Shown: positions 1-64,000 of the stretch, in pieces
Numbering within the stretch: position 1 is the stretch's first letter
Layout: each line of letters begins with the position of its first letter
Origin: Rhizobium sp. 007
GTDB taxonomy: Bacteria > Pseudomonadota > Alphaproteobacteria > Rhizobiales > Rhizobiaceae
Direction: 5' to 3'
NCBI RefSeq assembly: GCF_015353075.1
Contig: NZ_CP064187.1
Location: forward strand, 3,906,001-3,970,000
DNA: 64,000 nt
Notes under the pieces: model-generated
What the model saw: the letters and a program-made list of their open reading frames with translations, nothing else
What the model was told of the DNA's origin: nothing
Database searches by the model: none
Position numbers and translations under genes: made by a program

Positions 1-450
1 TCGGTTTTCGTCACGGGCAAAAGCGGCGACCGCTCGGCTGAAAAACATGTGAACGGCCGTCAGGAGCACGACGAGGGCAAGCTTCACATGCAGCCAGCCG
101 CCCTGAAAACCGTAGACAGACCAAGCCAGATACAAGCCGAAGACCCAAGTCAGCATCATCGCCGGGTTCATGATCACCTTCAGCAGACGTCGCTCCATGA
201 TCTTGAAGGTCTCCGACTGCAAGGAACCTGGCTCCGCATCCGTATGGTAGATGAACAGCCGCGGCATGTAGAACAGCCCGGCCATCCAGGAGATCACCGC
301 GATGATGTGCAGCGCCTTGATCCAAAGGTAGAGGTCGTCCGGGTTCCATACGAACAGCCCGACAGCAAGCAGCACAAAGAGGGCGAGGGCAAAATGCGCT
401 CGTCGCCGCGCGTAGCTACCGGGTCGCTGATCCGTCTGCCTTTCCATCAT
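1..450 (-). CDS. hemJ: Protoporphyrinogen oxidase HemJ, 3' end outside window
   Basis: Open frame of 150 codons from an ATG at 450 running off the left edge, so the C-terminus is missing. The start is MMERQTDQRP, followed by hydrophobic helices with WIKALHIIAVISWMAGLFY and a PRLFIYH stretch typical of the HemJ (UPF0093) family of small membrane proteins. HemJ oxidises protoporphyrinogen IX to protoporphyrin IX in bacteria lacking HemG/HemY. The ATG directly follows the hemE stop codon, with no gap, so the two haem genes are probably cotranscribed and translationally coupled. Confidence 0.88.
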   Translation of the reverse strand, partial: MMERQTDQRPGSYARRRAHFALALFVLLAVGLFVWNPDDLYLWIKALHIIAVISWMAGLFYMPRLFIYHTDAEPGSLQSETFKIMERRLLKVIMNPAMMLTWVFGLYLAWSVYGFQGGWLHVKLALVVLLTAVHMFFSRAVAAFARDENR

Positions 451-1485
451 TCAATTCCCGCCGCGGCGAACGCGCTCGACAAGCAGGCGAACATTTTCCG
501 GATCGGCCTGCGGCGTGATTCCATGACCGAGGTTGAAGATCAGCGGCCCGCCACCGAGATGCGCCAAGATTTCGTCGATACCCTCCTCAAGCGCCCGCCC
601 GCCGGCAACAACCCTCATCGGATCAAGGTTACCTTGAACCGCTCCCTCCTTTTGAAGCTCAGCAGCAAATTCAAGCGGCACCGACCAATCAAGGCCAATC
701 GCGTCAGCACCGGTCTTCTGCCTGTAGGTCTTCAAAAGATAGCCCGCACCCTTGGCAAACGAGATGACCCGCGCATTCGGACGCCGTGCCTTGATAGCGG
801 CAATCATCCGAGCAACTGGCTTGACTGCAAAAGCCTCGAATTCCTTTTCCCCAAGAACACCGGCCCAAGAATCGAAAATCTGCACGGCATCAGCACCGGC
901 ATCTATTTGCGTCAGCAGATACTCGGCGGAGATATCCGCAAGCAGCATCAACAGCCGTTCAAACGCTTTTGGATACTGGTAGGCGAAAAGCCTCGCAGGC
1001 GCGTGGTCAGGTGTTCCGTGGCCCGCAATCATGTAGGTTGCCACCGTCCAGGGCGCACCACAAAAGCCGAGAAGCGTCGTTTCTTCCGGGAGCTCGGCGC
1101 GCAACTGCCGCACTGTCTCAAAGACCGGCTTCAGATAGTCGATAACTCCCCCCGCATCCAGACGTGAAATTCCAGCCTCGTCGATCGGGTCCATCTCTGG
1201 ACCATGGCCTTCCGTAAAACGCACATTGCGCTTCATGGCATCGGGAATGACGAGAATGTCAGAGAAGAGGATCGCCGCGTCGAAGCCGTAGCGGCGGATG
1301 GGCTGCAGTGTCACTTCGACAGCGTGTTCCGGTGAATAACAAAGATCGAGGAAGCTGCCGGCCTTTGCACGCGTTTCCCGGTATTCCGGCAGATAACGAC
1401 CTGCCTGTCTCATAAGCCAGACCGGCGGAGGGGAGAGAGTTTCGCCGTCGAGAACTCTCATGATTTTCCGGCGTGTTTCGCTCAA
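451..1485 (-). CDS. hemE: Uroporphyrinogen decarboxylase
   Basis: A 344-residue protein that decarboxylates uroporphyrinogen III to coproporphyrinogen III in haem synthesis. The family signature [15 protein letters not shown] is near residues 21-35 and [13 protein letters not shown] lies mid-protein; length is normal. The start taken here is TTG at 1485 ([14 protein letters not shown]), preceded by an AGGGA ribosome-binding site about 8 nt upstream. The alternative ATG at 1461 would remove eight residues before MRVLDGE. It is the first gene left of the origin-like region and transcribes away from it, ahead of hemJ. Confidence 0.95.
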
Positions 1486-1887
1486 GCGCTTCGTCCCTAT
1501 AAAAATCTAAAGATATTTTAAAAGGTTTCTATTTCTTAGAGTCGGTGTCTATCAAGGATTAAAATCCATCCACTGGTGATGCCAAATGTCACGCGCATCA
1601 ACAATATCGGGACAACATCCACAGCCTTCCATGGCATTTTTTGGAGAACCTCGAATCTAAAAGTGATTCCAAAAACTTGTCTCGAAGGCTGAGGCGTTTC
1701 TTTCTGTGGATATCTTGTGTAGTCTAGATGAGCTCTTCAGCGCGGACCACAAATCCACAGGCCGCCCTGCAGTACCCTCCAGAAAATCCGAAATGTGGAT
1801 AAGGGGCCATGTTTTCCCTTGCCTCAAGCCATGCCGGTCCCTTAGCTCTTTCCCATCCAGTCTTTTCAACAGGCAGCAGAAAATAGC
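1486..1887. other. oriC: Probable chromosomal replication origin (oriC)
   Basis: A 402-bp gene-free region between divergent hemE and ppsR. It contains four copies of the DnaA-box core ATCCACA/TGTGGAT, one in a perfect nonamer, plus an AT-rich stretch at about 1500-1570 that could be the unwinding element. Two GANTC sites (1653-1657 and 1665-1669) are potential CcrM methylation sites. In Caulobacter and Sinorhizobium the chromosomal origin lies beside hemE, and the gene to the right here (DUF299/RP001 type) also matches the Caulobacter arrangement. The motifs are seen directly; origin function is inferred. Promoters of hemE and ppsR must also lie here. Confidence 0.85.
1615..1802. promoter_or_regulatory. 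Cluster of DnaA boxes
   Basis: Compared with TTATCCACA: 1615-1623 (acatccaca, 2 mismatches), 1705-1713 (reverse strand, ATATCCACA, 1 mismatch), 1751-1759 (aaatccaca, 2 mismatches) and 1794-1802 (reverse strand, TTATCCACA, perfect). All four keep the seven-base core ATCCACA and alternate in orientation. Four cores in under 200 bp is far above chance. Confidence 0.85.
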
Positions 1888-2709
1888 GTGGAGAACCGCA
1901 CGAACTTCTTCCATCTGCATCTGATTTCTGACTCGACCGGTGAGACTCTGATCTCAGCCGGCCGCGCTGCATCCGCCCAGTTCAAATCTGCCCAAGCGGT
2001 CGAACACGTCTATCCGTTGATCCGCAACCGCAAGCAGCTGCTTGCGGTTCTCGATTCGATCGACAACGAGCCAGGCATTGTTCTTTACACCGTCGTCGAT
2101 CGGGAACTCGCTGCGCTGATCGATGAGAGGTGCGTCGAGATGGGCGTCGCCTCAGTCAATGTGCTTGAGCCTGTGATGGCCGCTTTCCAGCTTTATCTCG
2201 GGGCTCCGCTGCGGCGTCGTGTCGGCGCTCAACATGTTATGAATGCCGGCTATTTCGCGCGCATCGAGGCGCTCAACTTCACCATGGATCACGACGACGG
2301 GCAAATGCCCGAGGACTACAACGACGCCGACGTCGTCATCATCGGTATCAGCCGTACGTCCAAAACGCCGACGAGCATCTATCTCGCCAATCGCGGCATC
2401 AAGACAGCGAACATTCCGATCGTCTATGACGTGCCTTTGCCAGAAGCGCTTTTCACTGCAACGAGGCCGTTGATCGTCTGCCTCATAGCAACGACGGATC
2501 GGATATCGCAAGTGCGTGAGAACCGGGTGCTGGGTGCGACGCCCGGCTTCGATCGTGGTCTATATACGGATCGAGCCGCGATCTCCGAAGAACTGAAATA
2601 TGCCCGCTCGCTCTGTGCGCGGCATAATTGGCCGTTGATCGATGTGACCCGTCGCTCCATCGAAGAGACGGCGGCCGCGATCGTTGCCCTGCGCCCCAAG
2701 CTGCGCTAA
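1888..2709 (+). CDS. ppsR: Pyruvate, phosphate dikinase regulatory kinase/phosphorylase (DUF299)
   Basis: A 273-residue member of the DUF299 family. These enzymes inactivate pyruvate,phosphate dikinase (or PEP synthetase) by ADP-dependent phosphorylation of a threonine and reactivate it by phosphate-dependent dephosphorylation. The signature P-loop-like motif [11 protein letters not shown] is near residues 153-163, and the N-terminus [13 protein letters not shown] is typical. The start is GTG at 1888 without a strong Shine-Dalgarno sequence. It is the first rightward gene after the origin-like region. Whether the target here is PPDK or PEP synthetase cannot be seen from the window. Confidence 0.9.
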
Positions 2710-2743
2710 GCGCTGACATTATGAACCACGAGCTATGAGACGC

Positions 2744-3343
2744 ATGACATCGAAACTGATTCTTGCCTCCTCCAGTCCATTCCGGCGGATGCTGCTTAAA
2801 AATGCCGGCCTGGAGTTTGAAGCGCATGCGCCAAAGATAGACGAGCGCGCAATCGAAGCACCGCTCGAACGAGAGGGCGCATCTCCAGATACTGTAGCCT
2901 TGGTGCTTGCAAGGGCTAAAGCAGACGAGGTGAGCGGCCGGTTTCCGGACGCGCTCATCATCGGCTCGGACCAGACCATGTCGCTTGGCGATCGTGTGTT
3001 TCACAAGCCGCACGACATGGCTGACGCCGCCAATCATCTGAGATTACTCTCGGGACAAACACATCGTCTGAACAGTGCGATCGCCATCGTCCGAAATGGT
3101 GCACTTCTATGGGAGCATGTGTCACACGCGTCGCTGACGATGCGCGTTCTGTCGGCGGATTTCATATCGCGCCATCTTGCACGCGTTGGCAACACGGCGC
3201 TTGGCAGCGTTGGCGCCTATCAGCTGGAGGGCGAGGGAATTCAACTTTTCAGCCAGATCGACGGCGACTACTTCACGATCCTTGGCCTGCCGATGTTGCC
3301 GCTGCTCGCGAAACTAAGGGAATTGGGTGCGATTGATGGATGA
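2744..3343 (+). CDS. maf: Maf-like nucleotide pyrophosphatase
   Basis: A Maf/Ham1-fold protein of 199 residues. The N-terminal [11 protein letters not shown] and the IIGSDQTM motif around residue 73 (catalytic Asp) are the family hallmarks. Maf proteins hydrolyse non-canonical or modified nucleoside triphosphates and have been linked to septum control. The start [12 protein letters not shown] at 2744 is preferred; an in-frame ATG at 2735 would add three residues. The 3' end overlaps aroE by 8 nt, and the overlap carries a parS-like palindrome. Confidence 0.9.
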
Positions 3344-4196
3344 TTCACGTGAAACATTCGGCCCGAATGCCTTTGTCACCGGCTTCCCGGTGCGGCACTC
3401 ACGTTCGCCCTTGATCCACGGATACTGGCTGAAAAAGCTTGGGCTTCGCGGAAGCTATCGCGCATACGAGGTTGCTCCCGCCGACTTTGCAGCATTCATT
3501 GGATCGCTCAAGGATCAAAGCTCGGGCTTTATCGGCGGCAATGTCACCATCCCGCACAAGGAGTTGGCCTGTCAGCTCGCCGACAGGCCGGACGAACTCT
3601 CCCAGGAACTCGGGGCATCCAACACGTTATGGCTGGAGGAAGGAAAACTCCATTCGACCAATACCGACGGTCACGGATTTACCGCCAACCTGAACGCGCG
3701 CCACCCTGGCTGGGATAAGCACGAGACCGCAATAATACTCGGTGCAGGCGGCGCCAGCCGGGCGGTCATACAGGCCGTGCGCGACCGCGGCTTCCGGGAG
3801 ATCCATGTCGTCAACCGAACCGCGGCTCGCGCGCAGGAACTTGCCGATCGTTTTGGAGAAAAAGTCTATGCGCATCCGATGGGAGCGCTCGCGGAGGTTA
3901 TGAAAGGTGCGGGTCTTTTCGTCAATACGACATCGCTCGGTATGGACGGCGAAACAGCACCGGCAATCGATTTTTCGCCGCTCGACGGTAACGCGGTCGT
4001 CACAGATATCGTCTATGTGCCGCTGAAGACACCCTTGCTGAAACAAGCCGAGGAGCAGGGTTTCGCGATCGTGGATGGACTTGGTATGCTGCTTCATCAG
4101 GCGGTGCCGGGCTTCGAGAAATGGTTCAGCAAGCGGCCGGTGGTCGATGACGAGCTTCGTGCACTCGTCGTCGCAGATATGGAAAAACACAGATGA
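3336..4196 (+). CDS. aroE: Shikimate dehydrogenase
   Basis: A 286-residue NADP-dependent enzyme that reduces 3-dehydroshikimate in the chorismate pathway. Visible motifs are the substrate site [17 protein letters not shown], the catalytic lysine in [15 protein letters not shown], and the nucleotide-binding [13 protein letters not shown] 3336 gives [17 protein letters not shown], the usual start in rhizobia; a GTG at 3327 is possible but less likely. It overlaps maf upstream and coaE downstream (ATGA), so maf-aroE-coaE-dnaQ form a tightly packed operon. Confidence 0.95.
3341..3356. other. parS-like ParB binding site
   Basis: The 16-mer TGATTCACGTGAAACA matches the widely conserved bacterial parS TGTTTCACGTGAAACA at 15 of 16 positions, with a perfect 10-bp palindromic core TTCACGTGAA. 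It lies in the maf/aroE overlap, about 1.5 kb from the origin-like region, where parS sites are expected. The match is direct; ParB binding is inferred. Confidence 0.75.
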
Positions 4197-4804
4197 TCCG
4201 GATCGGTCTCACGGGTTCCATAGGGATGGGGAAATCAACTGCGGCAAAGCTCTTTGCCGAAGCCGGTATTCCCGTCAATGATTCCGATGCTGTGGTCCAC
4301 GAGCTTTATGCCGGCGAGGCAGCGCAGTTGATCGAAGCCGAATTCCCGGGCACCGTTCGGAACGGCGTCGTCGACCGTCAGGAACTTGGCCGTCAGCTTT
4401 CGCGCCGACCAGATGGCTTCAAAACGCTCGAAGCAATCGTTCATCCGCTGGTTCGCCAGCGCGAAACGGAATTCGTGGAACGCGAAAAAGCGCGAGGATC
4501 GGAGATAATCCTGCTCGATATCCCGTTGCTTTTCGAAACTGGTGCCGAGACCAGAGTCGACATAGTCGTGGTCGTGAGCTGCGATCTACAGATTCAGCGC
4601 GATCGGGTGCTTGCGCGACCGGGCATGACCGAGGAAAAATTCAATATGATTCGCTCGCGCCAGACCCCGGACGCCGAAAAGCGGGAGCGTGCCGATTACG
4701 TCATCGACACGGGGCACGCCATCGAAATTACGCGGGCGAGGGTGAGTGAAATCATCGCGGTCTTGAAAGCGCGGATCGCGAAGGGAGATTTCCGGAATGC
4801 GTGA
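4193..4804 (+). CDS. coaE: Dephospho-CoA kinase
   Basis: A 203-residue P-loop kinase performing the last step of coenzyme A synthesis. The N-terminal [13 protein letters not shown] is the Walker A motif (about residues 4-16), followed by the [11 protein letters not shown] substrate region. The start ATG overlaps the aroE stop (ATGA) and the end overlaps dnaQ by 8 nt. This coaE-dnaQ pair beside the origin is common in alphaproteobacteria. The other CoA gene in the window, coaA, is 41 kb away. Confidence 0.95.
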
Positions 4805-5510
4805 AATCATTTTCGACACGGAAACCACCGGTCTCGACAGCCGCATGGATCGCATCATCGAAATCGGCGGCGTCGAGCTTTTGAACCATTTCCCGACCGG
4901 CCGCACGATCCATATCTATATCAATCCGGGAGATCAGAAAGTTCATCCCGATGCGCTCGCCGTTCACGGCATTACCGACGAGTTTTTGAAGGACAAGAAG
5001 CCTTTCTCCGCAGTGGTTGAAGAGATCATCGAGTTCTTCGGTGACGCAAGGTGGATCGCGCACAACGCGACCTTCGATATGGGTTTTGTCAATGCCGAAC
5101 TCGCTCGCCTTGGCATACCGCCGGTCCTGCCGGAGAGGGTCGTCGATACGCTTTCTCTCGCTCGGCGCAAACATCCGATGGGACCGAATTCGCTCGATGC
5201 CCTCTGCCGCCGCTACGGTATAGACAACTCACACCGCACAAAACACGGTGCACTTCTCGACTCCGAACTGCTTGCCGAGGTCTATATAGAGATGATCGGC
5301 GGGCGTCAGACCGCTCTCGGTTTGAGCGTTGCGGCAACAAGCGGGGCAGGCGACGCCGAGATTGTTCTGGAGGAGGCCGCTGACATCGGTTTGGAGCGGC
5401 CCCGGCCACTCGCACCGCGCCTTAGCGAAGCGGAAGCTCAGGCTCACGATGCGTTGATTGCCGCACTCGGCAGTAAAGGCATCTGGGCCAGATACGATCG
5501 CCCAAATTAA
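4797..5510 (+). CDS. dnaQ: DNA polymerase III epsilon subunit (3'-5' proofreading exonuclease)
   Basis: A 237-residue DEDDh exonuclease. Exo I is FDTETTG (residues 6-12), Exo II surrounds HNATFDMGF, and Exo III is HGALLDSELLAEVY with the expected His and Asp. Length matches E. coli DnaQ (243). It proofreads for the replicase. The last gene of the rightward maf-aroE-coaE-dnaQ run, it ends against the bidirectional hairpin shared with secB. Confidence 0.95.
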   Translation: MREIIFDTETTGLDSRMDRIIEIGGVELLNHFPTGRTIHIYINPGDQKVHPDALAVHGITDEFLKDKKPFSAVVEEIIEFFGDARWIAHNATFDMGFVNAELARLGIPPVLPERVVDTLSLARRKHPMGPNSLDALCRRYGIDNSHRTKHGALLDSELLAEVYIEMIGGRQTALGLSVAATSGAGDAEIVLEEAADIGLERPRPLAPRLSEAEAQAHDALIAALGSKGIWARYDRPN

Positions 5511-5513
5511 AAA

Positions 5514-5535
5514 TGCCCGGGCTTTGACCCGGGCA
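5514..5535 (-). terminator. Terminator between convergent dnaQ and secB
   Basis: Perfect 8-bp stem TGCCCGGG/CCCGGGCA with a 6-nt loop. On the minus strand it is followed by a T-rich tract (TTTTTAATT), so it is a standard intrinsic terminator for secB. It may also stop dnaQ transcription, but there is no T-run on that side. Confidence 0.8.
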
Positions 5536-5560
5536 CCGCAGTCAAATCACGTGCTTCGAA

Positions 5561-6037
5561 TCAATTTGTCTGCACCTTTGCGCGCGTCTGCTCTTCGGCG
5601 ACGCGTTGCGCAAACATCTGTGCGAAGTCGATCGGGTCGATCATCAGCGGGGGGAAGCCGCCATTACGCGTAACATCGGCAACGATCTGGCGGGCAAACG
5701 GGAAGAGCATGCGCGGGCATTCGATGAAGAGAACCGGCAGCATGTGTTCTTGCGGGAAGCCGGCAACGCGGAAGACGCCGCCGTAAACGAGTTCGGCATG
5801 AAAGACCGTCTTGTCGCCATCCTTGGCCTCGGCGTTGAGCGACAGCACAACGTCGAAATCCGTATCCGAAAGCGGATTGGCATTGACGTTGACGTTGATA
5901 TTGATCGCCGGAGCCTTGTCGCGCGCTTGAAGCGAACGCGGCGCACCCGGATTTTCGAAGGAAAGGTCCTTCGTGTACTGAGCGAGAATGGTGAGGCTCG
6001 GGCTTGTCGTGCCGCTGCCGTTGTTTTCATCAGCCAT
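5561..6037 (-). CDS. secB: Protein-export chaperone SecB
   Basis: A 158-residue chaperone that holds presecretory proteins unfolded for SecA. Conserved regions [31 protein letters not shown] and [12 protein letters not shown] are present. The start chosen is ATG 6037 (MADENNGSG), preceded by AGGAAAATCC; an upstream in-frame ATG at 6058 lacks a comparable ribosome site. Transcribed leftward, convergent with dnaQ. Confidence 0.95.
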
Positions 6038-6118
6038 TGGATTTTCCTCGAGGGGCATTGGATGTTGCCGCCATCTAACATTTCGGGAAAAGGCTTACAA
6101 CCCTGGGCGAATCCGTCT

Positions 6119-6628
6119 CTACTCGCCGAGCCGCTTGCCTGACCAGGGAGACTTGTTGTTAGGCTCGCGGCGATAATCGTCCTCGTCAAGATCAACAACT
6201 TTTGAATCCGGCTTGGATTGGTTGCTGAATCCGGACGATTGCGACGCGGTAGAGCCTCTCTTCGTCTCAACGATAACGAATCGTTTGCGGATGTAGTTCC
6301 AGGCAAGATCACGAACGGCCGGGATGAAAAGCGCGATGGCGATGATGTCTGAAATAAATCCCGGAACGATGAGAAGCAGCGACGCGATGACGAGCATGGC
6401 TGGCCGCAGAAGCTCCCGGCCAGGTAATACGCCGGTTCGCCCCTCGGTCGACATACGCTGCAGGATGCCTATACCCTGGCGACGAAGCAGAGCCATGCCG
6501 ATTACAACACTCAGCACGACGAGACCAAGGGTCGCCAGCAGGCCGACTGCGCGCCCGACGATTACGAAGCCCGCTATCTCCGCCAGCGGCAGCAGCAGCA
6601 CAAAACCTGGAAGCATTGCAAGTCGCAT
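6119..6628 (-). CDS. fxsA: FxsA family membrane protein
   Basis: A 169-residue membrane protein. The N-terminal LPGFVLLLPLAEIAGFVIVG and the following GLLATLGLVVLSVVIGMALLRRQG match the FxsA family, named for suppression of F-plasmid exclusion of phage T7; the cellular role is unclear. The C-terminal 50 residues are charged and disordered (DLDEDDYRREPNNKSPW). It is divergent from the timA-type gene, with 126 bp between them for both promoters. Confidence 0.85.
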   Translation of the reverse strand: MRLAMLPGFVLLLPLAEIAGFVIVGRAVGLLATLGLVVLSVVIGMALLRRQGIGILQRMSTEGRTGVLPGRELLRPAMLVIASLLLIVPGFISDIIAIALFIPAVRDLAWNYIRKRFVIVETKRGSTASQSSGFSNQSKPDSKVVDLDEDDYRREPNNKSPWSGKRLGE

Positions 6629-6754
6629 CGTCTCTCCAACCGGCGCTCGCCGGGCCTCAATGGCAATCGCAAGATTGCGGCTATTTGAATCATCTGTCTA
6701 TGCGGACTATATGGGAGTACAAATCATAGATGTTAACGGTGGCTGCGGCACGAT

Positions 6755-7456
6755 ATGAGTTCAAACGACTTCATCACTTTGTTTTTCCTTGTGGCGGCGG
6801 TGCTGATTTTTTTCCAGCTCCGCAGTGTTCTGGGACGCCGCACGGGAAATGAGAAGCCGCCGCGCGATCTCTTTACGCCGCGCGATGCCGCCGGTCCTGA
6901 GCATTCCGATGCCGGCAAGGTCGTGACGCTTCCGCGCCGCGATACGCCTGCAGAAGAAGAAGGCCGCTTTGCAGTGGTCGACGCTTTTGCGCCCCCCGGT
7001 ACGCCGCTCAATGAGCCTCTCCGTGCGCTCAGTAAAGCCGATCCATCCTTCGCCCCTAAGGAATTTTTGAACGGCGCGAAGATGGCCTACGAAATGATCG
7101 TCATGGCCTATGCCGACGGTGACAGAAAGACGTTGAAGAACCTTTTGTCCCGCGAGGTCTATGAAGGTTTTGATGCGGCCATCGCAGATCGCGAGGCCAA
7201 GGGCGAGAAAGTGAAATCCACCTTTGTCGGCATCGATAAGGCGGACATCACACAGGTGGAAGTCAAAGGCAGCGAGGCACAGATTACGATCCGTATCGCC
7301 AGCCAGCTGATCTCCGCGACCTACGACAAAGCGGACAAGCTGATAGAAGGCGATGTCGAGAACGTTGCCGAAGTCAACGACATCTGGACCTTTGCCCGCG
7401 ATACGCGATCGCGCGATCCCAATTGGAAACTCGTGGCAACCGAATCGGAAACATGA
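6755..7456 (+). CDS. Tim44/TimA-family inner-membrane protein
   Basis: A 233-residue protein with one N-terminal membrane segment (about residues 5-22, FITLFFLVAAVLIFF), a low-complexity linker, and a C-terminal Tim44-like domain (about 85-230) including FLNGAKMAYEMIVMAYADGD. Bacterial Tim44 homologues are inner-membrane proteins of uncertain function, proposed to be adaptors. The stop codon overlaps the mltA start (ATGA), so the two are translationally coupled. This suggests a cell-envelope role, which remains inference. Confidence 0.85.
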   Translation: MSSNDFITLFFLVAAVLIFFQLRSVLGRRTGNEKPPRDLFTPRDAAGPEHSDAGKVVTLPRRDTPAEEEGRFAVVDAFAPPGTPLNEPLRALSKADPSFAPKEFLNGAKMAYEMIVMAYADGDRKTLKNLLSREVYEGFDAAIADREAKGEKVKSTFVGIDKADITQVEVKGSEAQITIRIASQLISATYDKADKLIEGDVENVAEVNDIWTFARDTRSRDPNWKLVATESET

Positions 7457-8574
7457 GTGACGATAAAGCGGGCTTCGTTCTGCAAGCTGTCGGTTTCGAT
7501 GAACTCAAGGGCTGGAAGGATGATGATCCCTCCAGCCTTTTTGAAGTCATGGAAGCGTGCCACAGCCAAATTACCGGCACGAAACCCTACCGCACCGGAT
7601 CGCTCGGCCTGAGCACCGACGATCTTTTGCCTCTGCTCGACGCAGCCCGAAATGCGAAACCCGCATCTGCTTCTGATGCCCGATCCTTCTTCGAGCAGAA
7701 CTGTCGGCCGTTTTTTATCAGAAAACTGGACGGCAGCCGGGGTTTCGTTACCGCTTATTACGAACCGGAAATCGCCGTTTCCGACAAGCTCGATTCTACT
7801 TATCGCTTCCCGTTTTACCGGCGACCCGATGATCTGATCGATCTCGACAATAGCAACCGCCCCGTAGGCCTCGATTCATCCTATGCCTTTGGTCGCCTCC
7901 GGGATGGAGAGATAAGCGCCTATCCCGACCGGCAGGCGATCGACCAAGGCCTCCTCGACGGTCGAGGCCTTGAAATCGCCTGGGCGAAATCCAAGGTCGA
8001 TGTCTTCTTCGTGCATGTGCAGGGAGCGGCGCGACTGCGCTACCCGGATGGACGGACGGCGCGTATCACATATACGGCAAAGGCCGGGCATCCTTTCTCC
8101 GCTATCGGCAAGCTGTTGGTCGACCGCGGCGAAATCGACCGTGCGAACATTTCCATGCAGTCGATTCGCGCCTGGCTCGCAGCGCATCCAGAGCAGGTCG
8201 ATGATGTTCTCTGGCACAATCGATCCTATATTTTCTTCCGCGAGGCGCCGGTTGCCGCTTCCAAAGCTGGACCAGTTGCTGCAGCGAAAGTGCCGTTAGT
8301 CGCCGGACGGTCGCTTGCCGTCGACCGCCTGATACATACCTTCGGTTTTCCCTTCTTCATCCGTTCCGAAAGCCTGACCCATCTTGATAAGGGTAGGCCA
8401 TTCCAGCGTTTGATGCTTGCCTTGGACACTGGCTCTGCGATCGTCGGTCCTGCGCGTGGCGATATTTTTACGGGTTCCGGCGATGAAGCGGGCGAATTGG
8501 CGGGTACGGTGCGCAACGACGCAGACTTTGCCATCCTCATTCCGAACACTGCGGCTGGACGGTTCGGCCGATGA
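7453..8574 (+). CDS. mltA: Membrane-bound lytic murein transglycosylase A
   Basis: A 373-residue MltA-family protein. The N-terminal half has the MltA core with GFVTAYYEPEI and RFPFYRRPDDL; the C-terminal 3D domain has the catalytic-type aspartates in MLALDTGSAIVGPARGDIF. It cleaves glycan strands to 1,6-anhydro-muropeptides. The start MSDDKAGF overlaps the timA stop. No clear signal peptide or lipobox is present at this start, unlike E. coli MltA. The end overlaps the smr start by 4 nt. Confidence 0.9.
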   Translation: MSDDKAGFVLQAVGFDELKGWKDDDPSSLFEVMEACHSQITGTKPYRTGSLGLSTDDLLPLLDAARNAKPASASDARSFFEQNCRPFFIRKLDGSRGFVTAYYEPEIAVSDKLDSTYRFPFYRRPDDLIDLDNSNRPVGLDSSYAFGRLRDGEISAYPDRQAIDQGLLDGRGLEIAWAKSKVDVFFVHVQGAARLRYPDGRTARITYTAKAGHPFSAIGKLLVDRGEIDRANISMQSIRAWLAAHPEQVDDVLWHNRSYIFFREAPVAASKAGPVAAAKVPLVAGRSLAVDRLIHTFGFPFFIRSESLTHLDKGRPFQRLMLALDTGSAIVGPARGDIFTGSGDEAGELAGTVRNDADFAILIPNTAAGRFGR

Positions 8575-9134
8575 CGAGAGACCGCAAGCTCAGCACAGAC
8601 GAGAGAATCCTATGGGGCAAGGTTGCGCGCAGTACGCGGCCGCTCGCCGGCAAGAAGGGTGAGTTTACTGAACTCGATGCCTTTCTTGTGGAAACCGAAG
8701 CCGAGGTCGGGAATGCCGTCCAGAAATCGTCTGCTGAAACGGAAATACAAGCTGCAGCGCTGCGCGCGGCAGCGAAGCAGCCTTCCGGCACCCACCATCC
8801 ACTGGAGCGACCCGTCAAACGCAAGATCGCCAAAGGCAGGCTGGCACTAGAGGCGCGTATCGATCTCCACGGCCTCGTGCAAAGCCAAGCCCATGTCATG
8901 CTTCTCGATTTCCTCATCCGCGCGCATGAGCGCGGCATGCGGCATGTGCTGGTGATCACCGGCAAGGGCAGTTCGATGGGGAGCGAAGGTGCGTTGAAAC
9001 GGGCTGTACCGCTCTGGTTTTCGAAGCCGGAATTCCGCTATCTGATCTCGTCTTACGAAGCGGCTGCGCACCACCACGGCGGCGAGGGCGCGCTTTATAT
9101 CCGGCTCTCCCGGCGGCAGGGGGACAGGTCATGA
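8571..9134 (+). CDS. Smr/MutS-family domain protein
   Basis: A 187-residue protein with a C-terminal Smr domain (about residues 85-185): IDLHGLVQSQAH and VLVITGKGS are the LDLHG and TGKG hallmarks of Smr endonuclease domains. The N-terminal half is charged and probably disordered. Stand-alone Smr proteins are linked to nucleic-acid nicking and ribosome-collision processing; the role here is unknown. It overlaps mltA and the HTH gene by 4 nt at each end, completing a four-gene run. Confidence 0.88.
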   Translation: MTRDRKLSTDERILWGKVARSTRPLAGKKGEFTELDAFLVETEAEVGNAVQKSSAETEIQAAALRAAAKQPSGTHHPLERPVKRKIAKGRLALEARIDLHGLVQSQAHVMLLDFLIRAHERGMRHVLVITGKGSSMGSEGALKRAVPLWFSKPEFRYLISSYEAAAHHHGGEGALYIRLSRRQGDRS

Positions 9135-9508
9135 CACCGTTCGGCGAAGCTGTTCGAAAACTTCGGGCGCGCAGAGGCGTGTCGCAGAAGCAGATGGCAG
9201 CGGCGCTCAACGTCTCGCCTGCCTATCTCTCCGCGCTCGAACATGGAAAACGCGGCTTGCCGACCTTCGACCTGCTTCAGCGGATCGCCGGCTATTTCAA
9301 CATCATCTGGGATGAAGCTGAGGAACTCTTCCTGCTCGCCCGCGCATCGGACCCGCGCGTGGTGATTGATACCGCAGGTCTACCCCCCGAATATACGGCT
9401 TTTGCCAATCGTTTGGCGGGCCGGATTCGCAACCTTGACAGTGCAGCTTTGGCCGAGCTCGCGGCTACGCTTGAAAATCTCGGCAAAGCTGACGGAAAAG
9501 CGTCATAA
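9131..9508 (+). CDS. XRE-family helix-turn-helix regulator
   Basis: A 125-residue protein with an N-terminal Cro/C1-type HTH (residues 5-60: LRARRGVSQKQMAAALNVSP, AYLSALEHGKRGLPT) and a short alpha-helical C-terminus. The start overlaps the smr stop, making it the fourth gene of the timA-mltA-smr-xre run. The target is unknown; autoregulation of this run is a plausible guess. A gap of 133 bp separates it from gyrB. Confidence 0.88.
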   Translation: MTPFGEAVRKLRARRGVSQKQMAAALNVSPAYLSALEHGKRGLPTFDLLQRIAGYFNIIWDEAEELFLLARASDPRVVIDTAGLPPEYTAFANRLAGRIRNLDSAALAELAATLENLGKADGKAS

Positions 9509-9581
9509 TCCCCTGCTTTATGCCGGATTCCCAGGCTCTGCCATTGGGAATGGCGTCCAAAAACCCTATATTCCGAAATGA

Positions 9582-12077
<2,496 letters not shown>

Positions 12078-12091
12078 TTGATGTCTTGTAC

Positions 12092-12118
12092 AAAAAGGCG
12101 CGTTCATGGCGCCTTTTT
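12092..12118. terminator. Bidirectional terminator after gyrB
   Basis: Perfect 10-bp stem AAAAAGGCGC/GCGCCTTTTT with a 7-nt loop, giving T-runs on both strands. It serves gyrB (plus) and the convergent nitroreductase gene (minus). Confidence 0.9.
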
Positions 12119-12130
12119 CTTTCCACAGAA

Positions 12131-12724
12131 TCAATTGGCAATGAATTTTCCGTTGAAAGCCACCTCCGCAAGCGGCATGCGTTGGCTTGGCACTTCGCGT
12201 GCCTGGTTGCGCTCTGACAGAACGCTCTTGTCGCCAAGGCGGCCGATGGCTATCCCGGCCTCGACGCGATAGCCTTCCGGAATGGCGAAGGCTAGCCTGA
12301 TTTCATCATGTTTGATTCCGCCCATGCCATGGGCGTAGAAGCCTGAAAAGCGTGCCTGCAGGGCGAGATGCCCCCACGAGGCACCAGCGTCGAACGAATG
12401 CGTATAGCGCGGTTTGTTCTCCGAGAAAGCGCCACTGAAACTGCGTGAGACAACAAAGATCAGCGCGCAAGCATTCTTTGCCCATTCCTGGTTCGATTCG
12501 ACGAGCAGGCTAAGATGCTTCTCGAAATGTTCCGTGCCCTTAAGGGCGTAGATGAAGCGCCAAGGCTGCTGGTTGCCGGAAGACGGCGCCCAATGAGCTG
12601 CGTCAAGGATCGTCAGCAATTGCTCTTCGGCTATGATTTCGCCGGTGAAAGCACGTGGCGACCAGCGATCGAGAAACATCGCATCGATCGGATATTCGGA
12701 TGTGCGGCTATTGGCTTCGGTCAT
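12131..12724 (-). CDS. Nitroreductase family protein
   Basis: A 197-residue flavoprotein of the nitroreductase superfamily (FMN-dependent, NAD(P)H-utilising). Typical features are the FMN phosphate-binding RWSPRAFTG, the WAPSSGNQQPWRFIY block, and GASWGHLALQARFSGFYAHGMGG. ATG 12724 (MTEANSRTSEYPIDAMF) is preferred over the upstream in-frame start at 12823, since homology begins there and GGAAATAAG precedes it. The substrate cannot be predicted. Confidence 0.88.
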   Translation of the reverse strand: MTEANSRTSEYPIDAMFLDRWSPRAFTGEIIAEEQLLTILDAAHWAPSSGNQQPWRFIYALKGTEHFEKHLSLLVESNQEWAKNACALIFVVSRSFSGAFSENKPRYTHSFDAGASWGHLALQARFSGFYAHGMGGIKHDEIRLAFAIPEGYRVEAGIAIGRLGDKSVLSERNQAREVPSQRMPLAEVAFNGKFIAN

Positions 12725-12957
12725 CTTATTTCCGGGTAGTGGTTGAGGGGCTGGAGCGAATGATATTGCCTGCCAATAGAACTTTGCAAGCAAACCCGTT
12801 GCCGCAGATGCTTCTCCCTTCATTCAATCCGGCGCGCCAATTCAGTTCCGGCGAAATTTTTAACAATGCGTACCGCTTCAGCAAAAAGCCGTAATGACAC
12901 GCTTAGTCGACTGGTCCATAGGTGATGGTAGTCCGTTTTCGATGAGGAGGAGATTTT

Positions 12958-13800
12958 ATGAAGCTGATGCGCGTTGGCGATCCGGGTCGTGAAAAACCGG
13001 CACTACTCGATTCCGATGGCAAGATCCGCGACCTTTCGGCGCATGTTTCCGACGTCGCTGGTGAGGCGATTTCGCCCGCCGGCCTGGCAAAAATCGCAGC
13101 GCTCGACGCGAAAAGCCTCCCGGAATTGGCTCCGGGCCGCATTGGTGCCTGTGTTGCAGGCACGGGCAAATTCATCTGTATTGGCCTGAATTTCTCTGAT
13201 CACGCTGCCGAAACTGGCGCAACAGTTCCGCCGGAACCGATCATTTTCATGAAGGCCACCTCCGCGATCGTCGGTCCCAACGATAACGTCGTCATCCCGC
13301 GTGGTTCCGAAAAGACTGATTGGGAGGTCGAACTCGGCGTTGTGATCGGAAAGACCGCAAAATATGTCACCGAGGCCGAAGCGCTGGACTACGTTGCCGG
13401 CTATTGCGTCTCCAATGATGTCTCGGAGCGCGCATTCCAGACGGAACGCTCCGGCCAGTGGACGAAGGGCAAATCCTGCGACACCTTTGGGCCAATTGGG
13501 CCCTGGCTCGTTACCAAGGACGAGATCGCCGATCCGCAGAATCTCGGCATGTGGCTGAAGGTCAACGGCCAGATGATGCAGAACGGCTCGTCGAGGACGA
13601 TGGTCTTTGGGGTCGCTTATCTGGTCTCCTATCTCAGCCAGTTCATGTCGCTGCAGCCTGGCGATGTCATTTCCACCGGTACGCCGCCGGGCGTGGGCAT
13701 GGGTTTGAAGCCGCCGCGTTACCTCAAGGCTGGTGATGTCGTCGAACTTGGAATCGAAGGCCTCGGCACGCAGAAGCAGACCTTTGTCGCGGATCGCTGA
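12958..13800 (+). CDS. Fumarylacetoacetate hydrolase family protein
   Basis: A 280-residue FAH-superfamily enzyme. The metal-binding and catalytic motifs FSDHAAE, IFMKATSAI, DWEVELGVVIGK and GYCVSNDVSER are present, as in 2-hydroxyhepta-2,4-diene-1,7-dioate isomerase and ureidoglycolate lyase-type members. It acts on a C-C or C-N bond next to a 2-oxo acid; the substrate is not predictable from sequence. A strong GAGGAGGAG ribosome site precedes the ATG. Single-gene unit with its own terminator. Confidence 0.85.
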   Translation: MKLMRVGDPGREKPALLDSDGKIRDLSAHVSDVAGEAISPAGLAKIAALDAKSLPELAPGRIGACVAGTGKFICIGLNFSDHAAETGATVPPEPIIFMKATSAIVGPNDNVVIPRGSEKTDWEVELGVVIGKTAKYVTEAEALDYVAGYCVSNDVSERAFQTERSGQWTKGKSCDTFGPIGPWLVTKDEIADPQNLGMWLKVNGQMMQNGSSRTMVFGVAYLVSYLSQFMSLQPGDVISTGTPPGVGMGLKPPRYLKAGDVVELGIEGLGTQKQTFVADR

Positions 13801-13836
13801 AGCTGTCCGATCTTTAATAATTGTGAGCGTATCAGT

Positions 13837-13867
13837 TGCCGGGAATCACTTTTCCCGGCATTTCTTT
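13837..13867 (+). terminator. Terminator after the FAH-family gene
   Basis: Nine-bp stem TGCCGGGAA/TTCCCGGCA with a 6-nt loop, followed by TTTCTTTTTT. Confidence 0.85.
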
Positions 13868-14006
13868 TTTGCGATGCGGATGCCTGTGTTGCTATGCAAC
13901 AAATAAGCCTGTTACTCTCAATTGAAGTGCCCGCAAACGATGGAAAGAAGTAGATGGCCTGCCTGACGGCGCTGTCCTTTCCGGCAAAAGAAAGGTGGCG
14001 CAACTC

Positions 14007-15278
14007 ATGTTTTATCAGCTCTATGAATTGAACCATGCAGCGATGGCGCCGTTCCGCGCTGCCGCTGATGCGATGCGGCTTGTTTATGCCAATCCGCTTA
14101 ATCCTTTTTCGCAGACGCCGTTTGGCCGCACGATCGCTGCAAGTCTAGAGATGTTCGAGCGGACGACGCGCCGCTACGGCAAGCCGGAGTTCGGACTGAA
14201 GGAAACGATCGTCGGCGACAGCAAGGTCGCAGTGCGTGAAGAGATCGTCTGGTCGCGCGCTTTCTGCAATCTTCTGCATTTTGCGCGCAACACGCCTTCC
14301 GGCCACCGCGATCCCCGAATCTTAATCGTTGCACCAATGTCCGGTCACTATGCAACGCTGCTTCGCGGTACGGTCGAAGCGCTGCTTCCGAGCGCCGATA
14401 TCTACATCACCGACTGGGTTGATGCCCGCATGGTGCCGATGACGGAGGGCACCTTCGATTTCGATGACTATGTCGATTATGTCATCGAGATGCTGCATTT
14501 TCTCGGCCCCGATACGCACGTCATTGCCGTATGTCAGCCCTCCGTGCCTGTGCTGGCCGCCGCCGCCGTCATGGAAGAGGCAAACGACCCGTTGTCACCA
14601 TCGTCGATGACACTGATGGGCGGACCGATCGATACGCGCATCAATCCGACAGCGGTCAATAAACTCGCAGAAGAGAGACCGCTGACGTGGTTTGCCGAAA
14701 ACGTCATCATGAATGTGCCATGGCCACAACCAGGCTTCATGCGCCCGGTCTATCCGGGTTTCCTGCAGCTCTCGGGTTTCATGTCGATGAACCTCGACCG
14801 GCACGTGGTCGCCCACAAGGAGTTCTTCATGCATCTCGTGAAGAACGACGGTGAGCCTGAAAAGCACCGCGATTTCTACGACGAGTATCTTGCCGTGATG
14901 GACCTGACCGCGGAATTCTACCTGCAGACGGTCGATCAGGTGTTCATGAAGCACTCCCTGCCGAAGGGCGAGTTGATTCATCGTGGCAAGCGCGTCGATC
15001 CGGCCGCAATCCGCAATGTCGCGCTCCTGACAGTGGAGGGCGAGAACGACGACATCTCCGGTGTGGGCCAGACGAAGGCGGCGCAGACGATCTGCGTCAA
15101 CATCCCCGACGACATGCGCATGCACTACCTTCAGCCCGACGTCGGCCACTACGGCGTCTTCAACGGATCGCGCTTCCGCCGCGAGATCGCGCCGCGTATC
15201 GTCAACTTCGTCCGCGAGCACTCTCGTTCTGGAAAACTCAGCGTAAAGCGCGTCATCAGGGGCGGCAAATCCGCCTGA
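14007..15278 (+). CDS. phaZ: Intracellular poly(3-hydroxybutyrate) depolymerase
   Basis: A 423-residue protein of the intracellular PHB depolymerase family (alpha/beta hydrolase fold). The lipase-box-like nucleophile region HVIAVCQPSVPVL lies near residues 172-184; QPDVGHYGVFNGSRFR near the C-terminus carries the catalytic-type His. It breaks down stored PHB granules. ATG 14007 (MFYQLYELNHAAM) is preferred over GTG 13995, with AAAGGTGG upstream. In rhizobia PHB turnover feeds carbon through the TCA cycle, gluconeogenesis and the glyoxylate bypass (compare pckA and glcB here). Confidence 0.92.
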   Translation: MFYQLYELNHAAMAPFRAAADAMRLVYANPLNPFSQTPFGRTIAASLEMFERTTRRYGKPEFGLKETIVGDSKVAVREEIVWSRAFCNLLHFARNTPSGHRDPRILIVAPMSGHYATLLRGTVEALLPSADIYITDWVDARMVPMTEGTFDFDDYVDYVIEMLHFLGPDTHVIAVCQPSVPVLAAAAVMEEANDPLSPSSMTLMGGPIDTRINPTAVNKLAEERPLTWFAENVIMNVPWPQPGFMRPVYPGFLQLSGFMSMNLDRHVVAHKEFFMHLVKNDGEPEKHRDFYDEYLAVMDLTAEFYLQTVDQVFMKHSLPKGELIHRGKRVDPAAIRNVALLTVEGENDDISGVGQTKAAQTICVNIPDDMRMHYLQPDVGHYGVFNGSRFRREIAPRIVNFVREHSRSGKLSVKRVIRGGKSA

Positions 15279-15422
15279 GTTAGAGGATGCTGATTTAATC
15301 CTGCCTGTTCAAGGCCTTGTCCGATTTCGCGGGCAATCGTCTTGAAGGGTTGGCTGGCGGTAACCACATCGATTTTCAGCGTTCGGTATTCTGCCGGGCG
15401 CAGAAAGCGAGGATACCGCACG

Positions 15423-15857
15423 ATGAACCAGTCAGCATTGCTTCGCCCGGATTGGACTCCGGCTACCGTTGCGTTGATGGTGCTCGGCTTCGTGGTCTTC
15501 TGGCCTCTGGGCCTGGCCATGCTTGCCTATATCATCTTCGGCGAGCGCCTTCGCGGTTTCAAGCGCGACGCGAATAACGCGACTGACGGCTTTTTTGCCG
15601 GCTGCCGCCGTTCGCATGGCCGCTACCGCCCGCATTTTTCGACCGGCAACGTCGCCTTTGACGATTGGCGGAAGGCCGAGCTTGACCGCCTCGAGGAAGA
15701 GCGCCGTAAGCTCGATGAAATGCGCGAGGAATTCGACACCTATATGCGCGAGCTTCGTCGCGCCAAGGATCAGGAAGAATTCGACCGTTTCATGCGCGAC
15801 CGAAAGAATGCAAAGCGCGATGACAATGGCCCGGTTGCCGAATTTCAGACGCCTTAA
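15423..15857 (+). CDS. DUF2852 membrane protein
   Basis: A 144-residue protein with a membrane segment (about residues 16-38, TVALMVLGFVVFWPLGLAMLAYIIFG). After it come a basic, glycine-rich region and a highly charged coiled coil (about 80-125, DRLEEERRKLDEMREEFDTY). It matches the pattern of DUF2852 proteins of rhizobia, which have no established function. ATG 15423 is chosen because the hydrophobic region begins shortly after. It is followed by a strong terminator, so it is probably monocistronic. Confidence 0.75.
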   Translation: MNQSALLRPDWTPATVALMVLGFVVFWPLGLAMLAYIIFGERLRGFKRDANNATDGFFAGCRRSHGRYRPHFSTGNVAFDDWRKAELDRLEEERRKLDEMREEFDTYMRELRRAKDQEEFDRFMRDRKNAKRDDNGPVAEFQTP

Positions 15858-15879
15858 CGTGTCACTAGATGATCAGCAG

Positions 15880-15905
15880 ACCGGCATCAGCGATGCCGGT
15901 TTTTC
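15880..15905 (+). terminator. Terminator after the DUF2852 gene
   Basis: Perfect 9-bp stem ACCGGCATC/GATGCCGGT with a 3-nt loop, followed directly by a T-rich tract (TTTTCTTT). Confidence 0.92.
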
Positions 15906-15945
15906 TTTGCCCGGATTTGTTGCGAATCGTATAGAAAAAGCGCTT

Positions 15946-16710
15946 ATGTTTCCGCTCCTTTCCAATCCGCGACGAACTGCTGCACGAAAACCTGCTCCGC
16001 CCGAAACGCGGACGCTGGACGTCGCAGGCAGGCTGATGCCCCTCACTATCAAGCAGCATGATCGCGCAACGCGTATTACGCTTCGTATCGAGCCCGGCGG
16101 CAGGGCGCTTAAAATGACGGTTCCGAAGGGCCTTGCGCAGCGCGAGGTCAACGCCTTCCTCGACCGTCATCAGGGATGGCTGTTGACGAAACTGGCAAAG
16201 TTCTCCGTCGACAATACCCTTCACGATGGCGGCGAGATCCTGGTGCGCGGCATCAAGCACCGGATCGAACATACCGGCAGTCTGCGCGGCCTCACCGAGG
16301 CAGTCATGGTCGGCGACCGGCATGTGCTGAAGGTCAGTGGCCTACCGGAACATCTCGGCCGCCGGATCGCAACCTTTCTGAAGAAGGAGGCGCGCTCTGA
16401 CCTCGTGCGGCTCGCGCACTTCCACGCGCGTTCGATCAAGGCACCGATCAAGTCGATTTCCATGAAAGACACGCGCAGCCGTTGGGGCTCATGCTCGTCG
16501 GAGGGAAATTTGAGCTTTTCCTGGCGCGTCGTCATGGCGCCGGCCTCGGTGATCGATTATCTAGCGGCCCACGAAGTGGCGCATCTCAGAGAAATGAATC
16601 ACGGCCCGCATTTCTGGGCGCTTTGCCAAAAGCTCTGCCCGCATATGGAAGATGCGAAATCCTGGCTGAAACGCTACGGAAGCCAGCTTCACGCAATCGA
16701 CTTTGATTGA
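15946..16710 (+). CDS. YgjP-type zinc metallopeptidase (M48-like)
   Basis: A 254-residue protein of the YgjP/DUF45 family. The zinc motif is AAHEVAHLREMNHGPHFW (HExxH plus a downstream His), preceded by the conserved DTRSRWGSCSSEGNLSFSW. The N-terminal 150 residues are the beta-rich part of DUF45. The start is ATG 15946, just after the preceding terminator; longer in-frame ORFs upstream run through that hairpin and are rejected. Substrate unknown; related to SprT/WLM-type proteases. Confidence 0.85.
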   Translation: MFPLLSNPRRTAARKPAPPETRTLDVAGRLMPLTIKQHDRATRITLRIEPGGRALKMTVPKGLAQREVNAFLDRHQGWLLTKLAKFSVDNTLHDGGEILVRGIKHRIEHTGSLRGLTEAVMVGDRHVLKVSGLPEHLGRRIATFLKKEARSDLVRLAHFHARSIKAPIKSISMKDTRSRWGSCSSEGNLSFSWRVVMAPASVIDYLAAHEVAHLREMNHGPHFWALCQKLCPHMEDAKSWLKRYGSQLHAIDFD

Positions 16711-16786
16711 GCGTTTAGCCGCGGTAAATTAAGCCTTAGTCGCAAATTGGCTCGACTCTTTTGCCTTTTCGTGTCACTTCGCTGCC

Positions 16787-17455
16787 ATGAAACCCGATAT
16801 CAAAATCTGCGGCCTGAAGAGCGCTGAAGCGATCGAGCGCGCGGTCAATCGCGGCGCGAACCATATCGGTTTTATCTTCTTCGAGAAAAGTCCTCGTTAT
16901 ATCGAGCCGGACGTTGCCGGAAAGCTTGCGGACGCTGTCCGCGGCAATGCCAAGATCGTCGCCGTCACGGTCGATCCGACTAATGACGAACTCGATGAAA
17001 TCGTTTCGCTTTTGAAGCCGGACATGCTCCAGCTTCACGGCAACGAGAGCCCGGAACGCGTCTTGACGATAAAGGCTGTCTACGGTCTCGCGATCATGAA
17101 GGTCTTCTCTGTTCGCAGCGCCGATGATCTGAAGCGGGTTGAGGCTTATATTGGGATAGCCGACCGGTTTCTCTTCGACGCCAAGCCGCCGAAGGGGTCG
17201 GAATTGCCGGGCGGCAACGGGGTTTCCTTCGATTGGAGCCTGCTCGGCCAGCTTGACGATAGCGTGGATTACATGCTTTCCGGTGGGCTGAACAAGGACA
17301 ACATCGCCGAAGCGCTGACGATCACCAAGGCGCCGGGCATCGACGTATCCTCCGGCGTCGAAAGTGCACCCGGCGTGAAGAGCGTCGCCATGATCGATGA
17401 TTTTTTCGATGCGGTCGAGAAGGCTTGCGAGCCTGAAACGGTCTCAGGGAGTTGA
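16787..17455 (+). CDS. trpF: Phosphoribosylanthranilate isomerase
   Basis: A 222-residue TIM-barrel enzyme that converts phosphoribosylanthranilate to CdRP. KICGLKS at the N-terminus holds the catalytic Cys, [14 protein letters not shown] follows, the catalytic Asp lies in the [10 protein letters not shown] strand, and [10 protein letters not shown] is the phosphate loop. First gene of trpF-trpB-trpA-accD-folC, the arrangement seen in many alphaproteobacteria. It overlaps the trpB ribosome-binding region. Confidence 0.95.
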
Positions 17456-17457
17456 GA

Positions 17458-18678
17458 GTGAACCAGACGCTAAAACCGAATTCCTTCCGTTCCGGTCCCG
17501 ATGAGGATGGCCGTTTCGGCATCTATGGCGGCCGTTTCGTCGCCGAAACGCTGATGCCGCTGATCCTCGATCTGCAGGAGGAATGGAACAAGGCGAAGGA
17601 CGATCTCGAATTCCAGGCGCAATTGAAACATCTTGGCAGCCACTACATCGGCCGCCCGAGTCCGCTTTATTTCGCTGAGCGCCTGACTGCCGAGCTTGGC
17701 GGCGCGAAGATCTATTTCAAGCGCGAAGAGCTGAACCACACGGGTTCGCACAAGATCAACAACTGCATCGGCCAGATCCTGCTTGCCAAGCGCATGGGCA
17801 AAACGCGCATCATCGCTGAAACCGGTGCGGGCCAGCATGGGGTTGCCTCTGCAACGGTCGCCGCCCGCTTTGGCCTTCCCTGCGTCGTCTATATGGGCGC
17901 GACGGATGTCGAGCGCCAGGCGCCGAACGTTTTCCGCATGAAGCTGCTTGGCGCCGAGGTGAAGCCGGTGACGGCAGGTCACGGCACGCTGAAGGATGCG
18001 ATGAACGAAGCCCTGCGCGACTGGGTCACCAATGTCGATGACACCTATTATCTGATCGGCACCGCAGCCGGCCCGCATCCCTATCCGGAAATGGTTCGCG
18101 ATTTCCAGGCGGTCATCGGCACGGAAGCCAAGGCGCAGATGCTGGAAGCCGAAGGACGACTGCCGGATCTTGTCATCGCTGCGGTTGGCGGCGGTTCGAA
18201 TGCAATCGGCATCTTCCATCCGTTCCTGGATGACGAAGGCGTAAAGATCGTCGGCGTCGAAGCCGGCGGCAAGGGTCTGCAAGGCGATGAGCATTGCGCT
18301 TCGATCACGGCCGGCTCGCCGGGCGTCCTTCACGGCAATCGCACGTATCTGCTCCAGGACGGCGATGGTCAGATCAAGGAGGGCCACTCGATTTCGGCCG
18401 GCCTCGATTATCCCGGCATCGGCCCCGAGCATTCCTATCTGAACGATATTGGCCGCGTCGAATACGTGCCGATCATGGATCACGAGGCGCTCGATGCCTT
18501 CCAGACGCTGACCCGCCTCGAAGGCATTATTCCGGCGCTTGAGCCGTCGCATGCGCTGGCCGAAGTCATCAAGCGCGCGCCGAAAATGGGCAAGGACGAG
18601 ATCATCCTGATGAACCTCTCCGGCCGCGGCGACAAGGACATCTTCACCGTCGGCAAGATTCTGGGAATGGGTGTGTAA
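17458..18678 (+). CDS. trpB: Tryptophan synthase beta chain
   Basis: A 406-residue PLP enzyme that condenses indole and serine. The PLP lysine is in [10 protein letters not shown], the phosphate-binding loop is GGGSNAIG, and GAGQHG is present. GTG 17458 ([10 protein letters not shown]) is preferred because AGGGAG sits about 6 nt upstream; TTG 17452 is an alternative. Works with TrpA as an alpha2beta2 complex. Confidence 0.97.
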
Positions 18679-18681
18679 GTC

Positions 18682-19521
18682 ATGACCGCACGTATGGATA
18701 AACGCTTTGCCGATCTGAAGGCTGAAGGCCGCCCGGCGCTCGTGACCTATTTCATGGGCGGCGACCCGGACTACGAGACCTCGCTCGGCATCATGAAGGC
18801 GTTACCGGAAGCCGGTTCTGACGTCATCGAACTCGGCATGCCGTTCTCCGATCCGATGGCCGATGGCCCGGCAATCCAGATGGCTGGCCAGCGCGCGCTA
18901 AAGGGCGGACAGACGCTTAAGAAGACGCTGCAGCTGGCAGCCGATTTCCGTAAGAGTGACAACGCGACGCCGATCGTGATGATGGGCTATTACAATCCCA
19001 TCTACATCTACGGCGTCGAGACGTTCCTGGACGATGCGCTCGCATCAGGCATCGATGGCTTGATCGTCGTCGATCTTCCGCCGGAAATGGATGACGAGCT
19101 TTGCATTCCAGCGATCAGGAAGGGCATCAATTTCATCCGTCTGGCAACGCCGACGACCGATGACAAGCGCCTTCCGACGGTACTGAAGAACACGTCTGGC
19201 TTTGTCTACTACGTTTCGATGAACGGCATCACCGGTTCGGCTCTGCCTGATCCATCGCTGGTCGCCGGGGCCGTGAAGCGCATCAAGCAGCATACCAATC
19301 TGCCCGTTTGCGTCGGTTTCGGCGTCAAGACTGCCGATCACGCCAAGGTCATCGGCAGCTCCGCCGATGGCGTCGTGGTTGGTACGGCCATCGTCAATCA
19401 GGTGGCGACAAGCCTGAGCAGCGAAGGAAAGGCCACAGCAGATACAGTCCAGGCCGTGGCCACCCTCGTTCGCGGTCTTTCATCCGGAACGCGTTCGGCG
19501 CGCCTTGTTGCTGCCGAATAG
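18682..19521 (+). CDS. trpA: Tryptophan synthase alpha chain
   Basis: A 279-residue TIM-barrel enzyme that cleaves indole-3-glycerol phosphate. The signature [14 protein letters not shown] contains the catalytic Glu, the catalytic Asp is in VVDLPPEM, and GFGVKTADH is at the phosphate site. It starts 3 nt after trpB, and accD follows after a 39-nt gap. Confidence 0.97.
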
Positions 19522-19560
19522 CGTCCCCACATTGGCTGTAGTCAATCAGGAGTTTTCGAC

Positions 19561-20463
19561 TTGAACTGGATCACCAACTACGTTCGCCCGCGCATCAATT
19601 CCATGCTGGGCCGTCGCGAAGTGCCGGAGAACCTCTGGATCAAGTGCCCGGAAACGGGCGAGATGGTCTTCCACAAGGATTTGGAAGACAACAAGTGGGT
19701 TATTCCGGCTTCGGGCTATCACATGAAGATGCCGGCAAAGGCACGCCTTGCCGACCTTTTCGACAACGGTGAATACGAGTCGCTGCCGCAGCCGAAGGTC
19801 GCGCAGGATCCGCTGAAATTCCGTGATTCCAAGAAATACACGGATCGCCTGAAGGACAGCCGCCTCAAGACAGAACAGGAAGACACGATCCTCGCTGGCG
19901 TTGGCAAGGTTCGCGGCCTGAAGCTCGTCGCCGTCGTGCACGAGTTCAACTTCATGGGAGGCTCGCTCGGCATTGCTGCCGGTGAGGCGATCGTCAGAGC
20001 CTTCGAGCGTGCGATTTCCGAAAAGTGCCCGCTCGTCATGTTCCCGGCTTCCGGCGGCGCGCGCATGCAGGAAGGCATCCTTTCGCTGATGCAACTGCCG
20101 CGCACCACCGTTGCCGTTGATATGCTGAAGGAAGCTGGCCAGCCCTATATCGTCGTTCTCACTAACCCGACCACGGGCGGCGTAACGGCCTCCTACGCTA
20201 TGCTGGGCGATCTTCATCTGGCAGAGCCGGGCGCTGAAATCTGCTTCGCCGGCAAGCGCGTCATCGAACAGACGATCCGCGAGAAGCTGCCGGAAGGTTT
20301 CCAGACCTCGGAATACCTGCTCGAGCACGGCATGGTCGACATGGTCGTCAAACGGCACGATATTCCGGAAACGCTTGCGCGTGTCCTGAGCATCCTGACC
20401 CGGAAGCCCGCCAACTCGGTTACGGTGAATGGCGGCACGATCGCAATCGCAGCGAGCGCGTGA
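19561..20463 (+). CDS. accD: Acetyl-CoA carboxylase carboxyltransferase subunit beta
   Basis: A 300-residue carboxyltransferase beta subunit for malonyl-CoA synthesis. The crotonase-like core with [12 protein letters not shown] and [13 protein letters not shown] is intact. TTG 19561 is used, with AGGAG eight bases upstream. The N-terminal zinc ribbon, four cysteines in E. coli, has only one Cys left ([11 protein letters not shown]; the second pair is replaced by VIPASGYH), a state also recalled from other rhizobial AccD proteins. Confidence 0.95.
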
Positions 20464-20494
20464 TTGACATAAACCTGCTTGGGCGGGGTGCTGA

Positions 20495-21847
20495 ATGATA
20501 CCCAGAGGCCAGACCGCAGTGAGTGAAGCAGCGCAGGAGATCGACAAACTCATGGGATTGCATCCCAAGGGTTTCGATCTTTCGCTCGATCGCATCACCC
20601 GCCTTCTCGAAGTTCTCGGCAATCCGCAGAACCGGCTGCCGCGGGTCATTCATGTTGCCGGAACAAATGGCAAGGGTTCGGTTACAGCCTTTTGCCGCGC
20701 ATTGCTGGAAGCCGGTGGCTACGGCGTCCATGTCCATACCTCGCCACATCTGGTCAACTGGCATGAGCGCTATCGGATCGGTCTTAAGGGCGGCCGGGGT
20801 CAGTTTGTCGACGATGCGGTTTTTGCAGAAGCGCTTCGACGCGTTGCTGAAGCGAATGCCGGCCAGAAAATCACGGTCTTTGAAATCCTGACGGCGGTGA
20901 CTTTCCTTCTCTTTTCCGAGCACCCGGCCGATGCGGCAATCATTGAGGTCGGTCTCGGCGGACGGTTTGATGCGACAAACGTCATCTCCGATCCGGCCGT
21001 TTCGGTCATCATGCCGATCTCGCTCGATCATCAGCCCTATCTCGGCGACCGCGTCGAACTGATCGCGGCTGAAAAAGCCGGCATCATGAAGCCCGGCTAT
21101 GCCGTGGTGATCGGCCATCAGGAATATGACGCAGTCCTGGATGTCCTGATGTCGACTGCCGAGCGCTTGCATTGCCCGACCGCTGTCTTCGGCCAGGATT
21201 ACATGGCGCATGAGGAGTATGGCCGCCTCGTCTATCAGGACGAATTCGGTCTCGCCGATCTGCCGTTGCCGCGCCTTCCCGGCCGCCATCAATATGCCAA
21301 CGCTGCGGCAGCGATCCGCGCCGTCAAGGCAGCAGGTTTCGTTGTCACCGAAGCGATGATGGAAAAGGCTATGAATTCCGTCGAATGGCCCGGTCGCCTT
21401 CAGCGGCTGACCGAGGGCCGCCTTATCGCACACGCCCCGGCCGGTGCCGAAATCTGGGTCGATGGGGGCCATAATCCCGGTGCTGGCGAAGTTATCGCCG
21501 AGGCCATGGCGAATTTCGAGGAAAAGCATCCGCGGCCACTCTACCTCATAACCGGCATGATCAATACCAAGGACCCGGTCGGCTATTTCAGGGCCTTTGT
21601 CGGGCTTGCGGAAAAGGTCTTCTGCGTACCGATCCGTGGCAGCGAGGCGATGATCGATCCGGTGATCCTGTCAAATTCTGCCTATGATGCAGGCCTAGTC
21701 GCAGAGCCGAGGGCCACAGTCGGTGAAGCGTTGGAGGCGATCCAGGAGATCCTTGATCCGCAAGCTCCGGCGCCCAGGATCCTGATCGGCGGGTCACTCT
21801 ATCTCGTCGGCGATGTTCTTGCTGACAACGAAACACCCCCGAAATGA
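20495..21847 (+). CDS. folC: Folylpolyglutamate synthase / dihydrofolate synthase
   Basis: A 450-residue Mur-ligase-family enzyme that adds glutamate to dihydropteroate and folates. The ATP P-loop is VAGTNGKGSVTAF; also present are VGLGGRFDATNV, KAGIMKPGYAVV and WVDGGHNPGA. An alternative start is GTG 20519 (MSEAAQEIDKL). This copy is complete; its last ~690 bp are repeated in decayed form at 24272-24687, across the efflux/TetR cassette. It ends the trp-accD-folC operon. Confidence 0.95.
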   Translation: MIPRGQTAVSEAAQEIDKLMGLHPKGFDLSLDRITRLLEVLGNPQNRLPRVIHVAGTNGKGSVTAFCRALLEAGGYGVHVHTSPHLVNWHERYRIGLKGGRGQFVDDAVFAEALRRVAEANAGQKITVFEILTAVTFLLFSEHPADAAIIEVGLGGRFDATNVISDPAVSVIMPISLDHQPYLGDRVELIAAEKAGIMKPGYAVVIGHQEYDAVLDVLMSTAERLHCPTAVFGQDYMAHEEYGRLVYQDEFGLADLPLPRLPGRHQYANAAAAIRAVKAAGFVVTEAMMEKAMNSVEWPGRLQRLTEGRLIAHAPAGAEIWVDGGHNPGAGEVIAEAMANFEEKHPRPLYLITGMINTKDPVGYFRAFVGLAEKVFCVPIRGSEAMIDPVILSNSAYDAGLVAEPRATVGEALEAIQEILDPQAPAPRILIGGSLYLVGDVLADNETPPK

Positions 21848-21860
21848 AAGAAGCCCGGTC
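21171..21860 (+). repeat. Left copy of the folC 3'-end duplication
   Basis: The 3' part of functional folC and 13 bp beyond its stop codon, ending at GCCCGGTC. It is matched by 24272-24687, with internal deletions there. Homology breaks exactly inside what would be the first arm of the folC/trxA terminator hairpin, which survives only in the right copy. Confidence 0.9.
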
Positions 21861-21889
21861 GAAGCCCAGCCTCTAACCGAAATGTGGAA

Positions 21890-21927
21890 GCATTCTGCAG
21901 ACTCAATTGTCGCAGAATGCCTATTTT
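21890..21927 (+). terminator. Possible replacement terminator after folC
   Basis: Perfect 9-bp inverted repeat GCATTCTGC/GCAGAATGC (21890-21898 and 21912-21920) with a 13-nt loop, then CTATTTTT. It lies just inside the inserted segment and could stop folC transcription now that the original hairpin is displaced to 24.7 kb. Confidence 0.55.
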
Positions 21928-21998
21928 TGGGACGTCGTAAACTAAGTCGCAAAACTGTCGCTTCGATCGGGGATTTTCGCGGCACCGCTTTCGGATCG

Positions 21999-23465
21999 CT
22001 ATTCCGGCAGCGTTCTTGGCAGCCAGAGCCACGCAATGATTCCGACGACAAGCATGAGCAACCCTCCGACTCCGACTGCGACATGCAACCCGATAAGGAA
22101 GGCTTCTTTGGCCTGTGCGACGGTCTCAGGGGGAAGGCCCGGCCGATCCAGGGTCTCGTTGAGCGTGCCCGCTACGCCGGGACCAAGCAGGCGGAAGCTC
22201 AGGGCGGCCAGCGATCCGAGCAGAGTGATGCCGAGCGCATTTCCCAGCTCGTTGCTGGTTTCCGCGATGGATCCGGCCGCGCCGGCTCGTTCGGGCGAAA
22301 CCGCCGAGACAGCGACCTCGGCCACGAGGCTGAACGACAGTCCGTAGCCGATGCCGGCGATGAGCGTTGATGCGATGAAGGCCGCGCCACCAACGTCGGT
22401 GCTCGTAAGCAGCAGCAAAAAGACGCCCGCACCTATCAGTAGATGCGTCGCCACAAGAGCAGTCTTGCGGCCGATCCACTCCACGATGCGCGCGGTGCCC
22501 ATGCACGTCGCGGTCAGCACGATGGCCCCCGGCAGGGTCAGCAGCGCCGTGGTAAAAACATCGAAGCCAAGCACCGATTGCAGATAGATCCCGGACAGGT
22601 AGCCGGCGACAGACCAGACGACGAGGGATAAAAGCCCGGTCAGGATTGCGATGGAGAAAATGCGATCTCGAAATAGGCTGAGATCGAGCAGCGGATAGTC
22701 GATGCGGGTCTGTCGGCGCAGGAACAGCGCGAGGGCAAGAATGCCGATGATCCCGCCGCCGGACTGCGCCGCCGTAAAGCCCTCCGCTGCGGCGATCTTG
22801 AGAGACCAGGTGAACAGCAGGATGCCGACGAACGACAGCAGGAGACTCGGCAGGTCGATCCGACCATAGGTCGTCGAGCGGACCTCGCGAAGCAGGATCG
22901 GCGCTACGATCAGGAAGGCGAGCACGACGGGGACATTGATGAGGAACACGACGCCCCACTCGAACTGCCTGAGCAACATGCCGCCGATCAGGGGGCCAAT
23001 GGCGAAGCCGGCTGCGAATGTCGCGGCGAAGATGCCGATGGCCCGCGCGCGCAGCCGCGGATCGGGAAACAGGGCGCTGACGATTGCCAGCCCGGACGGC
23101 AGCAATGTCGCACCGCCCAGCCCCATGAGCGCCCGTGCGGCTATCAGCATCAATGGAGATTGCGAATAGGCCGCGCCGAGCGATCCCGCACCGAATACCA
23201 CCGCGCCCACCATAATCAGCTTGAGCCGCCCATAGCGGTCACCGATATTGCCGAAGACGATGAGCAACGAGCCGACCACGAAGCCGTAGATGTCGAGAAT
23301 CCAGAGCGCCTGGTCGGCTGTCGGCGTCAGGGCGGACGTGACGTGCGGCATGGTGAGGTAGAGAATCGAGCCGTCCATTGCGACGAGCAGGACCAGCGGC
23401 AGCACGGCCATGAGGCCGAGCCATGCCTTTCGGTTCACCGAGCTTGGAAGTGCCATATCGGTCAT
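21999..23465 (-). CDS. MFS transporter, DHA2 (QacA/EmrB-like) drug efflux family
   Basis: A 488-residue membrane protein with about 14 predicted hydrophobic segments. Motif A of the major facilitator superfamily is GNIGDRYGRLKLI between TM2 and TM3, and the antiporter motif C region is GIFAATFAAGFAIGPLIGG. It resembles QacA/SmvA-type proton antiporters exporting cationic biocides or drugs. ATG 23465 (MTDMALPSSVNRKAW) is preferred to upstream in-frame starts that would run through the promoter. It is divergent from a TetR gene, the usual arrangement of a repressor-controlled pump, and sits inside the inserted cassette. Confidence 0.92.
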   Translation of the reverse strand: MTDMALPSSVNRKAWLGLMAVLPLVLLVAMDGSILYLTMPHVTSALTPTADQALWILDIYGFVVGSLLIVFGNIGDRYGRLKLIMVGAVVFGAGSLGAAYSQSPLMLIAARALMGLGGATLLPSGLAIVSALFPDPRLRARAIGIFAATFAAGFAIGPLIGGMLLRQFEWGVVFLINVPVVLAFLIVAPILLREVRSTTYGRIDLPSLLLSFVGILLFTWSLKIAAAEGFTAAQSGGGIIGILALALFLRRQTRIDYPLLDLSLFRDRIFSIAILTGLLSLVVWSVAGYLSGIYLQSVLGFDVFTTALLTLPGAIVLTATCMGTARIVEWIGRKTALVATHLLIGAGVFLLLLTSTDVGGAAFIASTLIAGIGYGLSFSLVAEVAVSAVSPERAGAAGSIAETSNELGNALGITLLGSLAALSFRLLGPGVAGTLNETLDRPGLPPETVAQAKEAFLIGLHVAVGVGGLLMLVVGIIAWLWLPRTLPE

Positions 23466-23556
23466 CGGGCAAGTCCTTTTGCGAACGGCGCGCGCAGGCG
23501 TCCCGCTTCGGCCGCTGACGGAAGACCAGCGGATGGTTGCGTTGGAAGGGTTGTAT

Positions 23557-23591
23557 CTATATACTTTAAGTAAGTTACATTTGGTATATAG
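23557..23591. promoter_or_regulatory. Candidate TetR operator in the efflux/tetR intergenic region
   Basis: Perfect 8-bp inverted repeat CTATATAC/GTATATAG (23557-23564 and 23584-23591) with a 19-bp spacer, in the most AT-rich part of the 128-bp divergent promoter region. The right arm ends 2 nt before the TetR start codon. Position and symmetry suggest autoregulation and pump repression; binding is inferred. Confidence 0.55.
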
Positions 23592-23593
23592 AG

Positions 23594-24211
23594 ATGTCAA
23601 GCACACCCGATGACACGCAGATTGCCCCGAAGCGAGTCCGTTTGAGCCGTGAACAGCGGCTACGCCAGCTTCTCGACGTGGCGTGGCGGCTCGCGCGCGA
23701 AGAAGGCGCCGATGCGCTGACGCTGCCGCGCATGGCGGACGAGGCCGGTGTTACAAAGCCGGTAATCTACAACCATTTCGGTACCCGCAACGGCCTGTTG
23801 ACGGCTCTCTATCAGGACTTCGACGCGCGCCAAACGGAGGTGATCGACGCCGCGCTTGAAGCCTGCGCCCCGATCTTGGAAAGAACCGCAAGGGTGATCG
23901 CTTCGTCCTACGTCGAATGCGTGCTGGCCCAGGGCCGTGAGATTCCAGGCGTGTTGGCCGGGCTTGCCGGCTCCCCCGAACTGGAGGCCGTCAGACGCGA
24001 CTATCAACTGGCGTTCATCGAGAAATGCCGAAAGGCGTTGGCTTCGTTCACGGGCCCAAAGGGCATCATGCAGTCCAGCTTCTGGGCGGTGCTCGGGGCG
24101 GCCGATTCGTTATCTCATGCCGCTGCGACGGGAGAGATCACCATCGAACAGGCTCAAGGCGAACTCTATGAGATCATCGTTGCAATGGTGAGCAGGAGCT
24201 TTCACACTTAA
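23594..24211 (+). CDS. TetR/AcrR family transcriptional regulator
   Basis: A 205-residue repressor-type protein. The N-terminal HTH (about residues 20-66) includes LLDVAWRLAREEGADALTLP, and MADEAGVTKPVIYNHFGTRN is the recognition region; the C-terminal ligand domain is alpha-helical. The ATG directly abuts the inverted repeat and no Shine-Dalgarno sequence is evident. It presumably controls the adjacent divergent efflux pump. Confidence 0.9.
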   Translation: MSSTPDDTQIAPKRVRLSREQRLRQLLDVAWRLAREEGADALTLPRMADEAGVTKPVIYNHFGTRNGLLTALYQDFDARQTEVIDAALEACAPILERTARVIASSYVECVLAQGREIPGVLAGLAGSPELEAVRRDYQLAFIEKCRKALASFTGPKGIMQSSFWAVLGAADSLSHAAATGEITIEQAQGELYEIIVAMVSRSFHT

Positions 24212-24271
24212 CGGGCGGCAGGCAATCGCAGGACTCCGGCAGTTTCGCGACGAAGCTATTCGGCTCATGCA

Positions 24272-24671
24272 ATTGCCCGACCGCTGTCTTCGGCCAGGAT
24301 TACATGGCATGAGAAATATGGCCGCGTCGTCCATCAGGGCGAATTCGGTCTCGCCGATCTGCCGTTGCCGCGCCTTCCCGGCCGCCATCAATATGCCAAC
24401 GCCGCCGCAGCGATCCGCGCCGTCAAGGCAGCAGGTTTCGTCGTCACCGAAGCGATGATGGAAAAGGCTATGAATTCCGTCGAATGGCCCGGCCGCCTTA
24501 TCGCACACGCCCCGGCCGGTGCCGAAATCTGGGTCGATGGGGGCCAGTGGTGAAGCGTTGGACACGATCGAGGAGATCCTTGATCCGCAGGCTCTGGCGC
24601 CCAGAATCCTGATCGGCGGGTCGCTCTATCTCGTCGGCGATTTCTTGCTGGCAACGAAATACCCCCCGAAA
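24272..24671 (+). pseudogene. Decayed 5'-truncated second copy of folC
   Basis: The sequence aligns with folC from 21171 to the stop but lacks the first 225 codons. Damage includes a 2-nt loss at TACATGGCATGAG (frameshift), a 24-nt deletion between GCCTT repeats (corresponding to 21396-21424), and about 248 nt lost between two GGGCCA repeats (corresponding to 21466 and 21711). Scattered substitutions are present throughout. No start or intact reading frame remains, so no product is expected. It ends at the original folC/trxA terminator. Confidence 0.9.
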
Positions 24672-24673
24672 TG

Positions 24674-24701
24674 AAAAAAGCCCGGTCAGAGCCGGGCTTT
24701 T
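24674..24701. terminator. Terminator between folC remnant and trxA
   Basis: Ten-bp stem AAAAGCCCGG/CCGGGCTTTT with a 6-nt loop, giving T-runs on both strands. It terminates trxA on the minus strand and was presumably also the original folC terminator. Confidence 0.9.
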
Positions 24702-24721
24702 CATATCATTGTGCAATGAAA

Positions 24722-25042
24722 TTAAGCGGCGTTCGAAATCCAGCTCGAAAGAGCAGTCTTCGGAGCAGCGCCAACCTTGATATCGGCAACTTCACCAGCC
24801 TTGAAAATGGCAAGCGTGGGAATCGAGCGGACGCCAAACTGGGCTGCCAGTTCCGGGTTTTCATCGATATTAAGCTTCGCGACCTTAACCTTGCCTGCGA
24901 GTTCGGTTGCAATTTCCTCAAGGCTCGGAGCGATCATCTTGCACGGACCGCACCACTCGGCCCAAAAATCAACGACGACGGGTTCTGCAGATTCCAGAAC
25001 TTCCGACTGGAAGTTGTTGATATCGACTTTCACGGTAGCCAT
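24722..25042 (-). CDS. trxA: Thioredoxin 1
   Basis: A 106-residue thioredoxin with the active site [11 protein letters not shown] (Cys pair near residues 31 and 34) and the cis-proline region [12 protein letters not shown]. It reduces cytoplasmic disulfides. Length and fold match E. coli TrxA. It lies downstream of addA in the leftward direction after a 75-nt gap and probably has its own promoter. Confidence 0.97.
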
Positions 25043-25117
25043 AGGCTGCTCCTTTAGCGGAATTTACTGTTGATCCACATGTGATGGTGCGGTGCCGAAC
25101 TTTCAATGTCCGGTATT

Positions 25118-28100
25118 TCACTTTGTTTTGAGTCCTGCAAGCGCCATTTCGAGCTCGCGCTCGGTCAAGGTATAAACAGTGGCGTTCTCGGTATAGACCA
25201 GCACGCAATCGATGTGCTTGCCGGGATAGAGCGGCGTCAGGATTTCGCGGTAGATCGCAAGCTGCGCCTGATGCGCAAAGGGAATGTCCTTTTGGGTCGC
25301 GGGCGGCACGCGATTGGTTTTATAGTCGAGAACGACGACGCGATCGTCGAATACGGCCAAGCGATCGACACGGCCGGAAATGGCATAGTGGCCCCCCTTC
25401 AAGGTGAGCGTCCCCATGATCGAGACTTCCGGCTGCGTGTGCACTGCAAAAATCGCCTGAAGGCTGTCCTCCGCCAATAGTTTCAGCACCGAATCGATCA
25501 GTCGCTGCCGTTCGGTTTCCGGCCAGAAACGTGCAGCACGGCTTGCGTAACGGGCCGCCGCGTCCGCTCTCTCGGCTGGAGTGATGTCCGGTAAAGTCTG
25601 CAGCATGCGATGGATCAGACGCCCCTTTTCCAACGACCGGTCGGAGCGTGTTTTTTCCGCAAAGAGCGGCGAATTGATCAAGAGGTCATCCGCCTCCTCA
25701 TCGATGATGGTTCCGGCGCCGGATGGGCTGAGAGGTCTCGGCAACTGCCTTTGCGGCGGGAGCGGCCCGAGAATGCTGGAGGGCAAGGCCTCGCGCTCGT
25801 TCCGATCTTCCAGCTTCTCGGAGCGCTCGAACGTGCGGCCCACTTGCGGCACGCGCCATTTCACGCCCTGCCATTCACCGTCCGGTCCTTCGAAGGTTGC
25901 CGGTGTAACATGCGGGTGACTGTCTGCCATCGCCGATGAAATCATCATGTGCCACGTATCGCTGTTTGCCCTGACACCGCGATAACCGCAAACAATCAAC
26001 CGGTCGGCGGCGCGTGTCATCGCTACGTAGAGCAGCCGCCGGTATTCCTCTTCGGCCAATTTCTGAAGTCGTGCCGCATCGGCTTGCGTCATCGAATTGG
26101 CAAGGTCGCTGACCGGAACCCAGACAGGTATTGGAGGGGTTTCTGCATTTGTTTCGAGCAGGCGCAGTTTCGGCATGTGGGTATGCGTGAAAGCTTTGGA
26201 GCCGCCGTCGACAAGAAAAACGATCGGTGCTTCCAGCCCCTTAGAAGCATGCACGGTCATGATCCGAACCTCGTTGCGGCCCTTGTCCTGCTCACGCTTC
26301 ACTTCGGGCGCTTCGAGTTCCAGCGTGGAGATGAAGGATTGCAGGCCGGGCAACCCCGAGCTTTCGTGATCAAACGTGAATGTGAGGAACTCGTCCAGAA
26401 TATCGCTGACCTCGGTGCCGAGACGCGCGAGAAATTGCCGCCGGCCGCCGTGAACGCCAAGCAGACGCGAGTAAAAGTCGTGGACGGAGAGGTTTCGCGA
26501 TTGATGAAGAAGTAGCGTGAGCTTTTCTGTCACGGTCGCATATCGCTCGTGACCGTCGAGTGCGAATTGTTGCAGGTGAGCCCACACGCTTGCATGGTCG
26601 CTACGCAGTGCAGCGAGTGCGAAGATATCGTCTTCCGATAGGTCGACCAGCGGGCTCTTGAGCACCGCCGCCAGTGAAAGATCATCCTGCGGCAACAAGA
26701 GGAAGCGGCCAAGCGCCAGCAAGTCCTGAACGGCGATATGGCTGGTCAGCCTGAGGCGGTCTGCGCCTGCGACCGGAATATTGTTGCGCCGTTTCAGTGC
26801 GCGGGTCAGGGCATTGACGAAGGCATCGCGCTTACGGACCAGCACAAGGATATCGCCCGCCCGAATAAGACGCTCCTTGCCCTTCTCGACGATCGTCTCG
26901 TGGCCGACAAGCCGCTCGATCGTATGGGCCATACGCCGGGCAAGAATAGCAGCTGGCGCGCTTTCGGGCGTCGCGTCAAAGGGCGCTGTCCAGTCTTCGT
27001 CCTTAACGGTGGCTTCAGGGGCGATCATCTCCCAGAGATCGACGGCACCTGGGTGACCGATGCGGCTAGAGCGGTGAACGACCGGTTCTTCGACGGCGCT
27101 GAGGCCTCGCGCGTTTTCGGATGATGTGAAGATATGGTCGACCGCAGCGAGAACGTCGGATGTCGAGCGAAAGGAAAGGGGCAGACGCACCGACGAAAAC
27201 ATTTGACCGCTTGCCGAGACCCGCCTCCTTGTACGTTCGCTCTCCTCGGAGAAACGTTCCGGGCGCGCGCCCTGGAAGGAATAGATCGATTGCTTCTCGT
27301 CGCCGACGGCAAACAGCGTCCGCACGAGCGGCCGCGCACTTTCGCCGGAAAAGAAATCTTCCGCCAGCGACTGGATCACGCTCCATTGGATTGGGCTCGT
27401 ATCCTGCGCTTCATCGACCAGAATGTGATCGATACCCTGGTCGAGCTTATAGTGAATCCAAGGCCCGACGCCGCTTTTCGTCAGCAGATCCGCGGTGCGC
27501 GTGATGAGATCTTCGAAATCCAGCTGACTGCGCTGCTTTTTCAGCTCGTCATAGTCCCGGTTCAGCCGGTCAGCGAGGATAATCGCTGCATGCGTGGCAT
27601 TGAACATCCGCATGATCTTGAGACGGTCGCGGCAGGCGACGATATGCGCGCGCGCTTCAGCGATCGCATCTGCAAGCTCAGGTGCATCGGAGAGCATGGC
27701 TTTGACGGTGAATTGCGAATCCGACTTAGGTTCGCCCTTCGCCGTCAGGAAAATCTTTTCCAGCAATTCGGCGCGCTTTGTCGCATTCCGCTCATTGGAA
27801 GCCTGCCGCAAGCCATAGGCGACTTCCTGCGCTTTCGCGCCACCCTTTTGGGCTGTCAATGTCAGGTAAAGATCGAACGTCAGGCCGAAGAGACCCGGTA
27901 GCGGCCAGTATCGCGAGGTGATCTGGGCCTCTGTTTCGTCGGCGGATAGTTGCAGTTGCCTGCGCAGCGTGGTCGCAATCCCGCCTCGTTGCTCAGCCGC
28001 GGAAATGAAGCGGCGAATGGCGTTACGGCTGGCGACGATCTCGCCAAGTAGTGTCTCCAGCCCGGTCTCGTCACCGAGATTGAGAATATAGGAGAAGGCA

Positions 28101-28669
28101 TCGGCAAGGTCTGGATCCTGCTCGGGTGTCGTCGCGGTCAACAGCGAGCGGCGGGCATCGGCGAGCAATGTCGCTGCGGCGCGATCGTCGAGAACCGAGA
28201 AGTGTCCGGCGACATTGGCCTCCAGTGGAAACTGATGCAGCAAGGCCTCGCAAAAGGCATGGATGGTCTGGATTTTCAACCCGCCCGGCGTTTCCAGCGC
28301 CTTGGCAAAAAGCCGTCTCGCTTCGGCAAGCTTGAGTCGATCCGGCGCTTCGCCTTCGATCTGCGTTATCCGGTTCTTGAGTTCCTCGTCCGGCAGCACC
28401 GCCCACTCGGCCAAACGTGCGAAGACACGATTCGACATTTCGGATGCGGCGGCCTTGGTATAAGTGAGGCAGAGGATGGCCGAGGGCCGCGCACCGGAAA
28501 GCAGAAGGCGGATGACGCGCTGCGTCAGCACGTGCGTCTTGCCGGAACCGGCATTGGCCGAAACCCAGGCTGACCGCGACGGGTCGGAGGCAATCGACTG
28601 CTGGATCGTCGTCCAGCTTATCCACATGCCCGGATCGTCGCCTTCCGGAAGTGCGGTCGGATCACTCAT
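25118..28669 (-). CDS. addA: Double-strand break repair helicase AddA
   Basis: A 1,183-residue UvrD-type helicase-nuclease subunit of AddAB, the alphaproteobacterial RecBCD equivalent that resects ends for recombination. Walker A is VSANAGSGKTHVL, Walker B lies in HILVDEAQDTSP, motif VI is RRLLYVAMTRAAD, and the C-terminal RecB-type nuclease motif is VVVLDYKTNR. ATG 28669 (MSDPTALPEG) overlaps the addB stop by 8 nt; upstream in-frame starts lie inside addB. Confidence 0.95.
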   Translation of the reverse strand: MSDPTALPEGDDPGMWISWTTIQQSIASDPSRSAWVSANAGSGKTHVLTQRVIRLLLSGARPSAILCLTYTKAAASEMSNRVFARLAEWAVLPDEELKNRITQIEGEAPDRLKLAEARRLFAKALETPGGLKIQTIHAFCEALLHQFPLEANVAGHFSVLDDRAAATLLADARRSLLTATTPEQDPDLADAFSYILNLGDETGLETLLGEIVASRNAIRRFISAAEQRGGIATTLRRQLQLSADETEAQITSRYWPLPGLFGLTFDLYLTLTAQKGGAKAQEVAYGLRQASNERNATKRAELLEKIFLTAKGEPKSDSQFTVKAMLSDAPELADAIAEARAHIVACRDRLKIMRMFNATHAAIILADRLNRDYDELKKQRSQLDFEDLITRTADLLTKSGVGPWIHYKLDQGIDHILVDEAQDTSPIQWSVIQSLAEDFFSGESARPLVRTLFAVGDEKQSIYSFQGARPERFSEESERTRRRVSASGQMFSSVRLPLSFRSTSDVLAAVDHIFTSSENARGLSAVEEPVVHRSSRIGHPGAVDLWEMIAPEATVKDEDWTAPFDATPESAPAAILARRMAHTIERLVGHETIVEKGKERLIRAGDILVLVRKRDAFVNALTRALKRRNNIPVAGADRLRLTSHIAVQDLLALGRFLLLPQDDLSLAAVLKSPLVDLSEDDIFALAALRSDHASVWAHLQQFALDGHERYATVTEKLTLLLHQSRNLSVHDFYSRLLGVHGGRRQFLARLGTEVSDILDEFLTFTFDHESSGLPGLQSFISTLELEAPEVKREQDKGRNEVRIMTVHASKGLEAPIVFLVDGGSKAFTHTHMPKLRLLETNAETPPIPVWVPVSDLANSMTQADAARLQKLAEEEYRRLLYVAMTRAADRLIVCGYRGVRANSDTWHMMISSAMADSHPHVTPATFEGPDGEWQGVKWRVPQVGRTFERSEKLEDRNEREALPSSILGPLPPQRQLPRPLSPSGAGTIIDEEADDLLINSPLFAEKTRSDRSLEKGRLIHRMLQTLPDITPAERADAAARYASRAARFWPETERQRLIDSVLKLLAEDSLQAIFAVHTQPEVSIMGTLTLKGGHYAISGRVDRLAVFDDRVVVLDYKTNRVPPATQKDIPFAHQAQLAIYREILTPLYPGKHIDCVLVYTENATVYTLTERELEMALAGLKTK

Positions 28670-31600
28670 CGCCGCCCCCTTCTTCGTTTTCGGCCGTCGA
28701 CCATTCGGAAACGCGCGCAAGGTGATCGTAATCACCACCGAAATCGAACTGCTGCGCCGGAATTAACCGTGAAGTGAAGCCACGTTCGCCGGATTGCAGA
28801 AGAGACACGAATTTGACCAATTGATCGATCGATTCCTCTGCCAGATCGAGGGCCGATTTTGCCTTGTCGCTTCGAGTGGAAGTTTCATTGTTGACTACAT
28901 CGGTGTCGAAACGGCTGCCGGGGCGAAGGCGCACATAGATGAGATCCTGCGGTGTCAGACTTCCGACGTCGCGAAAGGCGCCGGCGCTGAGCGCGGCGGC
29001 CTCAAGCGCCAACTGCGGGTCGAGCAGCGCGCGCGCCTGTGCGGGCGATGGATTGTATCCGGTCTTGTAGTCGATGATGTCGGCAGCGTTCGGCCCCGTC
29101 ACATCGATGCGATCCGCAACGCCTGTCAACCGGATATTGATCGGTTCGAGTTCCACGCCGCCGCGCACTTCCGTATAAGTCTTGCGGATCGCCGGTCGGC
29201 GTTCGGCTTCCCATTCGAGGAATGCGCGCGCCACCTCCCTGAAACGCGGACGCCACACTGCATCAATGTGCGACGGCAGGCGCTCCATGTCGAAGAGCTC
29301 CATCAGGATGGTTTCCATTGCTTGCGCGGCTTCCGGCGTACCTGCAGCATGTCCTTCACGGACAAAGCGGTCGATGATCGTGTGATAGAGCGTCCCGCGT
29401 TCCGCAGCACCTGGATCGCGATTGAAGGGATCCACGGGGTCAAGCCGCAAGATGCGCCGGGCATAGATGGCATAAGGATCGCGCCGCAGGCGGCCAACTT
29501 CGCTGAAGGAATAGGATTTCGGCTGCAATTCAAGGGGCGGTGTAGGCGAGGGGCGTTGTGCGGGTGCTTGGCTCTTGCTCTCGTCCAGCAGGCTTACCCA
29601 ATGCACGAAGCGGTCGCCGCGTGCTTTCAGTTCCCTTTCGAAAGCCTCGCCGCCCAGCGCCAGCAGCCGCTGAAGCCAGCGCGAAGCGACCGTCGGCGTC
29701 GAGCCTTGCCGCAGCGAGCGCGAATAGATCAGATGCCGTGTTCCGCTCGCCATTGCGAAGTCATGGGCCAGTTGGCCGATGCGCCGCTCCGGCGGCTCGA
29801 GGCCGATTTCCGTCTTCATCGTGCGCGAGATGAAGGGATTGTTAGCCGTTTGGCCGGGCCAGGAGCCTTCATTCAGTCCACCCAGGATCAGCGTGTCGAC
29901 GCTTTGCAGACGCGCCTCCAACGTGCCGAAAATGAAGACTCTTGGATGGCTGAGCGCGCGCGGTTTGACCGCCTGGCCGGCCGAAAGCGCCGCCATGATA
30001 TCGATCCATTGCGGTCCATCGGCTTCGATCTGGCCCTCCGTCTCGATCACCTCTCCGAGCAGGCTTGCAAGTGAATCCCCCGCTTCACCAGCCCAGAGAT
30101 TGGCGAGGTTGCCGCGTTCATCGACTGCCACAGCTTCGAGTGCCCGTCCGGTCCGCTCCGCCCAATCGGAAAGAGTGAAGCTGGCCGTCAGTCCACGGCC
30201 ATCCGGCCGGTGCCGGACGAGCGCGGATGCCAGCGGTTCGGTCGCATTCGACATCCGCCGGGCAAGATTGCGCGCTTGCTCCACCGCTTCCGGTGGCAGC
30301 GACCTGCGCCAATTCGGCGCGTGTCTGTCCCTTGCCTGCTCTGAAAGTTGATGCTCCAGCAAAGGCTCCAACGCGCTGATATCAACCGCGGCAACACCGC
30401 CACGCAGGGCGAGCAGTTCGAGTGCTTCGACGGCTTGCGTGAGCGCGCCGCGTTCGAGGCCGAAGCGGGCCAGCGGATGCTTGAGCAATGCTACGATTGT
30501 GACCGGATCGCCGGGCCGGAGTGTTGCCTCGAGGAGCAGTTGAAGGAGTGTTCCCTGCAGCATAGCCGCAAGTGGCGTACCGGCCGAGTCGTCGGCCAGG
30601 ATGCCGAAACGGGAGAGCTCTGCCATGACGCGCCGGGCCAGATTTCGGTCCGGTGTGATAAGCGCTGTCTGGCTGTCGCCGTTTCGTCCCGGCTGCTCCA
30701 GTGCCAGCCGCAAGGCTATGGCGATCGCCGTCGCTTCTTCACGTTCGTTTGTGGCTTCGATCAGCGAGACATCGGCAAAGGCAGCCGCCAATGCCTCGTC
30801 CGGGAGTTCCTTCTTCCATTCGCCCCAATTGCTCGTCGCTTCCGCTGGAGCGAGCGCACGGGAAAGAATTTCTGCGCGGCGATGTAGATCTTGTTCCGCC
30901 TCCTCGATCGCAACGACGTCGCCGCGCGTGAAGTTCAGCCGTTTGAGGAGGGACGAAAGGCCATATTGCGGGTGGCTTCGGCTGGCGGGGTTGGTCCGCT
31001 CCCCAGCGGTAATCTCTGGCGCAACCAGCTGCCAATGCGCATCCGGCATGGATAGATCGAGGCCCGGAAGGACGATCACGCCCTCAGGCAGATTGGCGAC
31101 GGCAGCGATGAGGTCGGCCGTTGCCGGCATCGAGCCAGTGGACCCGGCAATAATAATCGGTCCGGCAGGTTTTGCCGTTGCGAGCCGGTGGGCTTCCGCA
31201 CGTAGGATTGCATTGCGATGGCGTGCCGGTGACGATTTTCCGAGTTCGGCAAGCCGTTCCGGCCAGAAAGCGATGGCGATCTGCAGAAATTCGGCCGTCA
31301 ACTGCCACCACAGAGCGTGATCTTCGGCATCGAGTTTCGTGAGTTCCGACCACTCGCGATCCTCGGTCTCGATGGAATCGATCAGTTCGGCAAGATTGCG
31401 TGCGAGCCAGATCGCGTCTGCCGGGCTCGCCGGCGCGGCCAAGGGCGAATCGGCGTGGATACGCCGCACGATCTCTGGCAGCCTGTTGCGCCAGGCGAGG
31501 ATGAGGCGGGCAAGCTCCAGCAAGCGCGCCGTGTTCGAAAGCGGCTGCGCGAGATCGAGGGTTGCAGGCAGCGCCTCCTCGAAATAGCCGCTGTCGTCAT

Positions 31601-31856
31601 CCGTCTCGCCGAGCGGCCGGATAACCGGCAGGATCGCCGAACGGCCGCCGAGAAGATCGACGAACTCCGAACGCAGCACGCGGGCGGCGCGTCGCGTTGG
31701 CAGGTAGATCGTTACTTTGGAGAGCGAAAGCGGATCATCCGGATCATGCCGGAAGAGCGGCGTCAGTCCTCCGTCGCAGAGCGTTGCGGCAAGCGTCTTC
31801 AGGAAAGGCAGACCTGCCGGGATCGTTAGAACGCGAGGCTGGTGCCGTTCGGTCAT
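28662..31856 (-). CDS. addB: Double-strand break repair protein AddB (alphaproteobacterial type)
   Basis: A 1,064-residue partner of AddA with an inactive helicase-like N-terminus and a RecB-family nuclease domain (GVADRIDV and DIIDYKTG near residue 955). The N-terminus LTIPAGLPFLKTLAATL lacks a Walker A lysine-serine/threonine pair. The C-terminal cysteine cluster that holds a 4Fe-4S staple in Bacillus AddB is absent: FDFGGDYDHLARVSEW has none. It starts 3 nt after the nucleotidyltransferase gene. Confidence 0.95.
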   Translation of the reverse strand: MTERHQPRVLTIPAGLPFLKTLAATLCDGGLTPLFRHDPDDPLSLSKVTIYLPTRRAARVLRSEFVDLLGGRSAILPVIRPLGETDDDSGYFEEALPATLDLAQPLSNTARLLELARLILAWRNRLPEIVRRIHADSPLAAPASPADAIWLARNLAELIDSIETEDREWSELTKLDAEDHALWWQLTAEFLQIAIAFWPERLAELGKSSPARHRNAILRAEAHRLATAKPAGPIIIAGSTGSMPATADLIAAVANLPEGVIVLPGLDLSMPDAHWQLVAPEITAGERTNPASRSHPQYGLSSLLKRLNFTRGDVVAIEEAEQDLHRRAEILSRALAPAEATSNWGEWKKELPDEALAAAFADVSLIEATNEREEATAIAIALRLALEQPGRNGDSQTALITPDRNLARRVMAELSRFGILADDSAGTPLAAMLQGTLLQLLLEATLRPGDPVTIVALLKHPLARFGLERGALTQAVEALELLALRGGVAAVDISALEPLLEHQLSEQARDRHAPNWRRSLPPEAVEQARNLARRMSNATEPLASALVRHRPDGRGLTASFTLSDWAERTGRALEAVAVDERGNLANLWAGEAGDSLASLLGEVIETEGQIEADGPQWIDIMAALSAGQAVKPRALSHPRVFIFGTLEARLQSVDTLILGGLNEGSWPGQTANNPFISRTMKTEIGLEPPERRIGQLAHDFAMASGTRHLIYSRSLRQGSTPTVASRWLQRLLALGGEAFERELKARGDRFVHWVSLLDESKSQAPAQRPSPTPPLELQPKSYSFSEVGRLRRDPYAIYARRILRLDPVDPFNRDPGAAERGTLYHTIIDRFVREGHAAGTPEAAQAMETILMELFDMERLPSHIDAVWRPRFREVARAFLEWEAERRPAIRKTYTEVRGGVELEPINIRLTGVADRIDVTGPNAADIIDYKTGYNPSPAQARALLDPQLALEAAALSAGAFRDVGSLTPQDLIYVRLRPGSRFDTDVVNNETSTRSDKAKSALDLAEESIDQLVKFVSLLQSGERGFTSRLIPAQQFDFGGDYDHLARVSEWSTAENEEGGGDE

Positions 31857-31859
31857 CCG

Positions 31860-32594
31860 TTACACAAACGTCCGGAAGCGCCGGATCGTTTCCTCCGCTT
31901 CGCCGATCGCCTCCGGCGTGCCGACTGTCAGCCAATGGCCTTCGAGCATCATGCCCAAAAGCCGCCCGCGCTCGATCGCCTTGTCGAAATAGATATTGAG
32001 ATTGAACGGGTCATCGGCGGGAGCATCGTCCAAAAACGATGTGTCTATGACGATTGCACCGGCATAGACGACCGGGTTCGGACCCCTTTCACGATAGCGG
32101 GTAAGCCTGCCATCCGGGGCGAGGTTGAAATCATTCTTGCCATTGTGGCCGGTCGTATCCGCGAGTTTGACGCAGAGCATGGCCATATCCATGCGGTCTG
32201 CATCGAAGAATCCGGCTAAACGACGAAGGTTGCTCGGCCGGTCAGGCCGTTCACCGATCCAGAAAAGATCGGCATTGGTGACGAAAATCGTGCCGCGACC
32301 AAGGAGCTTGAGGCCCTTTGCCAGGCCGCCGCCATTGTTCATCAGTCGGTCGCGCTCGTCGGAAATGATGATATCGAGCGCTTTGTAAGAATTCAGATGT
32401 GCGAGCATCTGATCGGCGAGATGATGGACGTTGACGACCGCCTTCTCAACGCCTGCCTCCGCAAGCGAATCCAGTGCATAGTCGATCATTGGCTTGCCGT
32501 CGATTTTCACCAGCGGCTTCGGGATTGTATCGGTGATTGGGCGCATGCGGGTGCCAAGGCCGGCAGCCAGCACCATGGCTTGTTTGATGGTCAT
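31860..32594 (-). CDS. Nucleotidyltransferase, MurU-like (NDP-sugar synthesis)
   Basis: A 244-residue sugar-phosphate nucleotidyltransferase. The N-terminal signature is MVLAAGLGTRMRPITDTIPKP; DLFWIG and a C-terminal WLTVGTPEAIGEAE follow. Its position directly after a TsaE-AmgK fusion suggests MurU, the UTP:MurNAc-1-phosphate uridylyltransferase of the cell-wall recycling route that bypasses de novo UDP-MurNAc synthesis. The enzyme class is certain; MurU is inferred from context. Confidence 0.85.
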   Translation of the reverse strand: MTIKQAMVLAAGLGTRMRPITDTIPKPLVKIDGKPMIDYALDSLAEAGVEKAVVNVHHLADQMLAHLNSYKALDIIISDERDRLMNNGGGLAKGLKLLGRGTIFVTNADLFWIGERPDRPSNLRRLAGFFDADRMDMAMLCVKLADTTGHNGKNDFNLAPDGRLTRYRERGPNPVVYAGAIVIDTSFLDDAPADDPFNLNIYFDKAIERGRLLGMMLEGHWLTVGTPEAIGEAEETIRRFRTFV

Positions 32595-32618
32595 CTGATC
32601 CGGAACTTATGATTCGCT

Positions 32619-34121
32619 TTAACCTATTCCAGCCCTTGCGCACCAATCGCGCAAGGGGGCAAGCGCTTCATGGTCAAGCGCCACCTTAAGATAGGAGAGC
32701 GTGCGGGGCATGTGTTTCGTATAGCCGGGCTTTCCGTCGCGCTGCAACAGCCGCACCCAGAGACCGGCAAGCTTGCAGTTACGCTGAGCCGACATGATCG
32801 CCCAGCTTTTCAGGAAGCCGGCTTCGTCAAAATTGCCCTGTGCGCGGCGAAAAGCCAAATAGTCGTCCATGAGCTGCCTGAACAGGGCAGGTTCGATGGT
32901 GACGCGCGCATCCTGCACGATGGATGCAAGATCATAGGCGGTCGGGCCAATCATGGCGTCCTGAAAATCGATGAGGCCGATCTTCTGAATGCCTTTTTGT
33001 CCTTCGCGCCAGATGATGTTTGGTGAATGGAAGTCCCGGAGCAACAGATTTTTTTCTGCCGATGCGAGTTCATCGATGAGCCTATCCCAGATCGCCAGAT
33101 ATTCATCACGCTCGGCATCGCTGGCAGCTGTACCGCGCTTCCACGGGAGATACCAGTCGAGAACAAGGCGCACTTCCATCTTCATGGCGGTGCGGTCAAA
33201 ATCGGGAATGTGGTGGATGTGGCTATCGGTGACGCGGATATCCTGCGGAATCTTCATCCCGTGCAAATGCGCAAGACAGGCGACACTTTGTCGGTAACGC
33301 GATGCGATGGGCTTGCCGCCCTCATCAAGCACGCCATCGCTGCCGAGATCTTCGATCAGCAGAATGCCCTCGGCATAGTCGACCTCATAGATCTCGGGCG
33401 TTGCAAAGCCTCTTTCGCGCAGCGCATTGGCAATTGCAACGAAGGGATAGGCATTCTCGGCAATATGGGCAACCTTCGGATAAGGCTTTCCGTCGAGTAC
33501 CGCCGGTCCCTCGGGAAGCGGCGGCCAATCCATCAGTATCTTGCGGTCCTGGCGATCCGGATAGACCGCTTCGTAGGCGCGCAGCGACGCATCACCCGTC
33601 AGGAAGCGGCGTTTTGCCATCGGGTGCCCGGCTTTCGCGAGAAAAGCGCGGATTGCAAGAACGCGGCGGATTCTCTGCATCTGTGCGGGCGGTGCGCAAA
33701 TCGTTGCGCGCCGGCCCCTGCCTTCATGCTCAAGTTTCATCACGATACGATCGGCGGGCAATTCGTCTTCTGCCATTTCCGGCCATTCGACAAGGCAGAT
33801 ACCGTTCTGAAGCGCTTCGTCGAAGCCGAGTTCCTCCAACTCCGCACCGTCAGCGAGGCGGTAGAGATCGAAATGCGAAACCGGAAACCGCAAATCGTAG
33901 GATTGAACCAGCGTAAATGTCGGGCTCGGGACCTCAAGCCGCTCGTCATCCGCCATGGCGCGCAGAAACGCACGGGCAAGGGATGATTTTCCAGCGCCGA
34001 GATCTCCCGAAAGTGCCAGGCAATCGCCAGTCTTCAGCGCGAGCGCCAAATCTTCCCCAAGGCGGATTGTTGCCGCCTCGTCTTCCAGGAAAAGGGAGAT
34101 TGTGCCGCCCTTCGTGATCAT
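32619..34121 (-). CDS. TsaE-AmgK fusion: t6A-synthesis ATPase plus amino-sugar kinase
   Basis: A 500-residue two-domain protein. Residues ~1-150 are TsaE, the ATPase of tRNA threonylcarbamoyladenosine synthesis (Walker A SGDLGAGKSSLARAF; PSPTFTLVQSYD). Residues ~165-500 are an aminoglycoside-phosphotransferase-fold kinase like AmgK (LLLRDFHSPNIIW catalytic loop, GLIDFQDAMIGP), which phosphorylates MurNAc/GlcNAc at C1. The start ATG 34121 overlaps the divL stop (ATGA). Followed by the MurU-like gene. Confidence 0.9.
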   Translation of the reverse strand: MITKGGTISLFLEDEAATIRLGEDLALALKTGDCLALSGDLGAGKSSLARAFLRAMADDERLEVPSPTFTLVQSYDLRFPVSHFDLYRLADGAELEELGFDEALQNGICLVEWPEMAEDELPADRIVMKLEHEGRGRRATICAPPAQMQRIRRVLAIRAFLAKAGHPMAKRRFLTGDASLRAYEAVYPDRQDRKILMDWPPLPEGPAVLDGKPYPKVAHIAENAYPFVAIANALRERGFATPEIYEVDYAEGILLIEDLGSDGVLDEGGKPIASRYRQSVACLAHLHGMKIPQDIRVTDSHIHHIPDFDRTAMKMEVRLVLDWYLPWKRGTAASDAERDEYLAIWDRLIDELASAEKNLLLRDFHSPNIIWREGQKGIQKIGLIDFQDAMIGPTAYDLASIVQDARVTIEPALFRQLMDDYLAFRRAQGNFDEAGFLKSWAIMSAQRNCKLAGLWVRLLQRDGKPGYTKHMPRTLSYLKVALDHEALAPLRDWCARAGIG

Positions 34122-36697
34122 TCTGCTGCTGCGACTGAATGCGGCAGGTTGACCGAGGGAATCCGGCAAATAACCTTCGTGCCTTTGCCCGGCTGGCTAT
34201 CGATCGAAACCCTGCCGTTATGTAGGCTGACGAAACTGTCAACAATCGAAAGGCCGAGGCCTGCACCGCCGCGCTTGCCGCTTTTTGCGCCCGTGGCAAA
34301 ACGATCGAAGACTGTCGCGATCATGTCCTGCGGAATACCGGGGCCTCGGTCGCTGACGGAGAAGACGAAATCCGTGCCCTCGCGATGGCATTCGAGAGAG
34401 ATTGCCGCACCTTCCGGTGAAAAATTCGCAGCATTGGAAAGTAGCTTCAATAGGATTTGTTTCAAGCGCTGGGGATCGGCGACGATCGAGCCAAGATAGG
34501 CGGGCGCTGTGATCTCCAGCGTCACGCCGCTTTCCTGCAGCCGGTCGGCAATCTGCATGGAAACATCATCAAGAAGATCGTTGAGGTCGATTTCCGAATA
34601 GTTGAGCCTCATAATGCCGGCATCGACGGTGGCAAGATCGAGAATATCGTTTACCAGCGTCAGCAGCACGGACGAGGACGTCGAAATGTGGTCGATATAT
34701 TCGGCCTGACGTTCGTTCAGCGGTCCGACACTCGGGGTGCGCAGCAGGTCGGCAAAACCGATGATATTGGTCAGTGGTGAGCGCAGCTCATAGGAGACAT
34801 GCTGGACGAAATCGTTCTTCAGCTCGTCGGCCTTGCGCAGCGCCTCGTTCTTCTCAGTCAGCGCACGCTCAGCGCGGACGCTGTCGGTCATGTTGACGAA
34901 AGTCAGCATCGTCTGGGCATTCGGCAGCGGAATGACGGCGTAATCCAGCACAAGGCCAGAGAGCAATTCCAGTGTTCCCTGACTGGAACGGCGTTCGTCA
35001 TCGAAGCTGGTAATCAGCTCCGCAAAGGTCTTCCAGCCGTCCGGCCGGTCATAGGACTGTAAGCACGTTTCGCCAACCGCACGAATATGCGTTCCCGGCT
35101 TGGCCTCGGCTTCGGTAATGCCCCAGAGCATACGGAAGGCCGGGTTCGAAAGGCGAATACGGCCGTCGGCTCCGAAAACGGCGACGCCTTCGGAGAGATG
35201 GTCGATCGTTTCGCCTTGGACCTTGACCAGTGTGTTGTATCTCGTTTCGAGAGCGACCTGTTCGGTTAAATTCTCGAAAACCCAGGTTGCGCCGCCTTGT
35301 GGATGTGCCGTCGCAAAGACCCGCAGCGTCTGACCGTTCGGCAGATGCCAGAGGTCCGTTTGCGTATCGAGTGCCCGATAGACGGAAAGTGCGGTTTCTT
35401 TCCAGCTTTTCCAGTTGAGCTGATCTGGAAGCTTCTTTGCGGCGCGCAATCGCTCCAGCAACTCGGCGTTGTCGGGCTTACTTTCGAGGAAAGCGATATC
35501 GAGTTCCCAGAGCGCGACGAAGGCCTGATTATAAAACTGCAAGCGGCGCTCGCCATCGAAGATCGCTACGGGCGTCGCAAGATGGTCAAGTGTCTCGGCA
35601 TGGCTCTTCAGCGTCCGCTCAAGCTCGGCGCGGACGGATGCGGCTTCAGAAACGTCGATCGCTATTCCCGCGGAACCGCTTGGCAACTTCACGTCAACGA
35701 CGTCGAAAAAGGTGCGATTGCCGCGGACGACCGTCGAAATCTTGTCGTGGAAGGGTGATTCGGGCGTCGCCGCAACGCGGATGTGTTCGCGGGCGACCGT
35801 CGTCAGGAATTCCCGCCCCTCATTGATCGCGTGCTGGGGCGACGTCGCCTCGACCGCATCGCCATAGGCCTGATTGACCCAGGTGAGGCGCCCCTCGGTA
35901 TCGCGCTGCCAGGCGGGCAGGTCGATCGCATCGAGCAGGTTCTGGAAGGCCGAGATCGAGGACATCAGCCGGTCGCGCTCGATCTTCAGTTCGGCAAGCT
36001 CGGCGCGGAGATTGTTGAGCGCCACGAAACGCACGAAGGCGCGGCCACCGGAAACCCGGCCTTGCGCCTCGAGGATTTCTTCGCGACTGGTTTCGACAAC
36101 CATATCGAAGCTCTGTGCAACACCACGTAGACGATCAATCGCTCTTTCGAGCTCTGTAGCGGAACGGGGTTTCAGCCAGAGGCCGAACGCCAGGAATTCG
36201 CCGTCCTGCGGCGCACCGGTTTCGGCTGGAAGCTGGCCAAGCAGTTCCGGCCGCTCATTGCCGTCCCAGACAACGATGCGGCGATTCTTGTCGGCGATCA
36301 GCGCCTGGTATTGCGAAATGCGCTGATGCGCATCGGAAAGGGCGGAGCGGATTTCACGGCTTTCGTTTTCAAGATTACCGCGCTGGCGCACGAGCCAGAG
36401 AGTCGAAAGCAGGGCTGCGGAAATGACGCCGATCACGACGGAAAAGCCGACGACCTGCGAAGACGTGAAAAGTTGTGCGGATGCTGCTGCTTCGGATTCG
36501 ACTTGGGCCAGCACCGGCCGCGCCAATGCTGCGATTGCCGTTCCGCCTGCGCAAATCCTCGCGAGCCGCGTCAGTGACCCCGAGCTTTGCTTCACGGCTT
36601 TTTTGGCCGTATGTTCTCGGCCTGCCTCGTGTGAACGGATGTCAGGCCAAGCGCCCTCGTCCGCCTGTCCCGGCAGGCTGTGATTCATTTCCGACAT
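34118..36697 (-). CDS. divL: DivL-like pseudo-histidine kinase
   Basis: A protein of about 859 residues. It has hydrophobic segments near the N-terminus (including VVGFSVVIGVISAALLSTLW), several PAS-like domains, a DHp domain and a HATPase domain (LLSNAANFSPEG, DRGPGIP, GGAGLGLSIV). The H-box reads QHVSYELRSPLTN: the phosphorylatable His is replaced by Tyr (codon 34790-34792), the hallmark of Caulobacter DivL, which signals through DivK-CckA to CtrA. ATG 36697 is chosen over a TTG at 36721. The gene symbol rests on this feature. Confidence 0.85.
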   Translation of the reverse strand: MSEMNHSLPGQADEGAWPDIRSHEAGREHTAKKAVKQSSGSLTRLARICAGGTAIAALARPVLAQVESEAAASAQLFTSSQVVGFSVVIGVISAALLSTLWLVRQRGNLENESREIRSALSDAHQRISQYQALIADKNRRIVVWDGNERPELLGQLPAETGAPQDGEFLAFGLWLKPRSATELERAIDRLRGVAQSFDMVVETSREEILEAQGRVSGGRAFVRFVALNNLRAELAELKIERDRLMSSISAFQNLLDAIDLPAWQRDTEGRLTWVNQAYGDAVEATSPQHAINEGREFLTTVAREHIRVAATPESPFHDKISTVVRGNRTFFDVVDVKLPSGSAGIAIDVSEAASVRAELERTLKSHAETLDHLATPVAIFDGERRLQFYNQAFVALWELDIAFLESKPDNAELLERLRAAKKLPDQLNWKSWKETALSVYRALDTQTDLWHLPNGQTLRVFATAHPQGGATWVFENLTEQVALETRYNTLVKVQGETIDHLSEGVAVFGADGRIRLSNPAFRMLWGITEAEAKPGTHIRAVGETCLQSYDRPDGWKTFAELITSFDDERRSSQGTLELLSGLVLDYAVIPLPNAQTMLTFVNMTDSVRAERALTEKNEALRKADELKNDFVQHVSYELRSPLTNIIGFADLLRTPSVGPLNERQAEYIDHISTSSSVLLTLVNDILDLATVDAGIMRLNYSEIDLNDLLDDVSMQIADRLQESGVTLEITAPAYLGSIVADPQRLKQILLKLLSNAANFSPEGAAISLECHREGTDFVFSVSDRGPGIPQDMIATVFDRFATGAKSGKRGGAGLGLSIVDSFVSLHNGRVSIDSQPGKGTKVICRIPSVNLPHSVAAAE

Positions 36698-36831
36698 CAG
36701 CGGTATGTCTCCGTCCTTCAATGTGCCGCATCACGACAAGACATCCCATTTTCGGGCAAACCGGATACCTCCGCGCCACGAATCGAGTTCTAGAACAATA
36801 CTTCGGAAGGGAATCGGCGGGAAGGTGGGAT

Positions 36832-36871
36832 CCAAAAAATAGGGATGCCGCATTTGTCAATGCGGCATCCC
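36832..36871 (-). terminator. Terminator after ahcY
   Basis: Perfect 13-bp stem GGGATGCCGCATT/AATGCGGCATCCC with a 4-nt loop. On the minus strand it is followed by TATTTTTTGG. It separates ahcY from divL. Confidence 0.92.
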
Positions 36872-36899
36872 CAAGATGTTGTGGATATTGTTGCCGAGG

Positions 36900-38300
36900 T
36901 TAATATCTGTAGTGGTCGGACTTGAAAGGACCCTTCGGCGAGACGCCGATATAGGCGGCCTGTTCTTCAGAAAGCTGCGTCAGTTTCACGCCAAGCTTGT
37001 CGAGGTGCAGGCGGGCAACCTTCTCGTCGAGATGCTTCGGCAGAATATAGACCTTGTTTTCATACTGACCGGGCTTGGTGAAGAGCTCGATCTGCGCCAG
37101 CGTCTGGTTGGTGAAGGAGGCCGACATCACGAAGGACGGATGGCCTGTCGCGTTGCCGAGATTGAGCAGGCGGCCTTCCGAGAGAAGGATAATGCGATTG
37201 CCCTTCGGGAACTCGATCAGATCGACCTGCGGCTTTACATTCGTCCACTTGAGGTTACGGAGTGCCGCGACTTCGATTTCATTGTCGAAGTGGCCGATAT
37301 TGCCGACGATCGCCATGTCCTTCATCTGACGCATATGGTCGATGCGGATGACATCCTTGTTTCCGGTCGTGGTGACGAAGATATCAGCCGACGGGACGAC
37401 GTCCTCGAGCAGCACGACTTCGTAACCGTCCATCGCTGCCTGCAGCGCGCAGATCGGATCGGCTTCCGTGACCTTGACGCGGGCGCCGGCGCCGGAAAGC
37501 GATGCCGCTGAACCCTTGCCGACGTCGCCATAGCCGCAGACGACGGCAACCTTACCGGCCATCATGACGTCGGTGGCGCGGCGGATGCCGTCAACCAGCG
37601 ATTCCTTGCAGCCATACTTGTTGTCGAATTTCGACTTGGTGACCGAGTCGTTGACGTTGATCGCCGGGAAAGGCAGCAGACCCTTCTGGCTGAGCTGGTA
37701 GAGGCGGTTGACGCCGGTGGTGGTTTCTTCCGTGACGCCCTTGACCGCATCACGCTGCTTCGTGAACCAGCCCGGTGAAGCGGCAAGCCGCTTCTTGATC
37801 TGTGCGAAGAGGATCTCTTCTTCTTCGGAATGCGGGTGCGAGAGTACATCTTCGCCGGCTTCGGCACGCGCGCCGAGCAGGATGTACATGGTGGCATCGC
37901 CACCATCGTCGAGAATCATGTTGGAGAGGCCGCCATCGGCCCACTGGAAGATCCTGTCGGTGTAGACCCAGTAATCTTCGAGCGACTCGCCCTTGACGGC
38001 AAAAACCGGTACGCCGGATGCGGCGATTGCGGCAGCGGCATGGTCCTGGGTCGAAAAGATGTTGCAGGAAGCCCAGCGGACTTCTGCGCCGAGCGCGGCG
38101 AGCGTTTCGATCAGAACGGCCGTCTGGATCGTCATGTGCAGCGAGCCGGTGATGCGCGCGCCCTTCAGCGGCTTTGACGGGCCGAATTCGGCGCGACAAG
38201 ACATGAGGCCCGGCATTTCAGTTTCGGCGATCGAAATTTCCTTGCGGCCGAAATCCGCCAGACCGATATCGGCGACGACATAATCTCTTTCAGTGCTCAT
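36900..38300 (-). CDS. ahcY: Adenosylhomocysteinase (SAH hydrolase)
   Basis: A 466-residue NAD-dependent enzyme that splits S-adenosylhomocysteine to homocysteine and adenosine. [21 protein letters not shown] at the N-terminus, the NAD-binding [10 protein letters not shown], and the C-terminal KSDHYRY are diagnostic. Transcribed alone between a 164-bp upstream gap with a palindromic operator candidate and a strong terminator, so it is likely controlled separately by methyl-cycle status. Confidence 0.97.
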
Positions 38301-38422
38301 CGAGGTCTCCAGCTGAATAGCGTCTCATAAGCGCGCAGTTGACGGCGCGATAGCTCGAACGCGTGCATTGACGCACGGCCATGCTCGCCGTGTAGCAGGC
38401 TTCGCAGGCGATGGCAATAAAG

Positions 38423-38442
38423 ATATAAAGAAGTCTTTATAT
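38423..38442. promoter_or_regulatory. Palindromic operator candidate upstream of ahcY
   Basis: Perfect 20-bp inverted repeat: ATATAAAGA, 2-bp spacer AG, TCTTTATAT. It lies 123 bp upstream of the ahcY start in a region otherwise without genes and is by far the most AT-rich part of the gap. The shape suits a dimeric regulator of SAM/SAH metabolism (for example an ArsR-type repressor). The regulator is not in the window. Confidence 0.65.
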
Positions 38443-38464
38443 GTTTATATGAAGCCCGGAAGGC

Positions 38465-38740
38465 TTACATTTCTTCGCCGAACTTGTCCTGGATCAATCG
38501 ATCCAATGCGTTCAGCGCTTCGGCGGCCTGGTTGCCGCTCGCGGAAACGAGAACGGTCGTGCCCGGACTCGCGGCAAGCATCATCAAGCCCATGATCGAG
38601 GTGCCGCCGACCGTCATTCCGTCCTTGGAGACAGTAACGGCAGCGTCGAATGTTTCGACCATTTGGACGAATTTGGCGGAGGCGCGCGCATGAAGGCCGC
38701 GCTTGTTGACGATGAGCAGTTCCCGGGAAAACGAGGTCAT
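38465..38740 (-). CDS. ptsH: HPr phosphocarrier protein
   Basis: A 91-residue HPr. The phosphorylated His is in KRGLHARASAKFV (about H17), and the regulatory Ser in GGTSIMGLMML (about S48) is the target of HPr kinase, fitting the nearby hprK. The start is uncertain: ATG 38740 (MTSFSRELL) is the usual one, while ATG 38761 overlaps the EIIA stop (ATGA) and adds seven residues. Part of the rhizobial PTS-Ntr relay, which lacks sugar transport. Confidence 0.92.
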   Translation of the reverse strand: MTSFSRELLIVNKRGLHARASAKFVQMVETFDAAVTVSKDGMTVGGTSIMGLMMLAASPGTTVLVSASGNQAAEALNALDRLIQDKFGEEM

Positions 38741-38757
38741 GGCGGGACTTGTTTTCA

Positions 38758-39159
38758 TCATTTGCCACTCAGAACGCGGCTGGCGACGTTGATGTATTTC
38801 CGCCCGGCCTCCGACGCTTCGATGAGCGCCTTTTCCATGTTGTTTTCGCCCCGCACGCCAGCAAGCTTGATCAGCATCGGCAAGTTCATGCCGGCAATCA
38901 CTTCGGTATGACCGCTGCTCATGACCGAAATAGCGAGATTGGAAGGAGTACCCCCGAACATATCGGTCAGGATGACGACGCCGTGGCCATCGTCCGCGCT
39001 AGAGACCGCCTGCAAGATATCCTGCCGTCTCTGATCCATATCGTCTTCGGGGCCGATGCAGACCGTCTCGATAAATTTCTGAGGACCGACGACATGCTCC
39101 ACAGCATGACGAAACTCTTCAGCCAGCTTGCCATGAGTGACAAGCACAAGTCCGATCAT
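38758..39159 (-). CDS. PTS EIIA component, mannose family
   Basis: A 133-residue EIIA of the mannose (ManX) family: VLVTHGKLAEEF holds the phosphorylated His at residue 9, and VVILTDMFGGTPSN follows. It accepts phosphate from HPr. No EIIB or EIIC transport genes are nearby, so its role is regulatory, as in other alphaproteobacteria. Lies between hprK and ptsH. Confidence 0.92.
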   Translation of the reverse strand: MIGLVLVTHGKLAEEFRHAVEHVVGPQKFIETVCIGPEDDMDQRRQDILQAVSSADDGHGVVILTDMFGGTPSNLAISVMSSGHTEVIAGMNLPMLIKLAGVRGENNMEKALIEASEAGRKYINVASRVLSGK

Positions 39160-39311
39160 GATTCAACTGCTCCCAATGGCATATAAACGGTGGCCCCAAT
39201 ATCGCAACGCAGCAATCGCGTCCACCGGTGGGGGCACATCTTGGCCATCAAAAGCCGAAGTGCAAGATAAAAATGCAGACATATGCGGCGAATGCGCCTA
39301 TGCGGCAGGCA

Positions 39312-39764
39312 TTATCGGCCGATGTCCGGTGCCATGGCCATCAAAATCGCGAGAGGTACTGGAGCGTTTGGCAGCAAGCGCAGAGCCGGCAGCGAAAAGC
39401 CTTCTGCGAATTGCGCGACGTCGTTGTCGGGCGGCAGACGATTTTCGCCCGACGTACTGCCGGGCAGCACGGCATAATGCATCGGGGCGAGCGGAACGCT
39501 TTCGCACTTGACGATGCCGGTACCGCGCAGCTCGATCAAACCAGAGATTGCGGGAGGTCGTTCAGCGATCATCTGTCCATCGCGTTTCGACAGAAATACC
39601 TGATCGTCGGCGACCAGTGAGGCGGGCAGCCCCATCCGTTTGGCTTCCGTGATGCACGTGAATGCCAGCATGGATTTACCCCAGCCGGAGGGGCCGACAA
39701 AGAGCAGGCCGGTCTTGTTGACGACGATCGCCGTGGCGTTGATGTTGAAAGTTGCGCCCGTCAT
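39312..39764 (-). CDS. hprK: HPr kinase/phosphorylase, short form
   Basis: A 150-residue protein containing only the C-terminal catalytic domain of HprK. The P-loop GPSGWGKS is at residues 24-31 and the family patch around AISGLIELRGTGIV is conserved, but the N-terminal domain of Firmicute HprK (about 310 residues in total) is absent. This truncated form is typical of rhizobia. It phosphorylates HPr on Ser. The start overlaps the chvG stop by 4 nt; in Agrobacterium/Sinorhizobium hprK is likewise adjacent to the ChvGI pair. Confidence 0.92.
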   Translation of the reverse strand: MTGATFNINATAIVVNKTGLLFVGPSGWGKSMLAFTCITEAKRMGLPASLVADDQVFLSKRDGQMIAERPPAISGLIELRGTGIVKCESVPLAPMHYAVLPGSTSGENRLPPDNDVAQFAEGFSLPALRLLPNAPVPLAILMAMAPDIGR

Positions 39765-41554
39765 GATGACACCGAGACTGCCGGCAGGGCGAGAATGAAG
39801 CGGGCGCCAAGCACTTCTGCCGTTTCTGCATCGATGATGTTTTCGGCACGCAACGAGCCGCCATGTGCCTCCGCGATCTGACGGCTGATCGACAGGCCAA
39901 GACCGGAATTTTGCCCGAACCCTTCTGACTCGGGCCGGTCGGTATAGAAGCGCTCAAAGATGCGGTCGATATTTTCAGCCTGGATGCCCGGACCGTTGTC
40001 TTCGATATAGACAATGCAGCGTGACCGTGTGCGGAACAGCCGGACGGTGATCTTGCCGCCTTCATCCGGAACGAAGGAGCGGGCATTCTCGATGAGGTTG
40101 GTGATGATCTGGCCGATACGGAGATCATGACCATTGACGACGAAACGCGTCTTGACGCCGGGCTTGCGTTCGATCGCGAGCTCGATCTGTACCTCTTTGT
40201 TCTTGTGGCGAATCTGCCTTGAAACCTCCACCAGATCGCTGAGGAATACCTCGAGATCGACGGATCGGGCATCGACACGGGCAAGTTCGGCATCGAGGCG
40301 CGAGGCGTCGGAGATATCGCTGATGAGGCGATCGAGGCGGCGGACGTCGTGCTGGATCACATCCATCAACCGCTTCTTGGAATCGTCCGACTTGGCTAGC
40401 GGCAGCGTTTCCACGGCGCTGCGAAGCGAGGTCAGTGGGTTCTTGAGCTCATGGCTGACATCGGCGGCAAAGCTCTCGATCGCATCGATACGGTCATAAA
40501 GTGCGGTTGTCATCTCGCGGAGCGCGATCGAAAGGTTGCCGATCTCGTCCTGGCGGGCCGAGAAATCCGGGATTTCCTCGCGCTCCTTTGCGCCGCGCCG
40601 GACGCGGATCGCCGCAGCCGAGAGACGGCGAAGCGGATTGGCGATGGTCGACGAAAGGACCAGCGACAACAGAACGTTGACGAGTGTCGCCACACCGAAG
40701 ACGCGCATGATCGCCAAGCGTTCGGCATGAACGATGTTGTCGATGTCACCGGCCTGCGTCGAAAGCAGCAGAACGCCGAGAACGGCACGAAAACGCTGGA
40801 TCGGGACAGCTACAGAGACGATGAGTGCGCCCTTGTCAGTGGTGCGTACAACGGCGCCGCGCACTCCCGTCAACGCATTCATCACTTCCGGATAGATCGA
40901 CCCGTCGCCACCCGGCGCTTCCTTGTAGACCGGCAGATTCCCAGGCTGGAGCGCCTTGTTGAAAAGCGTTGTAAGCCATTCAGCCCAAGTCTGCTTCTCT
41001 TCCTCCACCGGCGGCAGGTCGAAGCGCAAGACCTGACCTCGCGAATAGAGATGGCGCGAATCGAGAAGCAAGTTGGCATCGGCATCAAAGATGCGGGCAC
41101 GCGTCCGCGTGGGCGAGATCAGCCGTCTGAGAACCGGTGCTACCTTTTCCGGATCGATCGGGAATTCAAGATCCTCATCATTCGGGACGGGCGTAATGCT
41201 CTGCCCGGCCTGCAGTTCGAGAAGCTTCTGCGGATCGATGGTGATCGAGTTCGTATCGACGGAGGCCGATGCCGAAACCGCACCGGCGATGATTTCGCCC
41301 TGCGTGAGCAAGCTCTCGACGCGGGCGTCGATCAGGCCCTCGCGAAACTGGTTGAGGTAAAGAATGCCGCCGACCAGGACGAGCAGTGCTGCGAGATTGA
41401 AGAAGAGGATGCGGCGCGTCAGGCTCGAAAAGACCGCATTGCCGAAGATGCGGCGAATGATGGTGAAGGGATGCGACCAGCGCCTTCCCCTGACACGGCG
41501 GCCGCTCAAGCCTTCCGCGTCATCCAAATCCCTTTCCTGCACCAACTGTGCCAA
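39761..41554 (-). CDS. chvG: Two-component sensor histidine kinase ChvG (ExoS)
   Basis: A 597-residue sensor kinase. TM1 is about residues 45-68 (ILFFNLAALLVLVGGILYL), followed by a periplasmic domain of about 210 residues, TM2 near 285-305, HAMP, and DHp with DVSHELKNPLTSL. The HATPase motifs are LIENARSF and EDNGPGIQ. A TTG start at 41554 (MAQLVQERD) agrees with ChvG/ExoS N-termini. It senses low pH and envelope state; in plant-associated rhizobia it is needed for infection. It follows chvI after 77 nt. Confidence 0.95.
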   Translation of the reverse strand: MAQLVQERDLDDAEGLSGRRVRGRRWSHPFTIIRRIFGNAVFSSLTRRILFFNLAALLVLVGGILYLNQFREGLIDARVESLLTQGEIIAGAVSASASVDTNSITIDPQKLLELQAGQSITPVPNDEDLEFPIDPEKVAPVLRRLISPTRTRARIFDADANLLLDSRHLYSRGQVLRFDLPPVEEEKQTWAEWLTTLFNKALQPGNLPVYKEAPGGDGSIYPEVMNALTGVRGAVVRTTDKGALIVSVAVPIQRFRAVLGVLLLSTQAGDIDNIVHAERLAIMRVFGVATLVNVLLSLVLSSTIANPLRRLSAAAIRVRRGAKEREEIPDFSARQDEIGNLSIALREMTTALYDRIDAIESFAADVSHELKNPLTSLRSAVETLPLAKSDDSKKRLMDVIQHDVRRLDRLISDISDASRLDAELARVDARSVDLEVFLSDLVEVSRQIRHKNKEVQIELAIERKPGVKTRFVVNGHDLRIGQIITNLIENARSFVPDEGGKITVRLFRTRSRCIVYIEDNGPGIQAENIDRIFERFYTDRPESEGFGQNSGLGLSISRQIAEAHGGSLRAENIIDAETAEVLGARFILALPAVSVSS

Positions 41555-41631
41555 CGACAGGCCCTTTCGGAGGGCGTGGCGGTCTCCCGCCTCCAGCCCT
41601 CGACAATACTCATGCGCCGCGCCGACAGGCG

Positions 41632-42363
41632 TCAGGCTGCTTCGCGGAAGCGGTATCCCACTCCGTAAAGCGTTTCAATCATATCAAAGTCGGTATCGAC
41701 CATCTTGAATTTCTTGCGAAGCCGCTTGATGTGGCTGTCGATGGTACGGTCGTCGACATAGACCTGTTCGTCATAGGCCGCGTCCATCAACGCGTCGCGG
41801 CTTTTCACCACGCCCGGCCGCTGTGCGAGCGAGTGAAGGATCAGGAACTCGGTTACCGTCAGCGTCACCGGTTCGCTCTTCCATGTGCAGGTATGGCGTT
41901 CCTGGTCCATCACCAGCTGGCCGCGTTCGAGTGAGCGCGCGAGCTGGGCAGCGCCTGTTTTTGGCGCGGCGCCAGCGCCAGCAACCGTCGTTGTTTCCCG
42001 GCTGGAAGCGCGGCGAAGCACGGCGCGGACCCGTTCCACGAGCAGTCGCTGGGAGAATGGCTTGGTGATGAAGTCATCGGCGCCCATCTTCAGGCCGAAC
42101 AGTTCGTCGATCTCCTCGTCCTTGGAAGTGAGGAAAATCACCGGCATATCGGATTTCTGCCGCAACCGGCGCAAGAGCTCCATTCCATCCATGCGCGGCA
42201 TCTTGATATCGAAGATAGCGAGTTGCGGAGGGCGCGCGATAAGGCCATCGAGGGCCGAGGCGCCATCCGTATAGGTTTCGACCTTGTATCCTTCGGCTTC
42301 CAGTGCGATCGACACGGAAGTCAGGATGTTGCGGTCGTCGTCAACGAGCGCGATTGTCGCCAT
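41632..42363 (-). CDS. chvI: Two-component response regulator ChvI
   Basis: A 243-residue OmpR-family regulator: receiver domain with phospho-acceptor Asp52 ([12 protein letters not shown]) and Lys in DDFITKPFS, and a C-terminal winged helix ending [16 protein letters not shown] 42363 ([12 protein letters not shown]) is chosen, with GGAG upstream. Controls acid and envelope stress genes and exopolysaccharide in rhizobia. Divergent from pckA. Confidence 0.96.
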
Positions 42364-42705
42364 GGTGTTCGTCTCCGTCATCTATGCGCATCTCCCGGAA
42401 TTTCTGATGTCCCCAGGCCGGCCCAACGACCGGATGCGCTTATGGAGGATAAAGGTGGAACAAATTGTGGCAAAGATAAAGGGCAGGCATTGCTGCAATG
42501 TGCAAATGGTGGACGCACGTGGCGCGGCAAAAACCAATCCAAAACGCTTAATTCAAACGATTTAAAATACGCGAAGGAAATTTAAATCGATTAATTATTT
42601 GATATCATTATATTTTCGCCATTTCGCACTATTGCTTTTTAAAATTGGCCACCTTAGTTTTCCTCTTAGTTTTAACGGCGGGAGCCTTGGACGAAAGGAA
42701 AAGCC
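42364..42705. promoter_or_regulatory. Divergent regulatory region between chvI and pckA
   Basis: A 342-bp gene-free region, strongly AT-rich at 42540-42670. It contains a perfect inverted repeat CGATTTAAA (42558-42566)/TTTAAATCG (42581-42589) with a 14-bp spacer, about 120 bp from the pckA start. It must hold promoters for both genes. Carbon-source and ChvGI/PTS-Ntr control of pckA would act here, but no specific binding site is proven. Confidence 0.6.
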
Positions 42706-44316
42706 ATGGAGACGTTCGGAATTCACAACCCGGCGATAACGCTGGCGACGATTGGTTTGGGCCGCGCAAAAAGCGTCCACTATAACCTCACCGCCGCCTC
42801 CCTTTATGAAGAAGCGATTCGCCGCGGTGAAGCCGAACTGACGGCCCAAGGCGCCCTTCGTGCATTGACGGGACAACATACCGGCCGCTCGCCACGCGAC
42901 AAATTCGTCGTTCGCGATGCCAATACGGACGGCGAAATCTGGTGGGACAACAACAAGCCGATGTCGCCGGAGCATTTTGACTTGCTGCATCAGGATATGC
43001 TGGCGCATGCCGCCGGCAAGGAGCTTTTCGCCGAGGACCTGATCGGCGGCGCCGACAAGAACTACTCGCTGCCGACGCGTGTCGTGACGGAGTTTGCCTG
43101 GCACTCGCTTTTCATCCGCAATCTTCTGATCCGTCCGGAGCTTTCTGCCCTTGCATCCTTCGTGCCGAAACTGACGATCATCGATCTGCCGAGCTTCAAG
43201 GCCGATCCGAAGCGTCACGGCTGCCGCAGCGAGACGGTAATTGCATGTGACCTCACGAACGGTCTCGTGCTGATCGGCGGCACATCCTATGCTGGAGAGA
43301 TGAAGAAATCCGTCTTCACCGTACTCAACTACCTGCTGCCGGCAAAGGGCGTCATGCCGATGCATTGCTCGGCGAATGTCGGCCCGGATGGTGATTCTGC
43401 GGTTTTCTTCGGCCTCTCCGGCACCGGCAAGACGACGCTGTCGGCTGATCCGTCGCGCACCCTGATCGGAGACGACGAGCATGGCTGGGGCGAAAACGGC
43501 ATCTTCAACTTCGAAGGCGGCTGCTATGCCAAGACAATCCGTCTTTCGGCGGAGGCCGAGCCGGAAATCTACGCGACAACGCAGCGTTTCGGCACTGTAC
43601 TGGAAAACGTCGTGCTCAACGAACTGTGCGAGCCCGATTTCGACGATGGCTCGTTGACGGAAAACACGCGCTGCGCCTATCCGCTGAATTTCATTCCCAA
43701 TGCCTCGAAGACGGGCCTTGCCGCTCATCCGAAGACGATCATCATGCTGACGGCGGATGCTTTCGGCGTCATGCCGCCGATTGCGCGACTGACGCCGGAT
43801 CAGGCCATGTATCACTTCCTTTCCGGCTACACCGCAAAGGTCGCCGGCACGGAAAAGGGAGTGACGGAACCAGAAGCGACATTCTCGACCTGCTTCGGTG
43901 CGCCGTTCATGCCGCGTCATCCAACCGAATATGGCAATCTGCTGAAAGAACTCATCCATCGCCACGGTGTTGAATGCTGGCTTGTCAATACCGGTTGGAC
44001 GGGTGGTGCTTATGGTACTGGCAAGCGCATGCCGATCAAGGCCACGCGTGCTTTGCTGTCGGCAGCGCTCTCCGGCGAACTGGCCAAGGCAGATTTCCGC
44101 ATTGATCCGAATTTCGGTTTCGCGGTGCCCGTTACTGTCGCTGGCGTCGAAAGCGGTATTCTCGATCCGCGCTCTACGTGGGCCAACGGTGCAGCCTATG
44201 ATATTCAGGCAGAGAAGCTCGTCTCCATGTTCATTTCGAACTTCGCGAAGTTTGAGGCACATGTCGACGGCGGCGTGCGCGATGCGGCACCCGGCATCAA
44301 GGCTGCGGCCGAATAG
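42706..44316 (+). CDS. pckA: Phosphoenolpyruvate carboxykinase (ATP)
   Basis: A 536-residue enzyme that converts oxaloacetate and ATP to PEP for gluconeogenesis, needed for growth on C4-dicarboxylates. The kinase P-loop [14 protein letters not shown] lies near residue 235; [12 protein letters not shown] and the metal site region [11 protein letters not shown] are conserved. A good ribosome site (GAAAGGAAAAGCC) precedes ATG 42706. It ends in a strong terminator overlapping a parS-like palindrome. Confidence 0.97.
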
Positions 44317-44331
44317 GTTCTAAAATATTGA

Positions 44332-44347
44332 TGATTCACGTGAAACC
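44332..44347. other. Second parS-like ParB site
   Basis: TGATTCACGTGAAACC matches parS TGTTTCACGTGAAACA at 14 of 16 positions with the same perfect core TTCACGTGAA. It shares the 14-mer GATTCACGTGAAAC with the site at 3341. It is intergenic after pckA and overlaps the 5' end of the pckA terminator stem. Confidence 0.65.
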
Positions 44348-44374
44348 CGGCCCATTCCGCCGGGTTTTTCTTTG
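44343..44374 (+). terminator. Terminator after pckA
   Basis: Nine-bp stem AAACCCGGC/GCCGGGTTT with a 7-nt loop, followed by TTCTTT. Confidence 0.88.
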
Positions 44375-44413
44375 CGTGTTTTAAAATTCCCGCGGATATG
44401 AGATAGAAGCCGC

Positions 44414-44848
44414 ATGGCCAGCGACGCGCTCTATATCAACGACGGGATCACCATCGCTGGATGGGAGCTGACGGAACAATTCGTTCTGGCTGGCGGTCCC
44501 GGCGGCCAAAATGTCAACAAGGTTTCGACGGCCGTCCAGCTGTTCTTCAATATCCCGAATTCACCTTCGCTTCCCGATCGCGTCAAGACCAATGCCATAA
44601 AGCTTGCCGGCAAGCGCATGTCGAAAGAGGGCGTGCTGATGATCGAGGCAAGCCGCTTTCGCAGCCAGGATCGCAATCGCGAGGATGCGCGAGAACGCCT
44701 CAAGGAACTGATCCTTGAGGCCGCCAAGCCCCCACCGCGGCCGCGCAAGAAAACGAAACCGACCAAAGGCTCGATCGAACGCCGCCTGAAGGAAAAATCC
44801 GGCCGCGCCGAAGTGAAGAAGATGCGCAGCCGTCCCGGTGGAGAATGA
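44414..44848 (+). CDS. arfB: Alternative ribosome-rescue peptidyl-tRNA hydrolase ArfB
   Basis: A 144-residue release-factor-like protein. The GGQ catalytic motif is at residues 30-32 in LAGGPGGQNVNKVSTAV, followed by the basic C-terminal tail (RPRKKTKPTKGSIERRLKEK) that threads into the empty mRNA channel. It hydrolyses peptidyl-tRNA on stalled ribosomes. Domain 1 and codon-recognition domains of RF1/RF2 are absent, as expected. alkB starts 1 nt after its stop. Confidence 0.93.
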   Translation: MASDALYINDGITIAGWELTEQFVLAGGPGGQNVNKVSTAVQLFFNIPNSPSLPDRVKTNAIKLAGKRMSKEGVLMIEASRFRSQDRNREDARERLKELILEAAKPPPRPRKKTKPTKGSIERRLKEKSGRAEVKKMRSRPGGE

Positions 44849-44849
44849 T

Positions 44850-45461
44850 ATGACGGAGCTTTCGACCGGCGTCCGTCACTTCCCGGAATATCTGGACCGC
44901 GCCCGGCAGGAAGCGTTCGTCGAAATGATCCGCGGCATTGTCGCCGAGGCTCCGCTTTTCGTGCCCGTGATGCCGAGCACGGGCAAACCGATGTCGGTCC
45001 GGATGAGCAATTGCGGTCCACTGGGCTGGGTCACCGATAAGGAGCGCGGCTACCGCTATCAATCGACGCATCCTGTCACCGGCAGGCCGTGGCCGGCGAT
45101 GCCGGACGTCTTGCTCGACATCTGGAACGATGTTTCCGAATGCGAAAAACCGCCGCAGGCTTGCCTGATCAATTTCTATTCAGACGACGCAAGAATGGGT
45201 CTGCATCAAGACAGGGACGAGCAGGATTTGAAGGCGCCTGTCGTTTCGATCTCTCTCGGCAACAGTTGTCTTTTCCGCATCGGCGGGCTTTCCCGCACAG
45301 ACCGCACGCAGTCGGTCAAACTCGCCAGCGGCGATATCGTGGTGCTTGGGGGCGAAGGGCGTCTATGCTTTCACGGCGTCGACCGCATCTATCCGACAAC
45401 TTCGACGCTGCTCAAGAATGGCGGGCGGATCAATCTGACGTTAAGGCGTGTGGATCCGTGA
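44850..45461 (+). CDS. alkB: AlkB-type DNA/RNA oxidative demethylase
   Basis: A 203-residue Fe(II)/2-oxoglutarate dioxygenase that repairs 1-methyladenine and 3-methylcytosine. The iron ligands are in GLHQDRDEQD (HxD) and CFHGVDRI (distal His); RINLTLRR holds the 2-oxoglutarate arginines. ATG 44850 (MTELSTGVRHF) has GGTGGAG upstream and follows arfB by one base. Convergent with coaA, 6 nt apart. Confidence 0.93.
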   Translation: MTELSTGVRHFPEYLDRARQEAFVEMIRGIVAEAPLFVPVMPSTGKPMSVRMSNCGPLGWVTDKERGYRYQSTHPVTGRPWPAMPDVLLDIWNDVSECEKPPQACLINFYSDDARMGLHQDRDEQDLKAPVVSISLGNSCLFRIGGLSRTDRTQSVKLASGDIVVLGGEGRLCFHGVDRIYPTTSTLLKNGGRINLTLRRVDP

Positions 45462-45467
45462 ATCCGG

Positions 45468-46463
45468 CTAAAGCTTCCTTAGGGCGACCTGCTCGATGAG
45501 GTGGTTTTCGCCCTTGCGCAGGATCAGATCAGCCCGTGGGCGGGTCGGCAGGATGTTCTGCCGGAGATTCTTCAGGTTGATGTTGGCCCAAAGCCCTTCG
45601 GCGATCGAAAGCGCTTCTTTTTCGCTGATCGAGGCATAGCGATGGAAATAGGAATTCGGATCGCGGAAGGCGGTTTCGCGCAGACGCATGAAGCGTGTGA
45701 CATACCAGTTGTGGATCAGTTCTTCTTCGGCATCGATGTAGATCGAGAAATCGAAGAAGTCGGAAACCATCGGCACGATCTTGCCGTCGGCCGGAAGGTC
45801 GCGCGACTGCAGAACGTTGATGCCTTCGAAAACCAGGATGTCGGGCCGGTCGATGATCGTGTATTCGTTCGGAACGACGTCATAGACCAGATGAGAATAG
45901 ACGGGCGCCTTGACATTCGGCTGTCCGGCCTTGATCGCGGAGAGAAATTTCAGGATGGCGCCTGTGTCGTAGCTTTCGGGAAAGCCCTTGCGCTGCATCA
46001 GGTTTTCCCGCTCGAGCACTGCGTTTTGATGCAGAAAGCCGTCGGTCGTGATCAGGTCGACCTTTGGACTCGATGGCCAGCGCCGCAGGAGTTCCTTCAA
46101 GATACGCGCGGTCGTTGATTTCCCGACGGCGACGGAGCCGGCGATGCCGATGACGAATGGCGTTTTCGTCACGTCGGACAAGCTCAGGAACCGGTTGCGC
46201 TGTTCAAAGAGCAATTGCGATGATTCGACATGTGAGGAGAGCAGACGCGACAGCGAGAGGTAGATGCGCCGGACTTCGTCGAGATCGACCGGATCGCCCA
46301 TCGAGCGCAGTCTCGCGACCTCCTCGGCCGTTAGCGTGAGCGGCGTATCGGCGCGGAACTTTGCCCATTCCTCGGAAGAAAAGAAATTATACGGCGAATA
46401 GGAATTCGCCTGGAAGTGATCGAGCGTTTCTGGCGCCCCAAGAATTTGCGTCGCGATACTCAT
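45468..46463 (-). CDS. coaA: Pantothenate kinase (type I)
   Basis: A 331-residue kinase, first and regulated step of CoA synthesis. The P-loop is [28 protein letters not shown] and RADLILRKG follow. Length and motifs match E. coli CoaA. Its ATG overlaps the hisE stop (ATGA), placing it as the last gene of the leftward his cluster. Confidence 0.96.
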
Positions 46464-46783
46464 GAACTCTGCCGGCTGGCCTTTTCCTTGACGCCGGATT
46501 GAGCCGTACGCCGCTCAAGCTCCGCCATCACATCCTGCAACGGAATGCCTGCTATCTTCAATACGACCAAAAGGTGATAGAGGAGGTCGGCCGCCTCGTA
46601 GGTAAGATTGGCGCGATCCGCCGCCACAGCAGCCATGACGGTTTCAATGGCTTCTTCGCCGAGTTTCTTTGCTGCCTTCTGCTGTCCGGCGGCAACGAGC
46701 TTCGCCGTCCAGGATTCATCCGGTGAGGCCTTCGACCGCTCGTCGACGATCTTTTCCAGATCGGAAAGGGAAAATCCGGTCAT
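46460..46783 (-). CDS. hisE: Phosphoribosyl-ATP pyrophosphatase
   Basis: A 107-residue MazG-fold enzyme performing the second step of histidine synthesis. [18 protein letters not shown] with the metal-binding glutamates and [14 protein letters not shown] are conserved. ATG 46783 ([13 protein letters not shown]); longer in-frame starts lie inside hisF. HisI is not fused and is not in the window. Confidence 0.95.
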
Positions 46784-46797
46784 ACTGTCGCTTTCAA

Positions 46798-47586
46798 TCA
46801 GTCGAGGCGCATCGCAATGCCATGCGAAGACATATAGTGCTTCGCTTCGCCGACGGAATAGGTGCCGAAATGGAAGATGGAGGCAGCGAGCACGGCATTG
46901 GCATGCCCATCCTTCACGCCTGCGACCAGATCGTCGAGATCGCCGACGCCGCCCGATGCAATGACGGGCACGCGAACGCAATCGGCGATCGCCCGGGTGA
47001 GCTCAAGATCGTAGCCGACTTTCGTGCCGTCGCGATCCATCGAGGTGACAAGCAGCTCGCCGGCGCCGCGGGCAACCATCTTCTGTGCAAATTCCACGGC
47101 ATCGATGCCGGTCGCGTTGCGGCCGCCGTGGGTATAGATTTCCCAGGCGCTCAAGTTGTCCTGGCCAACAGCCTGCGTGCGCCGCCGCTTGGCGTCGATC
47201 GAAACGACGATGCATTGGTCGCCGAACTTGTCGGCAGCTTCAGCGACGAAGTCCGGATTGTTCACGGCCGCCGAATTGATCGAGACCTTGTCGGCACCGC
47301 AGAGCAGCAGCTTGCGGATATCGCCGATGCTGCGCACGCCGCCGCCGACAGTCAGCGGCATGAAGCACTGTTCGGCGGTGCGGGAAACGACATCGAAGAT
47401 CGTTTCGCGATTGTCCGATGAGGCCGTGATGTCGAGGAAGCAGAGCTCGTCTGCGCCTGCAGCATCATAGGCTTTCGCAGCCTCGACCGGATCACCGGCA
47501 TCGATCAGGTTGACGAAGTTGACGCCCTTGACGACACGGCCGTCTTTGACGTCGAGGCAAGGGATGACGCGGGCTTTCAGGGTCAT
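46798..47586 (-). CDS. hisF: Imidazole glycerol phosphate synthase cyclase subunit
   Basis: A 262-residue TIM barrel. The N-terminal [19 protein letters not shown] holds the first catalytic Asp, and TSMDRDGTK the second. It uses ammonia from HisH to close the imidazole ring and releases AICAR. The start overlaps the hisA stop by 4 nt. Confidence 0.97.
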
Positions 47587-48332
47587 TGTGTGTCTTCCTT
47601 CTCCCGCGCCGCCTTGATCAGTGCCAAGGCTTCCCGAGGATCAATACGTCCATCATACAGCGCACGGCCTGAGATGGCACCTTCCAGCTTGCGGGCGTCG
47701 GGCTGCAACATGCGCTTCACATCCTCGATCGAAGCGAGCCCGCCCGAGGCAATCACCGGGATCGAAACGGCATCGGCAAGCTCCAGTGTCGAGGTCCAGT
47801 TGATGCCGGTCAGGATCCCATCGCGATCGATGTCGGTGTAGATGATTGCCGCGACGCCGGCACCTTCGAATTTCCTGGCAAGTTCGACGACGCCAAGCTC
47901 GGAGGCTTCCGCCCAGCCCTCCACGGCCACCTTGCCGCCCTTCGCATCGATGCCGACGGCGACGCTGCCCGGAAACTGCTTGCAGGCCTCGATGACCAGC
48001 GCCGGATCGCGAACGGCAACCGTACCGAGGATCACACGTGTCAGGCCGCGGGAGAGCCAGTTTTCGATATGCGCCAGCGTTCGGATGCCACCGCCGAGCT
48101 GCACCGGATTCTTCGTTGCCTTGAGGATCGTGTCGACGGCCGCGCCATTGACGCTTTCGCCGGCAAAGGCGCCGTTGAGGTCAACAACGTGCAGCCATTC
48201 GAAGCCCTGGTCTTCGAAAGTTTTCGCCTGTGCGGCAGGGTCGGGGTTGTAGACCGTTGCCTGCTCCATATCGCCGAGCTTCAGGCGAACGCATTGGCCG
48301 TCCTTGAGGTCGATGGCGGGAAATAGGATCAT
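47583..48332 (-). CDS. hisA: ProFAR isomerase
   Basis: A 249-residue TIM barrel paralogous to HisF, isomerising ProFAR to [21 protein letters not shown] holds the first catalytic Asp, and [10 protein letters not shown] contains the second. Downstream of hisH with a 30-nt gap. Confidence 0.97.
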
Positions 48333-48362
48333 GTTGGTTCAGTCCTTGCGGTCTGCGCGAGC

Positions 48363-49013
48363 CTAAGGCTTCCAGCGCAGGAAATTGGTGATCAGGGCGA
48401 GACCGAGCTTCTGGCTCTTCTCCGGATGGAATTGCGAACCTGCCATGTTGTCGCGTCCGACGAAGGCCGTCATCGCTCCGCCGTACTCCGTCGTGGCGAT
48501 GACATCGCCGGCGTTTTCGGCGGCCAGATAGTAGGAATGCACGAAATAGGCATGCAGGCCATCAGGCCCTGTCGGAATGCCTTCGAAGAGTGGATGCGGA
48601 TGCCGAAGGTCGAGCGTGTTCCAGCCGATCTGCGGAATCTTGAGGTCGGGATCGTCCGGTGTCATTTCAACGACGTCGCCAGGAATCCAGCCGAAACCTT
48701 CCGTCACCGTTTTTTCAAGGCCGCGCGACGACATCAGCTGCATACCGACGCAGATACCGAGGAACGGCCTTGCCTTCCTCTCAACCGCTTCGATCAGCGC
48801 TTCGGTCATGCCGGGAACGGCATCGAGCCCGTGGCGGCAATCGGCATAGGCACCGACACCCGGCAGAACGACGCGGTCGGCAGACGCGACATTCTCGGCC
48901 CTGTCCGTCAGGTCGATATGCGCGTCGATGCCTGCCTCGCGTGCGGCGCGTTCGAAGGCCTTCGTTGCCGAGCGCAGATTGCCCGAGCCGTAGTCGATAA
49001 TTGCGACGCGCAT
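48363..49013 (-). CDS. hisH: Imidazole glycerol phosphate synthase glutaminase subunit
   Basis: A 216-residue class I glutamine amidotransferase. The nucleophile Cys is in [12 protein letters not shown], and the His-Glu pair is in [10 protein letters not shown]. Delivers ammonia to HisF. The ATG overlaps the stop of the DUF2628 gene (ATGA). Confidence 0.96.
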
Positions 49014-49498
49014 CAGCGTCCTCCGTTAAAGCCAAAGAGACCAAGCGAAGTCGTATTGCCATGGCGCCCGGGGGAATGCGGATGTCGCCCCCATTCCGGC
49101 GCCGGCATGCGGTCGCCATCGGCATTGGTCTCGATATTCGAAAAAAAGATCTCTTCCGCTGTCGCAAGCGAATCTGCCGTAATCACGGCTTCCTCGTTCC
49201 AGCCTTTGGAAGCGAGATTTCGGATTCGCAGGTTTTGGCCCTCGAAGCCGGCCAGGATGCAAGTGCCGAGCGTGATCGCAAAGCCTGCCGGCCAGAGTCC
49301 GGGCCGATCCATTAAAACGCCGCCGAGCCCCTGAAGCAGGAATGCTGCAAGCGCATAGAGCCAAAGCCGGTGTGCAAGAAGCCATAGCCAGGGAAAGAGA
49401 AAGCCGAGCAGCGTGAAGCCGTCGCGGATGACGCGCGTCTTCTCATGGGTGACATCCGTTCCGCCCGGAGCCGTCAAAACCAGATAGCTGGAAGTCAT
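49013..49498 (-). CDS. DUF2628 membrane protein within the his cluster
   Basis: A 161-residue protein with two or three hydrophobic stretches in residues ~30-85 ([35 protein letters not shown]) and a hydrophilic tail. It resembles the DUF2628 family of small bacterial membrane proteins of unknown function. ATG 49498 is used, with GGAGCT upstream. It lies between hisB and hisH, overlapping hisH, so it is cotranscribed; no histidine role is known. Confidence 0.8.
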
Positions 49499-49522
49499 AT
49501 CGTTCAAGCTCCCTGAAGGGGC

Positions 49523-50131
49523 TCAGACGAGCGTGCCCTTCGTCGAGGGAACACGGCCCGCCTGTCTTGGATCGATCTCTGTCGCCATGCGCAACGCGCG
49601 GGCAACGGCCTTAAAGCAGGTCTCTGCAATATGGTGGTTGTTGGCACCATAATGGTTCAAGATGTGCAAGGTGATGCCGGCGTTCTGCGCAAGTGCCTGG
49701 AAGAATTCGCGGACAAGTTCCGTGTCGAAGGTGCCGATCTTCGGCGCGTTGAAGGCGACGTTCCAGACAAGGAACGGCCGGCCGGAAAGATCGACGGCGG
49801 CTTTCGTCATCGTCTCGTCCATGGCAAGGTCGATCGAAGCATAGCGGGTGATGCCACGCCGGTCGCTGAGCGCTTTTGCAATCGCCTGGCCTATCGCAAT
49901 CCCGGTATCTTCGACCGTGTGGTGATCGTCGACATGCAGGTCGCCCTTCGTCTCGATCTCCATATCGATCAGGGAATGTCGCGAAAGCTGATCGAGCATG
50001 TGGTCGAAGAAGCCGATGCCCGTCGAGATCTTGGCTTTGCCGCTACCATCAAGATTGACGGAAACGGAAACCGAAGTCTCGTTCGTCTTGCGGGAAACAT
50101 TGCCCATGCGGCTTGCTGCAGTCTCGGCCAT
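49523..50131 (-). CDS. hisB: Imidazoleglycerol-phosphate dehydratase
   Basis: A 202-residue Mn-dependent dehydratase (monofunctional, without the phosphatase domain of enterobacterial HisB). Signatures are [20 protein letters not shown] and the second metal site [15 protein letters not shown]. First gene of the leftward his cluster; divergent from hslV with a 177-bp shared promoter region. Confidence 0.97.
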
Positions 50132-50308
50132 ATGGCTGCTCCATCAGGAATGACGGCCGTTCCTTATCAGGCGTTCCCTCAAATATCCAGAAGCGCACCG
50201 GCAGAAAAACCGGCCCATTTGCAATCGGCATCGGCCAACTTACATAGGGCTCACAGGGCCGGAGAGCGGCTCGGCGTAACGCCCGCTGATCCGGGCAAGG
50301 ATGTTTTG

Positions 50309-50836
50309 ATGACAACGATTATTACAATTCGAAAGGGCGGCAAGGTGGTGATTGCCGGTGACGGCCAGGTCAGCCTCGGTCAGACCGTCATGAAGGGCAA
50401 TGCGCGCAAGGTGCGCCGCATTGGTAAGGGCGAGGTCATTGCCGGCTTTGCTGGTGCGACCGCGGACGCATTTACGCTGCTCGAGCGTCTTGAAAAGAAG
50501 CTCGAGCAGTATCCGGGCCAGTTAATGCGCGCAGCCGTTGAGCTCGCCAAGGACTGGCGCACGGACAAATATCTTCGCAATCTAGAGGCCATGATGCTGG
50601 TCGCCGACAAATCGATAACACTGGCAGTCACCGGCAACGGCGATGTTCTGGAGCCCGAGCATGGCGTCACGGCGATCGGATCTGGCGGCAACTACGCATT
50701 GGCGGCGGCGCGTGCCCTGATGGATACGGACAAGTCTGCCGAGGAGGTCGCCCGCCGCGCGCTGGATATCGCAGCCGATATCTGCGTCTATACGAACCAC
50801 AACATGGTGGTGGAAACACTGGATGCTGAAAACTAA
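50309..50836 (+). CDS. hslV: ATP-dependent protease subunit HslV
   Basis: A 175-residue N-terminal-threonine peptidase. After Met removal the chain begins [20 protein letters not shown], placing the nucleophile Thr first, and [14 protein letters not shown] is conserved. ATG 50309 has AAGGA about 10 nt upstream; longer in-frame starts would bury the catalytic Thr and are rejected. Forms a dodecamer capped by HslU. The 3' end overlaps the GNAT gene by 14 nt. Confidence 0.95.
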
Positions 50837-51347
50837 GCCTGCCTCCCGATACCGTTTCCGCGACGTCTGCCGTGAGGATTTCCCTCTTCTGGCGCAATGG
50901 CTTGCGGAGCCGCATGTCGCGAGATGGTGGGGCGAACCTTCAACGGAGCTTGGTTCGATCGAAGAGGCAATGACGAGCGAAGAAACCCGGCCAATGATCG
51001 TGGAACTGGACGGAAAGCCTATAGGTTATCTGCAAAGTTACGATCCTCATCTTGAGGAGGGCCATCCTTATCAGGATCAGCCGAAGGGTACGCTCGGCAT
51101 CGACATCTCGATCGGTATCCCGGAACTGACGGACAAGGGCCACGGTGCTGCGATCATCCGCCAGTTTACGTCCGCGCTTTTTGCAGACGGCGCCAAGCGC
51201 ATCGTGATCGATCCGGATCCTGAAAACCTTCGGGCGATCAGGGCTTACGAGAAGGCGGGCTTTCGCTACGTCGATACAAGAACTTCCATTTACGGTCCGG
51301 CCCATTTCATGGCGCTGGACGCACCCGGAGAAACGGATTTACCATGA
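50823..51347 (+). CDS. GNAT acetyltransferase (AAC(6')-like) between hslV and hslU
   Basis: A 174-residue GNAT-fold protein: [25 protein letters not shown] at the N-terminus, the acetyl-CoA site region [17 protein letters not shown], and [17 protein letters not shown]. It resembles aminoglycoside 6'-N-acetyltransferases, but closeness to known resistance enzymes cannot be judged; no substrate is assigned. It overlaps hslV by 14 nt and hslU by 4 nt, so it is part of the heat-shock protease operon. Confidence 0.85.
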
Positions 51348-52651
51348 CCACCTTTTCCCCCCGCGAGATCGTTTCCGAACTCGACCGCTACATTATCGGT
51401 CAGCATGAGGCCAAGCGCGCCGTGGCGATTGCGCTCCGCAACCGCTGGCGCCGTCAGCAGCTCGATCCGAGCCTGCGTGACGAAGTGATGCCCAAGAATA
51501 TCCTGATGATCGGCCCGACCGGCGTCGGCAAAACGGAGATTTCCCGCCGTCTTGCCAAGCTTGCCGGTGCGCCTTTCATCAAGGTCGAGGCAACCAAGTT
51601 CACTGAGGTCGGTTATGTCGGCCGCGATGTCGAACAAATCATCCGCGACCTCGTCGAAATCGGCATCGGGCTCGCGCGCGACAAGAAGCGCGCCGAGGTC
51701 GAATCTAAGGCTCATATGAGCGCCGAGGAACGCGTCCTTGATGCCCTTGTCGGTGCGACCGCCTCTCCTGCCACCCGTGACAGCTTCCGCAAGAAGCTGC
51801 GCAACGGTGAACTCGACGACAAGGAAATCGATATCGAGGTTGCCGACACCGGCGCGGGCATGGGCGGCTTTGAAATCCCCGGCATGCCCGGTGCCAATAT
51901 CGGTGTTCTCAACATCTCGGAAATGTTCGGCAAGGCGCTCGGCGGACGCACCAAGAAGGTCCGCACGACGGTGAAAGCCTCCTATACCGATCTCATCCGG
52001 GACGAGTCCGACAAGCTGATCGACAATGATATCATCCAGCGCGAAGCCGTGCGCGCGGTCGAAAATGATGGCATCGTCTTCCTCGACGAGATCGACAAGA
52101 TTGCGGCGCGTGACGGCGGCATGGGGGCCGGCGTGTCGCGCGAAGGCGTGCAGCGCGATCTTCTGCCACTCGTCGAGGGAACGACCGTCTCCACGAAGTA
52201 TGGACCGGTGAAGACGGACCATGTTCTCTTCATCGCCTCGGGCGCCTTCCATGTGTCGAAGCCTTCCGATCTCCTGCCGGAATTGCAGGGCCGCCTGCCG
52301 ATCCGTGTCGAACTTCGGCCGCTGACCAAGGAAGACTTCCGCCGCATCCTGACCGAAACCGAAGCGAGCCTGATCCGGCAGTATCGCGCTCTCATGGAAA
52401 CGGAGAATCTGAATCTAGAATTCACCGACGATGCGATCGATGCCCTAGCTGATGTCGCAGTCCATCTGAACTCTTCGGTCGAAAACATCGGCGCTCGCCG
52501 GCTGCAGACGGTGATGGAACGTGTCCTGGACGATATTTCCTTCAACGCGCCGGATCGCGGTGGTTCGGCGATAAAGATTGACTCGGCCTATGTGCGTGAA
52601 CACGTCGGCGATCTGGCGCAAAACACGGATCTCTCGCGCTTCATCCTGTGA
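51344..52651 (+). CDS. hslU: ATP-dependent protease ATPase subunit HslU
   Basis: A 435-residue AAA+ unfoldase. Walker A is [17 protein letters not shown], Walker [10 protein letters not shown], the pore region [10 protein letters not shown], and the C-terminal SRFIL tail docks into HslV. Partner of hslV two genes upstream. Start ATG overlaps the GNAT stop. Confidence 0.97.
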
Positions 52652-52716
52652 TATTGCCGCACCGGCTGCAACCTTTGCAGGTTCCACAGCGGATTTCGAC
52701 AGTCTGAACTCTCGAC

Positions 52717-52749
52717 AGCGGGCCTTTTACTTCTTAGTGAAGGCCCGCT
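52717..52749 (+). terminator. Hairpin after hslU
   Basis: Perfect 10-bp stem AGCGGGCCTT/AAGGCCCGCT with a 13-nt loop. Followed only by TTGTGTG, so it is a weaker terminator candidate. Confidence 0.6.
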
Positions 52750-52838
52750 TGTGTGAACGCGGCTTTATTCGGCCAAGATTCTGGTCCAGTCAGCGCGCTT
52801 CGCCATGAAGACGATATAACCAGACGGAATAGCTGATC

Positions 52839-53786
52839 GTGCGACGCCTTTTGACATGCTTCCTGATCGCCATTGCGGCGCTCACATCCGTGCCAGCCTA
52901 TGCCGTTGAGGTCGTGCCGCCCGGCAATCGCAACATCGAGCAGCCGGCGGTTCCGGGCGCATCCGTCCGTCGCACCAAGGGCACCAAGTCGACCTTCGAC
53001 CGGAAGTACGAGAAAGTTTACGAACTGCTCTCCACCGATCGCGAACTGATGGGCAAGATCAGGAAGACGGCCGCCGCCTACAGCATCGATCCCATCCACA
53101 TCATCGGCGCCATCGTCGGCGAGCACACTTATAACGTCGATGCTTATGACCGCCTTCAGTCCTACTACGTGAAGGCCGCCTCCTATGCCGGCGAGAGCTT
53201 CCGCTTTGCCTACGAGGGCGAGGATGTCGACACCTTCGTCGATCGTCCGCAGTTTGCAGAGTGCAACGGCAAGCGTGATTCCTATCTGCTCTGGAGCTGC
53301 CGTGAGGATGTTTGGGAACGCGACTTCCGTGGAAAGGCTGTGGACGGCAAGAGCTTCCCGAACAATCGCTTCAGCGCTGTGTTCTTCCAACCGTTTTATG
53401 CCGGTCAGACCTTTGGTCTCGGCCAGGTGAACCCGCTGACGGCATTAATGCTCTCGGATCTGGTCAGCCGTGTTTCCGGCTATCCGAGACTGAACGAAAA
53501 GGACGCCGGCGCCGTTTACAGCGCCATCATGGAGCCGGATATCTCGCTCGCCTTCGTTGCGGCCTCGATTCGCGAGTCGATCGAAGATTACAAGCAGATC
53601 GCCGGCATGGATATTTCGAAGAATCCTGGTCTGACCGCGACGCTTTACAATGTCGGCAATTCGCGCCAGCGCGCTTTGGCTCTTGCCGCGAAGAACCGGG
53701 CCTCAGGTGCGCTAGTCTGGCCAGAGGAGAATTATTACGGCTGGCTGATCAACGACAAGCTGGACGAGCTTGAGGGCCTGCTCTAA
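52839..53786 (+). CDS. DUF1402 exported protein, lysozyme-fold-like motifs
   Basis: A 315-residue protein with an N-terminal signal peptide (RRLLTCFLIAIAALTSVPAYA). A possible Glu in HIIGAIVGEHTYN, then FGLGQVNPLTALM and TLYNVGNSRQRA, mirror the E / GLMQ.P.TA / YNAG order of lytic transglycosylases. DUF1402 has no assigned activity, so a periplasmic peptidoglycan role is inference. The start is GTG 52839. Probably its own unit, followed by an imperfect hairpin. Confidence 0.75.
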   Translation: MRRLLTCFLIAIAALTSVPAYAVEVVPPGNRNIEQPAVPGASVRRTKGTKSTFDRKYEKVYELLSTDRELMGKIRKTAAAYSIDPIHIIGAIVGEHTYNVDAYDRLQSYYVKAASYAGESFRFAYEGEDVDTFVDRPQFAECNGKRDSYLLWSCREDVWERDFRGKAVDGKSFPNNRFSAVFFQPFYAGQTFGLGQVNPLTALMLSDLVSRVSGYPRLNEKDAGAVYSAIMEPDISLAFVAASIRESIEDYKQIAGMDISKNPGLTATLYNVGNSRQRALALAAKNRASGALVWPEENYYGWLINDKLDELEGLL

Positions 53787-53792
53787 CCTTCG

Positions 53793-53825
53793 CCTTTGCG
53801 GGAGGTTATAATCCTCCGCGAAAGG
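53793..53825 (+). terminator. Imperfect hairpin between DUF1402 and P450 genes
   Basis: Arms CCTTTGCGGGAGG and CCTCCGCGAAAGG pair at 10 of 13 positions with a 3-bp internal loop and a 7-nt terminal loop. It ends 8 nt before the P450 ATG. Could be a weak terminator, or affect P450 translation. Confidence 0.4.
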
Positions 53826-53833
53826 CCGTTTCC

Positions 53834-55246
53834 ATGGATATGCGACCGGAACCGTTTGTTCCACCCGCACCGCTGCCGCGCTCTGTGCCGCCATCGCGGC
53901 TGGAGATGATCCGCACGATCCTTCGCAATCCGCTGGAGCTCTGGGGCGAGCCGTCCTACACGCTTCCCTGGATCAAGACGCGCTTCTTCCACGATAGCAC
54001 GATCATCGTCAACGATCCGGGTCTCATCAAACATGTGCTGGTCGACAACGTCGCGAACTACCGCATGGCGGATATCCGCCAGCTCGTATTGCGCCCCATA
54101 TTGCGCGACGGATTGCTGACGGCCGAAGGGGAGGTCTGGAAGCGATCGCGCAAGGCGGTTGCTCCCGTTTTCACGCCGCGCCACGCCAACGGTTTCGCAG
54201 GGCAAATGCTGCTGCAATCCGAGGTCTATGCGCGAAAATACGAAGCGGTCGGAGGCGAGAGCCAAGTATTCGAAATCGCCAGCGATATGACCGAGCTCAC
54301 TTTTGCGATCCTCGCCGATACGCTGTTTTCCGGTGAGATCGTCACCGCATCAGACAGCTTTGCTGAGGATGTGAACGCGCTTTTGCACCGTATGGGCCGC
54401 GTCGATCCCATGGATCTCCTGCGAGCGCCGCCCTGGGTGCCGCGGGTGACACGCATTGGTGGCCAGAAGGTTCTCGACAAATTCCGCAACATCGTGCGCG
54501 AGACGATGGACGCCAGGCTCCGGCGCATGGCTGCCGATCGCGGCTCGGCGCCGGAAGATTTTCTGACTCTGCTGCTCGACCGGGCAGCAACGGGCGCCCT
54601 CACCAATGAAGAGATCGAAGACAATATTCTGACCTTCATCGGCGCGGGTCACGAAACGACGGCGCGAGCGCTCGCATGGACGCTCTATTGCGTGGCGAAC
54701 AGTCCGCATATCCGCGACGCGATGGAGGAAGAGATCGGCCGCGTTCTCGCAAGCGGCGCCGAGCCCGTCGAATGGCTCGATCAGATGCCCTTCACCCGCG
54801 CCGCCTTCGAAGAGGCCCTACGGCTCTATCCGCCGGCGCCGTCGATCGACCGCGCGGCGATCGCTGACGACAGCTGGACAGATTCCAAGGGCGAGAAGGT
54901 CGATATCCATGCCGGCATGACGGTGCTCGTCATGCCCTGGACTCTTCACCGGCATGAGCTCTATTGGGAGAAGCCGCGTGCCTATATGCCCGAGCGGTTT
55001 TTCCCGGAAAACCGCGGCAAGATCGGCCGGTTCCAGTTCCTGCCATTCGGTGCGGGTCCGCGCGTCTGCATCGGTGCCACCTTCGCCATGCAGGAGGCGG
55101 TCGTCGCGCTAGCCGTATTGATGAGCCGTTTCCGCTTCGATGTGACGGAAAAGACCAATCCCTGGCCGGTGCAAAAGCTGACGACCCAACCTCAAAACGG
55201 TCTGCCGATGCGCGTCACGCAGCGTACTGTTTCCTTGTCGGCATAA
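53834..55246 (+). CDS. Cytochrome P450
   Basis: A 470-residue soluble P450. The I-helix oxygen motif is FIGAGHETTARAL, the K-helix ExxR is EEALRLYPP, and the haem loop is FLPFGAGPRVCIGATFAM with the axial Cys. No membrane anchor at the N-terminus. It resembles the bacterial CYP139/CYP1xx-type group that includes fatty-acid hydroxylase-like members; the substrate and redox partner are unknown, and no ferredoxin is adjacent. Confidence 0.92.
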   Translation: MDMRPEPFVPPAPLPRSVPPSRLEMIRTILRNPLELWGEPSYTLPWIKTRFFHDSTIIVNDPGLIKHVLVDNVANYRMADIRQLVLRPILRDGLLTAEGEVWKRSRKAVAPVFTPRHANGFAGQMLLQSEVYARKYEAVGGESQVFEIASDMTELTFAILADTLFSGEIVTASDSFAEDVNALLHRMGRVDPMDLLRAPPWVPRVTRIGGQKVLDKFRNIVRETMDARLRRMAADRGSAPEDFLTLLLDRAATGALTNEEIEDNILTFIGAGHETTARALAWTLYCVANSPHIRDAMEEEIGRVLASGAEPVEWLDQMPFTRAAFEEALRLYPPAPSIDRAAIADDSWTDSKGEKVDIHAGMTVLVMPWTLHRHELYWEKPRAYMPERFFPENRGKIGRFQFLPFGAGPRVCIGATFAMQEAVVALAVLMSRFRFDVTEKTNPWPVQKLTTQPQNGLPMRVTQRTVSLSA

Positions 55247-55338
55247 ATCTTTCGAACTATTGCAGAATTGACTATGAATGACAGCGGCGCAAATTGACAG
55301 CAGTGTGAAAACGCCGCCTTCCGCGGGAGGAGAATTGC

Positions 55339-57510
55339 ATGAGCTGCATCGAAAAGAACGGTCTTTCCATCGAAACTGTCCTTCATGACTTCATCGTCAA
55401 CGAAGTGCTTCCCGGCCTTCCGGTTGACGCGGATGCATTTTTCGCCGGCTTTTCCGCAATCGTTCATGACCTCGCGCCGAAGAACCGCGAACTGCTTCTG
55501 AAACGCGATCACCTGCAGGCGCTTATTGACGAATGGTATCGCCAGAACGGTGCGCCGGCGGACATGGAAAGCTATCAGGCCTTTCTGCGCCAAATCGGCT
55601 ACCTGCTGCCGGAAGGCTCGGATTTCCAAGTTTCGACCGAGAATGTCGATCCCGAGATCGCTTCGATTGCGGGGCCTCAGCTCGTCGTTCCTGTCATGAA
55701 TGCGCGTTACGCCCTGAACGCCGCAAATGCGCGCTGGGGCTCACTTTATGATGCGCTTTACGGCACGGATGCCATTCCCGAAAGCGACGGAGCGGAAAAA
55801 GGCAAGGGATACAATCCGAAGCGCGGCGAAAAGGTCATCGCCTGGGTTCGCGATTTTCTGGACAGCGCCGCGCCGCTCGAAGGCGCGAGCTGGAAGGATG
55901 CGGCTGCCTTCAAGGCGGACGGCGGAAATCTCGCGGTCACCTCGACGGACGGCGAAAAACTGGCGCTCACGGATAATCGGCATTTCGCCGGCTATCGAGG
56001 CGATGCGGAGACGCCGACACATCTTCTCTTGAAAAACAACGGTATTCACATCGAGATTATCATCGATGGCTCGACGCCGATCGGAAAGGGCGATCCGGCG
56101 CAGATCTCCGATGTCTGGCTCGAATCTGCGATCACGACGATCATGGACTGTGAGGATTCGATCGCCGCCGTCGATGCCGAGGACAAGGTCGTCGTCTATC
56201 GCAACTGGCTTGGTCTCATGAAGGGTGACCTGCAGGAGGAGGTGAGCAAGGGCGGCGCGACTTTCGTCCGCAAGCTCAATCCCGACATCACCTATCAGGC
56301 GCCGGACGGCTCCGCCTTTGACTTGCACCGCCGCTCGCTGATGCTCGTCCGCAATGTCGGCCACCTTATGGGTAATCCGGCTATCCTCGACCGCGACGGC
56401 CGGGAAGTTCCTGAAGGCATCATGGATGCCGCCATTACGGGCCTGATCGCGCTTTACGATATCGGTCCCAACGGCCTCCACAAGAACTCGCGCACCGGCT
56501 CGATGTATGTCGTCAAGCCGAAGATGCATGGGCCTGAGGAAGTGGCCTTCGCCGTCGAGATTTTCTCCCGCGTCGAAGAACTGCTCGGCATGCCGAAGAA
56601 CACGATGAAGATGGGGATCATGGATGAGGAGCGCCGCACGACGGTAAATCTCAAGGAATGCATTCGTGCTGCCCGCGAGCGCGTCGTCTTCATCAATACC
56701 GGCTTCCTCGACCGTACCGGAGACGAGATCCATACCTCGATGGAAGCAGGCCCGATGATCCGCAAGGGCGATATGAAGCAGGCGGCCTGGATTTCCGCCT
56801 ACGAGAACTGGAACGTCGATATCGGCCTCGAATGCGGCCTGTCCGGTCACGCGCAGATCGGTAAGGGCATGTGGGCGATGCCTGACCTGATGGCAGCCAT
56901 GCTGGAGCAGAAGATCGCTCACCCGAAGGCCGGCGCCAACACCGCCTGGGTTCCCTCGCCAACCGCAGCAACACTGCATGCGACGCATTATCACCGGATC
57001 AACGTGGCCGATGTTCAGCGCGGACTGAAGGATCGTGCCCGCGCCAAGCTCTCCGATATCCTTTCCGTTCCTGTCGCCACCCGGCCGAACTGGACAGCGG
57101 AAGAAATCCAGCGAGAACTCGACAATAATGCGCAGGGTATCCTCGGCTACGTCGTCCGTTGGGTCGATCAAGGTGTCGGCTGCTCAAAGGTGCCCGACAT
57201 CAACAATGTCGGGCTGATGGAAGACCGCGCAACGCTTCGCATTTCCGCTCAGCACATGGCCAACTGGCTGCACCACAAGGTCGTCAGCGAAGCGCAGATC
57301 ATCGAAACGATGAAGCGCATGGCCGCAGTCGTCGATCAGCAGAATGCCGGCGATCCTGCCTATATACCGATGGCGGAGAATTTGGAGCGCTCGGTCGCCT
57401 TCCAGGCTGCCGTCGATCTTGTCTTGAAGGGCAGGGAGCAGCCGAGCGGCTACACGGAACCGGTTCTTCATCGCCGCCGTCTTGAGCTCAAAGGCAAGCA
57501 GGCTGCATAA
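55339..57510 (+). CDS. glcB: Malate synthase G
   Basis: A 723-residue enzyme that condenses glyoxylate and acetyl-CoA to malate (glyoxylate bypass and glycolate use). Visible landmarks are [24 protein letters not shown], the glyoxylate-site region [14 protein letters not shown] and [16 protein letters not shown]. Length matches the G isoform (E. coli 723). A strong GGGAGGAG ribosome site precedes the ATG. Isocitrate lyase is not in the window. Confidence 0.97.
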
Positions 57511-57525
57511 GGCTCATGATCTAAC

Positions 57526-57563
57526 AAAAAGGCCACCGGAAGAAAATTCCGGCGGCCTTTTTT
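57526..57563. terminator. Bidirectional terminator after glcB
   Basis: Long stem AAAAAGGCC-A-CCGGAA / TTCCGG-C-GGCCTTTTT (one A/C mismatch) with a 6-nt loop. T-runs on both strands serve glcB and the convergent L,D-transpeptidase gene. Confidence 0.9.
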
Positions 57564-57584
57564 ATAACGAATTCGCTTTTTAGC

Positions 57585-58265
57585 TTACTGGATAACGATG
57601 ACCTTGGTCGCCTTGCCCGGACGGACACGGCTGTAGAGGTCGATAACGTCCTGGTTCATGAGGCGGATACAGCCGGACGAAGCCGCGGTGCCGATGGAGG
57701 CCCATTCGGGCGTGCCGTGAAGACGGAAAAGGGTGTCCTGACCCTTTTCGTTGAAAAGATACATGGCGCGTGCGCCGAGCGGATTCGTGAGACCTGGGCC
57801 CATGCCGTCTTCGACGTATTTTGCAATGTCGGGCTTGCGGACGGCCATCTCCTTCGGCGGATGCCAGGTCGGCCATTCCTGCTTCCAGGCGACATAGGCC
57901 GTGCCGGCCCATGCGAAGCCCTGCTTGCCGACGCCGATGCCGTAGCGCATCGCCTTGCCGCCCGGAAGGACGTAGTAAAGGTGGCGTTCGCGGGTGTTGA
58001 CGATGATCGTGCCCGGACGCTCGGTCGTCTCGTAGGAAACGATCTGTCGGCGGAACTCCGGCTTGACGCGCTGGATCGGGATGGCGGGTAGAGCGTATCC
58101 GGCATCAGTCCTCACGCCGTAGGCGTCATCGAAGATCTGCGCCGTCTGGACAGTCGGGCCGGCGGCATTGTCTTCGAGGGAAGCGCGATCGGAATTGGTG
58201 GAGCAGCCGGCCAGAGCGAGGGTCGCGATCAGGCCGAACACAGGGAATGCATTGCGGATGCGCAT
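57585..58265 (-). CDS. L,D-transpeptidase lipoprotein (YkuD family)
   Basis: A 226-residue periplasmic enzyme. The N-terminal signal with lipobox LALAGC makes it a probable lipoprotein, and a C-terminal YkuD domain has LHGTPEWASIGTAASSGCIRLMNQD, with the active-site Cys. It forms 3-3 peptidoglycan crosslinks or attaches proteins to the wall. Rhizobiales rely heavily on such enzymes for polar growth. Convergent with glcB. Confidence 0.93.
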   Translation of the reverse strand: MRIRNAFPVFGLIATLALAGCSTNSDRASLEDNAAGPTVQTAQIFDDAYGVRTDAGYALPAIPIQRVKPEFRRQIVSYETTERPGTIIVNTRERHLYYVLPGGKAMRYGIGVGKQGFAWAGTAYVAWKQEWPTWHPPKEMAVRKPDIAKYVEDGMGPGLTNPLGARAMYLFNEKGQDTLFRLHGTPEWASIGTAASSGCIRLMNQDVIDLYSRVRPGKATKVIVIQ

Positions 58266-58443
58266 GAATATCTCTTAGGATTGGCAGTGAGGAAACGGTC
58301 TTGGAACCATCTTTGATTATGGTTTATTTTCGATTAACTTCGTCTTTGCAAGATGTTGCAGTGCGACGAGAGTTGCCCGCAGCGGCAAAGTAGAACCGCA
58401 TGGTTTTTTTGCAACAGAGCGCAGTGTTCCCAAACGGTTATCC

Positions 58444-58938
58444 ATGACGATTTTGAGCGTTTACAATAACAATCCGTTAATAGATGGCCGGCAATCGGAC
58501 AGAGCTATGCTCGTGCGCCGAGGGACTCAGATATTACTTCACGACATGCGTCATGCGGTTCTGCCTGAACTGCCGTTGGCGAGCGGCCGGCGCGCCGATC
58601 TGATCACCATGTCGGAAAAGGGCGAGATCTGGATTATCGAGATCAAAACCTCAATCGAGGATTTTCGCGTTGATCGCAAATGGCCCGAATACCGGCTGCA
58701 TTGCGACCGGCTCTTCTTTGCGACGCACAAGGATGTACCGCTTGATATCTTCCCGGCGGAATGCGGACTGTTCCTGTCGGACGGCTATGGCGCGCATATG
58801 ATCCGCGAAGCGCCGGAACACCGCCTGGCGCCGGCAACCCGCAAGTCGGTCATGCTGAATTTCTCCCGTGCCGCCGCGCAGAGACTGATGCTGGCCGAAT
58901 GGGCGAATGGCAAGCAGCTTGCCACCGACGATATTTAA
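58444..58938 (+). CDS. mmcB: MmcB family DNA repair protein
   Basis: A 164-residue protein with a PD-(D/E)XK-like core: RRADLITMSEKGEIWIIEIK gives the D-...-ExK nuclease signature, followed by KWPEYRLHCDRLFF. MmcB proteins act in damage tolerance with ImuAB/DnaE2 in Caulobacter. The 178-bp upstream gap from the L,D-transpeptidase gene is AT-rich and holds promoters. It ends 6 nt from the convergent actR gene. Confidence 0.85.
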   Translation: MTILSVYNNNPLIDGRQSDRAMLVRRGTQILLHDMRHAVLPELPLASGRRADLITMSEKGEIWIIEIKTSIEDFRVDRKWPEYRLHCDRLFFATHKDVPLDIFPAECGLFLSDGYGAHMIREAPEHRLAPATRKSVMLNFSRAAAQRLMLAEWANGKQLATDDI

Positions 58939-58944
58939 CAGCGG

Positions 58945-59520
58945 CTATTTCGGAGCGCGTTTGGCGAGAATTCGCTGCAGCGTGCGGCGGTGCATGTTGA
59001 GCCGCCGCGCTGTTTCGGAGACGTTGCGCTCGCACATTTCGTAGACACGCTGGATATGTTCCCAACGAACCCGGTCGGCCGACATCGGGTTTTCGGGAAG
59101 TTCCGCCTTTTCGCCCGGCCGCTGAGTCAAGGCTGCGAACACGTCGTCCGCATCGGCAGGCTTCGCGAGATAGTCGACAGCTCCGAGCTTCACGGCCGTC
59201 ACCGCCGTTGCGATATTGCCGTAGCCCGTCAGCACGATGATCCGCGTATCGTCCCGGCGCTGGCGGATCGCCTCGATGACGTCGAGGCCGTTACCATCGC
59301 CGAGCCGTAGGTCGACCACCGCATATTTCGGCGGATGGCTCTTCGACTTCGCAACTCCTTCCGCAACCGATTCGGCCATTTCGACCTGGAAGCCGCGTGT
59401 CTCCATCGCGCGTGCCAGGCGTCGCAGGAAGGGACCATCATCGTCGACGATCAAGAGGCTCGCGTCGGGGCCGATGTCGTGTTCGCCGGCGGTAAGGGTT
59501 TCGTGGCTTTGTTCGGTCAT
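58945..59520 (-). CDS. actR: Redox/acid response regulator ActR (RegA/PrrA type)
   Basis: A 191-residue NtrC-less, Fis-type regulator: receiver with phospho-Asp in YAVVDLRLGDGNGLDV and KLGAVDYLAKPADADD, plus a C-terminal HTH (ERNVSETARRLNMHRRTLQR) that is nearly invariant in the RegA/ActR family. ATG 59520 (MTEQSHETL); longer starts are rejected because the ActS-ActR gap intervenes. Controls CO2 fixation, N2 fixation, respiration or acid tolerance genes depending on the organism. Confidence 0.95.
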   Translation of the reverse strand: MTEQSHETLTAGEHDIGPDASLLIVDDDGPFLRRLARAMETRGFQVEMAESVAEGVAKSKSHPPKYAVVDLRLGDGNGLDVIEAIRQRRDDTRIIVLTGYGNIATAVTAVKLGAVDYLAKPADADDVFAALTQRPGEKAELPENPMSADRVRWEHIQRVYEMCERNVSETARRLNMHRRTLQRILAKRAPK

Positions 59521-59593
59521 GGTCTTCGATCCTGGCGGTTTGCAACCCGCCCTATATTTGCCAACTGCACATATCTTCATTATGCCGATAAAG

Positions 59594-60904
59594 TCATTTT
59601 GTCGAATTTGCATCGATGAGCATGCGCGGCCATTCGACACGGATACGCGCTCCTTCACTTTCCGGATCGCGGTTCTCGAAAACCAGCGTCGCACCGGAAC
59701 GTTCAAGCAGCGTCTTGGCGATGAAAAGTCCAAGCCCCAGCCCGCCTGCAGTATCCTCCTTCTGCCTTTTGGTGACGTAAGGCTCTCCGATACGGGTGAG
59801 AATATCCGGTGCGTAGCCGTTGCCGTCGTCCTCGATGACGATCAGCACCTTGTTGTGGTCATGTTCGACCGTGACCGTTACCTTCTCGCGAGCATAATCG
59901 ACGGCATTTTCGATGAGATTGCCAAGCCCATAGATGATCCCGGCATTGCGCTCCGTCACCGGTTCACCCTTGCGCGGGCTTTTCTCGATCAGCTCGACTT
60001 CGATCGGAAATTCGCGATAGGGGGCAATGATCTCCTCGATCATCGAAGACAGCGGCAGCCGCCGCATATGCGCATCGCCCTCTGCCGAAAGGCTCGTCAG
60101 TCGCTTCAAGATATCTCGGCAACGTTCGCTCTGGCTGCGCAGCAGTTGCACGTCTTCGCGGAACCGGTCGTCGTCCTTCAGTTCGCGCTCCATCTCCTTT
60201 GCGACGACGCTGATCGTCGCAAGCGGCGTTCCGAGCTCATGTGCCGCCGCCGCGGCCAGGCCGTCGAGTTGCGAGAGGTGCTTTTCCCTCTGCAGCACGA
60301 GTTCGGTCGCGGCCAGTGCATCCGCCAGCTGGCTCGCTTCCATCGAAACGCGATAGGCATAAAAAGCTGCAAAGACCATGGTCGACGCAATCGAGCACCA
60401 GACACCGAACTGCATGACGTTGTGCACATCGATCTCCGCACCATTGAACCATGGAAGCGGGAAGGGCGAGAAGGCGAGGATCGTGATGCAGACCATTGCA
60501 AAGACGATGAGTGCAACGCTGTAGCGGATCGGCTGGGAGGCAAAGGAAATGATGACCGGCACGCAGACGAGCGCCGCAAATGGGTTCGCCAGGCCGCCGG
60601 TGATAAACAGCAGCGCGCAGAGCTGCAACAGATCCAGCCCAAGCAGCGCGAAGGCAGCCGGCGGTTCCAGGCGATGTGTCGGCGGATAGCGGATCGTCAG
60701 AAAGAAATTGACCCAGGCAAGCGCTGCAATCAGCAAGCTGCTGGCGAGCAGCGGCAACGGGAATTTCAGCCAGAAGGCAACGATGAAAACCGTCGCCGCC
60801 TGTCCGCCGACCGCGAGCCAGCGCAAACGTACGAGCGTCTGCAGGCGCAGCCTGCGGCTGCTATGCCGGTCGTTCTGCGGTTTGTTGTTGACGTCATCGG
60901 CCAT
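59594..60904 (-). CDS. actS: Redox sensor histidine kinase ActS (RegB/PrrB type)
   Basis: A 436-residue membrane kinase with about six N-terminal transmembrane segments, including the quinone-sensing motif GGLANPFAAL. The DHp H-box is AAAHELGTPLATI; the redox-active Cys conserved in RegB appears in SQSERCRDILK. HATPase motifs are NLIENAVDYAR and GGLGLGLFIAKTLLER. Senses the quinone pool and phosphorylates ActR; 73-nt gap to actR. Confidence 0.95.
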   Translation of the reverse strand: MADDVNNKPQNDRHSSRRLRLQTLVRLRWLAVGGQAATVFIVAFWLKFPLPLLASSLLIAALAWVNFFLTIRYPPTHRLEPPAAFALLGLDLLQLCALLFITGGLANPFAALVCVPVIISFASQPIRYSVALIVFAMVCITILAFSPFPLPWFNGAEIDVHNVMQFGVWCSIASTMVFAAFYAYRVSMEASQLADALAATELVLQREKHLSQLDGLAAAAAHELGTPLATISVVAKEMERELKDDDRFREDVQLLRSQSERCRDILKRLTSLSAEGDAHMRRLPLSSMIEEIIAPYREFPIEVELIEKSPRKGEPVTERNAGIIYGLGNLIENAVDYAREKVTVTVEHDHNKVLIVIEDDGNGYAPDILTRIGEPYVTKRQKEDTAGGLGLGLFIAKTLLERSGATLVFENRDPESEGARIRVEWPRMLIDANSTK

Positions 60905-60924
60905 GCTCGGCTCCTCGCCCAGGC

Positions 60925-63381
60925 TTATGTACCACGCGGCTTGGCGCGTGTCGTCGGCAAGGCTTCCTCTGGCCGCTCCGGCCAGGAATGCCGCGGATAT
61001 CGGCCTCGCATTTCGGCACGTACGTCCTTCCAGGAACCTGCCCAGAACCCTGGGAGGTCGCGCGTCGTCTGGATCGGCCGGTGCGCGGGCGAGGTCAGTT
61101 CGAGAAGAAGCGGCAGCCGTCCGCCGCCGATCGCCGGATGCTGCTTCAATCCGAAAAGCTCCTGTACCCGGATCGTCAGCAGCGGCTCCTCGCCGTCATA
61201 CTGGATCGGATGCCGCTGGCCCGTTGGCGCTTCGAAATGCGTCGGTGCAAGCCGGCTGAGGTCACGTTGCAGTTCGCGCGACACAAGCGCCATCAGCCCG
61301 CTGGTGAGCGATCCGGCGGAAATATCCGAAAGCCCGCGCGCATCGCTCTGGTAGGGCGTGAACCAGTCGTCCAGCCGTTCCAATAACGCAGCGTCGCTGA
61401 CATCCGGCCATGGCGCGCCGATCGTTCGATGCAGAAAGCCGATCCGTTCGCGCAGCTGGATAGCTTCCTTGGAAAAGGGCAGGGCGTTGAGTCCCAATTG
61501 CCGTATGCCATCCGCTAGTGCTGCGGCAACAGGCTCGCCGTCTGGCCGGGGCAACGGCGTTTCGTCAAAGACGATCGCCCCGAGCCTTGTCGCGCGCCGG
61601 GCGCGGACCTGCCTGCTCGGCAGGTCGAAATAGGTCTGCTCGCCGATCTTGATCACACCTGGCAGCTGGGTTTCGACATCGCCGCGCGAAATCTCCGCCG
61701 CAGCCAGGATGCGTGCCTGCGTCGCGCGTCCGGTCAGATCGGCGATCACCATCATCTGGCTGCCCGCCAGACGTTCCGTCTCCGACAATTCGGCGCCACG
61801 GCCGTTTGCCATCACGTACCGTCCCCGCCCGCCGCGCTGCAGGGCAATCCGATCGGGAAAGGCATGCAGCAGGAGCTGTCCGGCAAGCGGTGGCGCGCTT
61901 GAGGAAATCTTGTCGAGCCCGCGCGCCAGCCGTCCGGCAAGGCGTCGCGAAGCATCCGCCCTTTCGCCCTTCTCCACCTTGAAGCGCCGCAAACGGTCCT
62001 CGATGTCGATGCTCGTGCCGCCGAGGCCCTGTTCCGTTAGAAGAACGGCAAGCATTGCAGCTTCTTTTGCGTGACCGCTTTCCCCGGCCGAAACCACCAT
62101 GGCTGCCAGCCGCGGCGGCAGGGCAAGATCGCGCATCGTCCGTCCGCGCGCAGTCAAAGTTCCATCCTTGTCTAGGGCTCCGAGTTCCTGCAGCAGCGCG
62201 CGCGCCTCCTTCAGCGTCGTCGCTGGGGGCTGGTCGACGAAGGCAAGCGATGCCGGATCCTGAACGCCCCAATGCGCCAGATCGAGCACGAGACCGGAAA
62301 GATCGCTCGACAGGATCTGCGGCGGTGTGAAAGCAGGCAGCGCGGCCGTCTGCCCCGGGTGCCAGAGGCGGATCGCGATACCGGGTTCCGTTCTGCCTGC
62401 GCGCCCGGCGCGCTGGTCGGCCGAAGCCCGCGACACCCTCACCGTCTCCAGCCGTGTGATACCTGTCGAAGCCTCGAACACCGGCAGCCGCTGCAGCCCG
62501 CTGTCGATTACGATGCGCACGCCGTCGATGGTGATCGACGTCTCGGCGATCGAGGTCGCAAGCACGATCTTGCGCGTGCCCTTCGCCGCCGGACGGATTG
62601 CTGCATCCTGCTCTTTCTGGCCGAGATTGCCGTAGAGAGGGGCGATCAGCGTGTTCGACCCCAACCGCCCTTCGAGTCTTTCCGCCGTTCGGGTGATCTC
62701 TGCCTGCCCAGGCAGGAAAGCGAGGATCGATCCCGTCTCACCCGCATGGGCCTCGATGATTGCCCGTATAGCGGCATCCTCTATACGCTCGCCGCTCGGG
62801 CGATCCCGATAGCGGACGTCGATCGGAAAGCTCCGGCCCCTGCTTTCGATCACCGGCGGATGGTCGAGGAGTGCTGCGACACGCTCGACGTCGAGCGTTG
62901 CCGACATCACCAGAAGCCGCAGATCATTACGGAGCGCCGTGCGCACGTCGAGCGCCAATGCCAGTCCGAAATCCGCATCGAGCGAACGCTCGTGAAATTC
63001 GTCGAAAATGACTGAAGAAACCCCCGAAAGTTCCGGATCGTCGAGGATCATGCGCGCAAAGACGCCTTCGGTGACCACTTCGATCCGCGTCTTGCCGGAA
63101 ATGCGGTTGTCGAGGCGCATGCGGTAGCCGACTGTTTCGCCCACCTGTTCGCCGAGCAGAAAGGCCATGCGGCTCGCCGCGGCCCGCGCTGCCAGCCGCC
63201 GTGGCTCCAGCAGAATGATCCTGCCGTCGTTGCGCCATGGTTGATCCAGCAGATAAAGCGGCACAAGCGTGGTCTTCCCGGCGCCGGGTGGCGCGGAAAG
63301 AACGGCTCGTCCGCTTTCGGCAAGTGCGGTTCCGATCTCGGGCAGAACGTGAGAAACCGGAAGTTCCGGCAGAACGGGCAT
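60925..63381 (-). CDS. hrpB: ATP-dependent helicase HrpB
   Basis: An 818-residue DEAH-box (DExH) helicase. Walker A is SAPPGAGKTTLVPLYLL, motif II DEFHERSLDAD, motif III MSATLD, motif VI QRAGRAGRTEPG; a HrpB-specific C-terminal domain follows. Normal length. It remodels RNA, but the bacterial target is unclear. Starts 5 nt from the ornithine cyclodeaminase-family stop and ends 20 nt from actS. Confidence 0.95.
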   Translation of the reverse strand: MPVLPELPVSHVLPEIGTALAESGRAVLSAPPGAGKTTLVPLYLLDQPWRNDGRIILLEPRRLAARAAASRMAFLLGEQVGETVGYRMRLDNRISGKTRIEVVTEGVFARMILDDPELSGVSSVIFDEFHERSLDADFGLALALDVRTALRNDLRLLVMSATLDVERVAALLDHPPVIESRGRSFPIDVRYRDRPSGERIEDAAIRAIIEAHAGETGSILAFLPGQAEITRTAERLEGRLGSNTLIAPLYGNLGQKEQDAAIRPAAKGTRKIVLATSIAETSITIDGVRIVIDSGLQRLPVFEASTGITRLETVRVSRASADQRAGRAGRTEPGIAIRLWHPGQTAALPAFTPPQILSSDLSGLVLDLAHWGVQDPASLAFVDQPPATTLKEARALLQELGALDKDGTLTARGRTMRDLALPPRLAAMVVSAGESGHAKEAAMLAVLLTEQGLGGTSIDIEDRLRRFKVEKGERADASRRLAGRLARGLDKISSSAPPLAGQLLLHAFPDRIALQRGGRGRYVMANGRGAELSETERLAGSQMMVIADLTGRATQARILAAAEISRGDVETQLPGVIKIGEQTYFDLPSRQVRARRATRLGAIVFDETPLPRPDGEPVAAALADGIRQLGLNALPFSKEAIQLRERIGFLHRTIGAPWPDVSDAALLERLDDWFTPYQSDARGLSDISAGSLTSGLMALVSRELQRDLSRLAPTHFEAPTGQRHPIQYDGEEPLLTIRVQELFGLKQHPAIGGGRLPLLLELTSPAHRPIQTTRDLPGFWAGSWKDVRAEMRGRYPRHSWPERPEEALPTTRAKPRGT

Positions 63382-63386
63382 TGCGC

Positions 63387-64000
63387 TTATTTCCCGCCGG
63401 TGACGGTTTCATAGGCGAGAATCGCTCCGGCGAGATCCTCGAGCGCAGCGCCCACCGATTTGAAAAGCGTGATCTCGCCTGCCGCGCTGCGGCCGCCTCG
63501 TGTTCCGCGAACGAGTTCGGCAAGTTCTGCCTTGATCGCACCCTCGTTGAGCACGCCGCTTTCGAGCGGCTGAACGATATCACCCGCTTCCTTCATCGCA
63601 CCGGCTCGCGTATCGACGAAAACGGACGCACGGCGGATCGCCTCGTCGTCGGTCTCGCGCATGCTAGGCTTGAAGCCGCCGACGAGATCGAGATGGGCGC
63701 CGGGTTTCAGCCATGCGCCGCAAATGAGCGGCTCGCTTGAGAGCGTGCCGCAGGAGACGATGTCGGCGGTTCGCGCCGCCGCTTCGATATCGACGACTGC
63801 CTCAGCGGCCAGCCCAAGCTCTCGGGCTTCGGCCGCTACCTTTTCTGCGCCTGCACGATTGCGCCCCCAGATATGGATGCGCTTGATCGGCCGGATGGCC
63901 GTATGCGCCTGCAGCAGGTTGAGCGAGAGGCGGCCGGTTCCGCAGACAAGCAGCTCGGCCGCACCCGGCCGCGCCAGATAGCGTGCCGCCAATGCCGAGG
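63387..64000 (-). CDS. Ornithine cyclodeaminase / mu-crystallin family protein, N-terminus outside window
   Basis: 204 codons of the C-terminal part, running off the right edge. The Rossmann region ELLVCGTGRLSLNLLQAHTA and the HIWGRNRAGAEKVAAEARE pattern, then DLVGGFKPSMRETDDEAIRRASVFVDT, are typical of this NAD(P)-binding family. Members include ornithine cyclodeaminase, delta1-piperideine/pyrroline-2-carboxylate reductases and alanine dehydrogenase; the substrate residues lie outside the window. Upstream of and probably cotranscribed with hrpB. Confidence 0.85.
   Translation of the reverse strand, partial: SALAARYLARPGAAELLVCGTGRLSLNLLQAHTAIRPIKRIHIWGRNRAGAEKVAAEARELGLAAEAVVDIEAAARTADIVSCGTLSSEPLICGAWLKPGAHLDLVGGFKPSMRETDDEAIRRASVFVDTRAGAMKEAGDIVQPLESGVLNEGAIKAELAELVRGTRGGRSAAGEITLFKSVGAALEDLAGAILAYETVTGGK

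Follow-up and report, generated by a model that had tools for sequence, protein, structure and literature searches.

The window analysed here is a stretch of 64,000 nucleotides of a Rhizobium-group chromosome (genome G000, contig C1, positions 3906001-3970000), and coordinates given without further qualification count from its first letter. It contains an intact folC, a divergently arranged transporter and regulator pair, a decayed copy of the 3′ end of folC, and trxA (Table 1). This order, which the original prediction had proposed, is borne out by direct repeats and by gene calls. The pair lies by itself between the two folC copies, and the insert indeed contains no transposase gene. Among NCBIfam models the nearest to the MFS protein are LfrA, QepA, and SmvA, all far under their cut-offs, and an Rfam scan of 21800-24800 gave no match.

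Table 1. Features of the folC-trxA locus in the window
Feature	Position	Strand	Remarks
folC, intact, 450 aa	20495..21847	+	NCBIfam folC subfamily above cut-off; resident copy, terminator hit by element
Left copy of predicted 10-bp target duplication, CGGTCGAAGC	21856..21865	+	Inside folC terminator hairpin
Left terminal inverted repeat (TIR), CCAGCCTCTAACCGAAATGTGGAAG, 25 bp	21866..21890	+	Starts inside folC terminator
B end of element	21866..21984	+	~80 bp deleted vs full-length ends
Hairpin + TATTTTT within B end	21890..21926	+	-19.1 kcal/mol
MFS efflux-type transporter, cargo	~21999-23465	-	PF07690; start codon inferred
TetR-type regulator, cargo	23594..24211	+	PF00440; divergent from MFS gene
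Remnant of element's A end	24223..24252	+	Outer part with right TIR gone
Truncated A end joined to folC nt ~674	24266..24272	+	TGCA common to both sides
Decayed folC 3′ copy	24272..24674	+	
Uninterrupted folC/trxA terminator	24674..24701	+	
trxA	24722..25042	-	
Whole truncated cassette element	21866..24269		

The direct repeats link 21171-21860 with 24272-24687 (193 nt at 95%, 56 nt at 100%, 93 nt at 92%, and 37 nt at 100%) and far exceed chance. The right copy matches folC from nucleotide ~674 to beyond the stop codon; the first half of the gene is gone, and internal deletions of 24 and ~250 bp have occurred. It is a copy of the local folC, to which it is 95% alike. As predicted, it retains an intact terminator beside trxA, with a hairpin followed by a T run (-20.5 kcal/mol). 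The insertion broke the terminator of the left folC: its hairpin now reaches only -8.3 kcal/mol, compared with -18.2 kcal/mol at the uninserted site of a relative, G101, which reads AAGCCCGGTCGAAGCCGGGCTTTT where the window has 21856-21865. The hairpin and T-rich stretch within the B end could replace the broken structure.

The 135 bp downstream of folC matched many places in the genus, and the first 26 nt of this stretch recur there as inverted pairs ~740 bp apart; a plasmid search with the left spacer returned weak matches only. Five of the loci (L217, L218, L219, L226, and L232) share both the TIR and related subterminal sequence with the window, and carry, instead of a transposase, a GNAT acetyltransferase or a small uncharacterised protein. 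The family TIR is 25 bp long, approximately CCAGCC[CA]CTAAC..AAATGTGGAAT, from which the window copy differs at two bases. At the other end of the insert, 24223-24252 matches four other A ends locally, with 0 to 2 of 2000 shuffles equally good. An A-end subterminal stretch, without a TIR, also has an 87.5% match over 56 nt on Agrobacterium plasmids. Only the left TIR is kept in the window, and we therefore file the element as a truncated derivative of a mobile insertion cassette; the loss of the right TIR and of the right target copy counts against arrival as a cassette.

When searched with the pattern CAGCCCCTAACNGAAATGTGGAA at up to 2 mismatches, the TIR was found at 51 places in 35 of the 148 genus genomes, with one place in G000 itself, and the reversed pattern used as a control was found at none. 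Two genomes that carry the same insert as the window, G078 and G093, are missing from the 35 because their TIRs have decayed. A wider pattern, at up to 1 mismatch, occurred in 18 of 394 evenly drawn Rhizobiaceae genomes, and no TIR was found outside the family in 376 genomes of an order-wide draw of 397, the 3 matches of which all belong to the window's genus.

TIRs were paired blind to their flanks, with the presence of two TIRs as the selection rule, which yielded 27 nonredundant pairs in 85 loci; L282 falls outside the rule and is not among them, and three of those counted (L277, L329, and L337) are possibly false, given that their flanks disagree. A 10-bp target duplication is exact in 12 of the 27 pairs and present at up to 2 mismatches in 20. 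When left and right flanks of different elements were compared as a control, 5 of 702 agreed at the latter level, and shifting the flanks by 1-3 bases gave 1 match over six tests of 27. The 7 pairs without a duplication at up to 2 mismatches speak against the cassette reading. At L340:1492-3246 a second TIR begins immediately beyond the 10-bp duplication that borders a complete element, giving the appearance of elements abutting at one site.

With the target restored by joining the flanks, a strict terminator test was passed by 14 of 27, compared with 45 of 2000 random positions. The other 13, one of two autonomous copies included, are evidence against the cassette reading; some have a hairpin without a T run, and L272, L339, L340, and others have no good hairpin under this test. 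The preference for terminators is strong, not absolute. With regard to mobility, one GNAT cassette of 740 bp is 94-96% identical at L217, L218, and L219, and the 1-kb flanks of these loci are unrelated save for one 100-bp match, which shows that the cassette is mobile although it has no enzyme gene itself. L218 and L232, which share one site with alike flanks, are therefore one old insertion.

What the cassettes carry is varied. We scanned 28 proteins in all, from the main open reading frames of 22 of the 27 pairs plus one protein of L282, which is not a member of the 27; three further pairs are 90-96% copies of the L217 cassette, and the remaining two are the autonomous copies. No transposase domain was found by Pfam in the 28 cargo proteins, 9 of which have no Pfam match. 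The others include GNAT, a second GNAT, transglutaminase-like, PCMT methyltransferase (two), GST, lipocalin-like, PhyH-like, cupin, and PhzF-like proteins, together with combinations of nitrilase-like with AAA kinase, ClpP with AHSA1, aldo/keto reductase with TetR, and DUF2442 with DUF4160. In L294 a regulator is joined to an enzyme, a plan close to the regulator and pump of the window.

The two autonomous copies are 1886-bp elements with family TIRs, exact 10-bp duplications, and one long open reading frame. The encoded protein of ~578 aa has a DDE fold, including the RNase H-like catalytic fold, and its best structural match is ISCth4. Alignment of 52 sequences suggests D223 and E511, both invariant, and D364, conserved in at least 90%, as candidate catalytic residues. 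There is a weak InsA-type zinc ribbon, and some homologues are annotated as IS1 family transposases. A weak match of residues 124-193 to the NCBIfam IS1 transposase model NF033558 scores 35.9 bits, under the cut-off of 100. This protein is the likely partner of the cassettes and a candidate for action in trans. Among the 148 genus genomes it was found in G015 and as a fragment in G168 only; the absence of any match in the three carriers of the window's insert weighs against the cassette reading. Distant (~22%) full-length relatives lie on Enterococcus and Staphylococcus plasmids, where they are annotated as insertion element or hypothetical protein.

A genome of another genus, G347, shows the same target. 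Its contig C14 ends with folC, AAGCCCGGTCGAAGC, and TIR, in that order, and its contig C18 begins with TIR, CGGTCGAAGCCGGGCTTTTT, and trxA; the assembly breaks inside the element, and it is through the flanking genes that the two contigs are connected. Its TIRs lie at the same base of the folC-trxA terminator as in the window, with the same 10-mer outside both, and the left half of the window is identical (21856-21865, then the TIR). No sign of a folC duplicate or remnant was seen beside trxA in the readable sequence of these contigs, which break inside the element. The two contigs give the expected insertion product, with a 10-bp duplication and a trxA free of any folC remnant.

Within the genus, the cassette was found joined to folC-trxA in G000, G078, and G093 only (148 genomes, among the matches listed, with two candidates scored per genome, such that a diverged copy could be missed). 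The arrangement is therefore not deep in the genus, and its status as an insertion, as the original prediction held, is upheld by near relatives in which folC adjoins trxA without an insert (G101, G075, G163, G164, G131, G147, and G016). Likewise, the TetR protein is at least 95% identical in the three carriers, 81% in G065, and at most 64% elsewhere, among the matches listed. We rejected the junction as a frequent hot spot, as folC and trxA are separated by at most 300 bp in 75 of 77 measurable loci (80 named); the two wider gaps are 2540 bp at the G093 locus and 737 bp at L197.

Because the right joint is common to all three carriers and the left joint can be read in both G000 and G093 (G078 has a ~25-bp deletion over it), the insertion is most likely one event; in G093 most of the folC remnant has since been lost. 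Flank trees pair G000 with G078 on 35 polarised sites and G093 with G101 on 33, up to both joints. Of 11 patterns in conflict with this, 4 bring the carriers together, and neither these nor the groupings support horizontal exchange of the insert among carriers. Since G101 groups with the carrier G093 on the flanks and yet has no insert, it probably lost the insert or received an uninserted allele, a loss or exchange that must be added to the cassette reading and counts against it. Such a loss would be precise if the two folC ends had crossed over with each other.

The pump genes are intact, under purifying selection, and inherited since the carriers split. Their inheritance follows from synonymous divergence, which is 0.09-0.17 for the MFS gene, much as for folC (0.11-0.15) and trxA (0.10-0.18); dN/dS of the MFS and TetR genes is ~0.15 among the three carriers, with the TetR value for G078-G093 left out. 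Relatives of the gene pair (window 22000-24187) occur elsewhere, at 75% DNA identity on Sinorhizobium meliloti plasmids and 82% on R. bangladeshense plasmids, and TetR relatives at 85-87% occur in Shinella, Paracoccus, and Brucella grignonensis. At 5 plasmid loci with such relatives, R. bangladeshense and S. meliloti among them, no TIR-like sequence was found with up to 6 mismatches allowed; these loci give no sign of a TIR element around the pair, a further point against the cassette reading.

Taking both sides together, we consider it very probable that the MFS/TetR pump arrived as the cargo of a mobile insertion cassette that prefers terminators and has no transposase. The cassette would have entered the folC/trxA terminator in an ancestor of the window's species group, and we infer that it probably did so in trans, through a DDE transposase resembling the 578-aa product of the autonomous copies. 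In the original prediction, the cargo was delivered by a small circle that contained both the pump and a fragment of the folC 3′ end and that inserted by a single (Campbell) crossover. The final geometry fits such an event well, with a full folC, the cargo, a 5′-truncated folC, and the resident terminator beside trxA. A Campbell insertion would join the cassette to folC at the end of a homologous donor fragment, whereas the left joint is a TIR at the insertion point of a mobile family, found again in the same terminator in G347. Nor does the left folC look restored, as the prediction had supposed, or clearly imported: it follows the flank tree, and its 3′ part shows no clear donor sequence. 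As an account of how the pump arrived, the circle is therefore quite improbable. A circle from an already inserted locus could nevertheless perform the second step, and here the idea keeps some value, as crossover with an empty folC allele may explain the later duplication.

For that second step, the best reading is that the element lost its right end in the duplication of the folC 3′ end. Since nothing interrupts the right terminator, its source was either an uninserted copy or an earlier duplication. The order and route we infer are an illegitimate joint between the right end of the element and folC nucleotide ~674, and homologous recombination with an uninserted folC-trxA allele, which would have eliminated the right TIR while supplying a further folC 3′ end followed by an intact terminator; the extra folC copy would then have decayed. 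In this exact form the sequence of steps is a tentative proposal, rated at a little under even chances. The allele could be supplied by a sister chromosome, another strain, or a circle. Such an exchange, a plasmid folC tail with trxA, and a prior tandem duplication would each yield the observed structure, and our ranking of the three is not firm. It is also conceivable, although we rate it as doubtful, that the folC 3′ copy and trxA returned from a plasmid, joined illegitimately to the element at folC nucleotide ~674, and recombined through trxA. The R. sullae symbiosis plasmid does have a folC tail and trxA, with homology from folC nucleotide ~723, as do plasmids of the R. leguminosarum group; but in the carriers trxA branches as the flanks do, and the R. 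sullae copy is 91% like the remnant, the local folC 95%. A tandem duplication of the folC 3′ end might instead have come first, with the cassette entering the first terminator and a deletion removing its right end up to the second folC. This yields the final structure without a second allele, but such a duplication without the element occurs in no relative whose junction was read, and we think it unlikely. Gene conversion between the two folC copies is not claimed (2 two-against-two sites for it, 4 for orthology).

It is worth recording that trxA recurs on rhizobial plasmids together with folC 3′ tails that vary in length (L041 and L202-L205). On R. sullae pWSM1592_2 (L041) trxA and the folC tail lie near nodI, nodC, and nodB, and in R. 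leguminosarum ATCC 14479 a folC tail lies near nifN with two trxA copies.

Mobile insertion cassettes are a known kind of element. MIC231 of Bacillus cereus has a passenger gene within inverted repeats and is mobilised in trans by the IS231A transposase, and mic-qnrD of Proteeae makes a 2-bp target duplication (PMC3913671). The cassettes described here resemble both in having inverted repeats around a passenger, no transposase gene, and a target duplication; they differ in the repeats themselves, in the 10-bp length of the duplication, in their preference for terminators, in the breadth of their cargo, and in the DDE protein that is their likely partner. IS elements targeting REP palindromes likewise insert into extragenic palindromes (PMC1525189), whereas the cassettes mostly hit intrinsic terminators of single genes and have passengers in place of a transposase. 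In the titles and opening parts of abstracts that were searched, a body of text outside subscription journals and ISfinder, we found no description of this terminator-preferring family, its target, or its likely enzyme. That enzyme recalls IS1 and IS1595 in its weak zinc ribbon and weak IS1 match, and departs from them in its length, its score relative to the IS1 cut-off, and its best structural match.

Integron gene cassettes are small one- or two-gene units that have no mobility gene and are mobilised in trans. The elements described here are likewise small and without a mobility gene, and in one case (L340) seem to abut; unlike integron cassettes, they have TIRs and 10-bp duplications that point to transposition. 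It is possible, and we put this forward with slightly more doubt than conviction, that Rhizobiaceae have an integron-like form of gene sharing by transposition, in which transposase-less cassettes with widely differing cargo owe their movement to a rare, unnamed DDE transposase that acts in trans and recognises terminator hairpins, with safe intergenic sites and possible stacking at one terminator. The element in the window is an old, vertically kept, and half-broken cassette, the pump of which is still under selection. The 578-aa protein is named as a testable enzyme for cassette movement, and a transcription terminator can be a target of transposition that spares the genes. If true, this would explain how single accessory genes, such as acetyltransferases, GST, ClpP, methyltransferases, and regulated pumps, come to be dispersed over rhizobial genomes without a mobile gene close by.
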